Source of the DNA: Streptomyces sp. NBC_01197
GTDB lineage: Bacteria; Actinomycetota; Actinomycetes; Streptomycetales; Streptomycetaceae
Assembly (NCBI RefSeq): GCF_036010505.1
Contig: NZ_CP108569.1
Coordinates: forward strand, 4,951,001-5,015,000
Reading direction: 5' to 3'
DNA length: 64,000 nt
Shown here: positions 1 to 64,000 of the stretch, one piece after another
Layout: the number at the start of each line of letters is the position of its first letter
Position numbering within the stretch: position 1 is the stretch's first letter
The notes under the pieces: model-generated
Told to the model about the DNA's origin: nothing
The model's database searches: none
Seen by the model: the letters and a program-made list of their open reading frames with translations, nothing else
Made by a program: the position numbers and the translations under genes

Positions 1-645
1 ACCGTCTGGCTGGCCGTCGGCTCCACCGTCGGCTGCCTCGTCCTCGGGTTCGTGCTCGCCGTGGTGATCGCTTTCGTGCCGTTCCCCGGCGGGAAGGCGG
101 TCGCCCGGTTCATCGATGTCTTCCTCTCCTTCCCGTCCTTCCTGATCACGCTCGCGCTGCTCTTCGTCTACGGCTCGGTCGGCATGGCCAACGGCGCCTG
201 GACGGACCTGACCGGCGCGCACCAGGGGCCGTTCCAGTTCCTCACCACTCCGTGGGGCGTACTCCTCGCGGAGATCACCTACTTCACGCCGTTCGTGATG
301 CGGCCGCTGCTCGCGGCCTTCTCCCAGCTCGACACCGCGCAGCTGGAGGTGGCCTCGTCGCTGGGCGCGGGACCGGCCCGGATCGTACGGCGGATCATCC
401 TGCCCGAGGCGCTGCCCGCGCTCGCCGCCGGCGGCAGCCTGGTGCTGGTGATGTGCCTCAACGAGTTCGGCATCGTGCTCTTCACCGGGGCCAAGGGCGT
501 GACGACCCTGCCGATGCTCGTGTACAGCAAGGCGATCCTCGAATCCGACTACCCGGCCGCGTGCGTGGTCGCCGTCGTCAATGTGGCGATCTCCGTCGGG
601 CTCTACTCCCTCTACCGGATGGTGGCGCGCCGTGCTGGTGCATAG
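1..645 (+). CDS. ABC transporter permease, 2-aminoethylphosphonate type (5' partial)
   Basis: The reading frame is open from base 1, so the start lies outside the window; 214 codons remain. The protein is a string of hydrophobic segments with the binding-protein-dependent permease EAA loop around ASSLGAGPARIVRRIILPEA, which contacts the ATPase. The following permease and substrate-binding protein resemble the subunits annotated as 2-aminoethylphosphonate importers in Streptomyces, so the likely job is inner-membrane uptake of a phosphonate. The substrate is inferred from family resemblance only; Fe3+- or thiamine-type importers of the same superfamily are the alternative. The 3' end overlaps the next gene by about 14 bases, so the two are probably translationally coupled. 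Confidence 0.85.
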   Translation, partial: TVWLAVGSTVGCLVLGFVLAVVIAFVPFPGGKAVARFIDVFLSFPSFLITLALLFVYGSVGMANGAWTDLTGAHQGPFQFLTTPWGVLLAEITYFTPFVMRPLLAAFSQLDTAQLEVASSLGAGPARIVRRIILPEALPALAAGGSLVLVMCLNEFGIVLFTGAKGVTTLPMLVYSKAILESDYPAACVVAVVNVAISVGLYSLYRMVARRAGA

Positions 646-1429
646 CCGTACGGGCAAGTGGACCACCTGGGTCGTCTTCTTCGCCCTCTTCCTGCCCCTG
701 TTCGCCCTGCCGCTCCTGGTGATCCTGCTGGCCTCGTTCGCCACCAACTGGTCGGGGGCACTCCCCTCGGGGGCGACCGTGAGCCATTACGCTGCCGCCA
801 CCAGCGGGGACTCCCTTCAGGCCCTCACCACCAGCCTGATCACCGCCGCCTGCGCGAGCGTGCTCGCGCTGACCCTCGGGACGTGGGCGGCGCTCGCCGG
901 CGCCGCACTGAAGAAGCGCGGACGGCGGTTCATGGACGCCCTGTTCATGCTGCCGGTCGCGGTGCCGCCGGTGGTCGTGGGCCTCGCTGTGCTGGTGGCG
1001 TTCAGCAAGCCGCCGGTCCTGCTCAACGGCACCTCCACGATCGTGATCCTGGCGCACACCATTCTTGTCACGGCGTTCGCCCACCGGTCGGTCTCGGCTG
1101 CCATCCTGCGTCTCGACCCGGTGTACGAGCAGGCCGCGGCCTCGCTGGGGGCCCGCCCCTCATACGTCCTGTGGCGGGTCAGGCTGCCGCTGCTGCTGCC
1201 GTCCCTGACAGCGGCGGCCGGGCTCTGCTTCGCCCTGTCGATGGGGGAACTGAGCGCCACGATGATGCTCTACCCGCCCGACTGGACACCGCTTCCCGTC
1301 CAGATCTTCGCGACCACCGACCGGGGCTCGCTCTTCACGGGCGCGGCGGTCGCGGTGGTCCTCATGGCGGCGACACTGCTGGTGCTGTCCGGGGTCTCCC
1401 GTATCCGGACCAGGGCGTTGTACCGCTGA
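632..1429 (+). CDS. ABC transporter permease, second subunit (2-aminoethylphosphonate type)
   Basis: This is a permease of about 265 residues with six predicted membrane helices and an EAA loop near AAASLGARPSYVLWRVRLPL. I place the start at GTG 632 (GTG 638 is equally possible) because the frame begins inside the last codons of the upstream permease, typical of coupled subunits; the open frame reaches further back but only into that gene. It should pair with the upstream permease to form the membrane channel for the binding protein encoded at 1526. The ATPase gene is not in the window and presumably lies to the left. Confidence 0.85.
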   Translation: MLVHSRTGKWTTWVVFFALFLPLFALPLLVILLASFATNWSGALPSGATVSHYAAATSGDSLQALTTSLITAACASVLALTLGTWAALAGAALKKRGRRFMDALFMLPVAVPPVVVGLAVLVAFSKPPVLLNGTSTIVILAHTILVTAFAHRSVSAAILRLDPVYEQAAASLGARPSYVLWRVRLPLLLPSLTAAAGLCFALSMGELSATMMLYPPDWTPLPVQIFATTDRGSLFTGAAVAVVLMAATLLVLSGVSRIRTRALYR

Positions 1430-1525
1430 ACCCCCCTGCTCTCAACCTGACTTGACCTGAACTCCGAGGCTGAATACCGAACCCGAACACCGAACCCCGA
1501 ACTACCCCAGGAGTCACGGAACGTC

Positions 1526-2584
1526 ATGCGCCACTCCATCAAGCCGCTCGCCGCCGTCGCCGGGGCCCTGGTCCTCGCGAGTTCCCTCTCCGCCTGCGGT
1601 GGTTCATCCGCGGCGTCCGATGCCAAGGTCGTCACCGTCTACAGTGCCGACGGCCTCAAGGGCGAGAACAACGACGGCTGGTACGACCGGGTCTTCAAGG
1701 ACTTCCAGAAGCAGACGGGCATCAAGGTCAATTACGTGGAGGGCGGTTCGGGCGAGGTCGTGCAGCGCACGGTCCGCGAGAAGTCCAACACCCAGGCCGA
1801 CGTCCTTGTCACGCTCCCGCCGTTCATCCAGCAGGCCGACGCCGAGGGGCTGCTCCAGAAGTACACGCCCAAGGGCTCGGACCAGGTCGCCCCGGCCGAC
1901 AAGGGGGCCGACGGGACCTGGACCTCGGTCGTCAACAACTACTTCGGCTTCATCTACAACAAGAAGGAGCTCAAGACCGCCCCCACCACCTGGGACGAAC
2001 TGCTCGGCGGTAAGTACAAGAACAAGCTCCAGTACTCCACGCCGGGTGTCGCGGGCGACGGCACCGCCGTGCTCATCAAGGCGATGCACGACTTCGGCTC
2101 CAAGCAGGCGGCCATGACATTCCTGGGCAGGCTCCAGGCGAACAACGTCGGCCCGTCCGCTTCGACCGGCAAGCTCGCGCCCAAGGTCGACAAGGGCGAG
2201 ATCCTGGCCGCCAACGGCGATGTCCAGATGAGCTACGCGCAGTCGAAGACCATGCCGAACCTGGGCATCTGGTTCCCGGCGAAGGCGGGTGGCAAGCCGA
2301 CCACCTTCGCGCTGCCGTACGCGGCCGGTCTGGTCAGCAAGGCGCCGCACTCGGTGAACGGCAGGAAGCTGCTGGACTTCATGCTCGCCGAGCAGGCCCA
2401 GAAGCAGGTCAGCGAGATCAGCGGCGGCTTCTCATCCCGCAAGGACATCAACGCCAGCGATGCCAACGCGACCGCGCTGAGCGCACTGATGAAGGGCGTC
2501 GACGTCTTCGCACCCGACTGGAACGACATCTCCAAGAACCTCACGTCGTACGTCGGGGACTGGCAGTCCGCCACCCACAGCTGA
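1526..2584 (+). CDS. ABC transporter substrate-binding lipoprotein (2-aminoethylphosphonate-like)
   Basis: A 352-residue extracellular solute-binding protein. It has a lipoprotein signal peptide whose lipobox ends in LSAC, making Cys24 the lipidated residue, so the protein is anchored outside the membrane. The mature part is a periplasmic-binding-type 1 fold of the Fe3+/phosphonate group, with conserved stretches such as VTVYSADGL near the N-terminus and NNYFGFIYNKKELK near residue 140. ATG 1526 follows a GGAGT ribosome binding site. The 96-base gap from the permease holds short CCGAAC-rich repeats. The phosphonate assignment rests on recalled similarity plus phosphatase-type neighbours; the ligand is not proved by sequence. 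Confidence 0.85.
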   Translation: MRHSIKPLAAVAGALVLASSLSACGGSSAASDAKVVTVYSADGLKGENNDGWYDRVFKDFQKQTGIKVNYVEGGSGEVVQRTVREKSNTQADVLVTLPPFIQQADAEGLLQKYTPKGSDQVAPADKGADGTWTSVVNNYFGFIYNKKELKTAPTTWDELLGGKYKNKLQYSTPGVAGDGTAVLIKAMHDFGSKQAAMTFLGRLQANNVGPSASTGKLAPKVDKGEILAANGDVQMSYAQSKTMPNLGIWFPAKAGGKPTTFALPYAAGLVSKAPHSVNGRKLLDFMLAEQAQKQVSEISGGFSSRKDINASDANATALSALMKGVDVFAPDWNDISKNLTSYVGDWQSATHS

Positions 2585-2722
2585 GCACCGGCACCGGCGC
2601 CAGCTCCTGGACCGCCGAAGAACCGCCGAAGCACCGTCGGGGAACCGTGTGTTGGGGAGAACTTCACCGCACGCCTCTGGCCGTCGGCGATCTATTGCGA
2701 AAAGATAACGGGTCTAGTCCTA

Positions 2723-2758
2723 AGCCCAACGCCCCTGCTTCGCCAGGGGCGTTGGGCT
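2723..2758 (+). terminator. Rho-independent-type hairpin after the phosphonate transporter operon
   Basis: A perfect 15-bp stem (AGCCCAACGCCCCTG and its complement) closes a CTTCG-containing loop. It sits between the binding-protein gene and the next gene on the same strand. There is no strong T-tract, as is usual in Streptomyces. Confidence 0.8.
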
Positions 2759-2795
2759 GCCCGCTCGCTCACCCCACCCCTCACCGGAGGATCAC

Positions 2796-4289
2796 GTGTC
2801 TTCGCAGCTGTCGCGCCGCTCCCTCCTCATCGGCGCCGCTTCCCTCGCCGTCGCGGCGGGCCCCCTCGTCCAGGTCGCCCGCGCCGCGGACAGAAAGCCC
2901 AAGGTCCTGGTCATCGGCCTGGACGGCACCCTGCTCAGCAAGATCGAAGTGGCGGACGCACCGCACCTCAAGGCGCTGCGGGCCGCCGGTCTGACCGCGG
3001 CCTCCCCGCTGTACGCGGCACCCTTCGCCCCCACGCTGTCCGGCCCCGGCTGGTCGACGATCATCACCGGCGTCTGGCCCGACAAGCACAAGGTGATGGA
3101 CAACACCTTCGCCGGGCAGAACTTCGCTCAGTACCCGGACTTCCTGACCCGCGTCGAGAACGCCAGGCCCGCGCTCGGCACGTACGCCATCGCGTCGTGG
3201 AACCCGATCACCACCACGATCTTCTCCTCGAAGGTGGACACCCGCGTCAACACCCCGAGCGCCGAGTACGACACCGGGACCACCTCGCGGCTCGTCAGCC
3301 AACTCGCCACCGGCAGCTCCGACGCGCACTTCGTCCAGCTCGACGGCGTGGACGAGGCGGGCCACGAACACGGCGCCGCCAGCCAGGAGTACCTCGACGC
3401 GATTCACGCCGTAGACACCTCGGTCGGACAGTTCGTCGCCGCGATCGAGTCCCGTAAGACGTACGCGTCGGAGAACTGGCTGATCATGGTCACCGCGGAC
3501 CACGGCCACACCGACCCCGGCGGCCACGGCGGTTCCAGCTGGCAGGAGCGCCAGACCTTCCTGATCGCGCGGGGTGCCGGGATCGGCGCCGGTTCGACGC
3601 GGTACGACATCCGGATGCCGGATGTCGCCGCCTCCGCCCTCGCTCACCTCGGTATCGCCATCGACCCCGCCTGGGGCCTCGACGGCAGGCCGCTGCAGCA
3701 GCCGGGCGACGACGCGTTCGACGTGCTGCGGCCCCGGCTGACCGGGCCGGTCGACGAGAGCGGCATCGGGGCGGGCGTCATCGGCTTCACCCACACCCCG
3801 CCGCCGGGCTGGTCGGTCGACAACTCCGCGATGGGTACCGGCGGCGTCACCGAGTGGCGCGGCTGGTCCTTCACCACCGACGAGTTCTGGACGAAGGCCG
3901 AGCCGAACCAGCAGCGCGAGTCCAACGTCCGGGCGCGCGGTGTCTTCGCGGTCGCCGACGGGGACGAGTGGTCGGACAAGACCTTCACGGGGACCTGCGA
4001 CTCGACCCTGATCAGCCCGGCCTACCGGGTGCGGGGCGGGCGCACGGCGACCCTCACGTACACGACGTACTACCGTCAGGAGGCCCCGCAGCGCGGCGAG
4101 GTGCTGGTCAGCTACGACGGCGCGGCCCCGGTGAGCGTGCGGACGTACACCGCGGACACCTCGTCCCGCGTCGAGAACCTCACGCTCCAGGTCCCGGCCG
4201 GGGCCACCAGCGCCCAGGTGCGGTTCCGCTACACCGGGGGCAACAACTGGTTCTGGACGGTCGACGCGGTCAGGATCACCGCAGGGTGA
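2796..4289 (+). CDS. Tat-exported alkaline phosphatase family / type I phosphodiesterase
   Basis: A 497-residue secreted metal-dependent hydrolase. The N-terminus SQLSRRSLLIGAASLAVAAG is a twin-arginine signal peptide. The mature protein opens with a VIGLDGT metal-binding motif (Asp43). The nucleophile region GPGWSTIITG has Thr/Ser near residue 88, and later DEAGHEHG and VTADHGH supply the remaining metal ligands of the nucleotide pyrophosphatase/phosphodiesterase superfamily. Residues about 340-497 form a separate beta-rich, carbohydrate-binding-like tail. GTG 2796 follows a CGGAGG site. Lying behind a phosphonate-type importer, it may release phosphate or a phosphonate from external esters; the exact substrate is unknown. 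Confidence 0.82.
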   Translation: MSSQLSRRSLLIGAASLAVAAGPLVQVARAADRKPKVLVIGLDGTLLSKIEVADAPHLKALRAAGLTAASPLYAAPFAPTLSGPGWSTIITGVWPDKHKVMDNTFAGQNFAQYPDFLTRVENARPALGTYAIASWNPITTTIFSSKVDTRVNTPSAEYDTGTTSRLVSQLATGSSDAHFVQLDGVDEAGHEHGAASQEYLDAIHAVDTSVGQFVAAIESRKTYASENWLIMVTADHGHTDPGGHGGSSWQERQTFLIARGAGIGAGSTRYDIRMPDVAASALAHLGIAIDPAWGLDGRPLQQPGDDAFDVLRPRLTGPVDESGIGAGVIGFTHTPPPGWSVDNSAMGTGGVTEWRGWSFTTDEFWTKAEPNQQRESNVRARGVFAVADGDEWSDKTFTGTCDSTLISPAYRVRGGRTATLTYTTYYRQEAPQRGEVLVSYDGAAPVSVRTYTADTSSRVENLTLQVPAGATSAQVRFRYTGGNNWFWTVDAVRITAG

Positions 4290-4293
4290 CGCG

Positions 4294-4337
4294 CCGGGGG
4301 CGCCGGAAGCACCGAGCGGTGCGGCCGGCGCCCCCGG
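4294..4337. terminator. Bidirectional terminator between convergent genes
   Basis: A 13-bp perfect stem, CCGGGGGCGCCGG against CCGGCGCCCCCGG, encloses a smaller CACCG/CGGTG hairpin. It lies exactly between the convergent phosphodiesterase and HAD genes. Confidence 0.75.
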
Positions 4338-4348
4338 GATCTGTCCGA

Positions 4349-5128
4349 TCAGACGAGGTCGACCAGGTCGGCGATGGAGTCCACGACTGTGGTCGGCCGG
4401 TACGGGTAGCGGCCGATGTCCTTGCGGCTGGTCAGCCCGGTGAGGACCAGGAAGGTCTCCATCCCGGCCTCGAGCCCCGCCAGTACGTCGGTGTCCATCC
4501 GGTCGCCGATCATGGCCGAGGTCTCGGAGTGGGCACCGATCGCGTTGAGTCCGGTGCGCATCATCAGCGGGTTGGGCTTGCCGACGAAGTACGGGTCCTT
4601 GCCGGTCGCCTTGGTGATCAGGGCGGCCACGGAACCCGTCGCGGGCAGAGCGCCCTCCGGCGAGGGACCGGTGTTGTCGGGGTTGGTGGCGATGAAGCGC
4701 GCACCATTGTTGATCAGGCGGATCGCCCTCGTCAGCGCCTCGAACGAGTACGTCCGGGTCTCCCCGAGGATCACGAAGTCGGGGTCCGAGTCCGTCAGGA
4801 CGTATCCGGCCTCGTGCAGGGCTGTGGTCAGCCCGGCCTCGCCGATGACGTACGCGGTGCCGCCGGGGTGCTGGTTGTCGAGGAACTTCGCGGTCGCGAG
4901 GGCGGAGGTCCAGATGTTCTCCACCGGCACTTCCAGGCCGATCCGCTGGAGCCGCGCGTGCAGGTCACGCGGGGTGTAGATCGAGTTGTTGGTGAGCACG
5001 AGGAACGGCTTGCCGGTGTCCCGCAGCTTCTTGATGAAAGCGTCGGCTCCCGGCACGGGGACGCCCTCGTGCATCAGTACGCCATCCATGTCCGTGAGCC
5101 ACGATTCGATGGGCTTGCGCTCTGTCAT
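4349..5128 (-). CDS. HAD-IIA family hydrolase (NagD-like phosphatase)
   Basis: A 259-residue cytoplasmic phosphatase of haloacid dehalogenase subclass IIA. Motif I is LTDMDGVL, giving the two catalytic aspartates. Motif II is VLTNNS, and motif IV is MIGDRMDTD near residue 205; the C2-type cap lies between them. I choose ATG 5128 rather than the longer frame to 5164 because AGGAG sits nine bases upstream. Family members dephosphorylate sugar phosphates or nucleotides; in this neighbourhood a phosphorus-salvage role is plausible but unproved. Confidence 0.88.
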   Translation of the reverse strand: MTERKPIESWLTDMDGVLMHEGVPVPGADAFIKKLRDTGKPFLVLTNNSIYTPRDLHARLQRIGLEVPVENIWTSALATAKFLDNQHPGGTAYVIGEAGLTTALHEAGYVLTDSDPDFVILGETRTYSFEALTRAIRLINNGARFIATNPDNTGPSPEGALPATGSVAALITKATGKDPYFVGKPNPLMMRTGLNAIGAHSETSAMIGDRMDTDVLAGLEAGMETFLVLTGLTSRKDIGRYPYRPTTVVDSIADLVDLV

Positions 5129-5310
5129 GCGGGCTGGCTCCTGGCGGCTCGGCGGGATGGTCACCGGAGATCCGAAAGGTACGGGGGCTCCGAGGCGGCC
5201 ATCCTATTCACGTCACGCCGGCCGGGAAGCACCCCGATCGGACGTACGTACGGCTTTCCGGGATGCGGGACGGATCCCCAGGCGGCAACCTTCGTAACAG
5301 GAGGTTCACC

Positions 5311-5853
5311 ATGCGTCTCATATCCGTCACTCTCTGTGCCGCAACGGCGGCCGCGGCTGCCCTGTTCCCCGCCGCCGCGATCGCGGCCCCGGCCGAGGGG
5401 TCTTCGGGGACGGTCACGGTCAGCCCGTCCGTCATTGCTCCCGGCGAGGAGGTGGACCTGAGAGTGAGCTGCAGGAGCGGCAAACCGTTCGGCAGGTCCG
5501 ACGCCTTCGACTCGCAGGCCGAGTTCTCGCCCGCCGCCGACCGGGGCTCCATGTACGCCGCCGCGCGGATCCGCACCGACGCCGCGTCCAAGGACTACAC
5601 GGTCCAGGTGAGGTGCGGGCGCACCGTCGTGACCGGCACGATCACCGTCGTACGGGAAGGTGGCAGCCACCACCGTCCCATGCCTCTGATCAGCCCCACG
5701 GCCCCCGTCCACGCGGGCGGCGGGGCCACGGCCACGGTCGCCGCCCAGGAAGCGGCTCCGGGTACCGGGCACACCGCTGTCGGCCTGGCGCTCGCCGGGA
5801 TCGCCGCCGCGGCAGTGGCCGGGCGCAGCCTGCGGCGCCGGCGCAGCAGCTGA
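5311..5853 (+). CDS. Secreted protein with C-terminal anchor, candidate sortase substrate
   Basis: A 180-residue exported protein that I do not recognise as a named family. It has a Sec signal peptide ending near AAIAAPAEG and an immunoglobulin-like beta domain (residues about 30-120) with two cysteines that could form a disulfide. The C-terminus is built like a cell-wall sorting signal: APGTGH, then a hydrophobic stretch, then SLRRRRSS. ATG 5311 follows GGAGG; the longer frame from 5263 lacks such a site. The class F sortase gene starts one base after its stop, so the two are surely one operon and may be substrate and enzyme. Confidence 0.75.
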   Translation: MRLISVTLCAATAAAAALFPAAAIAAPAEGSSGTVTVSPSVIAPGEEVDLRVSCRSGKPFGRSDAFDSQAEFSPAADRGSMYAAARIRTDAASKDYTVQVRCGRTVVTGTITVVREGGSHHRPMPLISPTAPVHAGGGATATVAAQEAAPGTGHTAVGLALAGIAAAAVAGRSLRRRRSS

Positions 5854-5854
5854 C

Positions 5855-6523
5855 ATGACGTCCGAGGGTTCGTCATCGGGAAGCGGTCGGCTGCTGACCG
5901 GGGTCGCCTGGGCCGTACTGCTGCTCGGGCTGTGGCTCTGGGGCCGCCAGATCACCGAAGGCCCCGAGGGGAGCTCGGGGCCGAAGACCGGCGATGTGGC
6001 AGCGGTGGGACGTCCGCTCGGCGTCACGCTGCCCCCGGCCCATGCCCCGCTCGCGGGAGAGCGGCCGCGGCGGGTGCAGATCCCATCAGTGGGGATCAAC
6101 GCACCGGTCGTGCCGCGCGGGCTCGACGCCCATGGTGCGATCGACCCGCCGCCGTTCGAGGCGCCGGACGAGGTCGGCTGGTTCGGCGGCGGCACCCGTC
6201 CGGGCGCGGTCGGGGCCGCGCTGCTGGTCGGCCATGTCGACACGAACACCAGGAAAGCTGTCTTCTACGGCCTGAGCGCGGTCCGTCCCGGCGAGAAGGT
6301 GCGGGTGACGGGCTCCGACGGCGCGGTCAGCGAATTCACCATCGACGATGTCCAGGTCTTTCAGCGCAGCCACTTCAACGCGAAGAAGGCTTATGGGGAG
6401 CGGGTGCAGGGCCGCGCGGAGCTGAGGCTGATCACCTGCGGCGGCTCGTTCGACCGTACGACGCGGGCTTACAGCGCCAATGTGGTGGTCTCGGCCTACC
6501 TCACGGGTGTGCCGAAGAAGTGA
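5855..6523 (+). CDS. Class F sortase
   Basis: A 222-residue membrane-anchored cysteine transpeptidase. One N-terminal transmembrane helix (residues 13-30) is followed by a short linker and the sortase beta-barrel. Catalytic His127 lies in LLVGHVDT, Cys195 in RLITCGG and the arginine just after it (Arg201 or Arg204). The size and the GHVDT/TCGG pattern fit actinobacterial class F sortases. It starts one base after the preceding secreted protein. Class F enzymes are poorly understood in Streptomyces; the adjacent gene is the best candidate substrate or partner. Confidence 0.88.
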   Translation: MTSEGSSSGSGRLLTGVAWAVLLLGLWLWGRQITEGPEGSSGPKTGDVAAVGRPLGVTLPPAHAPLAGERPRRVQIPSVGINAPVVPRGLDAHGAIDPPPFEAPDEVGWFGGGTRPGAVGAALLVGHVDTNTRKAVFYGLSAVRPGEKVRVTGSDGAVSEFTIDDVQVFQRSHFNAKKAYGERVQGRAELRLITCGGSFDRTTRAYSANVVVSAYLTGVPKK

Positions 6524-6646
6524 GCGGCGGGGTGCGTGGGGCTGTCTCCGTCCGGCCTGTCCTGCTTGCCCGGCCTCTGTGACCTGTTTGATCTACTCGG
6601 CCGAATTATTTCGCTTGATCCGCTTGAGGTCCACCGTGGGGATTCA

Positions 6647-6678
6647 CCGGAGGGGCGCCCGGCCGGGCGCCCCTCCGG
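6647..6678 (+). terminator. Terminator of the sortase operon
   Basis: A perfect 32-bp inverted repeat, CCGGAGGGGCGCCCGG and its exact complement with no loop bases, lies 124 bases past the sortase stop. Confidence 0.65.
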
Positions 6679-6814
6679 TCTGCCGTGTGCGGCGGCGGGG
6701 AGCGAAGTGGGGTGGTGGGGTCAGCGCATCGGCCGGGCGCCAACTCCATGTGGTCCAGGCGGCATTGGGGCGGACCGGGGCCCGGGGGGAGGAGAGGAGG
6801 GGAGGAGATGAACG

Positions 6815-6850
6815 ACCGAAGCCCCCCACTGTGAGGTGGGGGGCTTCGGT
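6815..6850 (-). terminator. Terminator of tRNA-Lys copy 1
   Basis: A stem of about 15 bp (ACCGAAGCCCCCCAC with its complement) and a five-base loop, placed six bases beyond the 3' end of the tRNA. Its sequence differs from the terminators of copies 2 and 3. Confidence 0.75.
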
Positions 6851-6856
6851 ATCGCG

Positions 6857-6930
6857 TGCGCCGCCAGGGACTCGAACCCCGGACCCGCTGATTAAGAGTC
6901 AGCTGCTCTAACCAACTGAGCTAGCGGCGC
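6857..6930 (-). tRNA. tRNA-Lys (anticodon CTT), copy 1
   Basis: A complete 74-nt cloverleaf: acceptor arm GCGCCGC/GCGGCGC, D-arm with AGCTCAGTTGGTTAGAGC, anticodon loop CTCTTAA giving anticodon CTT, T-loop GTTCGAGTC and discriminator A. CCA is not encoded. It is identical in sequence to the two other copies in this window. The eight bases immediately upstream, GTCAGCAG, are also shared. Confidence 0.97.
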
Positions 6931-7111
6931 CTGCTGACCTGGAGAACTTTACCGGACCGGCGGAGGTGCTCCGGACCTCATGGCGGCGACGGGTCATATG
7001 TTCGTTTTCTCCCATTCATCCCGTCAAAATGCGATTCATCCGCATAGTTGAGAAGCTGACGATCATGCAGATGCGCCTTTGCGCAACTTCAACAACGCGG
7101 AGGGGACACGT

Positions 7112-8635
7112 ATGACGGTTCCGGTCTTCGAGGAGTACGAACCTCCGAGCGACTGCGGCTGTGCGGGGTGCGCCGAGTGGCGCCGCTCGGCTTCCCACAC
7201 CCTCTCGCTGAGAGAGGGCGGACACCCGGCGGCCCACGGCGCGCGGCGCGCGCTCGTGCTGGTGACCGCCGCCGGAGTGGTACTCGGCGGGGGGACGGTC
7301 GCGGCTGCCTCTCCCGGCCCCGGCGGTCAGGGCCAGGAGCCGGCTGCGGCGCCCGTCGAGCCCGCGAAGCTGCCCGCCACCACCAGGTCGGCGATCATCA
7401 GCCGCGCCGCGAAGTGGGTGGCGGCCAAGGTCCCGTACCGCATGGACAAGAACTGGAAGGACGGGTACCGGCAGGACTGCTCGGGCTTCGTGTCGATGGC
7501 CTGGGGGCTGGACGGGAACGAATGGACGGGAAACCTGGCCCAGTACGGGAGGCGGATAAAGAAGAGCGATCTCCGGCCCGGCGACATCCTGCTGTTCCAC
7601 AACCCGGCGAACCCGAACAAGGGCTCCCACGTCACCGTCTTCGGCGGCTGGACCAACTCCGCCCACACCTCCTACCTTGCGTACGAGCAGACGCGGCCGC
7701 ACACCCGCGCGCAGTCCACGCCGTACGCCTACTGGTCCCACTCCGGCCGCTATGTGCCCTACCGCTACAAGGGGCTCAGGACCGGCGGCGGCGGTTCCCG
7801 GCCGGTCACCGCCTACCCCGGGGCGAAGTCCTTCGGGAAGGGGGCGAAGAACGCCAACGTCACCCGGCTCGGCCGGATGCTCGTCGCGCGCGGTGGCGGC
7901 CGTTTCTACCGGCGGGGTCCCGGCCCGAGGTGGGGCGAGGCCGACCGACGGGCCACCCAGGCGTTCCAGCGGGCCCAGGGGTGGACCGGCTCCGAGGCGG
8001 ACGGGCTGCCCGGCCGAACCACCTGGAACCTGCTGGTGAAGGGCGGCGGCAAGAACATGCCGGCCGCTGGGAAGAGCAGGACCACCGGCAGCAGCCGTCC
8101 CACCACCGGGGCCGGTGGGAAGGGGAACCCTGCTGGTACCAGCAGCTCCACCGGTGCGAGCAGTCCCGCTCGTACCACCAGCTCTGCCGGCACCAGCAGC
8201 CCCACTACTGCGAGCAGTCCCGCCGGCACCATCACCTCTGCCGCCCCCGCCGACCACGCGAGCCCCGCGGCCCCCTCCAGCACCAGCAACCCCGCTGGCA
8301 TCAAAGCCCCCGCCGGCCCCAAGACCCCAGCTCATACCGGCACCACCCCGGCCCGTCACTCCAGCACCCCCGCCCGCCATGCCGGCGCACCGCCTGGCGC
8401 GGCCTTTCCCGGTGCCAGGTTCTTCAAGCGGGGGCAGTCCGGGCCCCACGTGGAGCAGCTCGGCAAGCAGTTGGTGAAGAAGGGCTTCGGCAAGTACTAC
8501 ACGGCAGGTCCCGGGCCCCGGTGGACCGAGGCGGACCGGCGCAATGTCCAGGCGTTCCAGCGGGCCCAGGGATGGACCGGCAGGGCGGCCAACGGATATC
8601 CCGGCCCCGAGACATGGAGGCGACTCTTCGCATGA
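7112..8635 (+). CDS. NlpC/P60 (C40) endopeptidase with two peptidoglycan-binding domains
   Basis: A 507-residue cell-envelope protein. The N-terminus carries a small cysteine motif (CGCAGC, residues 15-20). One hydrophobic segment (about 46-66) serves as signal or anchor. The C40 peptidase core has catalytic Cys123 in QDCSGFVSMAWG and His173 in GSHVTVFGGW. Two homologous peptidoglycan-binding repeats follow (about 230-310 and 430-507), each ending in an AFQRAQGWTG element. A long Ser/Thr/Pro/Ala linker separates them. It should cut peptide stems of peptidoglycan. ATG 7112 has GGAGG; the TTG further up does not. The stop overlaps the next gene's start (ATGA). Confidence 0.85.
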   Translation: MTVPVFEEYEPPSDCGCAGCAEWRRSASHTLSLREGGHPAAHGARRALVLVTAAGVVLGGGTVAAASPGPGGQGQEPAAAPVEPAKLPATTRSAIISRAAKWVAAKVPYRMDKNWKDGYRQDCSGFVSMAWGLDGNEWTGNLAQYGRRIKKSDLRPGDILLFHNPANPNKGSHVTVFGGWTNSAHTSYLAYEQTRPHTRAQSTPYAYWSHSGRYVPYRYKGLRTGGGGSRPVTAYPGAKSFGKGAKNANVTRLGRMLVARGGGRFYRRGPGPRWGEADRRATQAFQRAQGWTGSEADGLPGRTTWNLLVKGGGKNMPAAGKSRTTGSSRPTTGAGGKGNPAGTSSSTGASSPARTTSSAGTSSPTTASSPAGTITSAAPADHASPAAPSSTSNPAGIKAPAGPKTPAHTGTTPARHSSTPARHAGAPPGAAFPGARFFKRGQSGPHVEQLGKQLVKKGFGKYYTAGPGPRWTEADRRNVQAFQRAQGWTGRAANGYPGPETWRRLFA

Positions 8636-9705
8636 CCGAGACGACAGCAGCAGCCGGTGAGCGCACCGGGCTCGGCAGGCAGGCCGATCCTGCCGGACCG
8701 ACGGGCCGGCCCGCGGGGCATCCCGGGAGCCCCGCCGGGCCGAAACGGCGTCCGGCCCGGACGGACAACCGCGTCCAGAGCTCCGCCAGGTCCGCACCGT
8801 CCGTCGACCCCCGGCTCGCCGAGCGCCCCGGCCCTTCGCTGCCCGGACCAGTCGCGCTGCTCGGCGGCGCCCTCGCACTCGCCGGTTTCGCGGTCGTGCT
8901 GTGGAGGGCCGGGGCGGTTCCGGCCCCGGTGGCCGCACTGCTGCGGCTGGACACGGTGCCGTACGACGGGATCGGGCCCGGCGCGGGCGCGGTGCTCGCC
9001 GTGCTGGGTGCGCTGGCGCTTCTCGCTTTCGGCGGGCTCGGACGCGGGCGGGTCGGCCACGCGTGGGTCCTCTCGCTCTTCGGCGACTACCGGGGGAGCG
9101 TGCGCCGGACCGGGCTGGTGTGGGTGAGCCCGCTGGTGCTGCGCCACCGGGTCGACGTACGGCTGCGGCACTGGCGCAGCGAGCCGCTGCCCGCCGTCGA
9201 CGCCGACGGCACCGCCCTGCGCGCCGTCGTCCTGGTGGTGTGGCGGATCAGGGACACGGCCCGGGCCGCGTACGCGGTGGAGGACCACGAGGCGTATCTG
9301 GGCGAGCAGATGGAGGCGGCGACGGCCCGGGTGCTCTCGCAGCTGCCGGCCGACGCCTTCCACGAGGACGGTCCGACGCTGCGAGACAGCGAGGCGGTCG
9401 GTGACTCGCTGACCCGGATGGTGAGGGCGGAGCTGTTCCCGGTCGGCATCGAGGTGTTCTCGGCGCAGCCGACCCGGATCGAGTACGCCCCGGAGGTCGC
9501 GGGCGCGATGCAGCGGAGCCGGGTCGCCGCGATCGACGCCCGGCACCGGGACGCCGTGCTGACCTCGGTGGTGGACGCGGTGGACGACACGGTGACCCGG
9601 CTGACCGCGCGCGGGCTCGTCGAGCTGGACGCGTATGAACGCAACGCGCTCGTCAGGGATCTGACGGTCGCCTTCTACTCGGGACGCAGCGGCACTCCTT
9701 CCTGA
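8632..9705 (+). CDS. SPFH/Band 7 domain membrane protein
   Basis: A 357-residue protein with a Pro/Gly/Arg-rich cytoplasmic N-terminus of about 70 residues and two transmembrane helices (about 77-95 and 120-140). The C-terminal stomatin/prohibitin-like domain shows the family's pattern: WVSPLVLRHRVDVRLR, then VVLVVWRIRDTARAAYAV, then the amphipathic ATARVLSQLP region. SPFH proteins assemble in membrane microdomains. The ATGA overlap with the peptidoglycan hydrolase gene implies coupled translation and a shared envelope role. No partner protease (NfeD type) is present nearby. Confidence 0.82.
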   Translation: MTETTAAAGERTGLGRQADPAGPTGRPAGHPGSPAGPKRRPARTDNRVQSSARSAPSVDPRLAERPGPSLPGPVALLGGALALAGFAVVLWRAGAVPAPVAALLRLDTVPYDGIGPGAGAVLAVLGALALLAFGGLGRGRVGHAWVLSLFGDYRGSVRRTGLVWVSPLVLRHRVDVRLRHWRSEPLPAVDADGTALRAVVLVVWRIRDTARAAYAVEDHEAYLGEQMEAATARVLSQLPADAFHEDGPTLRDSEAVGDSLTRMVRAELFPVGIEVFSAQPTRIEYAPEVAGAMQRSRVAAIDARHRDAVLTSVVDAVDDTVTRLTARGLVELDAYERNALVRDLTVAFYSGRSGTPS

Positions 9706-9851
9706 GCCTCCTCCAAGGGGCCGCCGTCCTCGCGCCTCGCCGCACTTCCCCACTCCCCCGGACTGCCTGCCCTCGGAATTGGTGCAGGCCTCTGTTTGAT
9801 AGGGACGCGTGTTTGATATGGACACGGCGAACCGACGTCCATACTCTGAGC

Positions 9852-9867
9852 CTTGGTCTAGACCGCA
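9852..9867. promoter_or_regulatory. DasR-responsive element (dre) upstream of the LPMO gene
   Basis: The core TGGTCTAGACC exactly matches the centre of the published dre consensus ACTGGTCTAGACCACT, bound by the GntR regulator DasR that responds to glucosamine-6-phosphate. It ends 41 bases before the start of the LPMO gene, consistent with repression until chitin-derived amino sugars appear. Confidence 0.85.
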
Positions 9868-9908
9868 GCTCGGCACATCGAACTCCCCCAAGTTCCGAGG
9901 AGTGCAGC

Positions 9909-10508
9909 ATGCGCAAGAAGTTAGGCGCGGCCGTGGTCGGCCTTGCCGTGGCGGGTGTCTCCCTGTTCGCCACCGGCAGCGCCAGCAGTCACGGATACAC
10001 CGACCAGCCCATCAGCCGCCAGAAGCTCTGTGCCAACGGCACCGTCACCAACTGCGGTGCCATCCAGTACGAACCGCAGAGCGTCGAGGCCCCCAAGGGG
10101 TTCCCCGGCGCCGGGCCCGCCGACGGGAAGATCTGCTCCGGCGCGCATGACGACTTCGCCCAGCTGGACGGGGCGAAGACGCCGGGCGGCGGCGCCTGGC
10201 CCACCACCAAGCTCACGGGCGGCCAGGGGTACACATTTCGCTGGCAGTTCACCGCCCGGCACGCCACGACCGACTTCGAGTACTTCATCACCAAGAACGG
10301 CTGGGACGACTCCAGGCCGCTCACCAGGGCCGACCTCGAACCGCAGCCGTTCATGACGGTCCCGTACGGCGGTCAGCAACCGCCGGGAACCGTCTCGCAG
10401 CAGGGCACCATCCCCACCCAGAAAACCGGCCACCACATGATCCTGGCCGTGTGGAACATCGCCGACACGGGCAACGCGTTCTATGCCTGCTCGGACGTCA
10501 GCTTCTGA
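9909..10508 (+). CDS. AA10 lytic polysaccharide monooxygenase, single domain
   Basis: A 199-residue secreted copper enzyme that oxidatively cleaves chitin or cellulose. Signal cleavage after SASS would expose His28 (HGYTDQP) as the first residue of the histidine brace. The second brace histidine is in TARHATTDFEYF, and the usual C-terminal NAFYACSDVSF end is present. There is no carbohydrate-binding module, as in the small chitin-binding LPMOs of Streptomyces. ATG 9909 follows GAGGAG. Codon 5 is TTA (9921-9923), so translation should need the bldA tRNA, and a dre box lies just upstream. Chitin is the more likely substrate because of the DasR site. Confidence 0.92.
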   Translation: MRKKLGAAVVGLAVAGVSLFATGSASSHGYTDQPISRQKLCANGTVTNCGAIQYEPQSVEAPKGFPGAGPADGKICSGAHDDFAQLDGAKTPGGGAWPTTKLTGGQGYTFRWQFTARHATTDFEYFITKNGWDDSRPLTRADLEPQPFMTVPYGGQQPPGTVSQQGTIPTQKTGHHMILAVWNIADTGNAFYACSDVSF

Positions 10509-10586
10509 CGGTGCGGTGCCGGCGGCTCGATGCGGTGCGCTGTCGGCCATTCAGTTCTGACGGCCTGTCAGTTACCCTGCTCCGCC

Positions 10587-12245
10587 ATGAGGAGCGCAGA
10601 CACCTTCGCGGAGCTCGTACAGCGTCAATGGGGCGACCGGCGGCCGGGCCTGAGCTCCGGTGAACTGGTCCTGAGCCACCATCAAGTCGCCTCGGGCGCT
10701 GCCGCGCGGGCCGCGCTTCTCGTGGATCTGCTCCCGGCCGGAGCCGAGCCCCACATCGGGGTGCTGCTCCACAACACCCCGGAGTTCCCGCTCTGGCTGA
10801 GCGCGGCGGCCCTCGCGGGGGCCGCCGTCGCCGGGATCAACCCGACGCGGCGCGGGGCCGAACTGGCCCGCGACATCGTGCACACCGACTGCCGGGTACT
10901 GATCACCTCACGGGAGTTGCTGCCGCTGCTCGACGGCCTGGAACTGCCGGGCGTACGGATGCTGGTCACCGACTCCGACGCCTACCGCGAGCTGCTCGCC
11001 CCGTACGCGGACGCCGTCCCCGGCGAAGCGGTCGCGGCGCCGGTGTCCCCGTCCGCGCGGATGCTCCTCTATTTCACATCGGGTTCCACGGGCGCCCCCA
11101 AGGCCGCGATCTGCACCCAGGGGCGGCTGGCGGCGGCCGGTCAGTCGCTCGTCACGCACTTCGGGACCGGCCAGGACGACGTCCACTACATCTGCATGCC
11201 GCTCTTCCACGGCAACGCGGTGATCGCCAACTGGGCCCCCGCCGTGGCGGCCGGCGCCGCCGTCGCGCTGCGCCCCCGCTTCTCGGCCTCCCGCTTCCTG
11301 GACGACGTACGGGCCCACGGCGCCACGTACTTCACCTATGTCGGCCGCGCGGTGCAGTACCTGCTGGCCACCCCCGAGCGCCCCGACGACCGCGCGCACC
11401 CGCTGCGGACCGGTTTCGGTACGGAGGCGGGGGCGGTGGACGCTGCGCGCTTCGCCGAACGGTTCGGCGTGCGGCTGATCGAGGGCTACGGGTCGTCCGA
11501 GGGCGGCGCGGCCGTCCAGCACACCCCCGGCACACCCCCGGGTGCGATCGGCCGTCCGGCACCGGGTGACGATCTGGCGGTGGTCGACCCTGACACGCTC
11601 GACGAGCGCCCCCGTGCCGTCTTCGACGAGCGTGGCCGCCTCACCAACGGCACTGATGCGATAGGGGAGTTGGTCAACCGGGGCGCCAACCCCTTCGAGG
11701 GGTACTGGCGCAACGAGGCCGCCGACGCGGACCGCAGGCGCGGTGGCTGGTACTGGACCGGCGACCTCTTCTACCGCGACGCCGACGGCTTCCTCTACTT
11801 CGCGGGCCGTACGGACGACCGGCTGCGCGTCGACAGCGAGAACCTGGCCGCCGCCGTGATCGAGAACATCCTCGCCCGCTGGAAGGACGCGGCGGCGGTC
11901 GCGGTCTACGCGGTACCCGACCCGGTGGCCGGCGACCAGGTGATGGCGGCGCTCGCCCTGCGCGAGGGCGCCGCCTTCGACCCGGTGGCCTTCGCGGACT
12001 TCCTGCGCGAACAGCCCGACCTGGGCACGAAGATGGCGCCGTCGTACATACGCGTCGTTCCCGCGATGCCGGTCACGGCGACGAACAAGGTGCACCGTGT
12101 GGGGCTGCGCCGGGAGGGCATCCGCTGCGGGGACCCGGTGTGGCGGGCGGCGGACGGGGGATACGGCCGGCTGACAGCGGAGGACGTGGAACGGCTGATG
12201 GCGGAGTACGGGGCGCAGGGCCGAGCCGACCTGCTGACCAGGTAG
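10587..12245 (+). CDS. Acyl-CoA synthetase (AMP-binding, FadD-like)
   Basis: A 552-residue adenylate-forming enzyme. The P-loop-like motif YFTSGSTGAPKAAICT lies near residue 163, the second motif near EGYGSSEGG, and the hinge region reads WYWTGDLFYRDADGFLYFAGR. The C-terminal lid carries the catalytic Lys in TATNKVHR. It activates a fatty or other carboxylic acid to its CoA thioester in the cytoplasm. I chose ATG 10587, where similarity to the family begins; the ribosome binding site is weak. Residue pattern resembles FadD17-type synthetases, but chain length cannot be read from sequence. Confidence 0.85.
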   Translation: MRSADTFAELVQRQWGDRRPGLSSGELVLSHHQVASGAAARAALLVDLLPAGAEPHIGVLLHNTPEFPLWLSAAALAGAAVAGINPTRRGAELARDIVHTDCRVLITSRELLPLLDGLELPGVRMLVTDSDAYRELLAPYADAVPGEAVAAPVSPSARMLLYFTSGSTGAPKAAICTQGRLAAAGQSLVTHFGTGQDDVHYICMPLFHGNAVIANWAPAVAAGAAVALRPRFSASRFLDDVRAHGATYFTYVGRAVQYLLATPERPDDRAHPLRTGFGTEAGAVDAARFAERFGVRLIEGYGSSEGGAAVQHTPGTPPGAIGRPAPGDDLAVVDPDTLDERPRAVFDERGRLTNGTDAIGELVNRGANPFEGYWRNEAADADRRRGGWYWTGDLFYRDADGFLYFAGRTDDRLRVDSENLAAAVIENILARWKDAAAVAVYAVPDPVAGDQVMAALALREGAAFDPVAFADFLREQPDLGTKMAPSYIRVVPAMPVTATNKVHRVGLRREGIRCGDPVWRAADGGYGRLTAEDVERLMAEYGAQGRADLLTR

Positions 12246-12312
12246 CGGTTCCGGCCCCTCCAGCAGACGGGCCCCATCTCCCTCATCCACCCCGAGTCCC
12301 GTCCCGCCGGGC

Positions 12313-13872
12313 CTACGCCGCCAGCTCCGCCGAAGCACCGGCCGCCTCCCGTCCCACCGGGTTCTTCCGTCCCCGCAGCAGCACCACGGTCAGGACCGCC
12401 CCCGCCAGCAGCAGCGCCGCGCCGCCCGCCGCCGCGAAGTGCATCCCGTGCACGAACGCCTCCCGTGCCAGATCCACCATGCCCGGGCCCCCGGCGGCCC
12501 GCGCCCCGCCCAGCGTCTCCCGTACCTGGTGGGGCGCCGACGCCGGAATGTCGGCGCGGTAGACCGCCGTGCCGATCGAGCCGAGGAGCGCCATGCCCAT
12601 CGCCCCGCCGAACTCCTGCCCCGTCTCCAGGAGTGACGCGGCCGAACCCGCCTTCTCGACGGGGGCCGATGCGAGTGCCATGTCGGCGACCAGCGCCATT
12701 ACGGTCACGATGCCGCAGCTGCTGATGGCGGCACCGGCCAGCAGCAGCCACAGCGAGTCCGTACCGGTGAGGTTCAGCACGACGAACCCGGCCGCCGCGA
12801 TGACGAACCCGGCGGCCACCACCGATGACCGCCGCACCCGCTGGGCGACGGCGGTGGCGGCCGGCGCGGCGATCCCCACCGAGACCGACGGGGCCAGGGA
12901 CCAGAGCGCGGCCTCCATCGTGCTCATCCCGAGGACCGACTGGAGGTACTGCGTGGTGAAGTACGAGGACCCCATCATGGCGAACGCGGCCAGCGCGTTG
13001 AGCGTGATCCCGGCGCCGAAGCCGCGCTCCTGGAACAGCGCGCGGCTGATCATGGTGGAGCGGCCGGAGCCCTGCCGCCGTACGAAGACCGTGCCCACGG
13101 CCAGTCCCGCCAGGACGCACAGCAGCATCGCAACACTGATTCCGTGCGCGGCCGTCTCCTTGACGCCGTAGATCACCGGAAGCACGGACCCCATCGACAG
13201 CGGCACGCTCAGCAGATCGAACCTGCCGGGCTCCGGGTCCTTGAACTCCGGTACCAGGAGGGGGACCAGGGCCAGCAGCAGCACCATCGCGGGCACATTG
13301 ATCAGGAAGACCGAGCCCCACCAGAAGTGCTCCAGCATGATGCCGCTCATCACCGAACCGAGCGCGATCCCGCCGGCCATGGCGCCCGACCAGATGCCGA
13401 CCGCCTTCGAGCGCTGCTTGGTGTCGGTGAACATGTTCCGGATCAGCGCCATGGTGGAGGGCATCAGCGTCGCTCCGCCGACACCGAGCAGGGCCCGTGC
13501 GGCGATGAGCATCTCGGCGCTCTGTGCGTACGCGGCCCCGATGGAGGCCACACCGAAGGCCGCGGCTCCGAACAACAGCAGTTTCCGGCGGCCGATCCGG
13601 TCGCCCAGCGAGCCCATCGTGATGAGCAGCCCGGCCAGGGCGAAGGCGTAGATGTCGAAGATCCAGAGCTGCTGGGTGCTGCTCGGGTCGAGCTCCCGGG
13701 TGATGGACGGGATGGCGAAGAACAGGACGGACACATCCATCGAAACCAGCAGTAGCGGCAGGAGCAGGACGACGAAGGCGGTCCACTCCTTGCGGCCGGC
13801 GCCGGCTGTCGGCAGTGGGCGTGGGGTGCGGCTTGGGTTCGTCGAACTCGCGTCGTTCGTCGGCTGACTCAT
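12313..13872 (-). CDS. MFS drug efflux transporter, DHA2 family (14 TMS)
   Basis: A 519-residue integral membrane protein with the 14-helix layout of QacA/SmvA-type proton antiporters. Motif A is GSLGDRIGRRKLL in the first loop; helix 5 carries an antiporter-like motif with GIALGSVMSG. The N-terminus starts with a hydrophilic tail containing many Ser/Thr/Pro. The promoter region contains a TetR-like operator, yet no TetR gene adjoins it. Function is probably export of toxic or antibiotic-like compounds; the substrate cannot be predicted. Confidence 0.88.
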   Translation of the reverse strand: MSQPTNDASSTNPSRTPRPLPTAGAGRKEWTAFVVLLLPLLLVSMDVSVLFFAIPSITRELDPSSTQQLWIFDIYAFALAGLLITMGSLGDRIGRRKLLLFGAAAFGVASIGAAYAQSAEMLIAARALLGVGGATLMPSTMALIRNMFTDTKQRSKAVGIWSGAMAGGIALGSVMSGIMLEHFWWGSVFLINVPAMVLLLALVPLLVPEFKDPEPGRFDLLSVPLSMGSVLPVIYGVKETAAHGISVAMLLCVLAGLAVGTVFVRRQGSGRSTMISRALFQERGFGAGITLNALAAFAMMGSSYFTTQYLQSVLGMSTMEAALWSLAPSVSVGIAAPAATAVAQRVRRSSVVAAGFVIAAAGFVVLNLTGTDSLWLLLAGAAISSCGIVTVMALVADMALASAPVEKAGSAASLLETGQEFGGAMGMALLGSIGTAVYRADIPASAPHQVRETLGGARAAGGPGMVDLAREAFVHGMHFAAAGGAALLLAGAVLTVVLLRGRKNPVGREAAGASAELAA

Positions 13873-13894
13873 GGCGGCGACTGTACGAGCGCCA

Positions 13895-13908
13895 TAGACA
13901 CTTGTCTA
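13895..13908. promoter_or_regulatory. Candidate TetR-type operator upstream of the DHA2 transporter
   Basis: The sequence TAGACA-CT-TGTCTA is a perfect inverted repeat 23 bases upstream of the transporter start. It is nested within a wider inverted repeat GCGCCATA (13889) and TATGGCGC (13931). Such short palindromes in efflux promoters are typical repressor sites; the regulator is inferred to be encoded elsewhere. Confidence 0.55.
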
Positions 13909-14008
13909 GTACGTGTGTGTAATACAGTTGTATGGCGCGCGGGGCGGCGGGGAGGTGAAGGTGGTCCCGGCAGGAAGGTGAGGGTGCTCCGGGCGGAAAA
14001 GGACACGA

Positions 14009-14038
14009 AAAAGCCCCCCGCTTCCGCGAGGGGCTTCT
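14009..14038 (-). terminator. Terminator of tRNA-Lys copy 2
   Basis: Stem AAGCCCC-CGC with a TTCC loop and complementary GCG-GGGGCTT, immediately downstream of the tRNA. The sequence is identical to the terminator of copy 3. Confidence 0.8.
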
Positions 14039-14046
14039 TCTGTCGG

Positions 14047-14120
14047 TGCGCCGCCAGGGACTCGAACCCCGGACCCGCTGATTAAGAGTCAGCTGCTCTA
14101 ACCAACTGAGCTAGCGGCGC
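14047..14120 (-). tRNA. tRNA-Lys (anticodon CTT), copy 2
   Basis: Identical 74-nt cloverleaf to copy 1, anticodon CTT. It belongs to a 118-bp block (14011-14128) repeated exactly at 30397-30514, covering terminator, tRNA and eight upstream bases. Confidence 0.97.
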
Positions 14121-14237
14121 CTGCTGACTCGGAAATAGTAGCTGGTCCGGCGGGGTGCTCCAAACCAGGTCGGGATCACGTCGGGGACGCCCCGGCAACC
14201 GGCCTCGGATGGTGGGCCATCGCCCCCGGAACCGGCC

Positions 14238-14996
14238 TCAGATGGTGAGCGAGAGCACTACGGGAGCGGCCTGCCGGTTCAGCGAGTCCGCCGCCGCCCG
14301 CAGCCGGTGGGCGTGCTCGATCGGCAGTGAAAGGGCCAGGCATCCGACGGTGGAGCCCGCGGTGAGCGGCACCGCGGCGCAGACCGTGCCCACCGCGTAC
14401 TCCTGGATGTCCAGCACCGGGACCGTGGCCGGCTGGGCGTCCAGCTTGGAGAAGAGGACCCGCTCGCTGGTGATCGTCTTCGAGGTGAGGCGGGCGATCT
14501 TGTGGCGTGAGATGTGGTCGCGGCGGCCGTTCTGGTCGAGCTGGTTCAGCAGGCACTTGCCGGCCGCGCTGGCGTGGGCCGACGAGCGGAAGTCCACCCA
14601 CTCCTGGACCGCGGGCGTCAGTGGCCCGTCGGCAACTTGGGTGATCTTCATTTCGCCGTCGATGTACCGGCTGATGTAGATGGCGGCACCGACCGAGTCC
14701 CGCAGCTGGTCCAGGGTGTTCTGGAGCTTGGCCTGCAGCGCCGTCTCGCGGGTTGCGCCGGAGCCGAGAAGGACGAGCGAGTCGCCGATGACGTACGCAC
14801 CGTCGCTGACCTGCTCGACGTACCCCTCGCGGCGCAGCATCAGCAGCAGGGCGGAGAGGTGGAAGGTGGGCAGGCCGGTCTCACGTGCGATGTCGGCATC
14901 GGTCACGCCCCCGCCGTACCTGGAGACGGTCTCCAGTACGCGGAGCGCGTACTGCACCGAATGGAACGGCGCGGTCGGCTCGGGCTTCAGCGCCAC
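14238..14996 (-). CDS. IclR family transcriptional regulator
   Basis: A 252-residue regulator. The N-terminal winged helix-turn-helix (residues about 10-75) includes VTDADIARETGLPTFHLSALL, and the C-terminal IclR effector-binding domain includes ASAAGKCLL near residue 143. GTG 14996 is preceded by a GGGGG site. It is transcribed in the same direction as, and 164 bases after, the ehu-type transporter operon. It is the only regulator in the catabolic cluster at 15161-23030, so it probably senses the transported compound or a breakdown product and controls that cluster. Confidence 0.85.
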   Translation of the reverse strand: MALKPEPTAPFHSVQYALRVLETVSRYGGGVTDADIARETGLPTFHLSALLLMLRREGYVEQVSDGAYVIGDSLVLLGSGATRETALQAKLQNTLDQLRDSVGAAIYISRYIDGEMKITQVADGPLTPAVQEWVDFRSSAHASAAGKCLLNQLDQNGRRDHISRHKIARLTSKTITSERVLFSKLDAQPATVPVLDIQEYAVGTVCAAVPLTAGSTVGCLALSLPIEHAHRLRAAADSLNRQAAPVVLSLTI

Positions 14997-15160
14997 GGTT
15001 CCCCCTACAGGTTGTGACCGCTTGCTCGCGTACCACGATAGCCGCCAAGGGCCCGTTGTGGGGGGCCTGTTGATGACTTACCGGCGCGCCCCATGCCGTC
15101 AAGCTGGGGCGCGCCACCATGGCATATGCCAGAGTCCTGGTTCCGTCCGGGAGTCTCAGG

Positions 15161-16054
15161 TCAGAGCACTGCGCTGAGGAACTCGCGCGTACGTTCGTGC
15201 TCCGGGTCGCTGAAGATTTTTTCCGGAGAACCGGACTCGATCACCTTCCCGGAGTCGAACATCAGCACGTCGTCGGAGATGTCCCTGGCGAAGTTCATCT
15301 CGTGCGTGACGCACAGCATGGTGATGTCGGTCGTCCGGGCGATGTCGCGCAGCACGTCGAGCACCCCGGCCACCAGCTCCGGGTCGAGCGCGGATGTGAC
15401 CTCGTCGAGCAGCAGCACCTGCGGACGCATCGCCAGCGCGCGGGCGATGGCGACGCGCTGCTGCTGGCCGCCGGAGAGCTGGTTGGGCTTGGCGTCCGCG
15501 CGGTCACCGAGTCCGACCAGGTCGAGCAGGCCCTTGGCGCGTTCGGCTGCCTCGTCCTTGGACATCCCGAGGACCCGGACCGGGGCCTCGGTGATGTTGC
15601 GCAGCACCGACATGTTCGGGAACAGGTTGAACTGCTGGAACACCATGCCGATGTTCTTGCGCACCTCCCGGATCTGCTTCTCGCCCTTCGAGGGGTAGAG
15701 CTGATCGCCGTTGACGGTGATCACCCCTTCGTCGGGCTTGAGCAACGTCATCAGAAGTCTGAGAATCGTCGTCTTCCCGGAACCGGAGGGTCCGATCAGG
15801 GTGACGTGCTTGCCCGGCTGGACCGAGAAGCAGAGGTTGTCGAGGACGGTGTTCTCGCCGAACCGCTTCGTGACGTTGGTGAAGCGGATCAGCTCGTTCG
15901 TGGTGACCGGCTTCGCCGGGGTCTTGATGGCCTCGGCCGCCTTGCCGGCCCCGGCAGTGTCGGTGCTGCCGGTGCTGCCGGTGCTGCCAGTATTGATGGT
16001 GTTGTCGGTGTTGTTGGTGGGCTCGGGACTGTTGGCGTTCGCGTCAGCGGACAA
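15161..16054 (-). CDS. ehuA: Amino-acid-type ABC transporter ATPase (EhuA-like)
   Basis: A polar-amino-acid-family ATPase of 297 residues. Walker A is GPSGSGKTT, the signature LSGGQQQR, Walker [13 protein letters not shown] and the switch histidine in CVTHEMNF. The first 45 residues are a low-complexity Asn/Thr/Gly/Ser tail made by a GGTGCTGCC-type DNA repeat, unusual for this family. I place the start at TTG 16054 because GGAG lies seven bases upstream; TTG 16078 is possible. It overlaps the end of ehuD. It would power import of an ectoine-like or other zwitterionic solute, but no ectoine-degrading genes accompany it. Confidence 0.85.
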
Positions 16055-16697
16055 GGCGGCGCTCCAGGGCTCGTACAAGAAGAGATGCCGGATAGGCGAT
16101 GACGATGAAGGCGACGCCGACGACGGTGAGCGCCTCGTTGTACTGGAAGGTCATGCCGCCCTGCAGGCGGGCCTGACCCAGCAGATCCAGCACGCTGATC
16201 GCGACGACCAGCGGGGTGTCCTTCAACATCGCGATGACGTAGTTGCCGAGCGCGGGAAGCACCCGGCGGATCGCCTGCGGCAGGATCACCGCGGTCCAGG
16301 TGCGCGCGCGGGGCAGGGAGAGCGCGGTGGCCGCCTCCCACTGCCCGACCGGTACCGCGTCGATGCCGGCCCGGTAGACCTGGGCGGTGTACGTCGAGTA
16401 GTGCACGCCGATCGCGACGGTGCCGGTGGTCAGCGCGGAGAACTGGACGCCCCACTCGGGAAGCACGAAGAAGAGGAAGAACAGCTGCACCAGCAGGGGG
16501 GTGTTGCGGATGAACTCGGTGATGAAGTTCACCGGCCACCGTACGAAACGTGTCTTCACCCGGTAGCCGAGCGCCCAGACCAGACCCAGTGCGAAGGAGA
16601 GCACCGAGCCGAGCACCAGAATCCGGAGGGTGGTGAGCAGCCCGTCCCAGAAACGTGGCATGAAGTCCGCGACGGCGGACCAGTCCCAGCTGTTCAT
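16044..16697 (-). CDS. ehuD: ABC transporter permease, EhuD-like
   Basis: A 217-residue permease of the His/Glu/Gln/Arg/opine (HEAT) family with five predicted helices and the EAA loop QWEAATALSLPRARTWTAVILPQ. ATG 16697 overlaps the ehuC stop as ATGA, and its own end overlaps ehuA. It forms the channel with EhuC. Confidence 0.85.
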   Translation of the reverse strand: MNSWDWSAVADFMPRFWDGLLTTLRILVLGSVLSFALGLVWALGYRVKTRFVRWPVNFITEFIRNTPLLVQLFFLFFVLPEWGVQFSALTTGTVAIGVHYSTYTAQVYRAGIDAVPVGQWEAATALSLPRARTWTAVILPQAIRRVLPALGNYVIAMLKDTPLVVAISVLDLLGQARLQGGMTFQYNEALTVVGVAFIVIAYPASLLVRALERRLVR

Positions 16698-17365
16698 CGG
16701 GCACCTCCGGTGGCCGTGAGGCCGAGATTGGCCCGGGTCTTGCGCTCAAGTGCCCGCATCCCACGGGTGAGTACGAACGCGATGACGAAGTAGATGACCA
16801 GGACCACGGAGTAGATCTTGGAGCTCTCCTGCGTGGCGAGCCGCACCAGGTAGGCGGCGAACGACACATCCCCGACACCCAGCAGCGAGACCAGGGCCGT
16901 GCCCTTGAGCAGCTCGATCAGCAGGTTCGAGAACGGCGGCATCATCTCGGGTATCGCCTGCGGCAGCAGGATCAGCCGCATCCGCTGCCACGGGGTGAAG
17001 TTGAGCGCGACACCCGCCTCGCGCTGAGCGGGGGCGACCGCGTTCAGCCCGCCGCGGACGATCTCGGCGCCGTATGCCCCGTACGAGAGACCCAGGGCGA
17101 GCACCGCGGCCCACATCGGCACCAGCGCCCAGCCGAACAGGTTCGGCAGCACGAAGAAGATCCAGAACATCAGCACGAGAGACGAGGTGCCGCGGAAGAT
17201 CTCGGTGTAGAAGCCGGCCAGGAAGCGCACCAGGCGGGAGCGGTGGTGGCGTGCCATGCCGATGCCGAAGGCCACTGCGACGGCCAGAGCGGCGCTGTAT
17301 ATGGTGAGTTGGATGGTGATCCAGATGCCCGGAAGCACCCAGTGCTGCCACAGTCCGGACGTCAT
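16694..17365 (-). CDS. ehuC: ABC transporter permease, EhuC-like
   Basis: A 223-residue HEAT-family permease, with EAA loop QREAGVALNFTPWQRMRLILLPQ (only its pattern matters here). ATG 17365 overlaps the ehuB stop as ATGA, which decides this start over an ATG nine bases upstream. It pairs with EhuD and receives substrate from the lipoprotein EhuB. Confidence 0.85.
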   Translation of the reverse strand: MTSGLWQHWVLPGIWITIQLTIYSAALAVAVAFGIGMARHHRSRLVRFLAGFYTEIFRGTSSLVLMFWIFFVLPNLFGWALVPMWAAVLALGLSYGAYGAEIVRGGLNAVAPAQREAGVALNFTPWQRMRLILLPQAIPEMMPPFSNLLIELLKGTALVSLLGVGDVSFAAYLVRLATQESSKIYSVVLVIYFVIAFVLTRGMRALERKTRANLGLTATGGAR

Positions 17366-18285
17366 GATGCGCACAGCTCCTTGGCCGTCAGCGTGGTCAT
17401 CTCGTCCTTGGTGAAGCCGAACGGCCGCAGCACCCGGAAGAGTTCGCCGCTCTTCTTCATCTTGTGGATCTCGACGTTGAAGGCGTCACGGAGCGAGGTG
17501 TCGGTGCGGCGGAAGGTGAACCCGCCGCCGTCGACCTTCTTCTTGCCGTCGATCGTGGTCGCGAAGGCCTTGGTGGACTCGGCCTTGTGACTCTTCTTCA
17601 CCACCTCGCGGACGGTCAGCGCGGTACCGGCGAAGACATCGACCCGGCCTGACTCGACGGCGTTCAGACCCGCCACCTGGTCCTGGAGAATGACGATGTC
17701 CTTCTCCTTGTAACCGGCTGCCACGGCGTAGGCGATCTCGGCGTACGCGGTACCGGTGGCGAACTTCGCCTTGGCCTTCACGCAGTCCTCGTAGGTGTGC
17801 AGGTCCTTCGGGTTGCCCTTGCGGACGATGAAGGCATCCAGCATCTGGTACTCGGGATCGGCGAAGATGACCTGCTGGCAGCGGTCCTTGTTGATGTACA
17901 TCCCGGCCGATACGCAGTCGAACTGCTGCGAGTTGAGCCCGGGTATGAGGGAGGCGAAGTCCGTTGCCACCGGCTGAACATGGCCGACACCGAGCCGTTT
18001 GAAGATGATCTTCGCGAGTTCCACGGCCTCGCCGGTGAAGTCCCCCTGCTCATTGATGTACCCGTACGGCACCTCACCCGCGATGCCGAGCCTGACCGTG
18101 CCCTGTGACTTGAGCCTGGCGAGGGTGTCCCCGGTCGGTACCCGGGCGCAGCCGGCTGCCCCGAGCGCCCCCGCGGCGCCCAGACCGGCCATGCCGAGCA
18201 GAAGTGAACGGCGGCGTATGGACTCGATGGGTCGAATGAGGCGTCTTGTGGTGCTTCCTGAGTCGTTCCCTGGTGGTGAAGCCAT
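17362..18285 (-). CDS. ehuB: Substrate-binding lipoprotein, EhuB-like
   Basis: A 307-residue solute-binding protein of family 3 (amino-acid type). The N-terminus combines a twin-arginine motif (RRRSLLLGM) with a lipobox (LGAAGC), so it is probably a Tat-exported lipoprotein. The mature domain shows VRLGIAGEVPYGYINEQGDF and the YAEIAYAV and GRVDVFAGTALT elements typical of EhuB. First gene of the ehuBCDA operon; all junctions downstream overlap. ATG 18285 is the start nearest the signal peptide. The ligand is ectoine in rhizobial relatives; here the gene context argues for another or broader substrate. Confidence 0.85.
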   Translation of the reverse strand: MASPPGNDSGSTTRRLIRPIESIRRRSLLLGMAGLGAAGALGAAGCARVPTGDTLARLKSQGTVRLGIAGEVPYGYINEQGDFTGEAVELAKIIFKRLGVGHVQPVATDFASLIPGLNSQQFDCVSAGMYINKDRCQQVIFADPEYQMLDAFIVRKGNPKDLHTYEDCVKAKAKFATGTAYAEIAYAVAAGYKEKDIVILQDQVAGLNAVESGRVDVFAGTALTVREVVKKSHKAESTKAFATTIDGKKKVDGGGFTFRRTDTSLRDAFNVEIHKMKKSGELFRVLRPFGFTKDEMTTLTAKELCAS

Positions 18286-18393
18286 GGGCGCGCGGCTACC
18301 CGCCCCCCGCCGAGGTATGCCGGTCAATTTCAGCCCCGTGTTACGGAGAGGCGGCCTTGACCGCGTGGGGGCCCAGGGGGAAACCATGGGGGG

Positions 18394-18894
18394 ATGAGCG
18401 ATCGATTCGTGGAACTGTCCCTCGACAAGCGCGGTGTGAGCTGCACGGCGAAGCTCCTCGACGACAAGGCGCCGGTGACCTGTGCGGCGGTGTGGGACGC
18501 GCTTCCGCTGGGCGGGGACGTCTATCACGCGAAGTACGCACGCAACGAGATCTACGCCCTGGTCCCCGGCTTCGCGCCGCAGGAGCCGCCACTGGAGAAC
18601 CCGACGGTTACCCCCATTCCCGGGGATCTGTGCTATTTCACCTTCTCCGAGACGGTGTTGGGCACGGATTCGTACGGATACGAGACAGCGGCCGACCACC
18701 GCGGGCGCACGACGGTGGTCGACCTGGCCCTGTTCTACGAGCGGAACAACCTGCTCATCAACGGGGACACGGGCTGGGTGCCGGGGATCGTGTGGGGCAC
18801 GGTGGTGGAAGGGCTCGACCGGATGGCGGAGGCATGCCAGGACCTCTGGCGCTCCGGCGCGACCGGCGAAACACTCAACTTCCGCCGGACATAG
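18394..18894 (+). CDS. DUF3830 family protein (cyclophilin-like fold)
   Basis: A 166-residue cytoplasmic protein matching DUF3830 by its conserved blocks: CTAKLLDDKAP, then GDVYHAKYARNEIY, then PGDLCYFTF, then YERNNLLINGDTGWVPG. The family has a cyclophilin-like barrel and no assigned reaction. It is divergent from ehuB with a 108-base shared promoter region, and convergent with the amidase gene. DUF3830 genes recur beside this transporter/amidase/isomerase set in actinobacteria as I recall, so it may bind or modify the transported compound; that is inference. Confidence 0.8.
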   Translation: MSDRFVELSLDKRGVSCTAKLLDDKAPVTCAAVWDALPLGGDVYHAKYARNEIYALVPGFAPQEPPLENPTVTPIPGDLCYFTFSETVLGTDSYGYETAADHRGRTTVVDLALFYERNNLLINGDTGWVPGIVWGTVVEGLDRMAEACQDLWRSGATGETLNFRRT

Positions 18895-18925
18895 GCGCCT
18901 TCGGGGTGCTGCTCAGGGCCCTTGG

Positions 18926-20329
18926 TCATCGAACCCCGGACGGGCTGGATTGAGCCACCCCCGCCTCGTACAGCGCATGGGCGGCCCGCAGGACCACCGC
19001 GTCCGCATGGCGTGCGCCCACCAGCTGCACCCCGACCGGCAGCCCCGCCGCGTCCGTCCCGCAGGGCACCGAGGCCGCGGGCTGCTGGGTCAGGTTGAAC
19101 GGGTACGTGAACGGGGTCCACCCCGTCCAGCGCCGGTGCCCCGAGTCCCGGGGAGCCTCAAGTCCCGCCTCGAAGGCGGTGACCGGCACGGTCGGAGTGA
19201 CCAGCAGGTCGTACCGCTGGTGGAAGAGGCCCATGCGGCGGCCCAGTTCCATCCGTACGTCCACCGCCGCCAGATAGTCCAGCGCCGAGTACCGCTCGCC
19301 CTCCTCGACGACCTCCCGCAGCCCCGGATCCAGCAGCTCGCGCTGCTCGCGGCTCAGATGCTCCGCCACCCTGGCCGCCCCGCTGAACCACAGCGTGTGG
19401 AAGGCGGCCACCGGATCGGTGAGGTCGGGATCGGCCTCCTCGACGTACGCGCCCAGCTCGGCGAGGCGGCTGACGGCGTGCCGGACCGCCGACGCCACCC
19501 CGGCGTCGACAGCGACCTGGCCGCCGAAGGCCGGTGAGTACGCGATCCGCAGCCCCTTCACCCCGCCGTCGAGACCGGTGCGCAGACTGCCGTCGGGCGG
19601 CGCCAGCTGCGACCAGTCGCGCGGATCGGGGCCGCCGATCACATCCATCATCAGTGCGGCGTCCGCCGCGTCCCGGGTCATCGGCCCGACGTGCGCGAGC
19701 GTCCCGAAGGCGCTCGCCGGATACAGGGGGACCCGTCCGTACGTCGGCTTCAGGCCGAAGATCCCGCAGAACGACGCCGGGATACGGACCGAACCCCCGC
19801 CGTCCGTCCCCAGCCCCATCGGCCCTGCCCCCAGCGCCACCGCCGCCGCCGTACCACCGCTGGAGCCGCCCGCTGTGCGGCTGGCGTCGTGCGGATTGCG
19901 GGTCACCCCGTGGAGCGGGGAGTCCGTGACGCCCTTCCAGCCGAACTCGGGCGTCGTCGTCTTGCCGATGAAGACCGCGCCGTGCTCCCGCAGCCGGGCC
20001 ACCGACGGCGCGTCCTCGTCCCAGTTCCCATCCGGCCGTACGGTCTTCGACCCGCGCAGCGTCGGCTCCCCGCGCAGCAGCAGGATGTCCTTGACCGTGA
20101 CCGGCACGCCGTCGAGGAGCCCCTGCGGCTCACCGGCGCGCCAGCGCCCCGCCGACGACTCGGCCTGCTCCAGGGCCGCGGCCGAGTCGATCCGGACGAA
20201 GGCGTTCACCCCGGGCTGGACCACCTCGGCCCGGTGCAGCACGGCACGGGCCGCGTCGACCGGGGTGAAGGTGCCCTTCCGGTAGCCGGCCAGGAGTTGT
20301 CGGGCGGTGAGGTCGCAGAGGTCAGTCAT
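18926..20329 (-). CDS. Amidase (amidase signature family)
   Basis: A 467-residue serine amidase. The Ser-cisSer-Lys triad is visible: Lys in VTVKDILLLRG, the first Ser in the glycine-rich block TAGGSSGGTAAAVA, and the nucleophile Ser in GTDGGGSVRIPASFCG. It hydrolyses a carboxamide to acid and ammonia in the cytoplasm. ATG 20329 overlaps the end of the dehydrogenase gene by eight bases. Possible substrates given the neighbours are amides of short dicarboxylic acids; indole-acetamide- or GatA-type activity cannot be excluded by sequence. Confidence 0.85.
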   Translation of the reverse strand: MTDLCDLTARQLLAGYRKGTFTPVDAARAVLHRAEVVQPGVNAFVRIDSAAALEQAESSAGRWRAGEPQGLLDGVPVTVKDILLLRGEPTLRGSKTVRPDGNWDEDAPSVARLREHGAVFIGKTTTPEFGWKGVTDSPLHGVTRNPHDASRTAGGSSGGTAAAVALGAGPMGLGTDGGGSVRIPASFCGIFGLKPTYGRVPLYPASAFGTLAHVGPMTRDAADAALMMDVIGGPDPRDWSQLAPPDGSLRTGLDGGVKGLRIAYSPAFGGQVAVDAGVASAVRHAVSRLAELGAYVEEADPDLTDPVAAFHTLWFSGAARVAEHLSREQRELLDPGLREVVEEGERYSALDYLAAVDVRMELGRRMGLFHQRYDLLVTPTVPVTAFEAGLEAPRDSGHRRWTGWTPFTYPFNLTQQPAASVPCGTDAAGLPVGVQLVGARHADAVVLRAAHALYEAGVAQSSPSGVR

Positions 20330-21293
20330 GGCTGTGGACGTACCCACGTTTCTTGTCGACCACGTTCGGCAGGGGCTCTCCGTTCGCCCACTTGTCGTAA
20401 AGATCGAGGAACTGCTCGCCGAGGTCGTCGCGCCAGCCGACGGTGTCGCCGCTCATGTGCGGCGAGATCACCAGGTCGGGGACGTCCCAGAGCGGGCTGC
20501 CGGGGGGCAGCGGTTCCTCCGCGAAGACATCGAGCGCCGCGCCGGCCAGCCAGCGCTTCCCGAGCGCCTCGGCCAGGTCGTCCTCGACGACGAGCGCTCC
20601 GCGCCCCACATTGATGAAGCGCGCGGACGGCTGCATGGTGCCGAAGGCGTGCGCGTCGAACATGCCGCGGGTGGCGTCCGTGAGTGGCGCGGCGCAGACC
20701 ACCCAGTCGGCGCGGGGCAGCAGCAGGTCCAGCTCGTCCGTGCCGTGCACCCGGCCGCGCGCGGTCCGGCCCACCAGCGCCACCCGGACCCCGAGCGCCG
20801 TCAGCGTGGCGCCGATCGCCCGGCCGATGGGCCCCGAACCGACGACCACCGCCCGCGTCCCGGCGACGCGACGTGTCTCGCGGTGCTGCCAGCGCCGGCG
20901 GCGCTGGAGCTCCAGCGTGCCGGGGAGGTCCTTGGCGAAGGCGAGGACGAGGCCCGCGACATACTCCGCGATCGGCTGGTCGAAGATCCCGCGGGCGTTG
21001 GTCACCACGGTGTCCGAAGCAGCCAGTTCGGGGCAGAGGAGGTGGTCCACCCCGGCGCTCGCGGTATGCACCCAGCGGGGGCGCGGGCCCTCGCCCGGCC
21101 ATGCTCTGCGGACCGCGTCGGAGAGGAAGTCCCAGACCAGCAGGACGTCCGCATAGGGGAGTTGGCCGCCGATGGTGTGGGCGTCGGCGTGCACGATGTT
21201 CGCCCGGCCGGCAAGTTTTCCGAGGCGCGGCGGCGGGTCGGCGTCCAGCACGAGAAGGGTCGGTTCGGCGCTCTGTTCAGCGATTTCGGGCAT
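20322..21293 (-). CDS. D-2-hydroxyacid dehydrogenase
   Basis: A 323-residue NAD(P)-dependent dehydrogenase. The nucleotide-binding motif is VVVGSGPIGRAIG, the substrate-binding GRGALV and the catalytic triad Arg (VGRGA), Glu (DVFAEEPL) and His (ISPHMSGDT). It interconverts a 2-oxo acid and a D-2-hydroxy acid. I take ATG 21293 with GAAGGA upstream rather than the longer frame to 21359. It is the first gene of a two-gene unit with the amidase and is divergent from the isomerase pair, so all four are probably co-regulated. Confidence 0.85.
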   Translation of the reverse strand: MPEIAEQSAEPTLLVLDADPPPRLGKLAGRANIVHADAHTIGGQLPYADVLLVWDFLSDAVRRAWPGEGPRPRWVHTASAGVDHLLCPELAASDTVVTNARGIFDQPIAEYVAGLVLAFAKDLPGTLELQRRRRWQHRETRRVAGTRAVVVGSGPIGRAIGATLTALGVRVALVGRTARGRVHGTDELDLLLPRADWVVCAAPLTDATRGMFDAHAFGTMQPSARFINVGRGALVVEDDLAEALGKRWLAGAALDVFAEEPLPPGSPLWDVPDLVISPHMSGDTVGWRDDLGEQFLDLYDKWANGEPLPNVVDKKRGYVHSHD

Positions 21294-21444
21294 CTGCGCG
21301 GTCCTTCGACAGGGGGCGGCCGGGTTTCGCCGGAGTAAGCAGATTGCAACGTCTGACATGTACTGATTGACCGGGCTCGCGCCGTGACCCTACCGTCGAC
21401 AGCAGAAGCACAACGGCCTCACCCACATCACTTGGGGGGCAGTA

Positions 21445-22293
21445 ATGGACATCTCCTTTCTCGGCGGACCACAGCCACAACGCGGTGTGGGTGTCGTCGC
21501 CCCTTTTGACTTCGCTCTCGACAGGGAGCTGTGGCGGTGGGTGCCGGACGACGTCTCGCTCCATCTGACACGTACCCCCTTCGTACCGGTCGAAGTCTCC
21601 CTGGATCTCGCCCGGCTGGTCAGTGAGCACGAGACGCTCCGCGAGGCGGTCCGGGCGCTGGGCGCGGTCGCCCCGCAGGTCGTGGCGTACGCCTGCACCA
21701 GCGGCAGCTTCGTCGGCGGAGTGGCCGGTGAACGGGCGATGTGTACGGCGATGACCGCGGCGAGCGACCTGCCGTCGATCACCACGTCGGGCGCTCTCCT
21801 GGAGGCTTTCCGGGAGCTCGGTGTCCGGCGGATCGCGCTGGTCACGCCCTACACTGAATCTGTGACGTCCTCCCTGGAGGAATACCTCGGCGAAGCGGGG
21901 ACAGTCGTCACCGGGCGGGCCTTTCTCGGCCTGACCAGGCACATCTGGAAGGTCCCGTACCGGGATGTGGTGGACATGGCTCGGCAGGCGGTGATCGGTT
22001 CGGCGGACGCGCTCTTCATCAGCTGTACCAACCTTCCGACGTACGACGTGATCCCGCAGCTCGAAGCGGAGCTGCGGATGCCGGTGCTTTCGGCGAACCA
22101 GGTCACGATGTGGGCGGCGCTGCGCTGTATCGGTGCCCACGCCGTCGGTCCGTACCAGCGGCTGCTGATCGAGTCCGCGCCCGAGCCGGTGCTCGAGGCG
22201 GTGCCCGAACCGGCACCGGCACCCCTGGCCGCGCCGGAGCCCGCCACCGCACTGGCAGAAGATCCGCCCGAAGAGCAGGGAGGCTGGACATGA
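21445..22293 (+). CDS. Maleate isomerase/Asp-Glu racemase superfamily protein (EutA-like)
   Basis: A 282-residue enzyme of the maleate cis-trans isomerase branch of the Asp/Glu racemase superfamily. Both catalytic cysteines are present: Cys84 in AYACTSGSF and Cys194 in FISCTNLPTYD. The last 50 residues are a Glu/Pro/Ala-rich tail beyond the usual family length. ATG 21445 follows a GGGGGGC site. In rhizobia the related EutA belongs to ectoine utilisation; alternatively it isomerises maleate to fumarate, which would fit an upstream amidase making maleate. It overlaps the next gene as ATGA. Confidence 0.82.
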   Translation: MDISFLGGPQPQRGVGVVAPFDFALDRELWRWVPDDVSLHLTRTPFVPVEVSLDLARLVSEHETLREAVRALGAVAPQVVAYACTSGSFVGGVAGERAMCTAMTAASDLPSITTSGALLEAFRELGVRRIALVTPYTESVTSSLEEYLGEAGTVVTGRAFLGLTRHIWKVPYRDVVDMARQAVIGSADALFISCTNLPTYDVIPQLEAELRMPVLSANQVTMWAALRCIGAHAVGPYQRLLIESAPEPVLEAVPEPAPAPLAAPEPATALAEDPPEEQGGWT

Positions 22294-23030
22294 CAGCGGT
22301 CGGGTTCCTTTACCCGGGGCATTCCGCGGAGGACGACTACGAGCGCATCGAGCAGCTCCTGGCGTCCGACGTGAGACTGTCCGTCGTCCACACCGACATC
22401 GGCGAGGACGCGCACCGGGTGGACGCGCTCATCGAGATGGGTGCGACGGACCGGCTCGCGGCAGGCGTCGAGGAGCTGCGGCTCTCCGGGGCCGAGGCAG
22501 TGGTGTGGGCGTGCACGAGCGGCAGCTTCGTCTACGGCTGGGACGGCGCGCAGAAGCAGGTCAGGGATCTGGCACTCGCGGCCGGAATGCCCGCTTCCAG
22601 TACGTCCTTCGCCTTCGCGCACGCGATCCAGTACCTCGGGGCGAAGAAGGTGGCCATCGCCGCGACGTATCCGGAGGACGTGGCGGCGTACTTCGCCGCC
22701 TTCCTCAAGGCGGCGGACGTGGACGTCACGGCGACCCGCGGCAGCGGCATCATCACCGCGGCCGAGGTCGGCACCTGGGGCCGGGACGAGGTCATCGAAC
22801 TGGCGCTGTCGGGGGACCACCCCTCCGCTGAGCTGCTGCTGCTGCCCGACACCGCACTGCACACGGCGGCTTACGTGCAGGAGCTGGAGCAGGTCCTGGG
22901 CAAGCCGGTGCTCACGGCGAACCAGGTGTCCGTGTGGGAGGGGCTGCGGCTGGCGGACCGGAAGGTCCCCGGGGAGCGGCTCGGGAAGCTGTTCGCCCGC
23001 CCGGATGTGACCCGGGCCGGGCGAGTGTGA
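22290..23030 (+). CDS. Maleate-isomerase-like paralogue lacking the second catalytic cysteine
   Basis: A 246-residue member of the same superfamily as the upstream protein. It keeps the first cysteine (Cys75 in WACTSGSF), but the second position, expected in a C-T-N motif, reads LLLPDTAL instead. Canonical two-cysteine chemistry is therefore unlikely; it may be a one-cysteine enzyme, a decarboxylase-like variant, or a non-catalytic partner in a hetero-oligomer. ATG 22290 overlaps the upstream stop, so the two chains are made together, which favours the partner idea. Confidence 0.8.
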
Positions 23031-23108
23031 CCCGGGAAGGCGTGCCCCGGGTGGCGTGCCCCGCGCGAGTGTGACCCGGAAAGGCGTGCCCCAGGTGGGT
23101 GCGCGCGG
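23021..23108. repeat. Imperfect 44-bp tandem duplication
   Basis: GCGAGTGTGACCCGG followed by AAGGCGTGCCCC occurs at 23021 and again at 23065. The stop codon of the preceding gene lies in the first unit. It looks like a local slippage duplication with no clear role. Confidence 0.65.
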
Positions 23109-23175
23109 GAATAACCGGAGACCGTCCCCTGTTGCTGCCGCTGTACCTGGCCGACAACCAGAAAGGCCCAGCGCG

Positions 23176-24234
23176 GTGGACTCGATTCAAGGCAAGGCGG
23201 CCGGAACCGCCCCCGTACCCCTCTCCGTACTGGACCTCGTGACCGTGGGTGAGGGGCGCACCGCCACCCAGGCCATCCGTACCGGAGTGGAGATCGCGCA
23301 GCTCGCCGAGCGGCGTGGTTTCCACCGGTACTGGGTGGCCGAGCACCACTCCATGCCCGGGGTCGCCTCCTCGTCGCCCGCCGTGCTGCTCGCGCACCTC
23401 GCCGCCCACACCGACCGCATCAGGCTCGGCTCAGGCGGTGTGATGCTGCCCAACCACGCGCCCCTGGTGATCGCCGAGCAATTCGGCACGCTGGAGGCGA
23501 TGGCCCCGGGCCGGGTCGACCTGGGCCTCGGCCGGGCGCCGGGCACCGACGGGGCCACCGCGGCCGCGCTCCGCCGCTCCGACCGGCTGCACGAGGGAGC
23601 CGACGAATTCCCGCAGCAGCTGGCCGAGTTGATCAGGTTCCTGGACGACAGCTTCCCGGACAGCCACCGGTACGCCCGGATCCACGCCGTGCCGGGACCG
23701 GTCCAGGGCCCGGCGGGCCGGCCGCCGGTGTGGCTGCTCGGCTCGTCCGGCTTCAGCGCACGGCTCGCGGGCACGCTCGGGCTGCCGTTCGCCTTCGCGC
23801 ACCACTTCTCGGCGCAGAACACCATCCCGGCGCTCGACCTCTACCGCGAGACCTTCCGGCCGTCGGCGGTGCTGGACAGCCCGTACGCGGTGATCGGCGT
23901 CGCCGCCCTCGCGGCCGACGACGAGAAGGAGGCCCACCGGCAGATCCTCACCGGCGCGCTGTCGATGGTCCGGCTGCGCACCGGTCGGCCGGGGCTCGTG
24001 CCGACGCCCGAAGAGGCGGCCGCGTACGAATTCAGCCCGATGGAGCGGGAGTTCGTGGACGGCTGGCTCAGCAACATCATCACCGGGACCGCCGACGAGG
24101 TCCGCTCCGGTCTCGACGACCTCCAGAAGCGCACGGGCGCCGACGAGTTGATGATCACGGCCAACGCGCACGGCGGCGAGGCGCGGCTGCGCTCGTACGA
24201 GCTGATCGCGGACGCGTACGGGCTGCCCGGGTAA
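23176..24234 (+). CDS. LLM class flavin-dependent oxidoreductase (bacterial luciferase-like)
   Basis: A 352-residue TIM-barrel monooxygenase using reduced flavin (FMN or F420). Family landmarks are [18 protein letters not shown] near residue 45, [19 protein letters not shown] and [13 protein letters not shown]. These match the MsnO8-type LLM subgroup. GTG 23176 with GAAAGG upstream is preferred; the frame extends to 23056 but into repeat sequence. It appears monocistronic. Substrate unknown. Confidence 0.85.
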
Positions 24235-24260
24235 GGCCCTGTCCGGCCGGCTGGGGCTGT

Positions 24261-25109
24261 CTACCGGGCCGGCGGGCCCTGCGCTGTCTGCCGCCGCGTG
24301 GCGCCGATGGTGCCGAGCAGGGAGAGCGCCTGGGCGCTGGGGCTGCCGGGTTCGGCGTGGTAGATGACGAGTTGCAGGCCGGGTGCGTCGCGGACGTCGA
24401 AGGCCTGGTAGGTGAGGGTGAGCGGACCGACGTCGGGGTGATTGAGCTGTTTGGCGTCCCGGGTTTTGCCGCGCACGGTGTGCGCCCGCCACAGGGCGGC
24501 GAAGTCGGCGCTCTGCTCGGTCAGTACCTCGATGAGCACACGCAGCCGGGGGTTGTCGGGATCGAGGCCGGCCGCCTGGCGCAGGTTGGCCACGGTGGCC
24601 TGTGAACTCCGTTCCCAGTCGGCGTAGAAGTCCCGGCCTGCGGGGTCGAGGAAGGTCATACGGGCGAGGTTGTCCGCGGGGTCGAAAGGCGAGTACAGGG
24701 CGTCGGCCAGAGCGTTGCCGGCCAGGATGTCCAAGGCGCTGTTGAGGACGAACGCAGGGGTGTTCGGATACCCGTCCATGAGCTGGCGCAGTGCCGCGCT
24801 GACCACGTCCCGCTGCTGCGCCGGCCGGTAGGCCGGTGCGGTGCCGGCCAGCTGGTGGGCGTGCGCGCGGGCGTCGGTGTCGAGGTGCAGGGCGCGGCTG
24901 AGGGCGTCAAGGACCTGGGCAGAGGGGTGGCGCTCGCGGCCCTGTTCGAGCCGGGTGTAGTAGTCGGCGTTCACTCCGGCCAGAACCGCGACTTCCTCGC
25001 GGCGCAGCCCGGCGACTCTGCGTACGCCATAGCTCGCCATGCCGACGTCTTCGGGCCGCAGGCCGGAGCGCCGGGCGCGCAGGAAGTCTCCCAGGGCGTT
25101 GTCAGACAT
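24261..25109 (-). CDS. XRE family regulator with MmyB-like ligand-binding domain
   Basis: A 282-residue transcription factor. Residues about 8-70 form the helix-turn-helix, with GLRREEVAVLAGVNADYYTRLEQGR typical of this group. The rest is the PAS-like MmyB ligand-binding domain, including PAFVLNSALDILAGNALADAL, which may bind a fatty-acid-like ligand in relatives. ATG 25109 is chosen where family similarity begins. It is divergent from the two SDR genes, the standard arrangement in which such a regulator controls its neighbouring dehydrogenases. Confidence 0.85.
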   Translation of the reverse strand: MSDNALGDFLRARRSGLRPEDVGMASYGVRRVAGLRREEVAVLAGVNADYYTRLEQGRERHPSAQVLDALSRALHLDTDARAHAHQLAGTAPAYRPAQQRDVVSAALRQLMDGYPNTPAFVLNSALDILAGNALADALYSPFDPADNLARMTFLDPAGRDFYADWERSSQATVANLRQAAGLDPDNPRLRVLIEVLTEQSADFAALWRAHTVRGKTRDAKQLNHPDVGPLTLTYQAFDVRDAPGLQLVIYHAEPGSPSAQALSLLGTIGATRRQTAQGPPAR

Positions 25110-25142
25110 ATCCCCAGCGTAGGCGATACCTGCGAGGTGCTG

Positions 25143-25163
25143 CCTGGGTGCCGCACACCCAGG
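25143..25163. promoter_or_regulatory. Inverted repeat in the MmyB-like/SDR divergent promoter
   Basis: CCTGGGTG-CCGCA-CACCCAGG is an 8-bp inverted repeat midway between the regulator and the SDR genes. It is a candidate operator for the adjacent regulator; direct evidence is absent. Confidence 0.4.
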
Positions 25164-25292
25164 CGGCGGACGTCCTGGTTGGCGGCCGGCCGGACGCCCA
25201 GACTCGGGTGAGGGGACGGCGCGCGATGCCGCCAAGGCACTGCTTCCGTCCACCCGCAGACCTCAGCAGAGCCTCTGACAGGGAGAACAAAG

Positions 25293-26072
25293 ATGGCGAC
25301 AGACACCGGACGGCGTACCGTGCCGGGTGACGACGCCTTGCGCGACACGGTGGCGGTGGTGACCGGTGCCGCACGTGGCGTGGGCAGAGCCACTGTGGCG
25401 TGGCTGCATACCCGTGGGGTGCGGGTGCTGGCCGAGGACATCCGGCCCGAGGTGGAGAACCTAACCGCGGAGTACGACGGCGTGGCCACCCTGGTCGGTG
25501 ACGTCTCCCGGGAGGACACGGCCCTGCGGGCGGTGGAACTGGCCCGGGAGCGTTTCGGCGGGCTGGACATTCTGGTCAACAACGCGGGGCGGACGCTGAA
25601 CAAGCCGTTCACCGAGACCACTGCGGAGGACTGGGACGCCCTGATGGCCGTCAACGCCCGCGGCGCGTTCCTCCATGCGCGGGAGGCGTTCCGCACGATG
25701 CGCGAGAACGGACGAGGCGGGGCGATCGTCAACGTCGGCTCCTACACCTGCACCGTCGGGCTGCCCGAGGGCTCGGCCTACACCGCGTCGAAGGGAGCCC
25801 TGTCCCAGCTGACGAAGGTCATCGCCCTGGAAGGCGGCCCCCACAACATCCGGGCCAACGTGGTGGCACCGGGCGTGATCGAGACCGACCTGCTCGACAA
25901 CATCCGTGACGACAGCCGTGCCTACCTGCGCTCCTTCGCCGCCGCACACCCGCTGGGCCGCGTCGCGCAGCCGGAGGAGATCGCCGAGATCATCGGGTTC
26001 CTCGCCTCGGCGCGCTCCAGCTTCATGACGGGCGCGGTTGTCACCGCCGACGGCGGCTTCACCGCCGCCTGA
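25293..26072 (+). CDS. SDR family NAD(P)-dependent oxidoreductase
   Basis: A 259-residue classical short-chain dehydrogenase. It has the cofactor motif TGAARGVGRA, the structural NNAG motif, and the catalytic Ser (VGSYTC) and YTASK. The C-terminus FMTGAVVTADGG is typical of cofactor-specific SDRs. ATG 25293 follows GGGAGAA. It is followed after 53 bases by a second SDR; the pair is divergent from a MmyB-like regulator. Substrate unknown. Confidence 0.88.
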   Translation: MATDTGRRTVPGDDALRDTVAVVTGAARGVGRATVAWLHTRGVRVLAEDIRPEVENLTAEYDGVATLVGDVSREDTALRAVELARERFGGLDILVNNAGRTLNKPFTETTAEDWDALMAVNARGAFLHAREAFRTMRENGRGGAIVNVGSYTCTVGLPEGSAYTASKGALSQLTKVIALEGGPHNIRANVVAPGVIETDLLDNIRDDSRAYLRSFAAAHPLGRVAQPEEIAEIIGFLASARSSFMTGAVVTADGGFTAA

Positions 26073-26125
26073 CCGGACATCCCCCCGCTGTACCGAGACC
26101 ACGATCAAAGAGGAAGAGCACCACC

Positions 26126-26884
26126 ATGACTGGACAACGACTTGACGGCAAGGTCGCACTGATCACCGGCGCTACGGGCGGGATCGGCGCGGCGACCGCT
26201 GAGCTGTTCGCCCGCGAAGGCGCCCGCCTGGTCATCACCGATGTGGCCGTGGAACCCCTCAGCGCGCTGGCACAGCGCATCGAGGGGGCCGGCGGGGAGG
26301 TGGCGATCGCGGTGCTGGACGTCTCCTCCGCCCAGGAGTGGGACACAGTGCTCAGCACCGTACGCGAGCGGTTCGGCACGCTGGACGTTCTCGTCAACCT
26401 CGCGGGCATCGTGGACTGGCCGGGTGTCGAGGACACCCGGGAAGAGATGTGGGACCGGGTCATCGACATCAACCAGAAGGGGACCTGGCTCGGTATGAGG
26501 GCCGCCATGCCCCTGCTCCGCTCCACCGGTAATGCCTCGGTGATCAACACCTCGTCCGTCCTGGGGATCGTGGGCAGCGGAGCCGCCGCCGCCTACCAGG
26601 CGTCCAAGGGCGCCGTGCGCCTGCTGAGCAAGACCGCCGCCGTCGAATACGCCCGCCAGGGGGTACGGGTCAACTCCATCCATCCGGGTGTCATCGCCAC
26701 GCCCATGATCCAGGAGCTCCTGGACGAGCAGGGCGACCAGCAACCGGACATCGTGCGCACCCCCATGCGCCGTGCGGGCCGCGCCGAGGAGATCGCCTCG
26801 GCCATGCTTTTCCTCGCCGGCGACGAGTCCTCGTTCGTCACCGGCTCCGAACTCGTGGTCGACGGTGGCCTCACCGCCCACTGA
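26126..26884 (+). CDS. SDR family oxidoreductase (glucose/hydroxysteroid dehydrogenase-like)
   Basis: A 252-residue short-chain dehydrogenase: TGATGGIGAA at the N-terminus, Asp in VLDVSS, NLAGIV in place of the NNAG motif, catalytic Ser in NTSSVLG and YQASK. The pattern resembles 3-alpha-(or 20-beta)-hydroxysteroid dehydrogenases and glucose 1-dehydrogenases. AAGAGGAAGAG precedes the ATG. It shares an operon with the preceding SDR. Confidence 0.88.
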   Translation: MTGQRLDGKVALITGATGGIGAATAELFAREGARLVITDVAVEPLSALAQRIEGAGGEVAIAVLDVSSAQEWDTVLSTVRERFGTLDVLVNLAGIVDWPGVEDTREEMWDRVIDINQKGTWLGMRAAMPLLRSTGNASVINTSSVLGIVGSGAAAAYQASKGAVRLLSKTAAVEYARQGVRVNSIHPGVIATPMIQELLDEQGDQQPDIVRTPMRRAGRAEEIASAMLFLAGDESSFVTGSELVVDGGLTAH

Positions 26885-26954
26885 GCCCTTTCCGCGGAAG
26901 TGGCTCCTTTCACGTAACCGGGCCCTTTCCGCAGCGCGGACAGGAGCAGGTGCG

Positions 26955-28769
26955 TCAGCTCAGGCGCCGCGCGGCGGCGCCCGCCACCAGGGCGCCGATC
27001 TCCTCCGGGGCCACCGCCCGTGAGTACAGATAACCCTGCCCGGTGTCGCAGCCGATCCTGCGCAGCCGCGTCGCCTGCCCCGCGGTCTCCACGCACTCCG
27101 CGGTGACCGTGAGCCCCAGCCGGTGCGCGAGCTGGACCAGCGCCTCGACGATCATCTCGTCGGCCGGGTTCGGGTGCGCGCCCGCGTCATAGCGGAATCC
27201 GTGGACGAACGACCCGTCCAGTTTCAGTACGGACACCGGCAGCCGGCTCAGATACGCGAGGTTCGAGTAGCCGGTGCCGAAGTCGTCGATCGCGATCTGC
27301 ACGCCCATGTCGCTGAGGTCCTGGAGCGCCTGGAGGGGACGCCCGGCCGACCCCATCACCGCCGACTCGGTCAGTTCCAGCTGGAGCAGGTCGGGCGCGA
27401 GACCGGTCTCGGCGAGAATCCCGGCGACGTCGGCGACCAGATCGGAGTCCCACACCTGCCGTACGGCGATGTTGACGCTCACGAACAGCGGCGGGCGGGA
27501 GGGGTGTTCGAGCTGCCACGTTCTCGCCTGCCGGCAGGCGGTACGCAGCACCCACGCGCCGAGCTGGACGATCGAGCCGTCCTCCTCGGCCAGCCCGATG
27601 AACCGGTTCGGCGTCAGCCGGCCGAACTGCGGATGGTCCCAGCGCACCAGCGCCTCGACCCCCTTGAGCTCGCCGTCCGCCAGATCCACCAACGGCTGGT
27701 ACTCCAGCACGAATTCACCGTCGTCCACGGCGGGCCGCAGCGTGGACGAGAGCGCCTGCCGGGTCATCCGGTGCGCGTTGCGCTCCGGGTCGAAGAGCGT
27801 CCAGCGCGCCTTGCCGTCCGCCTTCGCCCAGTACAGCGTGGTGTCGGCGTCCTGCATCAGGCCGGTGGCGGTGGTGCCTTCGGTGAGCCGCTCCACCACC
27901 CCGATCGACGCAGACACCGAGAGCCGCTGGCCGCCGAGGTCGAACGGCTCCTGGAGCGCGGCCAGTACGGAGGCCGCCAGATCGGCGAGCTGGTCCGTAC
28001 CGGTGGAGTTCTCGACCAGCAGGGCGAACTCGTCGCCGCCGAGCCTGGCGACCAGATGGCCGCTGCCGCATCCGTAACCGGACTGGTCGGCGCAGTGGGT
28101 CAGCCGGGCGGCGACGACACCGAGCAGCCGGTCGCCGAAGCGGTGGCCGAGCGTGTCGTTGACGGCCTTGAAGCCGTCGAGGTCCAGATAGCAGAGCCCG
28201 ATCCGGCCGGTGCCCGGCTGATCGCACGCCGACGGGTCGAGCGCCGCCGACAGCCGCTCGAAGAACAGGGTGCGGTTGGGCAGCCGGGTCACCGGGTCGT
28301 GCATCTGGAGATGGCGCAGCCTGGCCCGGAGTTCGCGCCGGTCGCTGACGTCGGCGACCGAGAGCAGCACCTGGGAGCTGTCAGGGAAAGGAGCGACACT
28401 GACCTCGGCCCAGAGCGAGTGGCCGTCGGCGTGCTTGAGACGGCGGGTGCAGCGGAAGCTGGAGCGGCGGCCCCGGAGCACTTCGCGGTACGCGTACCAG
28501 GTGCGGGTGTCAGCCGCGAGGTCCACGAGGCAGGCCGCGGCCTGCCTGGCCAGCGCCGCGGGCTCGGTGCCGAGCAGTCCGCCGAGCGCGGCGTTGGCGG
28601 AGACGACCAGTCCCTCGCGGTCGACGACGGCCATACCGAGCCGTGCGGTGTTGAAGGCGGCGCGGTAGTCGTGCAGCTCGGCTGCGGTACGGCCGACGGT
28701 CTGACGCTCCGTGACCGGTGGCCGGACGGTTCCCGGCACCGGAGACGGTCCTTCAGGGGTTCCGTTCAC
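26955..28769 (-). CDS. PAS-GGDEF-EAL bifunctional c-di-GMP enzyme
   Basis: A 604-residue protein. A PAS domain (about 33-145) is followed by a GGDEF domain with an intact GGDEF motif at 244-248, and an EAL domain with EAL at 372-374. The EAL catalytic set looks complete: LELTES, DDFGTGYS, LKLDG and TAECVET. The RxxD product-inhibition site before GGDEF is missing. It may therefore both make and degrade c-di-GMP, the messenger that controls Streptomyces development through BldD. The layout resembles RmdA. GTG 28769 with GGGAG upstream is the start; the open frame runs on far into noncoding DNA. No transmembrane segment is seen. Confidence 0.88.
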   Translation of the reverse strand: MNGTPEGPSPVPGTVRPPVTERQTVGRTAAELHDYRAAFNTARLGMAVVDREGLVVSANAALGGLLGTEPAALARQAAACLVDLAADTRTWYAYREVLRGRRSSFRCTRRLKHADGHSLWAEVSVAPFPDSSQVLLSVADVSDRRELRARLRHLQMHDPVTRLPNRTLFFERLSAALDPSACDQPGTGRIGLCYLDLDGFKAVNDTLGHRFGDRLLGVVAARLTHCADQSGYGCGSGHLVARLGGDEFALLVENSTGTDQLADLAASVLAALQEPFDLGGQRLSVSASIGVVERLTEGTTATGLMQDADTTLYWAKADGKARWTLFDPERNAHRMTRQALSSTLRPAVDDGEFVLEYQPLVDLADGELKGVEALVRWDHPQFGRLTPNRFIGLAEEDGSIVQLGAWVLRTACRQARTWQLEHPSRPPLFVSVNIAVRQVWDSDLVADVAGILAETGLAPDLLQLELTESAVMGSAGRPLQALQDLSDMGVQIAIDDFGTGYSNLAYLSRLPVSVLKLDGSFVHGFRYDAGAHPNPADEMIVEALVQLAHRLGLTVTAECVETAGQATRLRRIGCDTGQGYLYSRAVAPEEIGALVAGAAARRLS

Positions 28770-29117
28770 GGCTGGCTCCCGCGGTGCAGTCGTCTCGAAC
28801 AGGTGGGGCCGGGGTTCGTCGGCCGAGTGGTGGAGGACCGCCGGATGCGCGTGTCCACATGGGAAAGTGTGCCGATCATAGAGGTTGAAGCAAGGACCGT
28901 TCCAGCCTCGTTGGCGCACAGTGATCCTTCCCGCGCCCGAGGGTGATCGTTTCTGCGCGGCTGTGGTCCGGGGTCTTTCTGACGTGATCGGTTGTGACTT
29001 TCCGTAAAGGACCGGGGTGTCGGGTCGATCACTCGCCTGGGGCAGCTGGACAGGACATAAACATATAAACGGACCAGGGTGGGTGGGGTGTCCCGCACCC
29101 CGAACCCGGAGGTCCAC
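28770..29117. other. Divergent regulatory region of the GGDEF-EAL and M6 protease genes
   Basis: No gene is visible in these 348 bases. The region holds AGTGATC at 28920, GTGATCG at 28943 and 28984, and an inverted CGATCAC at 29026, reminiscent of BldD half-sites (consensus AGTGA-n-TCACC). An AT-rich ATAAACATATAAAC stretch lies at 29058-29071, a likely promoter element for the protease. Confidence 0.4.
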
Positions 29118-30368
29118 GTGCAGCGTCCGCAGGCGCCCGGGCGAGTGGACCGGCGCCGTCTGCGGCAGGCCGCCGCCATCCTGGTCTCGTTCATGGCGTT
29201 CACCGCGACGTCCCTGGTGGCGGGGCCGGCGGTCGCGACCGTGGGCGGCGCGGGGCCGTGCGCGCTGCCGCGCACCGACGTCCACCACTCGGTCGGTCTC
29301 GACAGCTGGAACTCCGCCTACCCCCGGCCGGTCGGAGCGCTCAACGCGGTCATGATCTTCCTGTCCTTCCCGGGGTCCGCGCCGGACACCACCCCGCAGG
29401 AGCTGGCGGCCGACTACTTCCCCTCGACCACCACCTTCTTCCGGCGGGCCTCGTACGGGAAGTTCACCCTGCGGCCGCACCCGATGCGGCAGTGGACGAT
29501 GATGCCGAAGCCGGCCTCCGCGTACGCGATACGGCGGGACTGGAGTGCGGACGAGCGCGACGCGTATCTGCAGGACGCGGTGGCCGCGGCCGATCCGGCG
29601 GTGGACTTCAGCAAGTACGACCTCGTCTATCTGATCGCAGACCCGGACGCACCGGGTGTCGACTCGGACGCCACGAAGGTGGTCAACCTGGAAACCCCGC
29701 TGCACGCCGACGGTACGGAGATCCGGCGCTTCGTCACCGGCTTCGAGCGGCACCCGCCGGACCGCGATGTGCTGGCCCACGAGACCGGGCACGTCCTCGA
29801 CCTGCCGGACCTCTACCACCGCCCGTCCGACGACAAGGGCGACTGGGACACGTATGTGGGCGACTGGGACGTCATGGGTAGCCAGTTCGGGCTGGCCCCC
29901 GACTTCTTCGGCTGGCAGAAGTGGAAGCTGGGCTGGCTGGACCGGCGGCAGATCGGCTGTGTGCGCGGCACCGAGGCCCGGATGTACACGCTGGAACCGC
30001 TGGAGGAGACCCCGCCGCCCGGCACCGACACGGCCGGGACCCGGCTCATCGTCCTGCGGACCGGGCTGGAGAGCGCCCTCGTCATGGAGGCGCGCACGGC
30101 GGCCGGCAACGACGCGTCAACCTGCTCGGAGGGCATCCTCATCTACCGGGTGACGGCGGAGCAGGCCTCAGGTGACGGCCCGGTCCGGGTGGTCGACACC
30201 CATCCGCACAGCTCGGGCTGCTGGGGGCAGTCGGTCTACCCGCCGCTGGCCGACGCGCCGCTCGGGGTCGGGGAGACGTTCACGGTTCCCGGCAACGGGA
30301 CGAAGGTGGAGGTGGCGGACCGTACGCCGTCGGGAGCCTGGACGGTCAAGATCACGCCGGTCGTGTGA
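29118..30368 (+). CDS. Secreted M6 family metalloprotease
   Basis: A 416-residue exported protease. The N-terminus is Arg-rich, then hydrophobic (about 18-40), with a likely cleavage near VATVGG. The zinc site HETGH lies in VLAHETGHVLDLPDLYH, followed by a GDWDVMGSQ turn, which matches the M6 (immune inhibitor A-like) domain. Cysteines near the middle and end may form disulfides. GTG 29118 has GGAGG five bases upstream, better than the longer frame. It stands alone between the c-di-GMP gene and a tRNA. Confidence 0.85.
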   Translation: MQRPQAPGRVDRRRLRQAAAILVSFMAFTATSLVAGPAVATVGGAGPCALPRTDVHHSVGLDSWNSAYPRPVGALNAVMIFLSFPGSAPDTTPQELAADYFPSTTTFFRRASYGKFTLRPHPMRQWTMMPKPASAYAIRRDWSADERDAYLQDAVAAADPAVDFSKYDLVYLIADPDAPGVDSDATKVVNLETPLHADGTEIRRFVTGFERHPPDRDVLAHETGHVLDLPDLYHRPSDDKGDWDTYVGDWDVMGSQFGLAPDFFGWQKWKLGWLDRRQIGCVRGTEARMYTLEPLEETPPPGTDTAGTRLIVLRTGLESALVMEARTAAGNDASTCSEGILIYRVTAEQASGDGPVRVVDTHPHSSGCWGQSVYPPLADAPLGVGETFTVPGNGTKVEVADRTPSGAWTVKITPVV

Positions 30369-30392
30369 GGTGGTGTGCGTGATGTGCGCAAC

Positions 30393-30427
30393 GAAGAAGC
30401 CCCCCGCTTCCGCGAGGGGCTTCTTCT
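30393..30427 (-). terminator. Terminator of tRNA-Lys copy 3
   Basis: GAAGAAGCCCC-CGC hairpin with TTCC loop and complementary arm, directly after the tRNA. It also lies past the M6 protease stop, so it may serve both strands. Confidence 0.8.
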
Positions 30428-30432
30428 GTCGG

Positions 30433-30506
30433 TGCGCCGCCAGGGACTCGAACCCCGGACCCGCTGATTAAGAGTCAGCTGCTCTAACCAACTGAGCTAG
30501 CGGCGC
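30433..30506 (-). tRNA. tRNA-Lys (anticodon CTT), copy 3
   Basis: Identical 74-nt tRNA-Lys to copies 1 and 2. Its 5' ten bases overlap the 3' end of the Prim-Pol-like gene, whose TAG stop is read within the tRNA's CGCCGCTAG. Confidence 0.97.
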
Positions 30507-31327
30507 CTGCTGACGTCGTAGACCTTAGCACCCTGATCGGCGCGGGGAAAAATCGATAAGGCGTCCGCCTTCGTCGCCGGTGCCGCCGCCGCACGCGCCG
30601 CGCGGACACAGGCCCAGAGCATGACCTCCGGCCCCGGCAGCCAGGGATGACGGGTGTCGGGGGCCACCAGCCAGCGCGGGCCCGACCCGGGAACGGAGGA
30701 GGTCAGCGACGGTACGGTCACCGCGTCGCCGGTGCCGTGGCAGAGCAGCGGCGGCACCGCGTCGCCCCACTCCTCCCAGTGCAGCAGGGACGGCAGCCGC
30801 TGGGCCGTGCCCGGGGCGGCGAAGAGCAGCATCCGGCCCCGGTGACCCGCGACCGGGCCCGATCCGGGGCCCTCCGACCACAGGGTGTCCAGCATCCGGC
30901 GGCCGAAGATCGCGGGGACGTTGACCACGTCGAAGACCGAGCCGCAGTCCAGCACGGTCGGGGCGGTGGGCCGGGACTCCCAGAGCGAGAGCGCACTGCG
31001 CGGGTACGGGGCGGCGGAGGCGAGCCAACCCGCACCGGCCGGGGTGACCGCTGTGGCGTGCTGCCCGCCCTGTTCGATCTGCTCGTCGAGGATCCGGCTG
31101 AGCGCCGCGAGCCCCGCGGAGGGCCTTTCGGCCGGGAAACGGACGGCCGTGGAGCCGCTGGTGCCGGGGCTGCTCATGCCTGAGCCGGTAAGGCCCGAGC
31201 CGCTGATGCCCGAGCCGCTGATGCCCGCCCCTCGGATGCCTGAGCCCTGGATGTCGGAGCCCCGAGGACCGGAGCCTCTGCCGGACCGGATTCCTGTGCT
31301 GTCGTCGTCTCGCTGCCATGCGCTCAT
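30497..31327 (-). CDS. Prim-Pol-like protein (bifunctional DNA primase/polymerase N-terminal type)
   Basis: A 276-residue protein of a Streptomyces family usually labelled bifunctional DNA primase/polymerase. The conserved core reads SALSLWESRPTAPTVLDCG, then PAIFGRRMLDTLW, then RMLLFAAPGTAQRLPSLL and PDTRHPWLPG. Residues about 20-55 are a five-residue repeat of the type GSGIx (about seven copies), unusual for the family. ATG 31327 begins at the family-like N-terminus, though its ribosome binding site is poor. The last codons (VSRRR-stop) lie on the leader and acceptor stem of tRNA-Lys. Catalytic residues of a primase are not obvious, so activity is uncertain. Confidence 0.6.
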   Translation of the reverse strand: MSAWQRDDDSTGIRSGRGSGPRGSDIQGSGIRGAGISGSGISGSGLTGSGMSSPGTSGSTAVRFPAERPSAGLAALSRILDEQIEQGGQHATAVTPAGAGWLASAAPYPRSALSLWESRPTAPTVLDCGSVFDVVNVPAIFGRRMLDTLWSEGPGSGPVAGHRGRMLLFAAPGTAQRLPSLLHWEEWGDAVPPLLCHGTGDAVTVPSLTSSVPGSGPRWLVAPDTRHPWLPGPEVMLWACVRAARAAAAPATKADALSIFPRADQGAKVYDVSRRR

Positions 31328-31507
31328 ACCGGGCAGGTCTACCCGGAGTGAGGGTGCCGTTCCGCTGGGTTGGCAGAAACCGGGACAGGCAGGGGCGGGG
31401 AGGCGTATCTTGCCCATCGGCCTTGCCGACGGGCCCTGACCATCGGCATATGCCCGGGGGGCTGGGCGGGCTGGGGCACGGTGGGCGGGTGTGTGCCGGC
31501 CGGCTGG

Positions 31508-31846
31508 TCAGGTCGGCATTCCGCGCAGCAGGTCCCGGCCGAACTCGACCATCTTCTTCGCGTAGTCCTCGGTCCACTGCGCGCGCTCGGCGATGTCCGC
31601 CACCGTCAGCCGGTCGAAGCGGCGCGGATCGGCGAGCTGCGCGGCGGCGACCGCCTGGAACTCGACCGCCCGGTCCGTCGCCGCGCGGAAGGCCAGTGTC
31701 AGCTCGGTGGCGCGGGTGAGCAGCGCCGCCGGATCGTCGATCGACTCCAGGTCGAAGAAGTGCTCGGGGTCGGCGGTGGCATCGGAAGGCTCGAAGAGCA
31801 GCGGCGCAGGCCGCAGCTTCCGCTCGCGTTGTTCGGGCTCCGCCAT
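31508..31846 (-). CDS. Conserved hypothetical protein, 112 aa
   Basis: A small soluble protein with no signal peptide. Two parts are visible: an N-terminal stretch with LLFEPSDATADPEHFFDLESID, and a helical C-terminal half with DRLTVADIAERAQWTEDYAKKM that looks like a short DNA- or protein-binding helix pair. ATG 31846 has a strong AGGAGG site, which supports expression. I do not recognise the family. It lies alone between the Prim-Pol-like gene and the nuclease-helicase operon. Confidence 0.7.
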   Translation of the reverse strand: MAEPEQRERKLRPAPLLFEPSDATADPEHFFDLESIDDPAALLTRATELTLAFRAATDRAVEFQAVAAAQLADPRRFDRLTVADIAERAQWTEDYAKKMVEFGRDLLRGMPT

Positions 31847-32030
31847 GTGTGCCTCCTGCTGTGCCGTGCTGCCTGTGCTGTTCGGCTGTGCCGTACTGCG
31901 TCTTCCCCGGAGGTCCGGCGGGTCCGGTCTCCGGGTGGTGCGGTGGTCGGATCCTCGCCGTGGGATTCCGGCCACCGTCCATTGTCCCGCCCCGCGCAAG
32001 AGGCCGTCCCGGCAGCGCCCCGCACCACGT

Positions 32031-32351
32031 CACAGCGGCCGGTACGCCACCCGGTGTTCCGCGAGATGAGCGAGGACCGCGTGGTTCGCCTCCCAGCCGT
32101 CAGGGCTGTGTCTTCGGCCGCCTGCGGCGGCGTGCCGGACTCCGTCCGGCGGTCACAGCGGCCGGTACGTCACCCGGTGTTCCGCGAGATGGGCGAGGAC
32201 CGCGTGGTTCGCCTCCCAGCCGTCAGGGCTGTGTCTTCGGCCGCCTGCGGCGGCGTGCCGGACTCCGTCCGGCGGTCACAGCGGCCGGTACGTCACCCGG
32301 TGTTCCGCGAGATGGGCGAGGACCGCGTGGTTCGCCTCCCAGCCGTCAGGG
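32031..32351. repeat. 123-bp tandem repeat (2.6 copies) of a gene end and its terminator
   Basis: Units begin at 32031, 32154 and 32277 with CACAGCGGCCGGTACG. The third unit is the true 3' end of the helicase gene; the other two are extra copies of its last 24 codons, stop codon and a spacer holding two hairpins (CCGGACGGAGTCCGG and GCCGCCGCAGGCGGC). Copies 2 and 3 are identical over their shared part; copy 1 differs at a few bases. It fills most of the 429-base stretch between 31847 and 32275, which otherwise has no gene. Confidence 0.92.
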
Positions 32352-33607
32352 AACTTCACCGTCACTCCCAGCTGCACCGGCTCCGTCGACGGGTGCTCGT
32401 CGAGCAGCCCGGCCACCCCCTCCCGGCACACCACGATGCAGGCGTGCCGGTGCCGTGACGCCAGGACGCAGAGCCTGCCCGTCTCCAGATGGAACGCCGT
32501 CGCGTCCGGGCGGCCCGACAGCGGATGCAGAACCACCGTCACGTCGAACTCCCGGCCCTGGAGGCGGTTGGCCGTGTCGACCGCCACGCCCGTCACCCCG
32601 AGCTCGGTGAGCGCCGACCGGACCGCGGCCGCCTGATCGCGGTGGGCCGTACCGACCGCGATACGGTCCGCCGTCAACGGCACCGGATCCGGCGACTGCT
32701 CACTCACCGCCGCGCCACCGCGGTCCAGCAGCCGCCGGACCACCAGGGCCACCGCCCGTACCGCCTCCGGGTCCGTACGCGGTGTGTGCCGGGCGGGAAG
32801 TTCGAGCAGACCCCAGCCCGCTTCCGCCGCCTCGTCCAGCACCCGGTCGGGGCCCGAACCGTCCGACGCCACCCCGAAGGTCAGCCGCCGGTCCCCATGG
32901 TCCGTACCGCTGCGGAACGGCGTGTACGGGTAGAACGCGTCCGAGACCAGCGGCGCCGCCGACGCGGGCAGCCGCCAGGAGACCGGCAGCCGGTGCTGCG
33001 GCAGCTCCGGATTGTGCGCGAGCAGGGTCGAGACCGCGCTGGACGACGGGTCGTACGCCAGCCCGGCCCACTGCTCGGCGCCGACCACGCTGAACGGGTC
33101 GAGCTGGCCGGGGTCGCCCACGAACAGAGCCCGTTCGAACAGCCCGGCCACAGCCAGCAGGGCGTCCGAGCGCATCTGGTACGCCTCGTCCACGATCGCG
33201 TGCCGCCAGGGCTCGACGCCCTTCACATGCGCCCACTTCGCGGCCGTCGAGATCACCACGTCGAGCCCGGCGAGATCCGCCGCCTTGGCGGACTTGCGGA
33301 CGTTCGGCAGGTCGTCCAGCGCCTTGTCGTACGGGTCGGGGTCGCTGCTGTGCAGCCGGCCGACCGGCAGCTCGGGGTCCTTCCCGGCAAGGCGGATGAC
33401 CAGGTCGTCCACCTGGGCATTGGTCTGCGCGACCACCATCAGCGGCCGTCCGGCGGCGGCCAGCTCACGGGCCGCGCGCACCACGAGCGTCGATTTGCCC
33501 GCGCCCGGCGGGGAGTCGACCACCACTCCGCGAGCGGTGCCGTTCAGCGTGTCGTCGAGGATCGCCCGCGTCGCACGGGCCGCCTCCGCGCCGGGGTCGA
33601 AGGTCAC
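32276..33607 (-). CDS. SF1-type DNA helicase / AAA ATPase (third gene of nuclease operon)
   Basis: A 443-residue ATPase of helicase superfamily 1. Walker A is SPPGAGKST (about 31-39), Walker B HAIVDEAYQM, motif III FVGDPGQLDP, motifs V-VI around VDTANRLQGREFDVTVV and VLASRHRHACIVV. It has the compact layout of AAA_12/UPF1-like C-terminal helicases rather than UvrD. ATG 33607 overlaps the upstream stop as ATGA. With the nuclease at 35262-36590 it resembles a split form of TM0106-type proteins, which fuse a RecB nuclease to such a helicase. Its 3' end has been tandemly duplicated downstream. Confidence 0.82.
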   Translation of the reverse strand: MTFDPGAEAARATRAILDDTLNGTARGVVVDSPPGAGKSTLVVRAARELAAAGRPLMVVAQTNAQVDDLVIRLAGKDPELPVGRLHSSDPDPYDKALDDLPNVRKSAKAADLAGLDVVISTAAKWAHVKGVEPWRHAIVDEAYQMRSDALLAVAGLFERALFVGDPGQLDPFSVVGAEQWAGLAYDPSSSAVSTLLAHNPELPQHRLPVSWRLPASAAPLVSDAFYPYTPFRSGTDHGDRRLTFGVASDGSGPDRVLDEAAEAGWGLLELPARHTPRTDPEAVRAVALVVRRLLDRGGAAVSEQSPDPVPLTADRIAVGTAHRDQAAAVRSALTELGVTGVAVDTANRLQGREFDVTVVLHPLSGRPDATAFHLETGRLCVLASRHRHACIVVCREGVAGLLDEHPSTEPVQLGVTVKFPDGWEANHAVLAHLAEHRVTYRPL

Positions 33608-35271
33608 AGCAGGTCCTCCGGGGTGACGGGATCGGGGCTCGTCTCAGGGCCGGATGCAGCGGAGGCCGCGGACACAGCAGCCGCGCCGGACACCGTGGAC
33701 GAGCCGTCCGACGGGCCGGCGGCGCCCGGTGGGCCGCCGTGTGTCCAGGGGGTGTCCTCCTGCGCGGGCAGCTCGGGCCCGCCCCGCGAGCTGTGCTCGA
33801 ACAGCGTCCAGCACAGCCGGTCACCCTTCTCCGGCACGGTCCCCGGTGCCGGTTCCCTGGCGCGGCCCATGCCGTTGGTCAGCCGCAGCACCACGGAGCC
33901 GTCCTCCTCGTACCGCACGAACTCGGCCGTCTGCGCCTTCGGCGGGTCGCCCGGAAGCGCGCGGTGGACCTTGGCGCGCTCCCCGATGTGCGGTGTGTCT
34001 TCCGTGCGGAGCGTCACCAGGGGGCGGGGGCTCGGGCGCTTCGACTCGCTCCACGCCATCACCACTTCCGTCACCTCACCGGCGAACGCCTCACCGGCGA
34101 GCCGCCGCCCCGCCATCACCAGCGGGTCGTCCAGGGCCTCCTGTGCCTCCAGCTGCGTCTGCGCGGTCTCGCGGGTGGCGAGCTTCTGCGCCGCCGTCAC
34201 CGCGTCGTCCCGGCGCGGCTGCGGCGGCTCGCCCGCCCGCACCCGGTCCCGGTGGCCGGTGAACGACCAGCGGTCCCGGGTCCACCGCTCGCCCGCCCTG
34301 GCCCCCTCGGGCAGCTCGCGCAGCAGCCCGAGCCCGTGCCACACGGCGTCCCAGGTGGGCCGGAGCTGCCCGGCCAGCAGCCTGCGGATCTCCCGCTCGG
34401 CGGCTGTCAGCTCACCGAGCCGGTCGTCGGCCGCCGGCCCGTCCTCGGCGGCGGCCAGTGCCGAACGCGCCGCGTCGTACCGTTCCACCGCCGGGGCCAG
34501 CAGCCTGTTGTCGAAAGCCGGATCGGTGGCGGGCCCGGCGGGCGGGCAGAGCAGCTGCCCGTCCCGGTCGCGGCCCAGCTCGGCCCGGAGCGCGGCCTCG
34601 GCCCCGGACGTCCCGTCTGCCGGGTCGATCCAGGCGAGCAGCGCGCCGAGGTGCTGGTCCTCCAGGCTGCTCTGGCCGGTGGCCCAGTGACGGTTCAGCA
34701 GGTCGGTCGCGGCGAGCAGCAGCGAGGACCCGGGGACCCGGGCGCGCTCACCGTAGTGCGTCAGCCAGCGGCCGAGCAGCGGGACGCGGGGCGGCGCCGG
34801 GTAGGGCGTCTCCGGATCCTCGTCAGCCGTACGCCGGAAGCGCATCGACCGTCCGAGGAGCCGGACGAAGTCGATGCCCGCCCGGCCCGGCACGATCAAC
34901 TGCGGGGCGTCCGCGCACAGCTCGGTCTCGACCTTGACCTTCTTCTTGGTCTCCGGGTCGGTCTCGGAGCGCTCGGCGGCCTCCACGTCGTCGGCGTACC
35001 CGTCGATGTACGGCAGGACGGCCTCGGCCAGCTCGGCCAGGAACGCGAACCGCAGATCCCGGTCGCGCGGCTGGGCCACGACCAGCAGCCTCGGCTCCGC
35101 GGGGTCCGTCCCGACGAGCGCCCCGAGCGGGGCGCCGGCCTCACCCGCCGTGGTGAGGGGGACGAACACCAGTGGGCGCGCGGAGAGATGGCGGTGCCGG
35201 ACGGTCGCGGTGGGCTCCGCACGGCCGGACCGTACGGCTTCCAGCCGGGCGAGCGTACTGATCAGCGACAT
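33604..35271 (-). CDS. Unknown 555-aa protein, middle gene of nuclease-helicase operon
   Basis: I do not recognise this protein. It is soluble and Asp/Glu/Arg-rich. An N-terminal part opens with HLSARPLVFVPLTTAGEAG; an acidic/basic patch ETDPETKKKVKVETE lies near residue 110; the helical middle has many Ala/Glu/Arg residues. A beta-rich segment (about 410-500) ends in NGMGRAREPAPGTVPEKGD, followed by a Ser/Ala/Pro-rich tail. It overlaps both neighbours (ten bases with the nuclease, four with the helicase), so the three proteins are made together. A scaffold or DNA-binding subunit linking nuclease and helicase is the simplest guess. Confidence 0.75.
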   Translation of the reverse strand: MSLISTLARLEAVRSGRAEPTATVRHRHLSARPLVFVPLTTAGEAGAPLGALVGTDPAEPRLLVVAQPRDRDLRFAFLAELAEAVLPYIDGYADDVEAAERSETDPETKKKVKVETELCADAPQLIVPGRAGIDFVRLLGRSMRFRRTADEDPETPYPAPPRVPLLGRWLTHYGERARVPGSSLLLAATDLLNRHWATGQSSLEDQHLGALLAWIDPADGTSGAEAALRAELGRDRDGQLLCPPAGPATDPAFDNRLLAPAVERYDAARSALAAAEDGPAADDRLGELTAAEREIRRLLAGQLRPTWDAVWHGLGLLRELPEGARAGERWTRDRWSFTGHRDRVRAGEPPQPRRDDAVTAAQKLATRETAQTQLEAQEALDDPLVMAGRRLAGEAFAGEVTEVVMAWSESKRPSPRPLVTLRTEDTPHIGERAKVHRALPGDPPKAQTAEFVRYEEDGSVVLRLTNGMGRAREPAPGTVPEKGDRLCWTLFEHSSRGGPELPAQEDTPWTHGGPPGAAGPSDGSSTVSGAAAVSAASAASGPETSPDPVTPEDLL

Positions 35272-36590
35272 ACCGGCGAGCCTTCCTGCTGAGGCGTTGG
35301 CTGCTGATGCACCGGCTGCTGGCCGGCTGTCTGCTGCAGAACCGGCTGCGGCGCCTCTGCCAGTGCCTCCGCCCGCAGCGCCGCGGCCCTGCGCAGCGCC
35401 GCCACCGTCGGGTCCGACGGATCGCCCTGCTCCCCGTGCGCCGCGGCCAGCACCGCGTCGACCGTCGTCAGCCCGCCCAGCTCGCCGCGGACCCCCCGGC
35501 CCAGCGCCTCCACCGCGCCGGTGTCACGGGCCCGGCCTCGGCAGTGGAAGGCCAGCTCGCACGCGGCCAGGCACTCCGGGGCGTACGCAGCGCCGACCGA
35601 TTCGACCGCCGCCGTGAGCTCGGCGGGCGGCAGACCCGGGTCGAAGGTGGTGCCTTCGGGCAGGGCCGCCGCGATGTCCTCGATACGGGTCAGCCGGGCC
35701 AGCTGACGCCGGGTCACCGCGAGTTGCTTGCGTACGTCGACGGCCGAGCCTGTCGGCAGGTTGGAGAAGTCCTTGGGGCACACCAGCAGGATCCGGTCGT
35801 GCACCGATGCGGTGCCTGCGCTGCCTGCCTTGCCGGCCTCGCCTGCGCTGTCCGAGCTGTCCGCCCTTGTCTCTGAGCTGTCCGAACTGTCCGCGCGGTT
35901 GACGTGCGCCGCGATCCGCTCCAGCGCCAGCACGTACACCGCGGACTGCCGGGCGGCCGCCCCCACCTTCGCCGCGTCCGCCGACCCGTCGATCATCGGG
36001 AACGACTTGATCTCGATCACCGTCCAGCGCCCGGCCGGATCCACCACCACCGCGTCCGGCTCCAGATAGGCGGGCGAGCCCGCCACCTCCAGCGCCAGCA
36101 TCGGGTGGTCGAACAGGGTCCACCCGCCGGCCTCCGTGGCCTCACGCAGTGCCAGCGCCGTGCGGGCGGCGCGGCCCTCGGGGCCCGCCGCCGTGAGATC
36201 GGGGACCGCCACGTCCACCGGTTCGGCCGTGCCCATGTGCTCCGCGAGGAGCCGCATCAGGTCGGCGCCGCCGTCGGCCTTGACCCTGGCCTCGAAGGCA
36301 TTGCCCCGCATGAAGGCGAACTGGGACTGGCCGAAGGCCGAAGGGGAGCCGAGGGCCTGTGCGAGAACCGTCTTGTTCACCCCGGCGCCGTCGAGCAGCG
36401 CACGCCGCTCGCAGCCGGGGTTGGCCGCGAGGGCCGCCAGCGCGCGGGCGTCCAGCGGCTGCGGCGCGACAGACGGGCCCCGCAGCTCAGCGAGCCGCTG
36501 TCGGAGTGCCGTCGTCGACTGTGTCGCCTGCGGTGTCGCCTGCTGACGCGGAAGAGGCGGAGGAGGTCCGCTGCCCGGGGAATCGCTCAC
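35262..36590 (-). CDS. RecB-type PD-(D/E)XK nuclease with Fe-S cysteine signature
   Basis: A 442-residue putative nuclease. Active-site elements appear in order: Glu100 in RGNAFEARV, Asp179 in YLEPDAVVV, Glu193 and Lys195 in VIEIKSF, and the RecB Q-x3-Y motif in ARQSAVYVLAL (Gln215, Tyr219). Cys60 (NPGCERRALL) plus Cys340, Cys344 and Cys350 (ECLAACELAFHC) give the one-plus-three cysteine arrangement of Cas4/AddB/Dna2 iron-sulfur nucleases. A low-complexity Ser/Asp/Ala insert lies at 234-262. GTG 36590 is assumed; it makes the gene overlap the PAP2 gene by 104 bases, so a later start is possible. Confidence 0.75.
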   Translation of the reverse strand: MSDSPGSGPPPPLPRQQATPQATQSTTALRQRLAELRGPSVAPQPLDARALAALAANPGCERRALLDGAGVNKTVLAQALGSPSAFGQSQFAFMRGNAFEARVKADGGADLMRLLAEHMGTAEPVDVAVPDLTAAGPEGRAARTALALREATEAGGWTLFDHPMLALEVAGSPAYLEPDAVVVDPAGRWTVIEIKSFPMIDGSADAAKVGAAARQSAVYVLALERIAAHVNRADSSDSSETRADSSDSAGEAGKAGSAGTASVHDRILLVCPKDFSNLPTGSAVDVRKQLAVTRRQLARLTRIEDIAAALPEGTTFDPGLPPAELTAAVESVGAAYAPECLAACELAFHCRGRARDTGAVEALGRGVRGELGGLTTVDAVLAAAHGEQGDPSDPTVAALRRAAALRAEALAEAPQPVLQQTAGQQPVHQQPTPQQEGSPVCR

Positions 36591-37398
36591 CCGGGGAAGT
36601 CTTGCACCCGGCACCGACAATCGGGGACGGACCGACAGCCGCACGGGAGGAGAACCGGTCCCGTATTCGGTCGGCCGAGCGCACCACGGGCCGGGCGAGC
36701 AGCAGCCCCACACCCATCACCGCGACCCCCGCGATCGCGTCGAGCAGATAGTGGTTGGCCGTGCCCAGCACCACGAAAGTGATGGTCAACGGGTAGACCA
36801 CCCCGAGTATTCGGGCCAGCGGCGTACGGCCGTGGCGCCACAGCATCACCCCGCACCACAGCGCCCACCCCACATGCAGGCTCGGCATCGCGGCGAACTG
36901 GTTGGTCATCCCGCCGAGTCCGCGCGGCGCACTCGCGTCGTCGCCCCACCAGCCGTACGAGCTGTACTGCGCCATCGTGTCGACAAAACCCTCGGCATGG
37001 TCGAGCAGCCGCGGCGGACAGGTCGGGGTCAGCGTGAAGCCGATCAGGCCGAGCAGGGTGGAGACCATCAGCCAGGTGCGCGCCATGCGGTACTGGGCGG
37101 GGCGGCGGTGGAAGAGCCATATGAGGATGCCCGGTGTCACCAGGTAATGCAGCGAGGCATAGGCGAAGTCGGCGGGTATCCCGATGGCCGGGGTGTGCGT
37201 GAACAGCCTGTTCAGCGGGTGCTCGATGTTGATGTGCAGGAACTTCTCGGCGCGCAGCAGCGAAAGACCGTGATGGACCGCGTCCTCGGTGCTGCCGCGT
37301 GCGAGCAGCCGGCCCGACGAGTACGCGGTGTAGACGACAGCGATCACTAGGAGCTCTGCCCACCAGCGTGGCCGGTCACGGTTCGCGGTGTACGGCAT
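36487..37398 (-). CDS. PAP2 superfamily membrane phosphatase (inositolphosphotransferase Aur1/Ipt1-like)
   Basis: A 303-residue integral membrane protein with about six helices. PAP2-type motifs are present: TCPPRLLDHAEG, MPSLHVGWALW with the catalytic His, and GTANHYLLDAIAG with the second His and Asp. The membrane layout matches the PAP2_3 group that includes Aur1/Ipt1-like enzymes acting on lipid phosphates. ATG 37398 is preferred to ATG 37413 because GGAGAG lies seven bases before it. The C-terminal 60 residues are a hydrophilic Ser/Ala tail that overlaps the start of the nuclease gene. Confidence 0.82.
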   Translation of the reverse strand: MPYTANRDRPRWWAELLVIAVVYTAYSSGRLLARGSTEDAVHHGLSLLRAEKFLHINIEHPLNRLFTHTPAIGIPADFAYASLHYLVTPGILIWLFHRRPAQYRMARTWLMVSTLLGLIGFTLTPTCPPRLLDHAEGFVDTMAQYSSYGWWGDDASAPRGLGGMTNQFAAMPSLHVGWALWCGVMLWRHGRTPLARILGVVYPLTITFVVLGTANHYLLDAIAGVAVMGVGLLLARPVVRSADRIRDRFSSRAAVGPSPIVGAGCKTSPGERFPGQRTSSASSASAGDTAGDTVDDGTPTAAR

Positions 37399-37593
37399 CC
37401 GAATGCTCTCCATCGTCTGTTCAAACGGGGCCTGTCACCCGGCGTACCACCATAGGGCGTATGGAATGACGAGTTCAGGCGGCCCCTCTTTGCCGGGGCA
37501 CGGTAGGAGTGACGCCGGAGCCGTCCGCCGGGTTGCTCCCGGAACCGGTACGCGATGATGGGAGAAGCATCACCGCACGGAGGAGAGACCGTC

Positions 37594-38190
37594 ATGGCAC
37601 CCCGCATGCTGCTGGTCCGGCATGGACAGACCGCATGGTCGCTGTCCGGGAAACACACCGGCAGGACGGACATCCCGCTGCTCGACGAGGGACGCGAGGG
37701 GGCCAAGCTGCTCGGCGAGCGGCTGCACAGGTCGCCGTGGGACGCGGTGCCGGACGCCAGGGTGCTCACCAGCAGACTGCTACGGGCGAGCGAGACATGC
37801 GCACTTGCCGGGTTCGCCGACCGCGCGGAGGAGTGGGACACGCTCCTGGAGTGGAACTACGGGGCGTACGAAGGACTCACCCCGGCCGAGATCCAGGCGG
37901 TCAGTCCCGGCTGGTTCATCTGGCGCGACGGCGCTCCCGGCGGTGAGTCCGTGGCCGATGTCACCGCGCGCGCCGATGAGACGGTCGACCGGATCCGTAC
38001 CGGCGGCCGCGACGTCCTGGTCTTCGCGCACGGCCACATCCTGCGGGCGCTCGCCGCACGCTGGCTCGGCTACGACCTGACGTTCGGCGCCCGGATCCGG
38101 CTGGCCCCGGCGTCGCTCTCGGTGCTGGGCTGGGCGTACGACGCCCCTGCGGTCGAGCGGTGGAACGACACCGGGCACCTGGAGCCGTAA
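37594..38190 (+). CDS. Histidine phosphatase family protein (phosphoglycerate mutase-like)
   Basis: A 198-residue cytoplasmic enzyme. The catalytic motif LVRHGQTAW lies at residue 6 onward; Glu in [11 protein letters not shown] and the second His in [11 protein letters not shown] complete the branch-1 active site. ATG 37594 follows GGAGGAGAG, decisive over the upstream frame. Homologues are acid phosphatases of broad specificity. It is alone on its strand. Confidence 0.88.
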
Positions 38191-38249
38191 CGCCTCCGCT
38201 CAGGCCTGCCCTTCGGAACGAACCGCTCAGGCCGGTCCTCCGGAACCGA

Positions 38250-39620
38250 TCAGACCAGCCGCGGAGTCGACGCGTGCCGCTCCAGGAAGGCCGGCACCCC
38301 GGCCGCCCGGCGCTCCGGCAGCAGCCTGCGGGCCGTGCCCGCGAGCATCGCCTGGATACGGGACGACTGGACCTGGTCCAGCAGGTCGAGCACCTGGTGT
38401 CCGGCGGCCGCCGCCCGGTCGGGAGCGCCGGCCCTGGCCAGGTCGTCGGCGAGCTGCGCGCGGTAGAGCGCCAGGTTGCGGGCGAAGTGCGGATCCTGCA
38501 GCTCCGCCGCGCGCTCGGCGTGCTGGGCCGCGCGCGGCCAGTCGCTCAGCGCCGACCAGCACTGCGCCTCCAGCATCTCCAGCTCCGCCTCGACGAAGAA
38601 GCTCATCCACTCCGGATCGGCGTCCGATGTGCCCTGCGCGAAGAGGGACTTGGCCCGTACCAGCGTGTCCGAACAGGCCGTACGGTCGCCAAGACCCGCC
38701 CAGCCGCCCGCCTCCCGCAGGGTCAGCAGCGAGAGCAGCCGGGGCGACGACAGCTGCTTCGCGGCGCGCTCCCCGGCCTGCGCGGCCCGCACCGCCTCGC
38801 GCGGGCGCCCCGCGTCCCGCGCCAGGAACGCGGTGTTGCAGAAGGCGTGCGCCTCCAGCGCGGGATCGCCGGAGACCCGCGCGGTCGCCAGGGCCTCCGC
38901 GTAGTGCGACCGCGCGTCGTCGAAGCGGCCCGAGTCGTGCGCCAGCCATCCCACGGAGATGGCCAGTTCACCGGCGCCCGCGTGCAGCCGGTTGGCCGTG
39001 GTCCGGCGGGCGGTGCCCGCGTCGAGCAGGGCGTACGCGGCTGCCAGCGGCTGCGCCGCCCGCTGGTAGAGACCGGCGGCGCCATGCCGGTCGTCGAGCA
39101 GCCGGATCTGCCGTACGGCCGCCTCGACGGCGCTCACCTCCGCCTCGCCGACACGGCGCTGGGACGGTACGGGGGCCGGGCCGAGGCCCAGTGAGACGGC
39201 GGCCAGAGCGGCGGAACCGCCGGCCATGAATGCGCGACGCAGCACGTCGCTCTCCTCGTTGTTCTGGCTGGTGTGGGACTGGCTGGTGTGGATCTGGCCG
39301 GTGTCGATCTGGCCGGTGTGGAACTGGGACGGCTGCTCGGCGCCGGGACACAGGCCCCGGCCACGTACCGCTCCCCGGTCCGAGAACCCCAGGTCCTTCA
39401 GGGTCGAACCGGGGAACATGTGCAGGAAGACCCGCTCGTACGCGTAATTGGGGCAGCGGATCTCGCCGGCCTCGACGCGCCCGATGTACCGTGCGTCACA
39501 GGCGACTTGCTCGCCGATCTCGCGCGCGGCCCGGCGGATCGCCGACGCGAACTCACCGGGCGAGCGCTGTCCGCGCAACTGCCGGAAAGCCGGGTTGCGT
39601 ACCTCCCGTGACGTCGCCAT
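38250..39620 (-). CDS. HTH/TPR regulator, NsdA-like, with internal Tat-like segment
   Basis: A 456-residue protein. Residues about 8-75 form a helix-turn-helix-like domain (GEQVACDARYIGRVEAGEI); about 100-120 is a four/five-residue repeat (HTGQI, HTSQS). At 126-146 the segment LRRAFMAGGSAALAAVSLG looks like a twin-arginine or membrane-insertion signal. The rest is helical TPR-like repeats. This architecture matches NsdA-type negative regulators of development and antibiotic production as I recall them; the exact orthologue is not certain. ATG 39620 is chosen where the conserved N-terminus starts. A short conserved gene is divergent from it. Confidence 0.75.
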   Translation of the reverse strand: MATSREVRNPAFRQLRGQRSPGEFASAIRRAAREIGEQVACDARYIGRVEAGEIRCPNYAYERVFLHMFPGSTLKDLGFSDRGAVRGRGLCPGAEQPSQFHTGQIDTGQIHTSQSHTSQNNEESDVLRRAFMAGGSAALAAVSLGLGPAPVPSQRRVGEAEVSAVEAAVRQIRLLDDRHGAAGLYQRAAQPLAAAYALLDAGTARRTTANRLHAGAGELAISVGWLAHDSGRFDDARSHYAEALATARVSGDPALEAHAFCNTAFLARDAGRPREAVRAAQAGERAAKQLSSPRLLSLLTLREAGGWAGLGDRTACSDTLVRAKSLFAQGTSDADPEWMSFFVEAELEMLEAQCWSALSDWPRAAQHAERAAELQDPHFARNLALYRAQLADDLARAGAPDRAAAAGHQVLDLLDQVQSSRIQAMLAGTARRLLPERRAAGVPAFLERHASTPRLV

Positions 39621-39834
39621 GGCCGAGCCCTCTCTGGCGGATGGTGCTGCCGGCCCGGACCGCTCCGGCGCGCAAAACGTACCGTCTGTGATGAGACACA
39701 CACTGCCGGTATAGCTACAAAAGGGATATCTCACCCGCGATTTGCCATGAACTGCCATCCTTTACGGCGGTGCTGCGCCGTAGCCCTTGACGTCCGCAGG
39801 CGTTGAACCTTGCGGAGAACGAGGAGGGGTTGCC

Positions 39835-40272
39835 TTGTTGGAGACCGGTATCGAGATGAGCGGTTCGAGAACGACCGCCCGGCACACACCCAGTCAGGAG
39901 TTCAGCGCACCGCCGGACGGTGTGGGCGAACCGTGCGATCTGGTGACGGTCCCCGCGCGGCAGGGACTTGAGGCGGTGGACATCCTGCGCAGGGGAGCGG
40001 ACTCGGCCGGAGTCGGCCCCGTCCTGCACGACGGCGCCTGCGACACCCTCGGCTTCCTGGTGCCGCCCGGCACGGCCGACGGCTGGGACCTGCCGGGCAG
40101 CGCGTGTACGCAGACCAACGGGCGCGGGCTGCGGATCCCCGACGAGCCGCCGGTCCGGGGCACCGGCTGGCTGCTGCCGCCCGAGTCGGCGCCGGTCACC
40201 GACCCTTCGGTGCTCAGGGCGGCGCTCGGCGAGGCGGCACGGCTGATCGAGGCGGCGGACAACCGCCGGTGA
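39835..40272 (+). CDS. Conserved hypothetical protein, ~145 aa
   Basis: A soluble protein, opening with LETGIEMSGSRTTARHT and containing EPCDLVTVPARQGLEAVDIL and a Gly/Pro-rich centre (FLVPPGTADGWDLPG). A GAGGAGG site lies before two TTG codons; I take TTG 39835, with ATG 39856 as an alternative. I do not recognise a function. A similar-looking Streptomyces family carries the bifunctional primase label, but I see no catalytic motif. It is divergent from the NsdA-like regulator with a 214-base AT-richer spacer. Confidence 0.7.
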   Translation: MLETGIEMSGSRTTARHTPSQEFSAPPDGVGEPCDLVTVPARQGLEAVDILRRGADSAGVGPVLHDGACDTLGFLVPPGTADGWDLPGSACTQTNGRGLRIPDEPPVRGTGWLLPPESAPVTDPSVLRAALGEAARLIEAADNRR

Positions 40273-40393
40273 AGCAGCCGCCAGTGAGCAGCCTGGCTCG
40301 CTGAGCGCTGTCGCTGAGCGCTGTCGCGGTACGGGAACTCGGTACGGGAACTCGGTACGGAAGGACGCGACAGGGGCACGCGATACTGGGGGA

Positions 40394-41257
40394 GTGGCGA
40401 AGAACAAGCGGCAGGGCCGTTCCGCACCGGAGTCCGTCGTCGAGCAGGTGGACGGCGGGATCGCCGAACTCAGGCCCGACCGCGACCGCCCGCGCGCCTG
40501 GACCCTGCTGATCGACGGCGCCCCGCAGTCCCATGTGGACCTCGACGACCCCACCTACCTCGACTTCGAGTATCAGCGCAGGCTCGGTCATGTCATCGAC
40601 CTCGCGGGACCGCCCAGGCAGCCGCTGCACGTCGTGCATCTGGGCGGCGGGGCGTTCACCCTGGCCCGTTACGTCGCGGCGACCCGTCCCCGCTCCACCC
40701 AGCAGATCGCCGAGGTCGACGGCCTGTTGGTCCAGCTGGTGCGCCGGGTGCTGCCGCCGGACCCCGGCGCCCGGATTCGCGTCCGCTCCACCGACGCCCG
40801 CGCCGCACTCGCGAAGATCCCCGACGGCTGGGCCGATCTGGTCGTCGCCGACGTCTTCAGCGGTGCGCGCACCCCCGCGCATCTCACCAGTACGGAGTTC
40901 CTCACCGAGGTCCGCAGGGCGCTGAAGCCGGAGGGCTGGTACGCGGCGAACCTCACGGACGGGCCGCCACTGACGTATCTGCGCGGCCAGATCGCGACCG
41001 CGGCAGCCACCTTCCCCGAACTGGCCCTGGCGGCCGAGCCTGCGGTACTGCGCGGCCGGAGATTCGGGAACGCCGTACTGGTGGGGTCGGCGCTCCCGCT
41101 GCCCATCGCCGAGCTGACCCGCCGGGTGGCGGGGGACGGGCACGCGGGGCGGCTGGAACACGGCCGGGGCCTCACGGACTTCACGGGCGGGGCGAAGCCG
41201 GTACGGGACGCGGACGCGGAGCCGTCACCTCCACCGCCGCCTGCGGTCTTCGGGTAG
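40394..41257 (+). CDS. Spermidine synthase-like (PABP superfamily) protein
   Basis: A 287-residue protein with a Rossmann methyltransferase-type fold. Recognisable steps are VVHLGGGAFTLARYVAATRP (cofactor loop), then AEVDGLLVQLVRRVLP with the acidic residue, and ADLVVADVFSGARTP in the polyamine-binding position. The product is probably related to spermidine/spermine synthases, but many such bacterial proteins act on other amines. GTG 40394 is the start; the site GGGGGA precedes it. Ends in a Pro-rich tail. Confidence 0.8.
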   Translation: MAKNKRQGRSAPESVVEQVDGGIAELRPDRDRPRAWTLLIDGAPQSHVDLDDPTYLDFEYQRRLGHVIDLAGPPRQPLHVVHLGGGAFTLARYVAATRPRSTQQIAEVDGLLVQLVRRVLPPDPGARIRVRSTDARAALAKIPDGWADLVVADVFSGARTPAHLTSTEFLTEVRRALKPEGWYAANLTDGPPLTYLRGQIATAAATFPELALAAEPAVLRGRRFGNAVLVGSALPLPIAELTRRVAGDGHAGRLEHGRGLTDFTGGAKPVRDADAEPSPPPPPAVFG

Positions 41258-41294
41258 CCGACGGCCCGGCAGACGCAGCGCCCCCCGGTGCCCC

Positions 41295-41867
41295 TCAGCT
41301 GTCGTCCACCTGGACCGACGGCTTGTGCCCGTTCCATGTGCAGAACACCGACACCGACCGCTGCCCCTGGGTGAACGTCACCCGGATCCACTCCGGCTGC
41401 TTCCAGACCTGCATCTGATAGCCGTCCGCAGGCGTCGCCGACACCAGACCCGCCGAGGTCGCGCCCAGCTCGAAGACGACCCGGCCACCGGAGGACGTAT
41501 AGCTCCGTACGTCACCGGATGAACCTGATGTACCGGACGTACCGGAAGAACCCGAAGAGGGCGGCGAAGCGGGACCCGGCGCCGAGTGGGACGGTACGGA
41601 TGACGGCGGGGAAGCGCTCCGGGACGAATGTGCGGGGGAGGACGACCCGCCCTCCGGTGGCTGCCCCGCCCCCGGGGACGCGGAATCCGCTTCCTCGGGC
41701 CGCTGGGTCGCCGACGAGAGCAGCTCCGGGCTCCCCGCCACGGGAAGCGCCCGGGGCAGGTCGTAGGCCGTGCCCGCCATCACCGAATGGACCCCCCACC
41801 AGGTCAGCGTCGTCGCCGCACCGGTGGCGAGCGACCATGCCAGGGCCTGTGTCAGTCGCCGGATCAT
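41295..41867 (-). CDS. Secreted or membrane-anchored protein with Ser/Pro-rich linker
   Basis: A 190-residue protein with an N-terminal hydrophobic segment (about 8-30), a long Ser/Pro/Gly linker (about 60-115, including GSSGTSGTSGSSG), and a C-terminal beta-type domain of about 70 residues with one Cys (SVFCTWNGHKP). I do not recognise the domain. It is divergent from the response regulator gene 88 bases away, so it could be a sensor partner or target of that two-component system. ATG 41867 is chosen because the hydrophobic segment follows it directly. Confidence 0.7.
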   Translation of the reverse strand: MIRRLTQALAWSLATGAATTLTWWGVHSVMAGTAYDLPRALPVAGSPELLSSATQRPEEADSASPGAGQPPEGGSSSPAHSSRSASPPSSVPSHSAPGPASPPSSGSSGTSGTSGSSGDVRSYTSSGGRVVFELGATSAGLVSATPADGYQMQVWKQPEWIRVTFTQGQRSVSVFCTWNGHKPSVQVDDS

Positions 41868-41954
41868 CGCGCCATACTGCCCCACCCGCCCCATCGATGT
41901 CGTGACACGGTGAGACGGCCACCGAGCACCCCCGAATGGCGTACGGTGCCGCCC

Positions 41955-42640
<686 letters not shown>

Positions 42641-42644
<4 letters not shown>

Positions 42645-44035
42645 GGTGGGCCCTGGTCAAGGTGGCGCTGGCCGCCACCGCCATGGTCGTGGTGGCCTTC
42701 GCCATTCCGCTCGGTCTGGTCATCAAGGAGATGGCCAGTGACCGGGCGTTCGCGGGCGCCGAGCGGAACGCGTCGGCCCTCGCCCCCACCCTCTCCATCA
42801 CCACCGACCGCCTCGCGCTGGAGAAGGCGGTCGCCTCCACCCCGGCGGGCGCCGCAGGCCGCGTCGCCATCCATGTGCCGGCGTCGGGTGAACCGGGCAG
42901 CCGGCCGACCGAGACCGGCCACGGGCGGGCAGCGGCCAAGGACGTCGAGGCGGCCCGCCGCCAGGCCGTGATCACCGCGGTGCCCGGCGGCTCCGTGCTC
43001 CTCCAGCCGACCGCGCTGCCCACCGGGAGGATCGCGGTCGTCGAGGTGTACGTACCGCAGGGGGAGGTCTCCAACGGCGTCGGCACCGCCTGGCTGGTTC
43101 TCGCGGGCGTCGGTATCGGGCTGGTCGTCGGCTCGGTCGCGGTGGCCGACCGGCTGGGCGTACGGATGGTGCGCCCCGCGCAGCGGCTCGCGCGGGCGGC
43201 GCACGACCTGGGCGAGGGCAGGCTGTCCGTACGGGTCATCGAGGAGGGCCCGGTCGAACTGCGCTCGGCCGCCGTGGCGTTCAACTCGATGGCCGACCAG
43301 GTCGTCCAACTCCTGGACAACGAACGCGAACTGGCCGCCGACCTCTCGCACCGGCTGCGCACCCCGCTCACGGTCCTGCGGCTCAACGCGGCCTCGCTGG
43401 GTGAAGGACCGGCCGCCGAGCAGACCCGCGCGGCCGTCGAGAAGCTGGAGCGGGAGGTCGACACGATCATCCGCACGGCCCGCGAACAGCGACCGCGGCC
43501 CCAGGGGGCGCACAGCGTGGCCGCGGGCTGCGACGCCTCCGAGGTGATCCGCGAACGGATGGCCTTCTGGTCGGCGCTGGCGGAGGACGAGGGCCGTACG
43601 GTACGGCTGGCGGGCGTGGGCCGGACGGCCCGCATCCCGGTCGTACGCTCCGAACTGGCCGCCGCGCTCGACGCGTTGCTCGGCAACGTCTTCCGCCACA
43701 CCCCCGAGGGCACCCCCTTCTCGGTGGACGTGCACCATGCGGAGGACGCCGTCATCGTGCTCGTGTCGGACGCCGGTGAGGGCATCGCCGACCCGGCGGC
43801 CGCCCTGACGCGCGGCAACAGCGGTGGACGGACCGGCTCCACGGGTCTCGGCCTCGACATCGTGCGCCGGGTCGCCGAGTCGACCGGCGGCGACGTACGG
43901 ATCGGCCGCTCGGTCCTCGGCGGCACCGAGGTCCGGCTGTGGATCGCCCTCGACGGCGGCCGTGCGCTGCCTGCTCACGGCCACCGGGTAAGGGGCCGCA
44001 GGCGCGGGGGGCTCCGGGGGTCGGTACCGGGCTGA
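42641..44035 (+). CDS. Membrane sensor histidine kinase
   Basis: A 464-residue kinase. Two transmembrane helices (about 7-28 and 148-170) flank an extracellular sensor of about 120 residues without cysteines. HAMP (about 172-228) leads to the dimerisation helix with His237 in LAADLSHRLRTPLTVLRL. The catalytic domain has LLGNVFRHTPEG (N box), SDAGEGI (G1) and GSTGLGLDIVRRV (G2). It phosphorylates the overlapping upstream response regulator. The signal is unknown. Confidence 0.92.
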
Positions 44036-44093
44036 TCCGGGACAGTGGCGCCCCCCTCCATCCACCCGGATTAACCGCTCCCTTTGTCTTCCT

Positions 44094-44110
44094 TAAGCCC
44101 ACCCTAAGAT
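44094..44110 (+). promoter_or_regulatory. Candidate OmpR-type direct repeat upstream of chitinase
   Basis: CTTAAG at 44094 and CCTAAG at 44105 form an 11-base-period direct repeat, the spacing expected of OmpR/PhoB regulators. It lies about 95 bases upstream of the chitinase start and directly after the histidine kinase gene. Confidence 0.4.
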
Positions 44111-44205
44111 CCTCGGCTTCCTTCCTGAACTGCCCAATTGTCCGGTTCGGAATCGCTAGCGTGCTGCCACACCCCCCATTTCCGTAACGCAGAGGCAGGC
44201 ACGGC

Positions 44206-45696
44206 ATGAGTACGACGACCCACCGGCGCAAGGTGAGCGGCAAGACCAAGGCGATGGGTGCGGTGGTGGCCGCAGCCGTCGCAGGGGGCGGCGCGTTCGC
44301 ACTGACCGGCACGGCGCACGCCGCCGACGTGGGCGCCGCCTACAGCAAGACCAGTGACTGGCACGGCGGTTACACCGGCCAGTACGTCGTCAGCAGCGCC
44401 GCGGGCAAGGCGCTGACCGACTGGAAGCTGGAGTTCGACCTGCCCGCGGGCACCAGGCTCAGCTCGCTCTGGAACGCCGAGTCCACGGTCGACGGACAGC
44501 ACGTCACCGTGCGGCCTGCGAAGTGGGACAAGGCGGGTATCGCCGCGGGCAAGTCCCTCACCATCGGCTTCGTCACGTCGTCGGGCGCCACCGCCGGCGA
44601 CCCCACCGGCTGTGTCATCGACGGTGCCAAGTGCTCGGTGGACACCGGCGGTGCGCCCGCGCCGAGCGGCCGGCCCGCCGAGCCGTCCCGGCCGGCCGAC
44701 CCGTCCAAGGCGCCGCAGCCGTCGGCCAGGCCCACGGCAACCGCATCGTCGAAGCCCGCACCCACGCCCACCAGGACCACCGGCGCCGGAACGGGCACCT
44801 CGTCCGGCGCGGGCTTCGCCCCGTACATCGACACCTCGCTCTACCCCGCGTACAACCTGCTCGACACCGTGACCAAGACCGGCGTGAAGGAGTTCAACCT
44901 GGCCTTCATCACCTCCGGCGGCAGCTGCGCCCCGCTCTGGGGCGGTACCACGGGCCTCGGTGACGACAAGGTGGCCTCGCAGGTCAGTGGGTTGCGGGCC
45001 AAGGGCGGCGACGTCCGGGTGTCCTTCGGCGGGGCCTCCGGCACCGAGCTGGGCGCGGCCTGTACGTCCGCCGACGCGCTGGCCGCCGCGTACGGCAAGG
45101 TCATCGACACCTACAAGCTCACCAAGGTCGACTTCGACATCGAGGGCGGTGCACTGCCGGACACCGCGGCCAACACCCGGCGCGCCCAGGCCATCGCGCA
45201 GCTCCAGAAGTCCCACCCGGGGCTCGACGTCTCGTTCACGCTGCCGGTGATGCCCGAGGGGCTGACCCAGCCCGGCGTGGATCTCGTCGCCAACGCGAAG
45301 AAGAACGGCGTCGACATCTCCGCCGTCAACATCATGGCGATGGACTACGGGGCCTCGTACAGCGGTGACATGGGCGACTACGCCACCCAGGCGGCGACCG
45401 CCACGCAGGCCCAGATCAAGGGGGTGCTCGGGCTCTCGGACGCCGCTGCCTGGAAGGCCGTCGCGGTCACGCCGATGATCGGCGTCAACGACGTCAACAC
45501 CGAGAAGTTCACGGTGGACGACGCGAAGAAGCTGGCCGGGTTCGCCAAGGCGAAGGGCCTGGCGCGGCTCTCGATGTGGTCCGGCGCACGGGACAAGGAG
45601 TGCCCCGGCGGTGCGAAGAACTCGGCCGACCCGACGTGTTCGTCCGTGGTCCAGGACGAGCTGGCGTTCACCAAGGCGTTCGCCGCGAACAGCTGA
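44206..45696 (+). CDS. Secreted chitinase, CBM2 + GH18
   Basis: A 496-residue exported enzyme. A Sec/Tat-like signal ends near TAHAADV. The CBM2-type chitin/cellulose-binding module spans about 42-145, with its disulfide cysteines near the end (CVIDGAKCSV). A Pro/Ser/Thr linker leads to GH18 (about 200-496). The catalytic DxDxE is seen as KVDFDIEGG, with SFGGASG and MAMDYG as the other GH18 elements. It should hydrolyse chitin. No dre box was found upstream; the neighbouring two-component system is a candidate regulator. ATG 44206 is preceded by GAGGCAGG. Confidence 0.92.
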   Translation: MSTTTHRRKVSGKTKAMGAVVAAAVAGGGAFALTGTAHAADVGAAYSKTSDWHGGYTGQYVVSSAAGKALTDWKLEFDLPAGTRLSSLWNAESTVDGQHVTVRPAKWDKAGIAAGKSLTIGFVTSSGATAGDPTGCVIDGAKCSVDTGGAPAPSGRPAEPSRPADPSKAPQPSARPTATASSKPAPTPTRTTGAGTGTSSGAGFAPYIDTSLYPAYNLLDTVTKTGVKEFNLAFITSGGSCAPLWGGTTGLGDDKVASQVSGLRAKGGDVRVSFGGASGTELGAACTSADALAAAYGKVIDTYKLTKVDFDIEGGALPDTAANTRRAQAIAQLQKSHPGLDVSFTLPVMPEGLTQPGVDLVANAKKNGVDISAVNIMAMDYGASYSGDMGDYATQAATATQAQIKGVLGLSDAAAWKAVAVTPMIGVNDVNTEKFTVDDAKKLAGFAKAKGLARLSMWSGARDKECPGGAKNSADPTCSSVVQDELAFTKAFAANS

Positions 45697-45712
45697 CGCC
45701 GCCTCCTGACGG

Positions 45713-45751
45713 ACGCCCCGGCCGGCTCACCCCCCACCCGGCCGGGGCGTT
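45713..45751 (+). terminator. Terminator of the chitinase gene
   Basis: ACGCCCCGGCCGG pairs with CCGGCCGGGGCGTT across a C-rich loop, followed by a short T-containing tail. The rest of the 45752-46056 spacer holds nothing I can assign. Confidence 0.85.
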
Positions 45752-46056
45752 CGCTGTTTCGCTAAAAAAAGGCGCGGCCCGTCCGGGACGGTCCCCTCTC
45801 CCAGCCTCCGTTCACCTTTCGGTGTACGCCCGCGCTCCCGGTCCCGGCCCGGCCCCTTTCGGCACCGCAGCCGGGCATTCTGCGTTCATTACCGCGCTGA
45901 GCTGCAGGAATTGATCCCGCTCTGACGACGGTCCGCCCGTGGCAAGAGCCGTGCCGGACACGTTCTCGTGACGTGCGGGACACGCTCGGGCAACGGAACC
46001 GTCTTCAACTCTTGATACCCACCCCTCCAAGGCAGCAACCTTCCGGCATCAGCGCA

Positions 46057-46070
46057 TGGGAGCGCTCCCA
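46057..46070. promoter_or_regulatory. CebR operator upstream of cebE
   Basis: TGGGAGCGCTCCCA is an exact match to the published 14-bp CebR box. It lies 51 bases before the cebE start, so CebR represses the transporter operon until cellobiose or cellotriose is bound. Confidence 0.93.
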
Positions 46071-46120
46071 TATCGCTCCCGCATCGCACGGGCTGCCCGT
46101 ACGGACCAAGGAGTAGTGGA

Positions 46121-47449
46121 ATGCGCATCACCCGCACCGCCGGCGGTCGCCGCCGCAGAGCCGCGGTCCTCGCCACCACGGGCCTGACGGCCACCGCCCT
46201 GTTGCTGGCCGGCTGCAGCAGCGGCTCGTCGGACTCGGGCAAGAGCTCCGACGCGAACGGGAAAATCACCCTGACCGTCGCGGACTACGGGCAGTTCGGC
46301 TACAAGGAGGCCGGGCTCTTCGCCCAGTACCACAAGCTGCACCCGAACATCACGGTCAAGGAAGACGTCACCGCTGATGAGAAGGTCTACTACCCCAAGC
46401 TGCTCCAGGAGCTGAACTCCGGTAGTGGCCTGTCCGATGTCCAGGGCATCGAGGTCGGCCGTATCAAGGAAGTGGTCGACACCAAGGCGGACAAGTTCGC
46501 CGACCTCAGCAAGGTGATCAACGTCAGCGACTATGTGTCCTGGAAGGAGAAGCAGGCCACCACGTCGGGCGGGCAGGTGATCGGCGCGGGTACCGACATC
46601 GGCCCTATGCCGCTCTGCTACAACACGGACCTCTTCAAGAAGGCCGGCCTGCCGACCGACCGGGACAAGGTGGCCCAGAAGGTCGCCGGCGGATGGATCG
46701 ACTACCTCGCGCTGGGTGAGGAGTACAAGAAGAACGCGCCCGCGGGCACCTACTTCATGGACTCGGCGAGCGCCATGTTCAACGCTGTGGTGAGCTCCAA
46801 CACGCAGCAGTACTACGACTCCAGCGGCAAGCCGATCTACAAGACCAGCTCCAGCGTCAAGGACGGCTGGAAGCTGGCGTCGCAGGCGGCCTCCGAGGGA
46901 CTCTCGCACGGTCTCGCGCAGTTCGACCCGCCCACCTGGCCGCCGGCGCTGCGCAAGAACAGCGTCGCCACCGTCGTCTGTCCCGCATGGATGGCGGGTC
47001 AGATCTCGACCAACGCTGGCCCGGCCAACAAGGGCCACTGGGACATCACCACGGCCCCCGGCTCGTCCTCGGCCAACTGGGGTGGCTCGTTCCTGGGCGT
47101 CCCCAAGAGCGGGAAGCACGTGGCCGAGGCCAGCGCACTGGTCAAGTGGCTGACCTCGCCGGCCCAGCAGGCCGCCGTCTTCAAGGCGATCGGCGCCTTC
47201 CCGTCCAACAAGAACGCGTACATCCTTCCCGAAGTGAAGAACGCCAAGCTTCCTTACTTCAACAACGCGCCGATCGGCAAGATCTACGCCCAGGAGGCCG
47301 GCACCATCCCGGCTGCCGTTCTCGGCCCGAAGGACGCCGACATCAAGGATGCGTTCTCCACGCAGATCAGCAACATGGAGCAGCGCCAGACCAGTTCCAG
47401 CAAGGCATGGAACGACGCGATCAACAACATCGACAAGACGGTCGGCTGA
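46121..47449 (+). CDS. cebE: Cellobiose/cellotriose-binding lipoprotein CebE
   Basis: A 442-residue family 1 solute-binding protein. An Arg-rich lipoprotein signal ends in LLAGC (Cys32). The mature protein shows LTVADYGQFGYKEAGLF and the EVGRIKEV and AQFDPPTWPPAL regions seen in Streptomyces CebE. It captures cello-oligosaccharides at the cell surface for import by CebFG and the shared ATPase MsiK (not in this window). AAGGAG precedes ATG 46121, and a perfect CebR box lies upstream. Confidence 0.92.
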   Translation: MRITRTAGGRRRRAAVLATTGLTATALLLAGCSSGSSDSGKSSDANGKITLTVADYGQFGYKEAGLFAQYHKLHPNITVKEDVTADEKVYYPKLLQELNSGSGLSDVQGIEVGRIKEVVDTKADKFADLSKVINVSDYVSWKEKQATTSGGQVIGAGTDIGPMPLCYNTDLFKKAGLPTDRDKVAQKVAGGWIDYLALGEEYKKNAPAGTYFMDSASAMFNAVVSSNTQQYYDSSGKPIYKTSSSVKDGWKLASQAASEGLSHGLAQFDPPTWPPALRKNSVATVVCPAWMAGQISTNAGPANKGHWDITTAPGSSSANWGGSFLGVPKSGKHVAEASALVKWLTSPAQQAAVFKAIGAFPSNKNAYILPEVKNAKLPYFNNAPIGKIYAQEAGTIPAAVLGPKDADIKDAFSTQISNMEQRQTSSSKAWNDAINNIDKTVG

Positions 47450-47625
47450 TCATCACCGGTGCGGGCGGCCCCCGGGCCGTCGGCGCCGGTACCCGCGCGG
47501 GCGGCGCCCAGCCGATCAGGCCGGACGCCGCCGGGGCGGTACGAGCGTTCCGACACCGCCACACCGGGCCGGACGGGTCCGCTCATCGCGCCGGGTCGGC
47601 GCATCCCAGGGAAGGACTCCCGCCT

Positions 47626-48849
47626 GTGGCAACCTCGACCCCCACCCGGGACACTCACGCCCCGCCTCCCCGCGGTTCGCAGCAGATGTCGGCCCGCCGG
47701 CAGACGTGGCGGAGCCGGCTCTGGCGGTTCGACGACAAAGCATCCCCTTACGCGTACATCGCTCCCTTCTTCCTCGTCTTCGGGGCCTTCGGTCTGTATC
47801 CGCTGATCTACACCGGCTGGATCGCCATGCACCGGGTGGAGATGACCGGCCTCGACCAGATGCAGTGGGTCGGCTGGGACAACTTCGCCAAGATCCTCCA
47901 GGACTCCGAGTTCTGGACGGCGGTCAGCAACACCTTCCTGATCGGCGTGATGTCGACGGTCCCGCAGCTGCTGGTGGCGCTGGGCCTCGCGCATCTGCTG
48001 AACTACAAGCTGCGGGCCAGTACCTTCTGGCGCACGATCATCCTCACCCCGTACGCCACGTCGGTGGCCTCCGCGGCCCTGGTCTTCGCACTGGTCTTCC
48101 GGGCCGATGGCGGACTGCTGAACTGGGTGCTTCACTTCATCGGCCTGGGGCACACCAACTGGGCCAACGGGCACTGGACATCGAAGATCGCCATCTCGGT
48201 CATCGTCATCTGGCGGTGGACGGGTTACAACACCCTGATCCATCTGGCCGCCATGCAGGCCGTGCCGACCGATCTGTACGAGGCCGCCTCGATCGACGGA
48301 GCCTCGCGCTGGCAGCAGTTCCGCAAGGTGACCATCCCCTCGCTGCGGCCGACGATCCTCTTCACGATCGTCATCTCCACCATCGGCTCCATGCAGCTGT
48401 TCGGTGAGCCGCTGCTGCTGGAAGGCGGCAGGCTCGGAGCGATCGGCGGAAACGAGAACCAGTACGAGACGCTCAGTATCTATCTCTACAACTACGGCTG
48501 GAACCTGGGGCATCTCGGCCCGGCCGCCGCAGTCGCCTGGGCGATGCTCGTCCTGCTGCTGCTCATCGCCGCGATCAACTGGCTCATCAGCCCGCTTCGT
48601 ACGCAAATCCGCGGCCTGACCGGGAGCGAAATCCATGACTATGACCAGCCCCACCCACGCGCCCGGTCTCACCACCCCGCCGGCCGCCGCCCCGCCGGCG
48701 CAGCGCCGCCGCTTCCGGCCCGGCGCGGGCCAGCAGCTGAAGGGCGGCCCGTTCGCCTATCTCGCCCTGGCCCTCGTGGGCATCGGCTCGATCCTGCCGC
48801 TGTACTGGACCCTGGTGGCCGCGTGCCCACACCCAGGACGAAGTTCTGA
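47626..48849 (+). CDS. cebF: Cello-oligosaccharide permease CebF (3' end frameshifted as read)
   Basis: A MalF-type permease with six helices and the EAA loop YEAASIDGASRWQQFRKVTIP. GTG 47626 follows GGAAGGA. As read, the frame runs to 48849, 215 bases into cebG, with an out-of-frame-looking Arg/Pro-rich tail. Removing one C from the CCC at 48591-48593 gives the ending ISRFVRKSAA and a stop at 48619, correctly spaced before the cebG ribosome binding site (GGGAG). That shorter form is almost certainly the ancestral gene, so a one-base insertion or a sequencing error is present. The transmembrane part is intact. Confidence 0.85.
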   Translation: MATSTPTRDTHAPPPRGSQQMSARRQTWRSRLWRFDDKASPYAYIAPFFLVFGAFGLYPLIYTGWIAMHRVEMTGLDQMQWVGWDNFAKILQDSEFWTAVSNTFLIGVMSTVPQLLVALGLAHLLNYKLRASTFWRTIILTPYATSVASAALVFALVFRADGGLLNWVLHFIGLGHTNWANGHWTSKIAISVIVIWRWTGYNTLIHLAAMQAVPTDLYEAASIDGASRWQQFRKVTIPSLRPTILFTIVISTIGSMQLFGEPLLLEGGRLGAIGGNENQYETLSIYLYNYGWNLGHLGPAAAVAWAMLVLLLLIAAINWLISPLRTQIRGLTGSEIHDYDQPHPRARSHHPAGRRPAGAAPPLPARRGPAAEGRPVRLSRPGPRGHRLDPAAVLDPGGRVPTPRTKF

Positions 48850-49550
48850 ACACCCCACCGCCGTTCCTGCCGGGCGGGCGGCTCCTCCACAACCTCGACG
48901 CGGCCTGGAACCAGGCCCATCTGGGCAAGGCGATCGACAACTCCGTCATCGTCTCCGGCTGTATCACCGCGGCGACGCTCTTCTTCTGCACGCTGGCCGG
49001 TTACGCCTTCGCCAAGATGCGGTTCCGGGGCCGCGGCGGGCTGATGACCGCGGTCATCGCCACCCTGACCATCCCCCCGCAGCTCAGCGTCGTGCCGCTC
49101 TTCATGATGATGTCCAAGATCGGCTGGGGCGGGAACCTGGAGTCGGTGATCTTCCCGACCCTGGTGAGCGCGTTCGGTGTCTTCTTCATGCGGCAGTACC
49201 TGCTGGAGGCGCTGCCGTACGAACTCATCGAGGCGGCGAAGATCGACGGTGCCAACAACCTCCGCATCGTGCGCAGCGTGGTCCTCCCGGCGGCCCGCCC
49301 CGCGATGATGGTGCTGGGGATGCTGACCTTCGTCCAGGCGTGGAACGACTTCTTCTGGCCCTACCTCGCCCTGAACCAGCAGAACCCCACCCTCCAGGTG
49401 GCACTCGGCCAGCTGAGCGCCTCGTACACGCCCGACCAGAGCATCGTGATGGCGGGCGCGCTGATCAGCACGCTGCCGCTGCTCGTGGTGTTCGTGGTCT
49501 TCGGCAAGAAGATCGTCGGAGGCATCATGTCCGGCGCCGTCAAGGGGTGA
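48635..49550 (+). pseudogene. cebG: Cello-oligosaccharide permease CebG, interrupted by a one-base frameshift
   Basis: The MalG-type permease frame opens normally at ATG 48635 (GGGAG upstream) and reads to YWTLVAA. Around 48824-48826 an extra base shifts the frame; the correct continuation HTQDEVLNTPPPF, the EAA loop YELIEAAKIDGANNLRIVR and the end SGAVKG at 49550 are all preserved in another frame. As read, translation would continue in the wrong frame to 49600 and no functional permease would form. Everything except the one base is intact, so either a recent mutation or a base-call error is responsible. Confidence 0.85.
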
Positions 49551-49663
49551 CGCCCGCGTCCCCCGCCCTCCCCGGTGCGTCCCGTACGGCCCGTTCCTGA
49601 CCGCAGGCTGTACGGGACACCAGAGCCCCCTCTCCTCTCCAACTGCCCCTGTCCGCCCACCCC

Positions 49664-49677
49664 TGGGAGCGTTCCCG
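49664..49677. promoter_or_regulatory. CebR operator overlapping the bglC ribosome binding site
   Basis: TGGGAGCGTTCCCG differs from the perfect CebR box at two positions. It ends one base before the bglC ATG, and its GGGAG is the only ribosome binding site available. Confidence 0.85.
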
Positions 49678-49678
49678 C

Positions 49679-51136
49679 ATGACCGCCGTACGATCAGAGA
49701 CCACCACCCGTGAGCAGGCGCCCGAGACGACGGACTTCCCCGTGGGCTTCGTCTGGGGCGCGGCCACCGCCGCCTACCAGGTGGAGGGCGCCGCCGCCGC
49801 CGACGGCCGCACCCCGTCCATCTGGGACACCTTCAGCCACACCCCCGGCAAGATCCACAACGGTGACACCGGCGACATCGCCGCCGACCACTACCACCGC
49901 TACCGCGACGACGTGGCGCTGATGAAGGAGCTGGGCCTCAAGGCGTACCGCTTCTCCATCTCCTGGTCGCGGGTGCAGCCCACCGGCCGGGGCCCGGCCG
50001 TGGAGCGCGGCCTCGACTTCTACCGCAGACTCGCCGACGAACTGCTCGAAGCGGGCATCACCCCGGTCGCCACGCTCTACCACTGGGACCTGCCGCAGGA
50101 GTTGGAGGACGCGGGCGGCTGGCCGCACCGGGCGACCGCCGACCGCTTCACCGACTACGCGGCGATCATGGCCGGCGCACTCGGCGACCGCGTCGGCATG
50201 TGGACCACGCTCAACGAGCCGTGGTGCTCCGCCTTCCTCGGTTACGGCTCCGGGGTGCACGCCCCGGGCCGCACCGAACCGGCCGCGACCCTGCGGGCGG
50301 CCCACCATCTCAACCTCGCCCATGGCCGGGCGACCGAGGTGCTGCGCGGTCAACTCCCCGCCACCGCGCAGCTCTCGGTCACCCTCAATCTCCACCAGGT
50401 CCGCCCGTTGACCGGCAGCGCGGCCGACGCGGACGCCGCGCGCCGGATCGACGCGGTCGGCAACCGTATCTTCACCGGTCCGATCCTGGACGGCGCCTAC
50501 CCCGACGACCTGCTCGCCGACACCGCGCACCTGGTGGACTGGCAGCAGCTGGTACGGGACGGCGACCTGGCCTCCATCGCCGCGCCCATCGACGTGCTGG
50601 GCGTCAACTACTACACACCGACGCTGGTTTCGACGCCGGAGACCGGTACCGGGGACACCCGCGACGACGGCCACGGCAGCAGCGACCACTCGCCCTGGAC
50701 CGGCTCCGAGCAGGTCGCCTTCCATCTCGCGGAGGGCAAGAAGCGCACCGCGATGAACTGGGCGATCGACCCCGACGGGCTGTACAGCCTGCTGACGGAC
50801 GTCAGCCGGGACCACCCGGGACTGCCACTGATGGTCACCGAGAACGGTGCGGCCTTCGACGACTACGTATCACCCGAGGGCCGGGTCGCCGATCCCGAGC
50901 GGATCGACTATCTGCGCGGCCATCTCGACGCCGTACGGCGGGCGGTGGCCGACGGCGCCGATGTGCGCGGCTACTTCCTCTGGTCCCTGATGGACAACTT
51001 CGAGTGGGGGTACGGGTACTCGAAGCGGTTCGGCGCGGTCTACGTCGACTACGCGTCCCAGCGCCGGATTCCGAAGGCGAGCGCGCACTGGTACGCCGAC
51101 GTGATCCGCCGCCACGCACTGCCGCCGGTGGACTGA
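49679..51136 (+). CDS. bglC: Beta-glucosidase BglC (GH1)
   Basis: A 485-residue intracellular glycoside hydrolase family 1 enzyme without signal peptide. The acid/base Glu is in TTLNEPW and the nucleophile Glu in [27 protein letters not shown] is the N-terminal GH1 signature. It splits imported cellobiose and cellotriose to glucose, lowering the level of the CebR inducer. The start ATG 49679 is fixed by the operator/ribosome-binding-site overlap. It has its own CebR box separate from cebEFG. Confidence 0.93.
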
Positions 51137-51155
51137 CCGCGCCCGGCCCCGGCGG

Positions 51156-51193
51156 ACGGACGGGACCCGGGCCAGTTGCCCGGTCCCGTCCGT
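51156..51193 (+). terminator. Terminator after bglC
   Basis: Stem ACGGACGGGACC-CGGGC against GCCCGGTCCCGTCCGT with a CAGTT loop and a single-base bulge. Confidence 0.8.
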
Positions 51194-51236
51194 ATTCCAC
51201 ATTCCGTTTTCCGGTGGCCGTGCCCGCCCCGTACAG

Positions 51237-51250
51237 TGGGAGCGCTCCCG
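51237..51250. promoter_or_regulatory. CebR operator upstream of cebR
   Basis: TGGGAGCGCTCCCG, one mismatch to the CebR box, lies 111 bases before the cebR start, implying autoregulation. Confidence 0.85.
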
Positions 51251-51361
51251 ATGGTGCGCGCGTACGGGGCGGACCATTCCTGAGCGTGTTCGAGGAGCAG
51301 GCGACCGGGCTTGGTCCGGTCGTCCGGCGTGTGAGAAATTGACCGCGAACGGGAGGCAGTC

Positions 51362-52411
51362 ATGGCGGCAGCGCGAGTACGGAGCGGCGGGCGGCCCACG
51401 CTCGAAGAGGTCGCGGCACGGGCCGGGGTCGGACGCGGCACTGCCTCCCGGGTCATCAACGGATCGCCCCGGGTCAGCGCCCGCGCCCGCGAGGCCGTCG
51501 AAGCCGCGGTCGCCGAGCTGGGATACGTGCCCAACCGGGCGGCCCGCGCGCTCGCCGGGAACCGTACGGACGCCATCGCACTCGTCGTCCCCGAGCCGGA
51601 GACCCGTTTCTTCGCCGAGCCCTACTTCTCGGACATCGTGCGGGGCGTCGGCGCCGCACTCGCCGACACCGAGATGCAGCTGCTGCTCACGCTCGTCGGC
51701 AGCGACCGCGAGCGCGACCGGCTCGCCCAGTACCTGGCCGCGCACCGGGTGGACGGGGTGCTGCTCGTCTCCGTACACGCCGACGACCCGCTGCCCGACC
51801 TGCTCCAGCAGCTCGACATCCCGGCCGTGGTGAGCGGCCGGCGCTCCGACCGCGAGACGCTTCCGTCGGTCGACTCGGACAACTACCAGGGCGCGCGCAG
51901 CGCCGTCGGACACCTGGTCACGCGCGGCCGGCGCAGAATCGCGACGATCACCGGGCGGCTCGACGTGTACGGCGCGCAGTGCCGCCTCGACGGATACCGC
52001 AAGGCTGTCGCCGCGGCGGGTGCCGACGGCGACGAAGCGCTCGTCGTCCAGGGCGACTTCTCCGAGGAGAGCGGCCGCCGGGCGATGGAGCTGCTGCTCG
52101 ACCGCCGCCCCGATCTGGACGCGGTCTTCGCCGCGTCCGACGTGATGGCGGCCGGCGCCCGCCAGGTGCTGCGCGAGCGCGGTCTGCGGGTCCCCGACGA
52201 CGTCGCCCTGGTCGGCTTCGACGACTCGGTGATCGCCCGTCATATGGACCCGCCGCTGACAAGCGTGCGACAGCCGATCGAGGAGATGGGCCGCGCCATG
52301 GCCCGGCTGCTGCTCTCGGAGATAGAGGAGCACCGGTCGCCGGGGCCGGCCGCCGCCGAGCGGACCCAACTGGTGCTCCCGACGGATCTGGTGCCACGGC
52401 TCAGCTCGTAA
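51362..52411 (+). CDS. cebR: LacI family repressor CebR
   Basis: A 349-residue LacI/GalR repressor. The N-terminal helix-turn-helix reads PTLEEVAARAGVGRGTASRVINGSPRVS, followed by hinge YVPNRAARALAGNRT and a sugar-binding periplasmic-type domain (VDSDNYQGARSAVGHL, VGFDDSVIARHMDPPLTSV). Position beside cebEFG-bglC and three matching operators identify it as CebR, which releases DNA on binding cellobiose/cellotriose. GGGAGG precedes ATG 51362. Confidence 0.93.
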   Translation: MAAARVRSGGRPTLEEVAARAGVGRGTASRVINGSPRVSARAREAVEAAVAELGYVPNRAARALAGNRTDAIALVVPEPETRFFAEPYFSDIVRGVGAALADTEMQLLLTLVGSDRERDRLAQYLAAHRVDGVLLVSVHADDPLPDLLQQLDIPAVVSGRRSDRETLPSVDSDNYQGARSAVGHLVTRGRRRIATITGRLDVYGAQCRLDGYRKAVAAAGADGDEALVVQGDFSEESGRRAMELLLDRRPDLDAVFAASDVMAAGARQVLRERGLRVPDDVALVGFDDSVIARHMDPPLTSVRQPIEEMGRAMARLLLSEIEEHRSPGPAAAERTQLVLPTDLVPRLSS

Positions 52412-52437
52412 CCGGGCTCGCCCGCAGTGCGGGAGTC

Positions 52438-53429
52438 TCAGGTGGTGTAGTCGGCGTTGATCTTCACATAGCCCTCGGTGAGATCACAGCCGTAGACGGT
52501 GAACGCGCCTTCGCCGATTCCGAGGTCCACCCGGATGACGATTTCGTCGCCGCTGAGGTACTCCGCGGCCTTCTCCAGCAGGGCGTCGCCCGGTTCCTCG
52601 GGGTAGAGGACAAGGTCGTCGAACTGGATACGGACGCGGTGCGGCTCGATGTCGGTTTCGTCGCTGAGCTTGCCGACAGCCATCGCGACACGGCCCCAGT
52701 TGGGGTCGGATCCGTGGACCGCGGTCTTCACCAGCGGGGAGTTGACCACGCTCTTGCCGACCCGCTTGGCCTGGGCGTCGTCACGGGCCCCGGTGACGTG
52801 CACCTCGATGAGCTTGCTCGCGCCTTCACCGTCCGACGCGATGTCGCGTACGAGGTGGAGGGCGCAGGTGTGGAGGGCCTGCTCGAACTCGGCCAGGTCG
52901 ACGGAGCCCGCGAGCCCGTTGGCGAAGATCGCCGCTGTGTCGCTGGTCGAGGTGTCCGTATCGATGCTCAGCGCGTTGAACGTCCGGTCCATCACCCGCC
53001 GGAAGAGAGCGTCGAGTTCACCGGCCGGGATGTCGGCATCGGTGAAGAAGAACGTCAGCAGGGTGGCCATGTCCGGTTCGATCATGCCGACGCCCTTGGC
53101 GATACCGGTGAGGACGGAGTCGCCGACGCACACGGTGAAGTGCTTGGGGCGGGTGTCGGTCGTCATGATGGCTCTGGCCGCGGCGGCATAGTCCGCCTCG
53201 GGAAGGGCCAGGCCAGAGCGGAGAGGCTGTCCCGGATCTGCTCCATGGGATAGGGGCGGCCGATCACTCCGGTCGAGCCGATGACCAACTCCTCAGGGGC
53301 GATGCCCGCGATCTCGGCGACCTTGCGGCGTACCTCGGCGGCGTTGTCCGCTCCGGTCCGGCCGGTGGCCACATTGGCGTTGCGGGAGATGACGACCATG
53401 CCGCGGCTCCGCTGCCGGGACGCCGCATA
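52438..53429 (-). pseudogene. Broken OAT2/ArgJ-like glutamate N-acetyltransferase
   Basis: Two frames together reconstruct an ArgJ-family protein. The upstream part carries VVISRNANVATGRTGADNA, then IGSTGVIGRPYPMEQIRDSL; the downstream part starts at MTTDTRPKHF and holds the autocleavage region IAKGVGMIEPDMATLLTF with Thr as nucleophile. It resembles OAT2 of clavulanate clusters more than housekeeping ArgJ. Restoring one base near 53198-53200 joins them as FPEADYAAAARAIMTTD. The first ~65 residues before the upstream part are not recognisable and the DNA there is AT-rich. The intact downstream frame (52438-53166) could still give a beta-chain-like protein. Confidence 0.8.
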
Positions 53430-53550
53430 GATGGTAAATACCGCTATGTGCGGAGCTTTGCGCCACAAAGTTAACTGAATAAATATGCGCGTTGGATCGA
53501 AATCCCGCAGGGTCAGGCCATGGCCCGGCCGGCCGGCGCAGAGAACGGAA

Positions 53551-53587
53551 GAAGCCCCTGACCGGCGTTTCCGCAGATCAGGGGCTT
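53551..53587 (-). terminator. Terminator of tRNA-His
   Basis: GAAGCCCCTGA and TCAGGGGCTTC form an 11-bp stem around a GC-containing loop, eleven bases beyond the tRNA 3' end. Confidence 0.85.
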
Positions 53588-53597
53588 CCCTGGAGAG

Positions 53598-53671
53598 GGT
53601 GAGTAACGGGACTCGAACCCGCGACATCCTGGACCACAACCAGGTGCTCTACCGTCTGAGCTATACCCACC
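53598..53671 (-). tRNA. tRNA-His (anticodon GTG)
   Basis: A cloverleaf with acceptor GTGGGTA/TACTCAC, the extra G at position -1 opposite C73 that is specific to tRNA-His, anticodon loop TTGTGGT giving GTG, and T-loop GTTCGAGTC. CCA is not encoded. Confidence 0.97.
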
Positions 53672-53782
53672 ATGACCGTGTCGTTTCCGACCGGCCGAGA
53701 AAAAGTGTACAGGGTCCGGGAGGGTGCTCGCTCCCGCCTTTCGGGCGGGTCTCCGGCAGTTCTCCCGGAGCACCCCGGCGGT

Positions 53783-54385
53783 CTAATCCGCAGGCAGGAC
53801 GTACTTGGCCGCGATCTTCTTCGCGGTGTCCGAGTCCGGCCCCGGCTGCGGTACGAAGACGGCCTCCCGGTAGTAGCGCAGTTCCGCGATCGACTCACGG
53901 ATGTCCGCCAGCGCCCGGTGGTTGCCGTTCTTCTCCGGGCTGTTGAAGTAGGCCCGGGGATACCAGCGGCGGGACAGCTCCTTGATCGACGAGACGTCCA
54001 CGATCCGGTAGTGGAGGTAGCCCTCGAGATCCTTCATGTCGCGCAGCAGGAAGCCCCGGTCGGTACCGACCGAGTTCCCGCAGAGCGGCGCCTTGCCCGG
54101 CTCCTTCACGTGCTCGCGTACATACGCCAGCACCTGTGCCTCGGCGTCGGCCAGCGTGGTGCCGCCGTCCAGTTCGTCGAGCAGGCCGGATGAGGTGTGC
54201 ATCTTCCGCACCACGTCGGGCATGGTCTCCAGCGCGTCGGCGGGCGGGCGGATCACTATGTCCACCCCTTCGCCGAGCACGTTCAGCTCCGAGTCGGTGA
54301 CCAGTGCGGCCACCTCAATGAGTGCGTCGTCCGTCAACGAGAGCCCGGTCATCTCGCAGTCGATCCACACCATGCGATCGTTCAT
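53783..54385 (-). CDS. orn: Oligoribonuclease
   Basis: A 200-residue DEDDh 3'-5' exonuclease that degrades two- to five-nucleotide RNAs, including pGpG from c-di-GMP. Exo I is WIDCEMTGL, Exo II is [10 protein letters not shown], Exo [11 protein letters not shown] with the catalytic His and Asp. Length and sequence are those of actinobacterial Orn. It lies directly downstream of adpA on the same strand, the conserved Streptomyces order. Confidence 0.95.
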
Positions 54386-54478
54386 ACGCCCTACCTTAGG
54401 GCCTCTCGTCGGACCGGTCGGCGCTCGCGCCTGACGGAGCCGGGGGCCGGCCCGTGCGGACCGGCCCCCCCGGGGTTC

Positions 54479-55684
54479 CTACGTCGCGCTCCGCTGCCCG
54501 GGGACCGTGGGGCGGCCCGGTGCGTATGTGTCCGAGCCGGGCTTTCCGGGGTCGGACAGGGCGGGGGAGCCCTGCGCCGGCGCCGGGGTGCCGCCCGGTG
54601 CGGGCGCGCGGCGCGACTGCTGGTCGCCCCCCGCCGGGGCTGCCGTTACCGGCTCGGCACCCTGCGGCCTACGGGCCCGGTACGCAGTCCGGTACGCGGC
54701 GGGCGACGAGCCCAGCTGGCGCCGGAAGTGGCCGCGCAGCGCGACCGGCGAACGGAAGCCGCAGCGGCCCGCGACCTCGTCCACCGAGTAGTCCGACGTC
54801 TCCAGGAGACGCTGCGCCTGGAGCACCCGCTGTGTGATCAGCCACTGGAGCGGCGCACTGCCGGTCAGCGAGCGGAACCGGCGGTCGAACGTCCGGCGGC
54901 TCATGTACGCGCGGGCCGCCAGGGTCTCCACGTCGAACTGCTCGTGGAGGTGCTCCAGCGCCCAGGCGACGACCTCCGCGAGGGGGTCGGAGCCGATTTC
55001 CTCCGGTAAAGACCTGTCGAGGTAGCGCTCCTGGCCGCCGCTTCTGCGCGGGGGGACCACCAGCCGTCTGGCGAGCGCTCCCGCCGCGTCCGCGCCGTGG
55101 TCCGTCCGCACGATGTGCAGACACAGATCGATGCCGGCCGCGGTACCGGCCGAGGTCAGGACGTCGCCGTCGTCGACGAAGAGCTCACGCGGGTCCACGT
55201 GGACCGACGGATAGCGCTTCGCGAGCGTCGGGGCGTACATCCAGTGCGTGGTCGCGGGCCTGCCGTCCAGCAGTCCCGCGGCGGCCAGCACGAAGGCGCC
55301 GGTGCACAGGCCGACGATGCGGGCGCCCTCCTCATGGGCCCGGCGCAGCGCGTCCAGGGCCTCGGGCGGCGGCGGCGAGGTGATCGACCGCCACGCCGGG
55401 ACGACGACGGTGCCGGCCCTGCTGATCGCCTCCAGGCCGTACGGCGCGGTGAGTTCCAGCCCGCCCGTGGTGCGCAGCGGGCCTTCCTCGCCCGCGCTCA
55501 CCAGCAGCCGGTAGCGGGGAACTCCGGCGTCCTGCCGGTCGATGCCGAAGACGGAGAGCGGAATCGAGCTCTCGAATATGGGCCCGCCGCTGAAGAGCAG
55601 TACCGAGACGATCTCCTTGCGGCGGCGCCCGGAGAGCTTCCTTCCGGTCTCCGCCACGGCTGTGGAGTCCTGGCCCTGACTCAT
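54479..55684 (-). CDS. adpA: Developmental regulator AdpA (AraC family with DJ-1/PfpI domain)
   Basis: A 401-residue global regulator of differentiation and secondary metabolism. The N-terminal class I glutamine amidotransferase-like domain (about 25-200) includes IVGLCTGAFVLAAAGLL and mediates dimerisation. The AraC-type DNA-binding domain (about 225-325) contains LAARAYMSRRTFDRRF and VDEVAGRCGFRSPVALRGHF. The codon for Leu in RSLPEEIG is TTA (55007-55009), the conserved bldA control point between the domains. ATG 55684 follows GAGGGGGG. The Pro/Gly-rich C-terminal tail is variable in the family. Confidence 0.96.
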   Translation of the reverse strand: MSQGQDSTAVAETGRKLSGRRRKEIVSVLLFSGGPIFESSIPLSVFGIDRQDAGVPRYRLLVSAGEEGPLRTTGGLELTAPYGLEAISRAGTVVVPAWRSITSPPPPEALDALRRAHEEGARIVGLCTGAFVLAAAGLLDGRPATTHWMYAPTLAKRYPSVHVDPRELFVDDGDVLTSAGTAAGIDLCLHIVRTDHGADAAGALARRLVVPPRRSGGQERYLDRSLPEEIGSDPLAEVVAWALEHLHEQFDVETLAARAYMSRRTFDRRFRSLTGSAPLQWLITQRVLQAQRLLETSDYSVDEVAGRCGFRSPVALRGHFRRQLGSSPAAYRTAYRARRPQGAEPVTAAPAGGDQQSRRAPAPGGTPAPAQGSPALSDPGKPGSDTYAPGRPTVPGQRSAT

Positions 55685-56536
55685 GGTGCTAAGCCCCCCT
55701 CGGTGCTCACGGCTCCCTGATCCTGTCGGGACTGTCGCTCCTGCAAACTGCTTTTAATCGTCACAGCCCCTCGGTCCAGCACGAGATCCCCCGCCTCTTA
55801 CCCAAGATCGAATCTACTGTGTCCCGTGCTGCCGGCGTGACAAGTTCGACTGACGGCGTTATGTCGACATGGCAACTTGGCGCGAAGCATTCGATCAGGA
55901 AGCGTTTCACTCAGGAAGCCGCCAGGGAAGTGGGCATCCCGCGCATGGCCCGTCCCAGTAGGGTGCGTGGGCCGCCGTTGGTCCTTTCATCCCTGGTGGC
56001 ACGGGGGTTGACGTATCGTTCCGCCAAGGTCGGGGTAGGTCACATAAGTTGGCTGAAAACGATCGGGCGTGCGGGTGGGATTCAGTCATTGGACCGGCGT
56101 GCGCTGCTCAGACTGCCACCGGAAACTGTGCGCTCCCGGCACGTCGGGCCCGCGCGGCGGGTGAAGGGCGGCCGGGCGGCGGCCGTACGCCCCCTGCCTG
56201 CGCCGCGGTGAACGGGGGGTGTCGGCCCGGCGTCGGGCAGGTGTGCCGGGCCGCGTGGAGGAGTTACGGACGGGAGGCGCGCGACGGTCGGTTTCCGGCG
56301 CCGGCGGCCCCGGGCGGGAAGCTGTAGATACCACCAGGCATTGCCATTTACCGGCCTGCTCGGGCATGCTCCCTGGAACGCCGGACTGGACCGGCGGGCA
56401 GTGGGCATGAGAGGAGTGTCGCCGTACTCTGGAGGGTATGGGCTTGGGAAGATGATTCCCGGACACAGCTCCGCCGGACACGCTCCACCGTCAACTGCCG
56501 TTCCCTCCCAAGAGGAACTTCTTCGCCGAGACACCG
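55685..56536. other. Long upstream region of adpA
   Basis: 852 bases without a convincing gene. A long adpA regulatory region is normal in Streptomyces. A frame at 55819-56211 lacks coding character. AT-richer stretches near 55745-55770 (TGCTTTTAATCG) and 56318-56345 are probable promoter zones for adpA and for the universal stress protein. I could not place AdpA or BldD sites with confidence. Confidence 0.5.
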
Positions 56537-57058
56537 ATGGCCGGTTACGAATTCTCCGAACCCGCGGACCGCAGGCAGATCGCCGATCCATCGGCCGAAC
56601 TCCATGCGGCGGACGAACTACGTCACGCATGTGATCCCGCTTTCAGGCACGGGGTCGTCGTCGGTTTCGACGGCTCGACCTCCAGTGAGCGGGCTCTCGC
56701 CTATGCCATCGGCATGGCCGTACGACTGGGCTCAGGCCTGATCATCGTCCATGTCGCCAACCGGTTGCCGACCACGGTATGGGCGGGCTGCGAGCCCCCC
56801 GTCTTCGTGGACGTGCCGGACCACAGGACCGAAGTGCTCGGCCTCGAACTGGCCTGTGCGGACTATCTCGCCGACGTGCCCTGGATCCTCGTGGAGCGCG
56901 GCGGCGACATCTGCTACGAGCTGGAGGAGGTCGGCCGGGAGTACGAGGCGAACGCGATCGTCGTCGGCTCGACGCACGGCATCGTCGGGCGGATCTTCGG
57001 CTCGGTGGCCGGACGCCTCGCCCGGCGCGCCCAGCGGCCCGTCATAGTCATCCCGTAA
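56537..57058 (+). CDS. Universal stress protein (UspA) family
   Basis: A 173-residue protein with an extra N-terminal 37 residues before the Usp fold. VVVGFDGSTSSERAL starts the domain and the ATP-binding GSTHGIVGRIFGSVAGRLARRA motif ends it, so nucleotide binding is likely. ATG 56537 has a modest GAGA site. Transcribed away from adpA and toward glmS. Role probably in stress or dormancy; unproved. Confidence 0.85.
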   Translation: MAGYEFSEPADRRQIADPSAELHAADELRHACDPAFRHGVVVGFDGSTSSERALAYAIGMAVRLGSGLIIVHVANRLPTTVWAGCEPPVFVDVPDHRTEVLGLELACADYLADVPWILVERGGDICYELEEVGREYEANAIVVGSTHGIVGRIFGSVAGRLARRAQRPVIVIP

Positions 57059-57158
57059 CCCGCTCGCCCGCCCGGCCGGGCATCCGCCGCCACGCAACAC
57101 CGGCCGCCCCCGGGGCGCTTGCCACCGGGAGCAGCCGGGACGGCCGCCGCTCGGACGG

Positions 57159-58976
57159 TTACTCGACCGTGACGGACTTCGCCAGGTTGCGCGGCTTGTC
57201 GATGTCCCGGCCCAGGGACAACGCCGTGTGGTAGGCGAGCAGTTGCAGCGGGATCCCCATCAGGATCGGGTCCAGCTCGTCCTCGTTCTTGGGCACCACG
57301 ATCGTGTGGTCGGCCTTCGGCTGCTCCTGGTGCGCGACCGCGAGGATGCGTCCGTCGCGCGCCTTGATCTCCTCCAGCGCGGCACGGTTCTTCTCCAGCA
57401 GGTCGTCGTCGGGCACGATCGCGACCGTCGGCATGGCGGGCTCGATCAGCGCGAGCGGCCCGTGCTTCAGCTCCGACGCCGGATAGGCCTCGGCGTGGAT
57501 GTACGAGACCTCCTTGAGCTTCAGCGAGGCCTCCCGCGCCACCGGGTAGCCGCGCACCCGCCCGATGAACATCATCGACCTGGCGTCCGCGTACTCGACG
57601 GCCAGCTTCTCGATCTCGTCCTCCCGGGCCAGGATCTCGGCGATCTGGCCGGGCAGCTTCCGCAGCCCCGCGATGATCCGCTTGCCGTCGGACACCGACA
57701 GGTCGCGGATCCGGCCCAGGTGGAGCGCGAGCAGCGCGAAGGAGACCACCGTGTTGGTGAAGCACTTGGTGGAGACGACGCAGACCTCCGGGCCCGCGTG
57801 CACGTACACCCCGCCGTCGGTCTCGCGCGCGATGGCCGAGCCGACGACGTTCACCACGCCCAGCACCCGCGCGCCCTTGCGCTTGAGTTCCTGCACCGCC
57901 GCCAGCACGTCGTACGTCTCACCGGACTGCGACACGGCGACGTACAGCGTGTCGGGGTCCACCACCGGGTTGCGGTAGCGGAACTCCGACGCGGGCTCGG
58001 CGTCCGCGGGGATCCGGGCCAGCTCCTCGATCAGCTGGGCGCCCATCTGGCCCGCGTGGTACGAGGTGCCGCAGCCGAGGATCTTCACCCGGCGCACGCC
58101 CCGCGCGTCCCGGGCGTCCAGGTTCAGGCCGCCCAGGTGCACGGTGGAGAAGCGGTCGTCGATCCGGCCGCGCAGCACCCGGTCCACCGCCTCGGCCTGC
58201 TCGGAGATCTCCTTGTGCATGTACGTGTCGTGGCCGCCCATGTCGTACGACTCGGCCTCCCACTCCACGGTGGTCGGCGTCGACGAGGTGGTGGAGCCCT
58301 CGGTCGTGTACGTACGGAAGTCGTCGGCCTTGAGGGTGGCCATCTCGCCGTCGTCCAGCGTGACCACCTGGCGGGTGTGCGAGACGAGGGCCGCCACGTC
58401 GGACGCGACGAACATCTCCTTCTCACCGATGCCCAGGACGACCGGCGAGCCGTTGCGGGCGACGACGATGCGGTCCGGGAAGTCCGCGTGCATGACCGCG
58501 ACGCCGTACGTGCCCTCGATCAGCCGCAGGGCCTCGCGGACCTTCTCCTCCAGCGTCTCGGCGGTGGAGCGGGCGATGAGGTGGGTGAGGACCTCGGTGT
58601 CGGTCTCGGAGAGGAACTCCACACCGTCGGCGTTGAGCCGGGCGCGCAGCTCGGACGCGTTGTCGATGATGCCGTTGTGGACGACGGCGACCTTGTTCTC
58701 CGCGTCCAGGTGCGGGTGGGCGTTGTGATCGCTGGGGGCGCCGTGGGTAGCCCAGCGGGTGTGGGCGATACCCGTGGTGCCCGCGAACCGCTTGGGTACC
58801 CGGGCCTCCAGCTCGCGGACCCGGCCCTTCGCCTTGACCATCTTCAGCGCGGCGGACTTGGGCGAGGAGATGACGATGCCCGAGGAGTCGTACCCCCGGT
58901 ACTCCAGCCGCTGCAGCCCCTCCAGCAGCAGCGGGGCCACATCACGCTTGCCGATGTACCCGACGATTCCGCACAT
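57159..58976 (-). CDS. glmS: Glutamine-fructose-6-phosphate aminotransferase
   Basis: A 605-residue enzyme making glucosamine-6-phosphate for cell-wall and amino-sugar synthesis. The N-terminal Ntn hydrolase begins MCGIVGYIG with catalytic Cys2. Two SIS domains (about 285-415 and 455-595) hold GCGTSYHAGQ and SQSGETYD, and the end reads DKPRNLAKSVTVE. ATG 58976 follows GGAG. Streptomyces often have a second glmS; this neighbour of hexA and adpA corresponds to that paralogue. Its product is the DasR effector, linking it to the dre box at 59385. Confidence 0.95.
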   Translation of the reverse strand: MCGIVGYIGKRDVAPLLLEGLQRLEYRGYDSSGIVISSPKSAALKMVKAKGRVRELEARVPKRFAGTTGIAHTRWATHGAPSDHNAHPHLDAENKVAVVHNGIIDNASELRARLNADGVEFLSETDTEVLTHLIARSTAETLEEKVREALRLIEGTYGVAVMHADFPDRIVVARNGSPVVLGIGEKEMFVASDVAALVSHTRQVVTLDDGEMATLKADDFRTYTTEGSTTSSTPTTVEWEAESYDMGGHDTYMHKEISEQAEAVDRVLRGRIDDRFSTVHLGGLNLDARDARGVRRVKILGCGTSYHAGQMGAQLIEELARIPADAEPASEFRYRNPVVDPDTLYVAVSQSGETYDVLAAVQELKRKGARVLGVVNVVGSAIARETDGGVYVHAGPEVCVVSTKCFTNTVVSFALLALHLGRIRDLSVSDGKRIIAGLRKLPGQIAEILAREDEIEKLAVEYADARSMMFIGRVRGYPVAREASLKLKEVSYIHAEAYPASELKHGPLALIEPAMPTVAIVPDDDLLEKNRAALEEIKARDGRILAVAHQEQPKADHTIVVPKNEDELDPILMGIPLQLLAYHTALSLGRDIDKPRNLAKSVTVE

Positions 58977-58991
58977 ATCGCTCCTTGGTTC

Positions 58992-59270
58992 CTAGCCGTA
59001 GATCATGCGGCGCAGCTGCCGCAGGGAGAGCTCGGGCGGTGCCACCGCACGGTGAGGCAGCTCGTCCGAGATCTGTTGGAAAATATCCGGATTCGTCTGC
59101 CCACGGGCCTGTAGTTCGCGGTGGCGCCTGCGGACGAACTCCTCCGTTGTCTCGTCGAAGTAGGCCAGCACATCGAGGACCACCCGGGCGGCTTCGCCGC
59201 GCTGGAGGGCGGAGCTGCGCACCAGGTGGTCGATGAGGTCGTCGTACGACGGCCGGGACGATGCGGGCAC
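58992..59270 (-). CDS. Small conserved protein upstream of glmS, 92 aa
   Basis: A helical soluble protein: YDDLIDHLVRSSALQRGEAARVV, then YFDETTEEFVRRRHRELQ, then ELSLRQLRRMIYG. No catalytic motif is visible. GTG 59270 is the only fitting start. It ends 15 bases before glmS, so they are one transcription unit, and its promoter faces the dre box of the divergent hexA. I do not know its function; an N-terminal helix-bundle regulator of cell-wall sugar metabolism is only a guess. Confidence 0.75.
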   Translation of the reverse strand: MPASSRPSYDDLIDHLVRSSALQRGEAARVVLDVLAYFDETTEEFVRRRHRELQARGQTNPDIFQQISDELPHRAVAPPELSLRQLRRMIYG

Positions 59271-59309
59271 CCGTTGATATTGGAGTGATGCGGGGCCGTG
59301 CGCAATATT

Positions 59310-59329
59310 TCTGCCCGCTATCGGGCAGA
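59310..59329. promoter_or_regulatory. Perfect inverted repeat in the glmS/hexA divergent promoter
   Basis: TCTGCCCG-CTAT-CGGGCAGA, 8-bp arms, lies between the divergent genes. It may be an operator or a leader hairpin. Confidence 0.4.
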
Positions 59330-59384
59330 TGGAGGCGCCTTGGCTGCTTCGGATTCCGTTGTTCCGCCCGGGAGGGAGACCCGA

Positions 59385-59400
59385 AGTGGTCTATACCCTT
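59385..59400. promoter_or_regulatory. DasR-responsive element (dre) upstream of hexA
   Basis: AGTGGTCTATACCCTT matches the dre consensus at most positions, including the TGGTCTA core half. It lies 86 bases before hexA and could also affect the divergent glmS unit. Confidence 0.8.
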
Positions 59401-59486
59401 GACCTTCCCCGGGGCTCGCGATACCCATGGGGCACGTTCGGTTGCCCAGCACCACAGTTGCGAGACCCTCCGGAGGGAATCCGCTT

Positions 59487-61121
59487 GTGAGACTGCACAG
59501 AACACTCGAATCCAGGTCCCTGCCCCGGCTTCTCGGTACGTTCCTCCTCGTCGCGGCCGCCGGATTCGCCGGCACCGGAGCGGCCCCGGCCGCCACTCCG
59601 GCCGCATCCGCCGCCCCCACCGTCCGCCCACTCGGCGCGGTCATCCCGGCGCCCTCCTCCGTCCAGGCCGGCGGAGCCCCGTACGCGATCAGCGGCAGGA
59701 CGCACATCCGGGCGGACTCCAGCGCAGCGCGCCAGGTCGGCTCGTATCTGGCGGGGCTGCTCAGGCCCTCGACCGGATACTCGCTGCCGGTCACCGGCGG
59801 CTCGCACGGCGGCCGGGGTGACATCACCCTGACACTCAGCCCCCGTGAACACAGCCTCGGCGACGAGGGGTACCGGCTGGTCAGCTCCGCGAGCGGGGTC
59901 ACGATCACGGCCGGGAGGTCCGCGGGGCTCTTCCACGGCGTCCAGACACTGCGCCAGCAGCTGCCCGCCACCGTCGAGGCGAACCGGCGGCAGCCCGGCC
60001 CGTGGCAGGTCGCCGGCGGCACCATCACCGACGTTCCCCGGTACGCCTACCGGGGTGCCATGCTCGACGTCTCGCGGCACTTCTTCACCGTCCGGCAGGT
60101 CGAGCGGTACATCGACGAGCTGGCGCTCTACAAGATCAACAAACTGCATCTGCATCTGAGCGACGACCAGGGCTGGCGCATCGCCATCTCCTCCTGGCCG
60201 AAGCTGGCCACATACGGCGGCTCGACCGAGGTCGGCGGCGGCAAGGGCGGCTACTACACCCAGGCTGACTACCGGGAGATCGTGCGTTACGCGGCCTCGC
60301 GCCGTCTTGACGTCATCCCCGAAATCGATCTTCCCTCGCACACCAACGCGGCCCTGGCCTCCTACCCCGAGCTGAACTGCGACGGAGTCGCGCCCCCGCT
60401 CTACACGGGGACCAATGTCGGCTTCAGCTCGCTGTGCGTGCCCAAGCCGGTGACGTACGACTTCGTGGACGACGTGGTGCGCGAGCTGGCCGCGCTCACC
60501 CCCGGCCAGTACCTGCACATCGGCGGCGACGAGGCGCACTCCACAAGCCAGGCCGACTACAACGCCTTCATGGACAAGGCGACGGCCATCGTCGGCAAGC
60601 ACGGCAAGAAGGTCGAGGGCTGGCACCAGATCACCGCTGCCACCCCGGTGAAGGGCGAGATCGCCCAGTACTGGGGGTACGACGGCACCGGCGCCGCCGA
60701 GCGGACGCAGGTCGTGGACGCGGCGAAGAAGGGCACCAAGCTGGTGATCTCACCGGCCGACCGCGCGTACCTCGACATGAAGTACACGGCGGACACCAAG
60801 CTGGGCCTGTCCTGGGCCGGGCTGGTCGAGGTGCAGCGTTCGTACGACTGGAATCCGGCGACCTATCTGGCGGGCGCGCCGGCCGGTTCGGTCCTCGGGG
60901 TCGAGGCGCCGCTCTGGTCGGAGACGCTGACCACCGGCAAGGACATCGACTACATGGCGTTCCCCAGGCTGCCCGGGATCGCCGAGCTGGGCTGGTCGCC
61001 GCAGTCCACCCACGACTGGGGCGCGTACCGGACCCGGCTCGCCGCGCAGGCGCCCCGGTGGGACGCGCTGGGCATCGACTATTACCGGTCGCCGCAGGTG
61101 GACTGGCCGGCGCAGCAGTAG
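59487..61121 (+). CDS. hexA: Secreted beta-N-acetylhexosaminidase (GH20)
   Basis: A 544-residue exported enzyme that removes terminal GlcNAc from chito-oligosaccharides. A signal peptide (cleavage near APAATPAAS) is followed by a GH20b-type N-terminal domain and the GH20 barrel. RGAMLDVSRHFF starts the barrel, and the catalytic Asp-Glu pair is in LHIGGDEAHS. GTG 59487 follows GGAGGG; the frame extends to 59427 but through the promoter. The upstream dre box places it under DasR. Confidence 0.92.
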   Translation: MRLHRTLESRSLPRLLGTFLLVAAAGFAGTGAAPAATPAASAAPTVRPLGAVIPAPSSVQAGGAPYAISGRTHIRADSSAARQVGSYLAGLLRPSTGYSLPVTGGSHGGRGDITLTLSPREHSLGDEGYRLVSSASGVTITAGRSAGLFHGVQTLRQQLPATVEANRRQPGPWQVAGGTITDVPRYAYRGAMLDVSRHFFTVRQVERYIDELALYKINKLHLHLSDDQGWRIAISSWPKLATYGGSTEVGGGKGGYYTQADYREIVRYAASRRLDVIPEIDLPSHTNAALASYPELNCDGVAPPLYTGTNVGFSSLCVPKPVTYDFVDDVVRELAALTPGQYLHIGGDEAHSTSQADYNAFMDKATAIVGKHGKKVEGWHQITAATPVKGEIAQYWGYDGTGAAERTQVVDAAKKGTKLVISPADRAYLDMKYTADTKLGLSWAGLVEVQRSYDWNPATYLAGAPAGSVLGVEAPLWSETLTTGKDIDYMAFPRLPGIAELGWSPQSTHDWGAYRTRLAAQAPRWDALGIDYYRSPQVDWPAQQ

Positions 61122-61134
61122 CCGCATGAGCGGT

Positions 61135-61169
61135 CCGGCGTACGGAGAGGACCGGTCTCCGTACGCCGG
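61135..61169. terminator. Bidirectional terminator between hexA and desD
   Basis: CCGGCGTACGGAGA and TCTCCGTACGCCGG form a perfect 14-bp stem in the 73-base gap between convergent genes. Confidence 0.85.
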
Positions 61170-61194
61170 GCACCCCATGGCGGCCTGTCGTGTC

Positions 61195-62988
61195 TCAGGC
61201 GATCGGGTTCTTCAGGGTCCCGGAGAGCTGGAGCGCACTCGACGGGTCCTGGAGGTCCACCATCTGCTGGTTGTCACGCAGCTGCAGCCGGTTGAGGCAG
61301 GACAGCGCGAACTCCGGCGCGAACAGGTCGTACTGGCGGAACTTGTCGGCCAGTTGGGGCACCGAGCTCTGGTAGTCCCGTACGCAGGCGCCGACGGTCC
61401 GCCAGAACTCGTCCTCGCCGAGCACGCCCCCGGTGGCCAGCGTCGCGCTGAGGAAGCGGAAGAAGCAGTCGAAGACATCGGTGAAGAGCGACAGGAGTTT
61501 CATGTCGTCGGGCACATCGGCGCGGACCCGCTCCACGTCCGGCGGCAGCACCGCGTCCGGGTCCATCACCGCGATCTCCTCGGCGATGTCCTTGTAGACC
61601 GCCCGCCGCACCACACCGCCCTCGATGACCAGGATCACGTTCTCGCCGTGCGGCATATAGGCCAGGTCATAGGCGTAGAAGCTGTGCAGCAGCGGGGTGA
61701 AGTACGCGTCGAGGTAGCGGCGCAGCCAGTCGGCCGGATCGAGACCCGACTCGGCGATGAGCGCACCCGCGAACGAGGCGCCTTCCCGGTCGGTGTGCAG
61801 CAGCGAAGCCATGGTGGCGAGGCGCTCGCCCGGCTGGAGCGCGGGCACCGGGCTCTCCCGCCAGAGCGCGGCCAGCATCTTCCGGTAGGGCGAGCCCTTG
61901 ACGGTCGCCTGCTCGTACTGCCGGTGGTGGTAGCCGATCGACGCCCGCTCGCGGATGATCGTCAGGCCGGTGGCCCTCAGCACCGGGTCGCTCTCGATGA
62001 GCTGCCCGAGCCAGTCGTTGATCGCGGGCGTGGCCTCCATGTACGCGGCGGAGAGCCCGCGCATGAAGCCCATGTTGAGCACCGAGAGCGCCGTCTTGAC
62101 GTAGTGCTTCGCCGGGTCGCTCGTGTTGAAGAAGGTGCGGATCGACTGCTGCGCGAGGTACGAGTCGTCGCTGTGCCCCAGCAGCACGAGCCGCTGCTTG
62201 GCCACCTCGGCGGCGAAGGTGACGGACAGCTTGTTCCGCCACTGCCAGGGGTGCACCGGGATCAGGAAGTACGCGTCGAGGTCCAGCCCGAGACCGGTCA
62301 TGGTCGCGGCGAACCGCTCCAGGGTCCCCACGCCCAGTTCGGCCCGGATCAGCGACTCGTAGTCGAGCCCGGTGCCCGCGCTGAAGGTGGCGTGGTCGCG
62401 CCGGGCGGCCAGCCAGATCAGCCGGACCGGGCTCGCCGCCTCCGGCGCGTAGCTGAGGTACTCGTCCGAACCGAAGCCCAGGCGACCGTTGTTGGCGACG
62501 AAGCAGGGATGCCCCTCGGTCATCCCGGTCTCGATGTCCTGGAAACCGGACGCGGCCAGCCCGGCGGCGGACACGGGGTGTTCGGCGTGCCGGGCCAGTT
62601 TGTACGCCGTGCTGGACAATGTGGAGGAGATCTCCTCCAGATAGACCGGCAGGATCGCCTCGCTCAGCCCCAGCACACCGCGCAGCTCGATGAAGAACTC
62701 CAGTGCGTCCAGCGGGAGTTCGTCGGTTCCCCGGTGGCGGGTGATGGACTCGGCCGGGATGTGCCAGTGGTCGAGGGCGAGGATCCGGGCACGGAACCGG
62801 TACTCGGTCCCGCCGTCGTCACTGCGTACGGAGAACGGGGTGTCCCCTCCGGCGGGACCGAGACGTGCGGGCCCCTCGCCCAGCGGCTGTGGGGACAGCA
62901 GCCGCTCATGCGAGAACTCCGCCAGCGCCTTGCGGATCAGAAGCCGCTCGGCCTCGGCCCAGAGTACGGGGGTCAGATGGGCGCTCAT
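61195..62988 (-). CDS. desD: Desferrioxamine synthetase DesD (NIS synthetase)
   Basis: A 597-residue IucA/IucC-type NRPS-independent siderophore synthetase. It adenylates N-hydroxy-N-succinylcadaverine (or the acetyl form), then oligomerises and cyclises it to desferrioxamine. Family landmarks: GHPCFVANNGRLGFG, HPWQWRNKL, IRTFFNTSDPAKHYVK and YMPHGENVILV. ATG 62988 overlaps the desC stop as ATGA. Last gene of the des operon; expression is expected to be iron-controlled by DmdR1 from a site upstream of desA, outside the window. Confidence 0.95.
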   Translation of the reverse strand: MSAHLTPVLWAEAERLLIRKALAEFSHERLLSPQPLGEGPARLGPAGGDTPFSVRSDDGGTEYRFRARILALDHWHIPAESITRHRGTDELPLDALEFFIELRGVLGLSEAILPVYLEEISSTLSSTAYKLARHAEHPVSAAGLAASGFQDIETGMTEGHPCFVANNGRLGFGSDEYLSYAPEAASPVRLIWLAARRDHATFSAGTGLDYESLIRAELGVGTLERFAATMTGLGLDLDAYFLIPVHPWQWRNKLSVTFAAEVAKQRLVLLGHSDDSYLAQQSIRTFFNTSDPAKHYVKTALSVLNMGFMRGLSAAYMEATPAINDWLGQLIESDPVLRATGLTIIRERASIGYHHRQYEQATVKGSPYRKMLAALWRESPVPALQPGERLATMASLLHTDREGASFAGALIAESGLDPADWLRRYLDAYFTPLLHSFYAYDLAYMPHGENVILVIEGGVVRRAVYKDIAEEIAVMDPDAVLPPDVERVRADVPDDMKLLSLFTDVFDCFFRFLSATLATGGVLGEDEFWRTVGACVRDYQSSVPQLADKFRQYDLFAPEFALSCLNRLQLRDNQQMVDLQDPSSALQLSGTLKNPIA

Positions 62989-63536
62989 CGGCGGGCTCCC
63001 TCGAACGCGGCGCGGGTGCAGACGCTCAGCAGCGCGGTCTTCTCGGGCTTCGCCAGTTCGCGTACTGCCTCGAAGCCGACGGCCTTGTTGAGCTCGTGGA
63101 CCGCCGTGTTGCGGATGTCGGGCTCCACCACGACCCGGCGAGTCGCCGGGTCCGCGAACAGCTCCGTCATCACGGCCGTGATCACCGCCCGGGTGAAGCC
63201 GTGCACGGGGGTGTCGGTGGGCGCGACCAGGAAGTGCATCCCGACATCGCCCGCTTCGGGCTCGTAGAGGCCCTTGAGCTCGACGTACGCGGGGTCGTAA
63301 CGCTCCATCAGGAAGGCCGGGGTGGAGCCGTGCAGTCCTATGAAGGCGTCGTGATGCTCCGCTGCCGCTATCGCCATGTACTCGCGCTCGACATCGGTCA
63401 GGCTGAAGTCCTGCATCATCCAGTAGACGGACTTGGGGTGGGTGACCCAGCCGTGCACCAGCTCGGCGTCGGACGTGGGGCCTCCCCTGCTCGAACGTGG
63501 GGAAGGGTCGAACGGACGGATGGTGAACCGGTTCAT
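62985..63536 (-). CDS. desC: N-hydroxycadaverine acyltransferase DesC
   Basis: A 183-residue GNAT-fold acyl-CoA transferase of the siderophore type. Recognisable: FTIRPFDP at the start, [34 protein letters not shown] and the acyl-CoA loop region [23 protein letters not shown]. It acylates hydroxycadaverine. ATGA overlaps at both ends couple it to desB and desD. Confidence 0.95.
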
Positions 63537-64000
63537 GCGGCGAACTCCTGGAAAGCGATGGTCTTTTCGACCGGGTAGTACTCATGGCCGTCGAGCAGCT
63601 CGCGGATGATGCACGAGTTGCGGTACGCGGCCATCCCGAGGTCGGGTGCGACGAAGCCGTGCGTGTGCAGCTCGGCGTTCTGCACGTAGATCGTCCGGTC
63701 CTGGTCGATGCTGTAGTTGCGGTGGACGTCGAAGCGGCCCTGCTCGTCCCAGTCGATCCGGTCGTGCACCGGGGCGAGGAATTCCGGCACCCGGTACTTG
63801 TAGCCGGTGGCGAGGACCAGCCCCTGCGTGGCGAGGGTGAAGTCCTTCTCCTGCTCCTCCTGGCGCAGCCCCAGCGTGTAGGTGCCGTGGTCGTAACCGG
63901 CGCTCTCCAGCGAGGTGTTGGTCATCAGCCGGGTCGCCACCGGGCCGCGCCGGTTCTTCGCGTACAGCAGGTCGAAGATGGCGTCGATCAGCTCGGAGTT
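63533..64000 (-). CDS. desB: Cadaverine N-monooxygenase DesB (5' partial)
   Basis: The C-terminal 155 codons of a lysine/ornithine N-monooxygenase-family flavoenzyme; the start lies beyond the right edge. Visible parts are [15 protein letters not shown] (the ATGY motif), [15 protein letters not shown] and the C-terminal [11 protein letters not shown]. It hydroxylates cadaverine at nitrogen with FAD and NADPH, the step before DesC. Confidence 0.92.

What the first reader, a model, noticed from the sequence alone, without database searches (positions are those of the whole stretch)
32276..36590. Three-gene operon of Fe-S RecB-type nuclease, unknown protein and SF1 helicase
The first protein has a PD-(D/E)XK core with Q-x3-Y and a one-plus-three cysteine pattern (Cys60; Cys340, 344, 350) like Cas4, AddB and Dna2. 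The third is an SF1 helicase with complete motifs. All three reading frames overlap. I know of no named system with this three-part layout; it could be a DNA end-processing or anti-phage complex additional to the genus's usual AdnAB-type enzyme. The middle 555-aa protein has no recognisable family and may define the system.
Basis: partly seen in the sequence, partly recalled or inferred. Interest (0 to 1): 0.78.

Follow-up and report, generated by a model that had tools for sequence, protein, structure and literature searches.

The report
Helicase–nuclease trio, Wadjet-partner family
Streptomyces carry a three-gene DNA-cutting and DNA-unwinding machine on the chromosome, and relatives of it in many actinobacteria sit, with their own DNA-end-sensing enzyme, directly beside the plasmid-destroying Wadjet immune system, which suggests an undescribed machine that finishes off DNA that Wadjet has cut.

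Summary
Window 32276-36590 (- strand) carries an overlapping trio: a PD-(D/E)XK nuclease with a 1+3 cysteine set, a 555-aa protein of no known family, and a UPF1/Dna2-like SF1 helicase. The cysteines are invariant in the 118 aligned rows (105 distinct sequences). The window's copy is not a patchy defence gene: the middle protein matches in 37 of 37 same-genus genomes, and two flanking genes are conserved in 5 of 5 loci. Of 80 named loci, 47 have that divergent SbcCD; 41 of these have Wadjet genes close by, of type I, II or III, typically about 156 nt away. Of the other 33 (some on short contigs) none does. A separate, unranked genome draw, sharing four loci with the 80, gave 5 of 5 against 0 of 15. 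I read the family as a split Dna2-like DNA-end machine: housekeeping in the window, probably working with Wadjet in the accessory form. My searches listed no paper on this link.

The parts
35262..36590 (-). nuc: PD-(D/E)XK nuclease of Fe-S type, 442 aa, GTG start (ORF open to 36713)
   Evidence: motifs and 4 Cys in 118 rows; weak profile support: PDDEXK_1 in 6 of 30 members, best E 0.0023; hhalign P 0.0025 or 0.48 by reference set
33604..35271 (-). mid: conserved 555-aa protein of no known family, overlaps nuc by 10 nt
   Evidence: no Pfam/PADLOC family; matched in 37 of 37 same-genus genomes; found in 79 of 80 accessory loci, the other (L168) being cut by the contig end
32276..33607 (-). hel: SF1 helicase, UPF1/SMUBP2/Dna2-like core, overlaps mid by 4 nt
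   Evidence: Pfam AAA_11, AAA_12 over cut-off; PDB matches SMUBP-2, DNA2, UPF1
35262..35271 (-). 10-nt overlap nuc/mid
33604..33607 (-). 4-nt overlap mid/hel (GTGA)
36487..37413 (-). flank, not part: PAP2 phosphatase gene; its end overlaps the nuc start by 104 nt; syntenic in 5 of 5 core loci
32029..32351 (.). flank: 123-bp tandem repeat, 2.6 copies, covers the 3' end of hel

Best explanation
The trio is a split Dna2-like DNA-end processing machine. In the model the helicase unwinds from a DNA end, the Fe-S-type nuclease cuts the strand that is fed out, and the middle protein holds the two together. In the window it is the housekeeping form of Streptomyces, presumably used on chromosomal ends with the cell's ordinary SbcCD. 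The accessory form adds a small fourth protein, and its Wadjet-linked clade also carries a dedicated SbcC-SbcD (Rad50-Mre11) end sensor and is encoded immediately beside Wadjet. There I propose that Wadjet linearises closed circular DNA and the SbcCD-nuclease-helicase set then resects or degrades the ends, so that the cut cannot be resealed by end joining. Shown here: the gene content, the motifs and the associations. Inferred: complex formation, activities, polarity, the Fe-S cluster and the order of action.
For: Motif order C60 / GxxFE / D179 / ExK / Q-x3-Y / C-x3-C-x5-C, conserved in 118 rows. UPF1/Dna2-type helicase core. Genes overlap and co-occur. 75 of 80 accessory loci hold nuc, mid and hel; the other five are cut by a contig end before mid or hel. 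SbcCD stands next to the cassette in two arrangements, divergent (47 of 80) and codirectional (8 of 80). Its SbcD is a separate subfamily: 68-92% identity among the five cassette copies against about 30-40% for the other SbcD found in 37 of 37 same-genus genomes. SbcD metallo-phosphoesterase motifs in 54 of 54 full copies: 49 by pattern, 5 read by eye from the printed misses; SbcC Walker A in 43 of 45. Wadjet beside divergent-SbcCD cassettes: 38 of 47 by tblastn plus 3 by PADLOC models = 41 of 47; codirectional 0 of 8; without SbcCD 0 of 25. Gap to the nearest Jet match: median 156 nt, 37 of 40 under 650 nt; 25 beyond hel, 15 beyond SbcC. Wadjet type changes at least 16 times on the helicase tree among 40 labelled rows; shuffled labels need 19.1 on average, range 15-23, so types are swapped almost freely beside the same cassette. 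13 named genera. Unranked class-wide draw: of 20 full cassettes, 5 with SbcCD all have Wadjet genes, 15 without have none.
Against: The window copy has neither SbcCD nor Wadjet beside it, so its role is argued from relatives. Nuclease homology by profile is weak: hhalign P 0.0025 (probability 12%) against AdnB-type and pooled PDDEXK_1 sets, but 0.48 against the small single-domain set, and nuc against an unrelated helicase region gave P 0.027. MarR_2 matched nearly as many members as PDDEXK_1 (5 against 6 of 30). Cys spacing is Cx3Cx5C, not the recalled Cx2Cx5C. Two accessory lineages have lost catalytic residues (L069/L071/L076 and L153/L154/L156) while keeping the cysteines. The idea that the end of mid supplies the 1B barrel failed its test (P 0.47). 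25 of 80 accessory loci lack SbcCD. Two divergent loci sit by type I restriction genes instead of Wadjet (L121, L128). SbcCD is in pieces in L067 and cut short in L100. A crude CxxC-hook pattern was found in 33 of 45 SbcC. Wadjet-linked cassettes form one clade, so counts of loci are not independent events; the yes/no state of Wadjet changes 7 times on the tree. No structure, no experiment.
Confidence: 0.6

Rival explanations
1. Pure housekeeping repair machine. The accessory copies sit beside Wadjet only because both collect in defence islands and at chromosome ends; there is no joint function.
For: Core copy is genus-wide and syntenic. PMC10482375 (passages read): Wadjet in 42% of actinobacterial genomes and enriched at Streptomyces chromosome extremities. 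Some accessory loci lie near replicon ends. Two divergent loci are next to type I restriction genes.
Against: Wadjet is immediately adjacent (median 156 nt), on either side, in 13 genera, with all three types, and in my samples only beside copies that carry divergent SbcCD (41/47 vs 0/33; 5/5 vs 0/15). Island hitchhiking would not depend on SbcCD nor prefer Wadjet so strongly.
Confidence: 0.2
2. Stand-alone anti-phage or anti-plasmid system, also in the core form.
For: Helicase resembles parts of Mokosh proteins (MkoC E 1.7e-7, MkoA E 1e-6). Second copies exist in some genomes and on two plasmids.
Against: The middle protein in 37 of 37 same-genus genomes and conserved flanks fit vertical inheritance, not patchy defence. 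The middle protein has no match in phages or viral contigs. PADLOC has no model for nuc or mid.
Confidence: 0.12
3. The cassette maintains or processes the ends of linear replicons (telomeres) and not DNA cut by Wadjet.
For: Copies 13 kb from the end of a linear plasmid, about 5 kb from the end of the 8.27-Mb chromosome NZ_CP029617.1 and about 18 kb from the end of G756 C1. The Rad50 complex recognises hairpin and protein-linked ends (review PMC10586767, passages).
Against: The core trio lies at about 4.98 of 7.63 Mb. Wadjet itself prefers extremities, which explains the location. Also present in genera not known for linear replicons (recalled).
Confidence: 0.06
4. An RNA-directed (UPF1-like) helicase with a nuclease acting on RNA or R-loops.
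For: The PDB matches include UPF1 and SMUBP-2, which act on RNA as well (recalled).
Against: PD-(D/E)XK nuclease motifs, SbcCD and Wadjet partners all point to DNA.
Confidence: 0.02

Closest known systems
Dna2 (eukaryotic nuclease-helicase)
   Same: Fe-S-type RecB nuclease plus UPF1-like SF1 helicase, in the same order, nuclease first; in eukaryotes works after Mre11-Rad50 (recalled). The helicase profile matches DNA2 at E 2.5e-9.
   Different: Three separate chains here, with a middle protein of unknown fold; no fusion confirmed.
AdnAB / AddAB / RecBCD
   Same: Helicase plus RecB-type nuclease for DNA ends; AddB-type Fe-S nuclease (recalled).
   Different: There the nuclease is fused to a UvrD-type helicase (recalled); here the helicase matches AAA_11/AAA_12 and nuclease and helicase are separate. 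An AdnAB-like pair is present besides.
HerA-NurA with Mre11-Rad50 (archaea)
   Same: Separate helicase and nuclease that cooperate with Mre11-Rad50 in end resection (abstract starts listed).
   Different: Different enzyme families; here PD-(D/E)XK nuclease and SF1 helicase.
Wadjet (JetABCD, types I-III)
   Same: Immediate neighbour of the accessory cassette; all three types found.
   Different: The cassette proteins are not Jet proteins, and the window copy has no Wadjet beside it.
Mokosh, PLuB and other SF1-helicase defence proteins
   Same: Related helicase core.
   Different: No match of nuc or mid to any of their models.

Membership tests
Fe-S PD-(D/E)XK (Cas4/AddB/Dna2-type) nuclease | catalytic D...(D/E)xK followed by QxxxY | tested here: met
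   window D179, E193/K195, Q215/Y219; Q and Y 118/118, D, E, K 115/118 rows
Fe-S PD-(D/E)XK (Cas4/AddB/Dna2-type) nuclease | one Cys before and three after the core, C...Cx2Cx5C (spacing recalled) | tested here: inconclusive
   1+3 Cys in 118/118 rows, but spacing is Cx3Cx5C
Fe-S PD-(D/E)XK (Cas4/AddB/Dna2-type) nuclease | sequence-profile homology to the family | tested here: inconclusive
   PDDEXK_1 in 6 of 30 members, best E 0.0023, window protein none; hhalign P 0.0025 (AdnB-type and pooled sets) but 0.48 (small set); controls mid 0.18, hel 0.57, nuc vs helicase region 0.027
Fe-S PD-(D/E)XK (Cas4/AddB/Dna2-type) nuclease | bound 4Fe-4S cluster | not testable with these tools
   structure prediction switched off; needs purified protein
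Dna2 | UPF1-like SF1 helicase core | tested here: met
   AAA_11/AAA_12; DNA2 and SMUBP-2 by profile
Dna2 | nuclease and helicase in one polypeptide | tested here: not met
   three ORFs in the window; separate matches in the loci
AdnAB/AddAB/RecBCD | UvrD-type helicase fused to RecB nuclease | tested here: not met
   the genome's AdnAB-like pair is elsewhere
Wadjet | JetA, JetB, JetC, JetD proteins | tested here: not met
   no Jet match for nuc, mid, hel; Jet genes only as neighbours of accessory copies
HerA-NurA | HerA-type ATPase and NurA nuclease | tested here: not met
   no such family listed for any of the three
Mokosh | MkoA/B or MkoC full-length proteins | tested here: not met
   only short stretches of the helicase match MkoA and MkoC

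The most novel reading that the evidence does not exclude
Actinobacteria carry an undescribed Wadjet companion: an accessory set (SbcC, SbcD, a small protein Hyp, Fe-S-type nuclease, middle protein, SF1 helicase) that is exchanged between type I, II and III Wadjet loci and destroys or resects the DNA that Wadjet linearises, so that it cannot be rejoined. The genus-wide Streptomyces trio is its housekeeping cousin, a bacterial split Dna2 that works after Rad50-Mre11.
Probability: 0.5. Interest if true: 0.9.

Novelty: new variant of a known kind. Interest (0 to 1): 0.8.

Why it matters
In the passages I read Wadjet is the JetABCD complex that cuts circular plasmids and is common in actinobacteria; what happens to the linear DNA afterwards is not treated there. 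A dedicated end-processing set locked to Wadjet would make that step testable and would extend Wadjet from a cutter to a cut-and-clear pathway. It would also give bacteria a counterpart of the eukaryotic Mre11-Rad50 plus Dna2 resection pair, and a likely role for a gene trio present in 35 of 37 sampled genomes of the genus, whose middle protein is nearly always named only hypothetical.

Tried and rejected
Natural fusion in G010: a 1478-aa open frame seemed to join mid and hel, but the end of mid lies in another frame and no nuclease is found; read as a decayed or mis-sequenced copy and dropped.

Middle protein as carrier of the helicase 1B beta-barrel: suggested by eye and by TOBE_2 in 2 of 29 members (best E 0.023), but profile comparison with 16 actinobacterial UPF1-like helicases gave P 0.47. 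Not claimed. Caa3_CtaG in 7 of 29 members (best E 0.0014) was taken as chance.

PDB search with the nuclease profile returned designed repeat proteins and chance matches; with the middle profile, chance matches. 'SseB family', 'PE-PGRS' and 'Membrane protein' names on single homologues were disregarded.

Mobile-element origin of the core copy: mid has no phage hit and no viral contig. The plasmid hits are three: two Streptomyces plasmids carrying the accessory form, and an 11.85-Mb Nonomuraea record filed as a plasmid.

Bias check: the 80 named loci are the best 80 of 319 relatives of the Hyp alignment, whose first sequence is a Wadjet-linked plasmid copy, so their proportions are biased towards that clade. 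The class-wide draw was made to correct this. Two of its 22 matches (L241, L242) had no nuc, mid or hel found beside them and were left out of the 20. Three of the 80 loci (L095-L097) are near-copies from one assembly, and L105 and L129 come from one assembly. Several loci counted as without Wadjet are short or end-cut (e.g. L119, L133, L134, L148, L166, L168), so absence there is only partly tested. A zinc-hook scan of SbcC was too crude to use.
Full report
What is there. On the - strand of window 32276-36590 three genes follow each other with overlaps of 10 and 4 nt: nuc (35262-36590), mid (33604-35271), hel (32276-33607). The nuclease start at GTG 36590 is shared by relatives that begin MS-D/E and overlaps the end of an upstream PAP2 gene by 104 nt. 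Of the three, only the helicase gets a family name that reaches a cut-off. By sequence it belongs with SMUBP-2, Dna2 and UPF1. The genus is taken as Streptomyces from the names of the closest homologues.

Nuclease. The protein shows, in order, an N-terminal Cys (C60), RGNxFE, EPD179, VxE193IK195, Q215xxxY219 and C340xxxC344xxxxxC350. I tried 123 loci; 118 rows passed a 75% coverage filter. In their MAFFT alignment the four Cys, Q and Y are invariant; D179, E193 and K195 are each present in 115; E100 in 112. Removing records fetched twice leaves 106 rows, 105 distinct. In the 30-row alignment C60 is nearly, not fully, invariant; one row (L027) starts downstream of it by my choice of start. The catalytic exceptions fall in two groups: three Streptomyces second copies (L069, L071, L076; E100, E193 and K195 changed) and three Planotetraspora (L153, L154, L156; E100 and D179 changed). 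The topology is that of the iron-staple nucleases Cas4, AddB and Dna2 (recalled), with one extra residue between the second and third Cys. Formal homology is weak: PDDEXK_1 matches 6 of 30 members, best E 0.0023, and MarR_2 5 of 30, best E 0.011. hhalign gives P 0.0025 against 21 AdnB-type and against 30 pooled PDDEXK_1 domains, but 0.48 against the 9 small ones; controls are mid 0.18 and hel 0.57, and nuc against a helicase region gave 0.027. The case rests on the motifs.

Distribution of the window form. Of 61 related genomes the middle protein matches in 44: 37 of 37 same genus, 7 of 15 same order, 0 of 9 same class. Three of the seven (G039, G049, G051) and the second copies in G009, G022, G033 and G036 are the accessory form. 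Nuclease and helicase are found in 43 each (helicase at E 1e-20). G001 (79% complete) lacks a helicase match. G010 lacks a nuclease even by profile and has a broken middle. In a phylum draw of 396 genomes 14 have the middle protein, 12 of them same genus; in one, G261, the helicase gene lies 37 kb away from the other two. The core copy is flanked by the same PAP2 and histidine-phosphatase genes in 5 of 5 loci read at 20 kb, and by the GGDEF/EAL gene in 4 of 5 (L087 shows none). That fits a vertically inherited housekeeping locus in the chromosome interior (4.95-5.02 of 7.63 Mb). An AdnAB-like pair is also present.

The accessory form. Second copies in some genomes and on two Streptomyces plasmids follow a 281-residue protein, Hyp, with no convincing family. 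A scan of the species-genome collection with the Hyp alignment gave 319 relatives, of which the best 80 were kept. 75 of 80 have nuc, mid and hel; the other five (L119, L122, L148, L166, L168) are cut by a contig end. In 47 of 80 an SbcC-SbcD pair lies divergently upstream; in 8 of 80 it follows in the same direction; in 25 of 80 there is none. In L100 SbcD is cut short and no SbcC was found, and on plasmid L067 SbcCD lies in pieces. This SbcD is not the ordinary one: the five cassette copies among 61 relatives share 68-92% with the query, while 37 of 37 same-genus genomes also have, or only have, an SbcD at about 30-40%.

Wadjet. Next to one plasmid copy PADLOC finds complete type I Wadjet, JetA1-JetD1; the other plasmid has the same genes by annotation and tblastn. 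Elsewhere PADLOC finds type I (L117), type II (L089, L098, L112) and type III (L105). tblastn with these proteins finds Jet genes beside 38 of 47 divergent loci (16 type I, 13 type II, 9 type III), 0 of 8 codirectional and 0 of 25 without SbcCD; a few of these contigs are short. PADLOC adds JetC3 in L104, L150 and L158 and JetD3 in L104, so 41 of 47. The six others are L090 (end of a chromosome), L115, L119 (4.3-kb contig), L134 (13-kb contig), and L121 and L128, which lie by type I restriction genes. The distance from cassette to the nearest Jet match is 6-3942 nt, median 156, 37 of 40 under 650 (the 40 are the 38 plus the two plasmids); 25 lie beyond hel and 15 beyond SbcC. On a quick helicase tree of 94 rows (SH-aLRT only, midpoint root) the 40 Wadjet-linked rows fall in one clade of 46 (98), which also holds 4 SbcCD rows without Wadjet and 2 without SbcCD; core Streptomyces form another clade (100). 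Among the 40 rows the Wadjet type changes at least 16 times, against 19.1 on average for shuffled labels, range 15-23; presence or absence of Wadjet changes 7 times. Closely related cassettes thus sit by different Wadjet types, for example L103/L108 and L098/L099. Thirteen named genera are involved.

Sampling control. The 80 loci were ranked by likeness to a Wadjet-linked copy, so I used a second, unranked draw: 394 genomes of the class, 22 with a Hyp match, none in the window's own genome. All 22 places were fetched. 20 are full cassettes; two (L241, L242) had no nuc, mid or hel found beside them and were set aside. Five of 20 carry SbcCD and all five have Jet genes (types II, II, III, I, II). 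Fifteen lack SbcCD and none has Jet genes. Eleven loci of the core and other trio forms, read at 20 kb, show neither SbcCD nor Jet genes.

Interpretation. Rad50-Mre11 recognises and opens DNA ends, and in eukaryotes Dna2 and in archaea HerA-NurA then take over (recalled; HerA-NurA abstract starts seen in the listing). A UPF1/Dna2-like helicase with an Fe-S-type nuclease beside SbcCD fits the same role. Wadjet cuts small circular DNA (review PMC10586767, passages read), and actinobacteria often have end joining (recalled), so a cut plasmid could be resealed unless its ends are removed. I therefore propose that the accessory set processes Wadjet products, and that the window trio is the housekeeping version acting on chromosomal ends. 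Each biochemical step is inferred.

Literature. Searches for PLuB, Dna2 with Streptomyces, Wadjet with SbcCD, helicase and nuclease, Wadjet with Streptomyces, Wadjet with Mre11/Rad50, Wadjet with exonuclease or co-occurrence, Wadjet with SbcD, and Wadjet with end joining listed no paper, by title or abstract start, about this association; four lists were capped (15 of 17, 20 of 22, 20 of 69, 15 of 26). I read passages of PMC10586767, PMC12624138, PMC10482375 and PMC12287153, and the passages shown do not mention it. PMC10482375 reports Wadjet in 42% of actinobacteria and its enrichment at Streptomyces chromosome ends. Most subscription papers and bioRxiv are outside the library, so absence from print is not shown.

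Limits. No structure prediction was available. The fold and role of mid and Hyp are unknown; my 1B-barrel idea for mid failed its test. The Fe-S cluster, helicase polarity and nuclease activity are untested.

Noticed in passing
window 32029-32351: A 123-bp tandem repeat, 2.6 copies at 99% match, duplicates the 3' end of the helicase gene.
   Followed up: no
L069, L071, L076 and L153, L154, L156: Two accessory lineages have lost nuclease catalytic residues (E193/K195 and E100; D179 and E100) yet keep all four cysteines: a possible structural or regulatory role of a dead nuclease.
   Followed up: partly
L133, L135, L140, L141, L155, L162, L164, L167: A second arrangement with SbcD-SbcC codirectional after hel (Actinoplanes, Paractinoplanes, Amycolatopsis, Kibdelosporangium, Nocardia, Micromonospora, Crossiella), without Wadjet found nearby in 8 of 8.
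   Followed up: partly
L121, L128: Two Nocardia cassettes with SbcCD have type I restriction-modification genes nearby and no Wadjet found.
   Followed up: partly
L090, L066, G756:C1:18087: Several Streptomyces accessory cassettes lie within about 5-18 kb of the end of a chromosome or linear plasmid.
   Followed up: partly
L115 10902-12497: Amycolatopsis iheyensis has a shortened frame that begins as the nuclease and continues as the middle protein.
   Followed up: no
G010:C2:4560000-4566500 (L025): One genome of the genus with no nuclease gene found and the middle gene split over two frames: decay or sequencing error.
   Followed up: partly
G261:C1:3131940 and 3169165-3171716: A distant genome keeps nuclease and middle adjacent but encodes the helicase 37 kb away.
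   Followed up: partly
L105 2937-3758 and relatives: A 256-274-aa gene of no family beside JetA3 (8 of 82 loci), possibly the type III JetB.
   Followed up: partly
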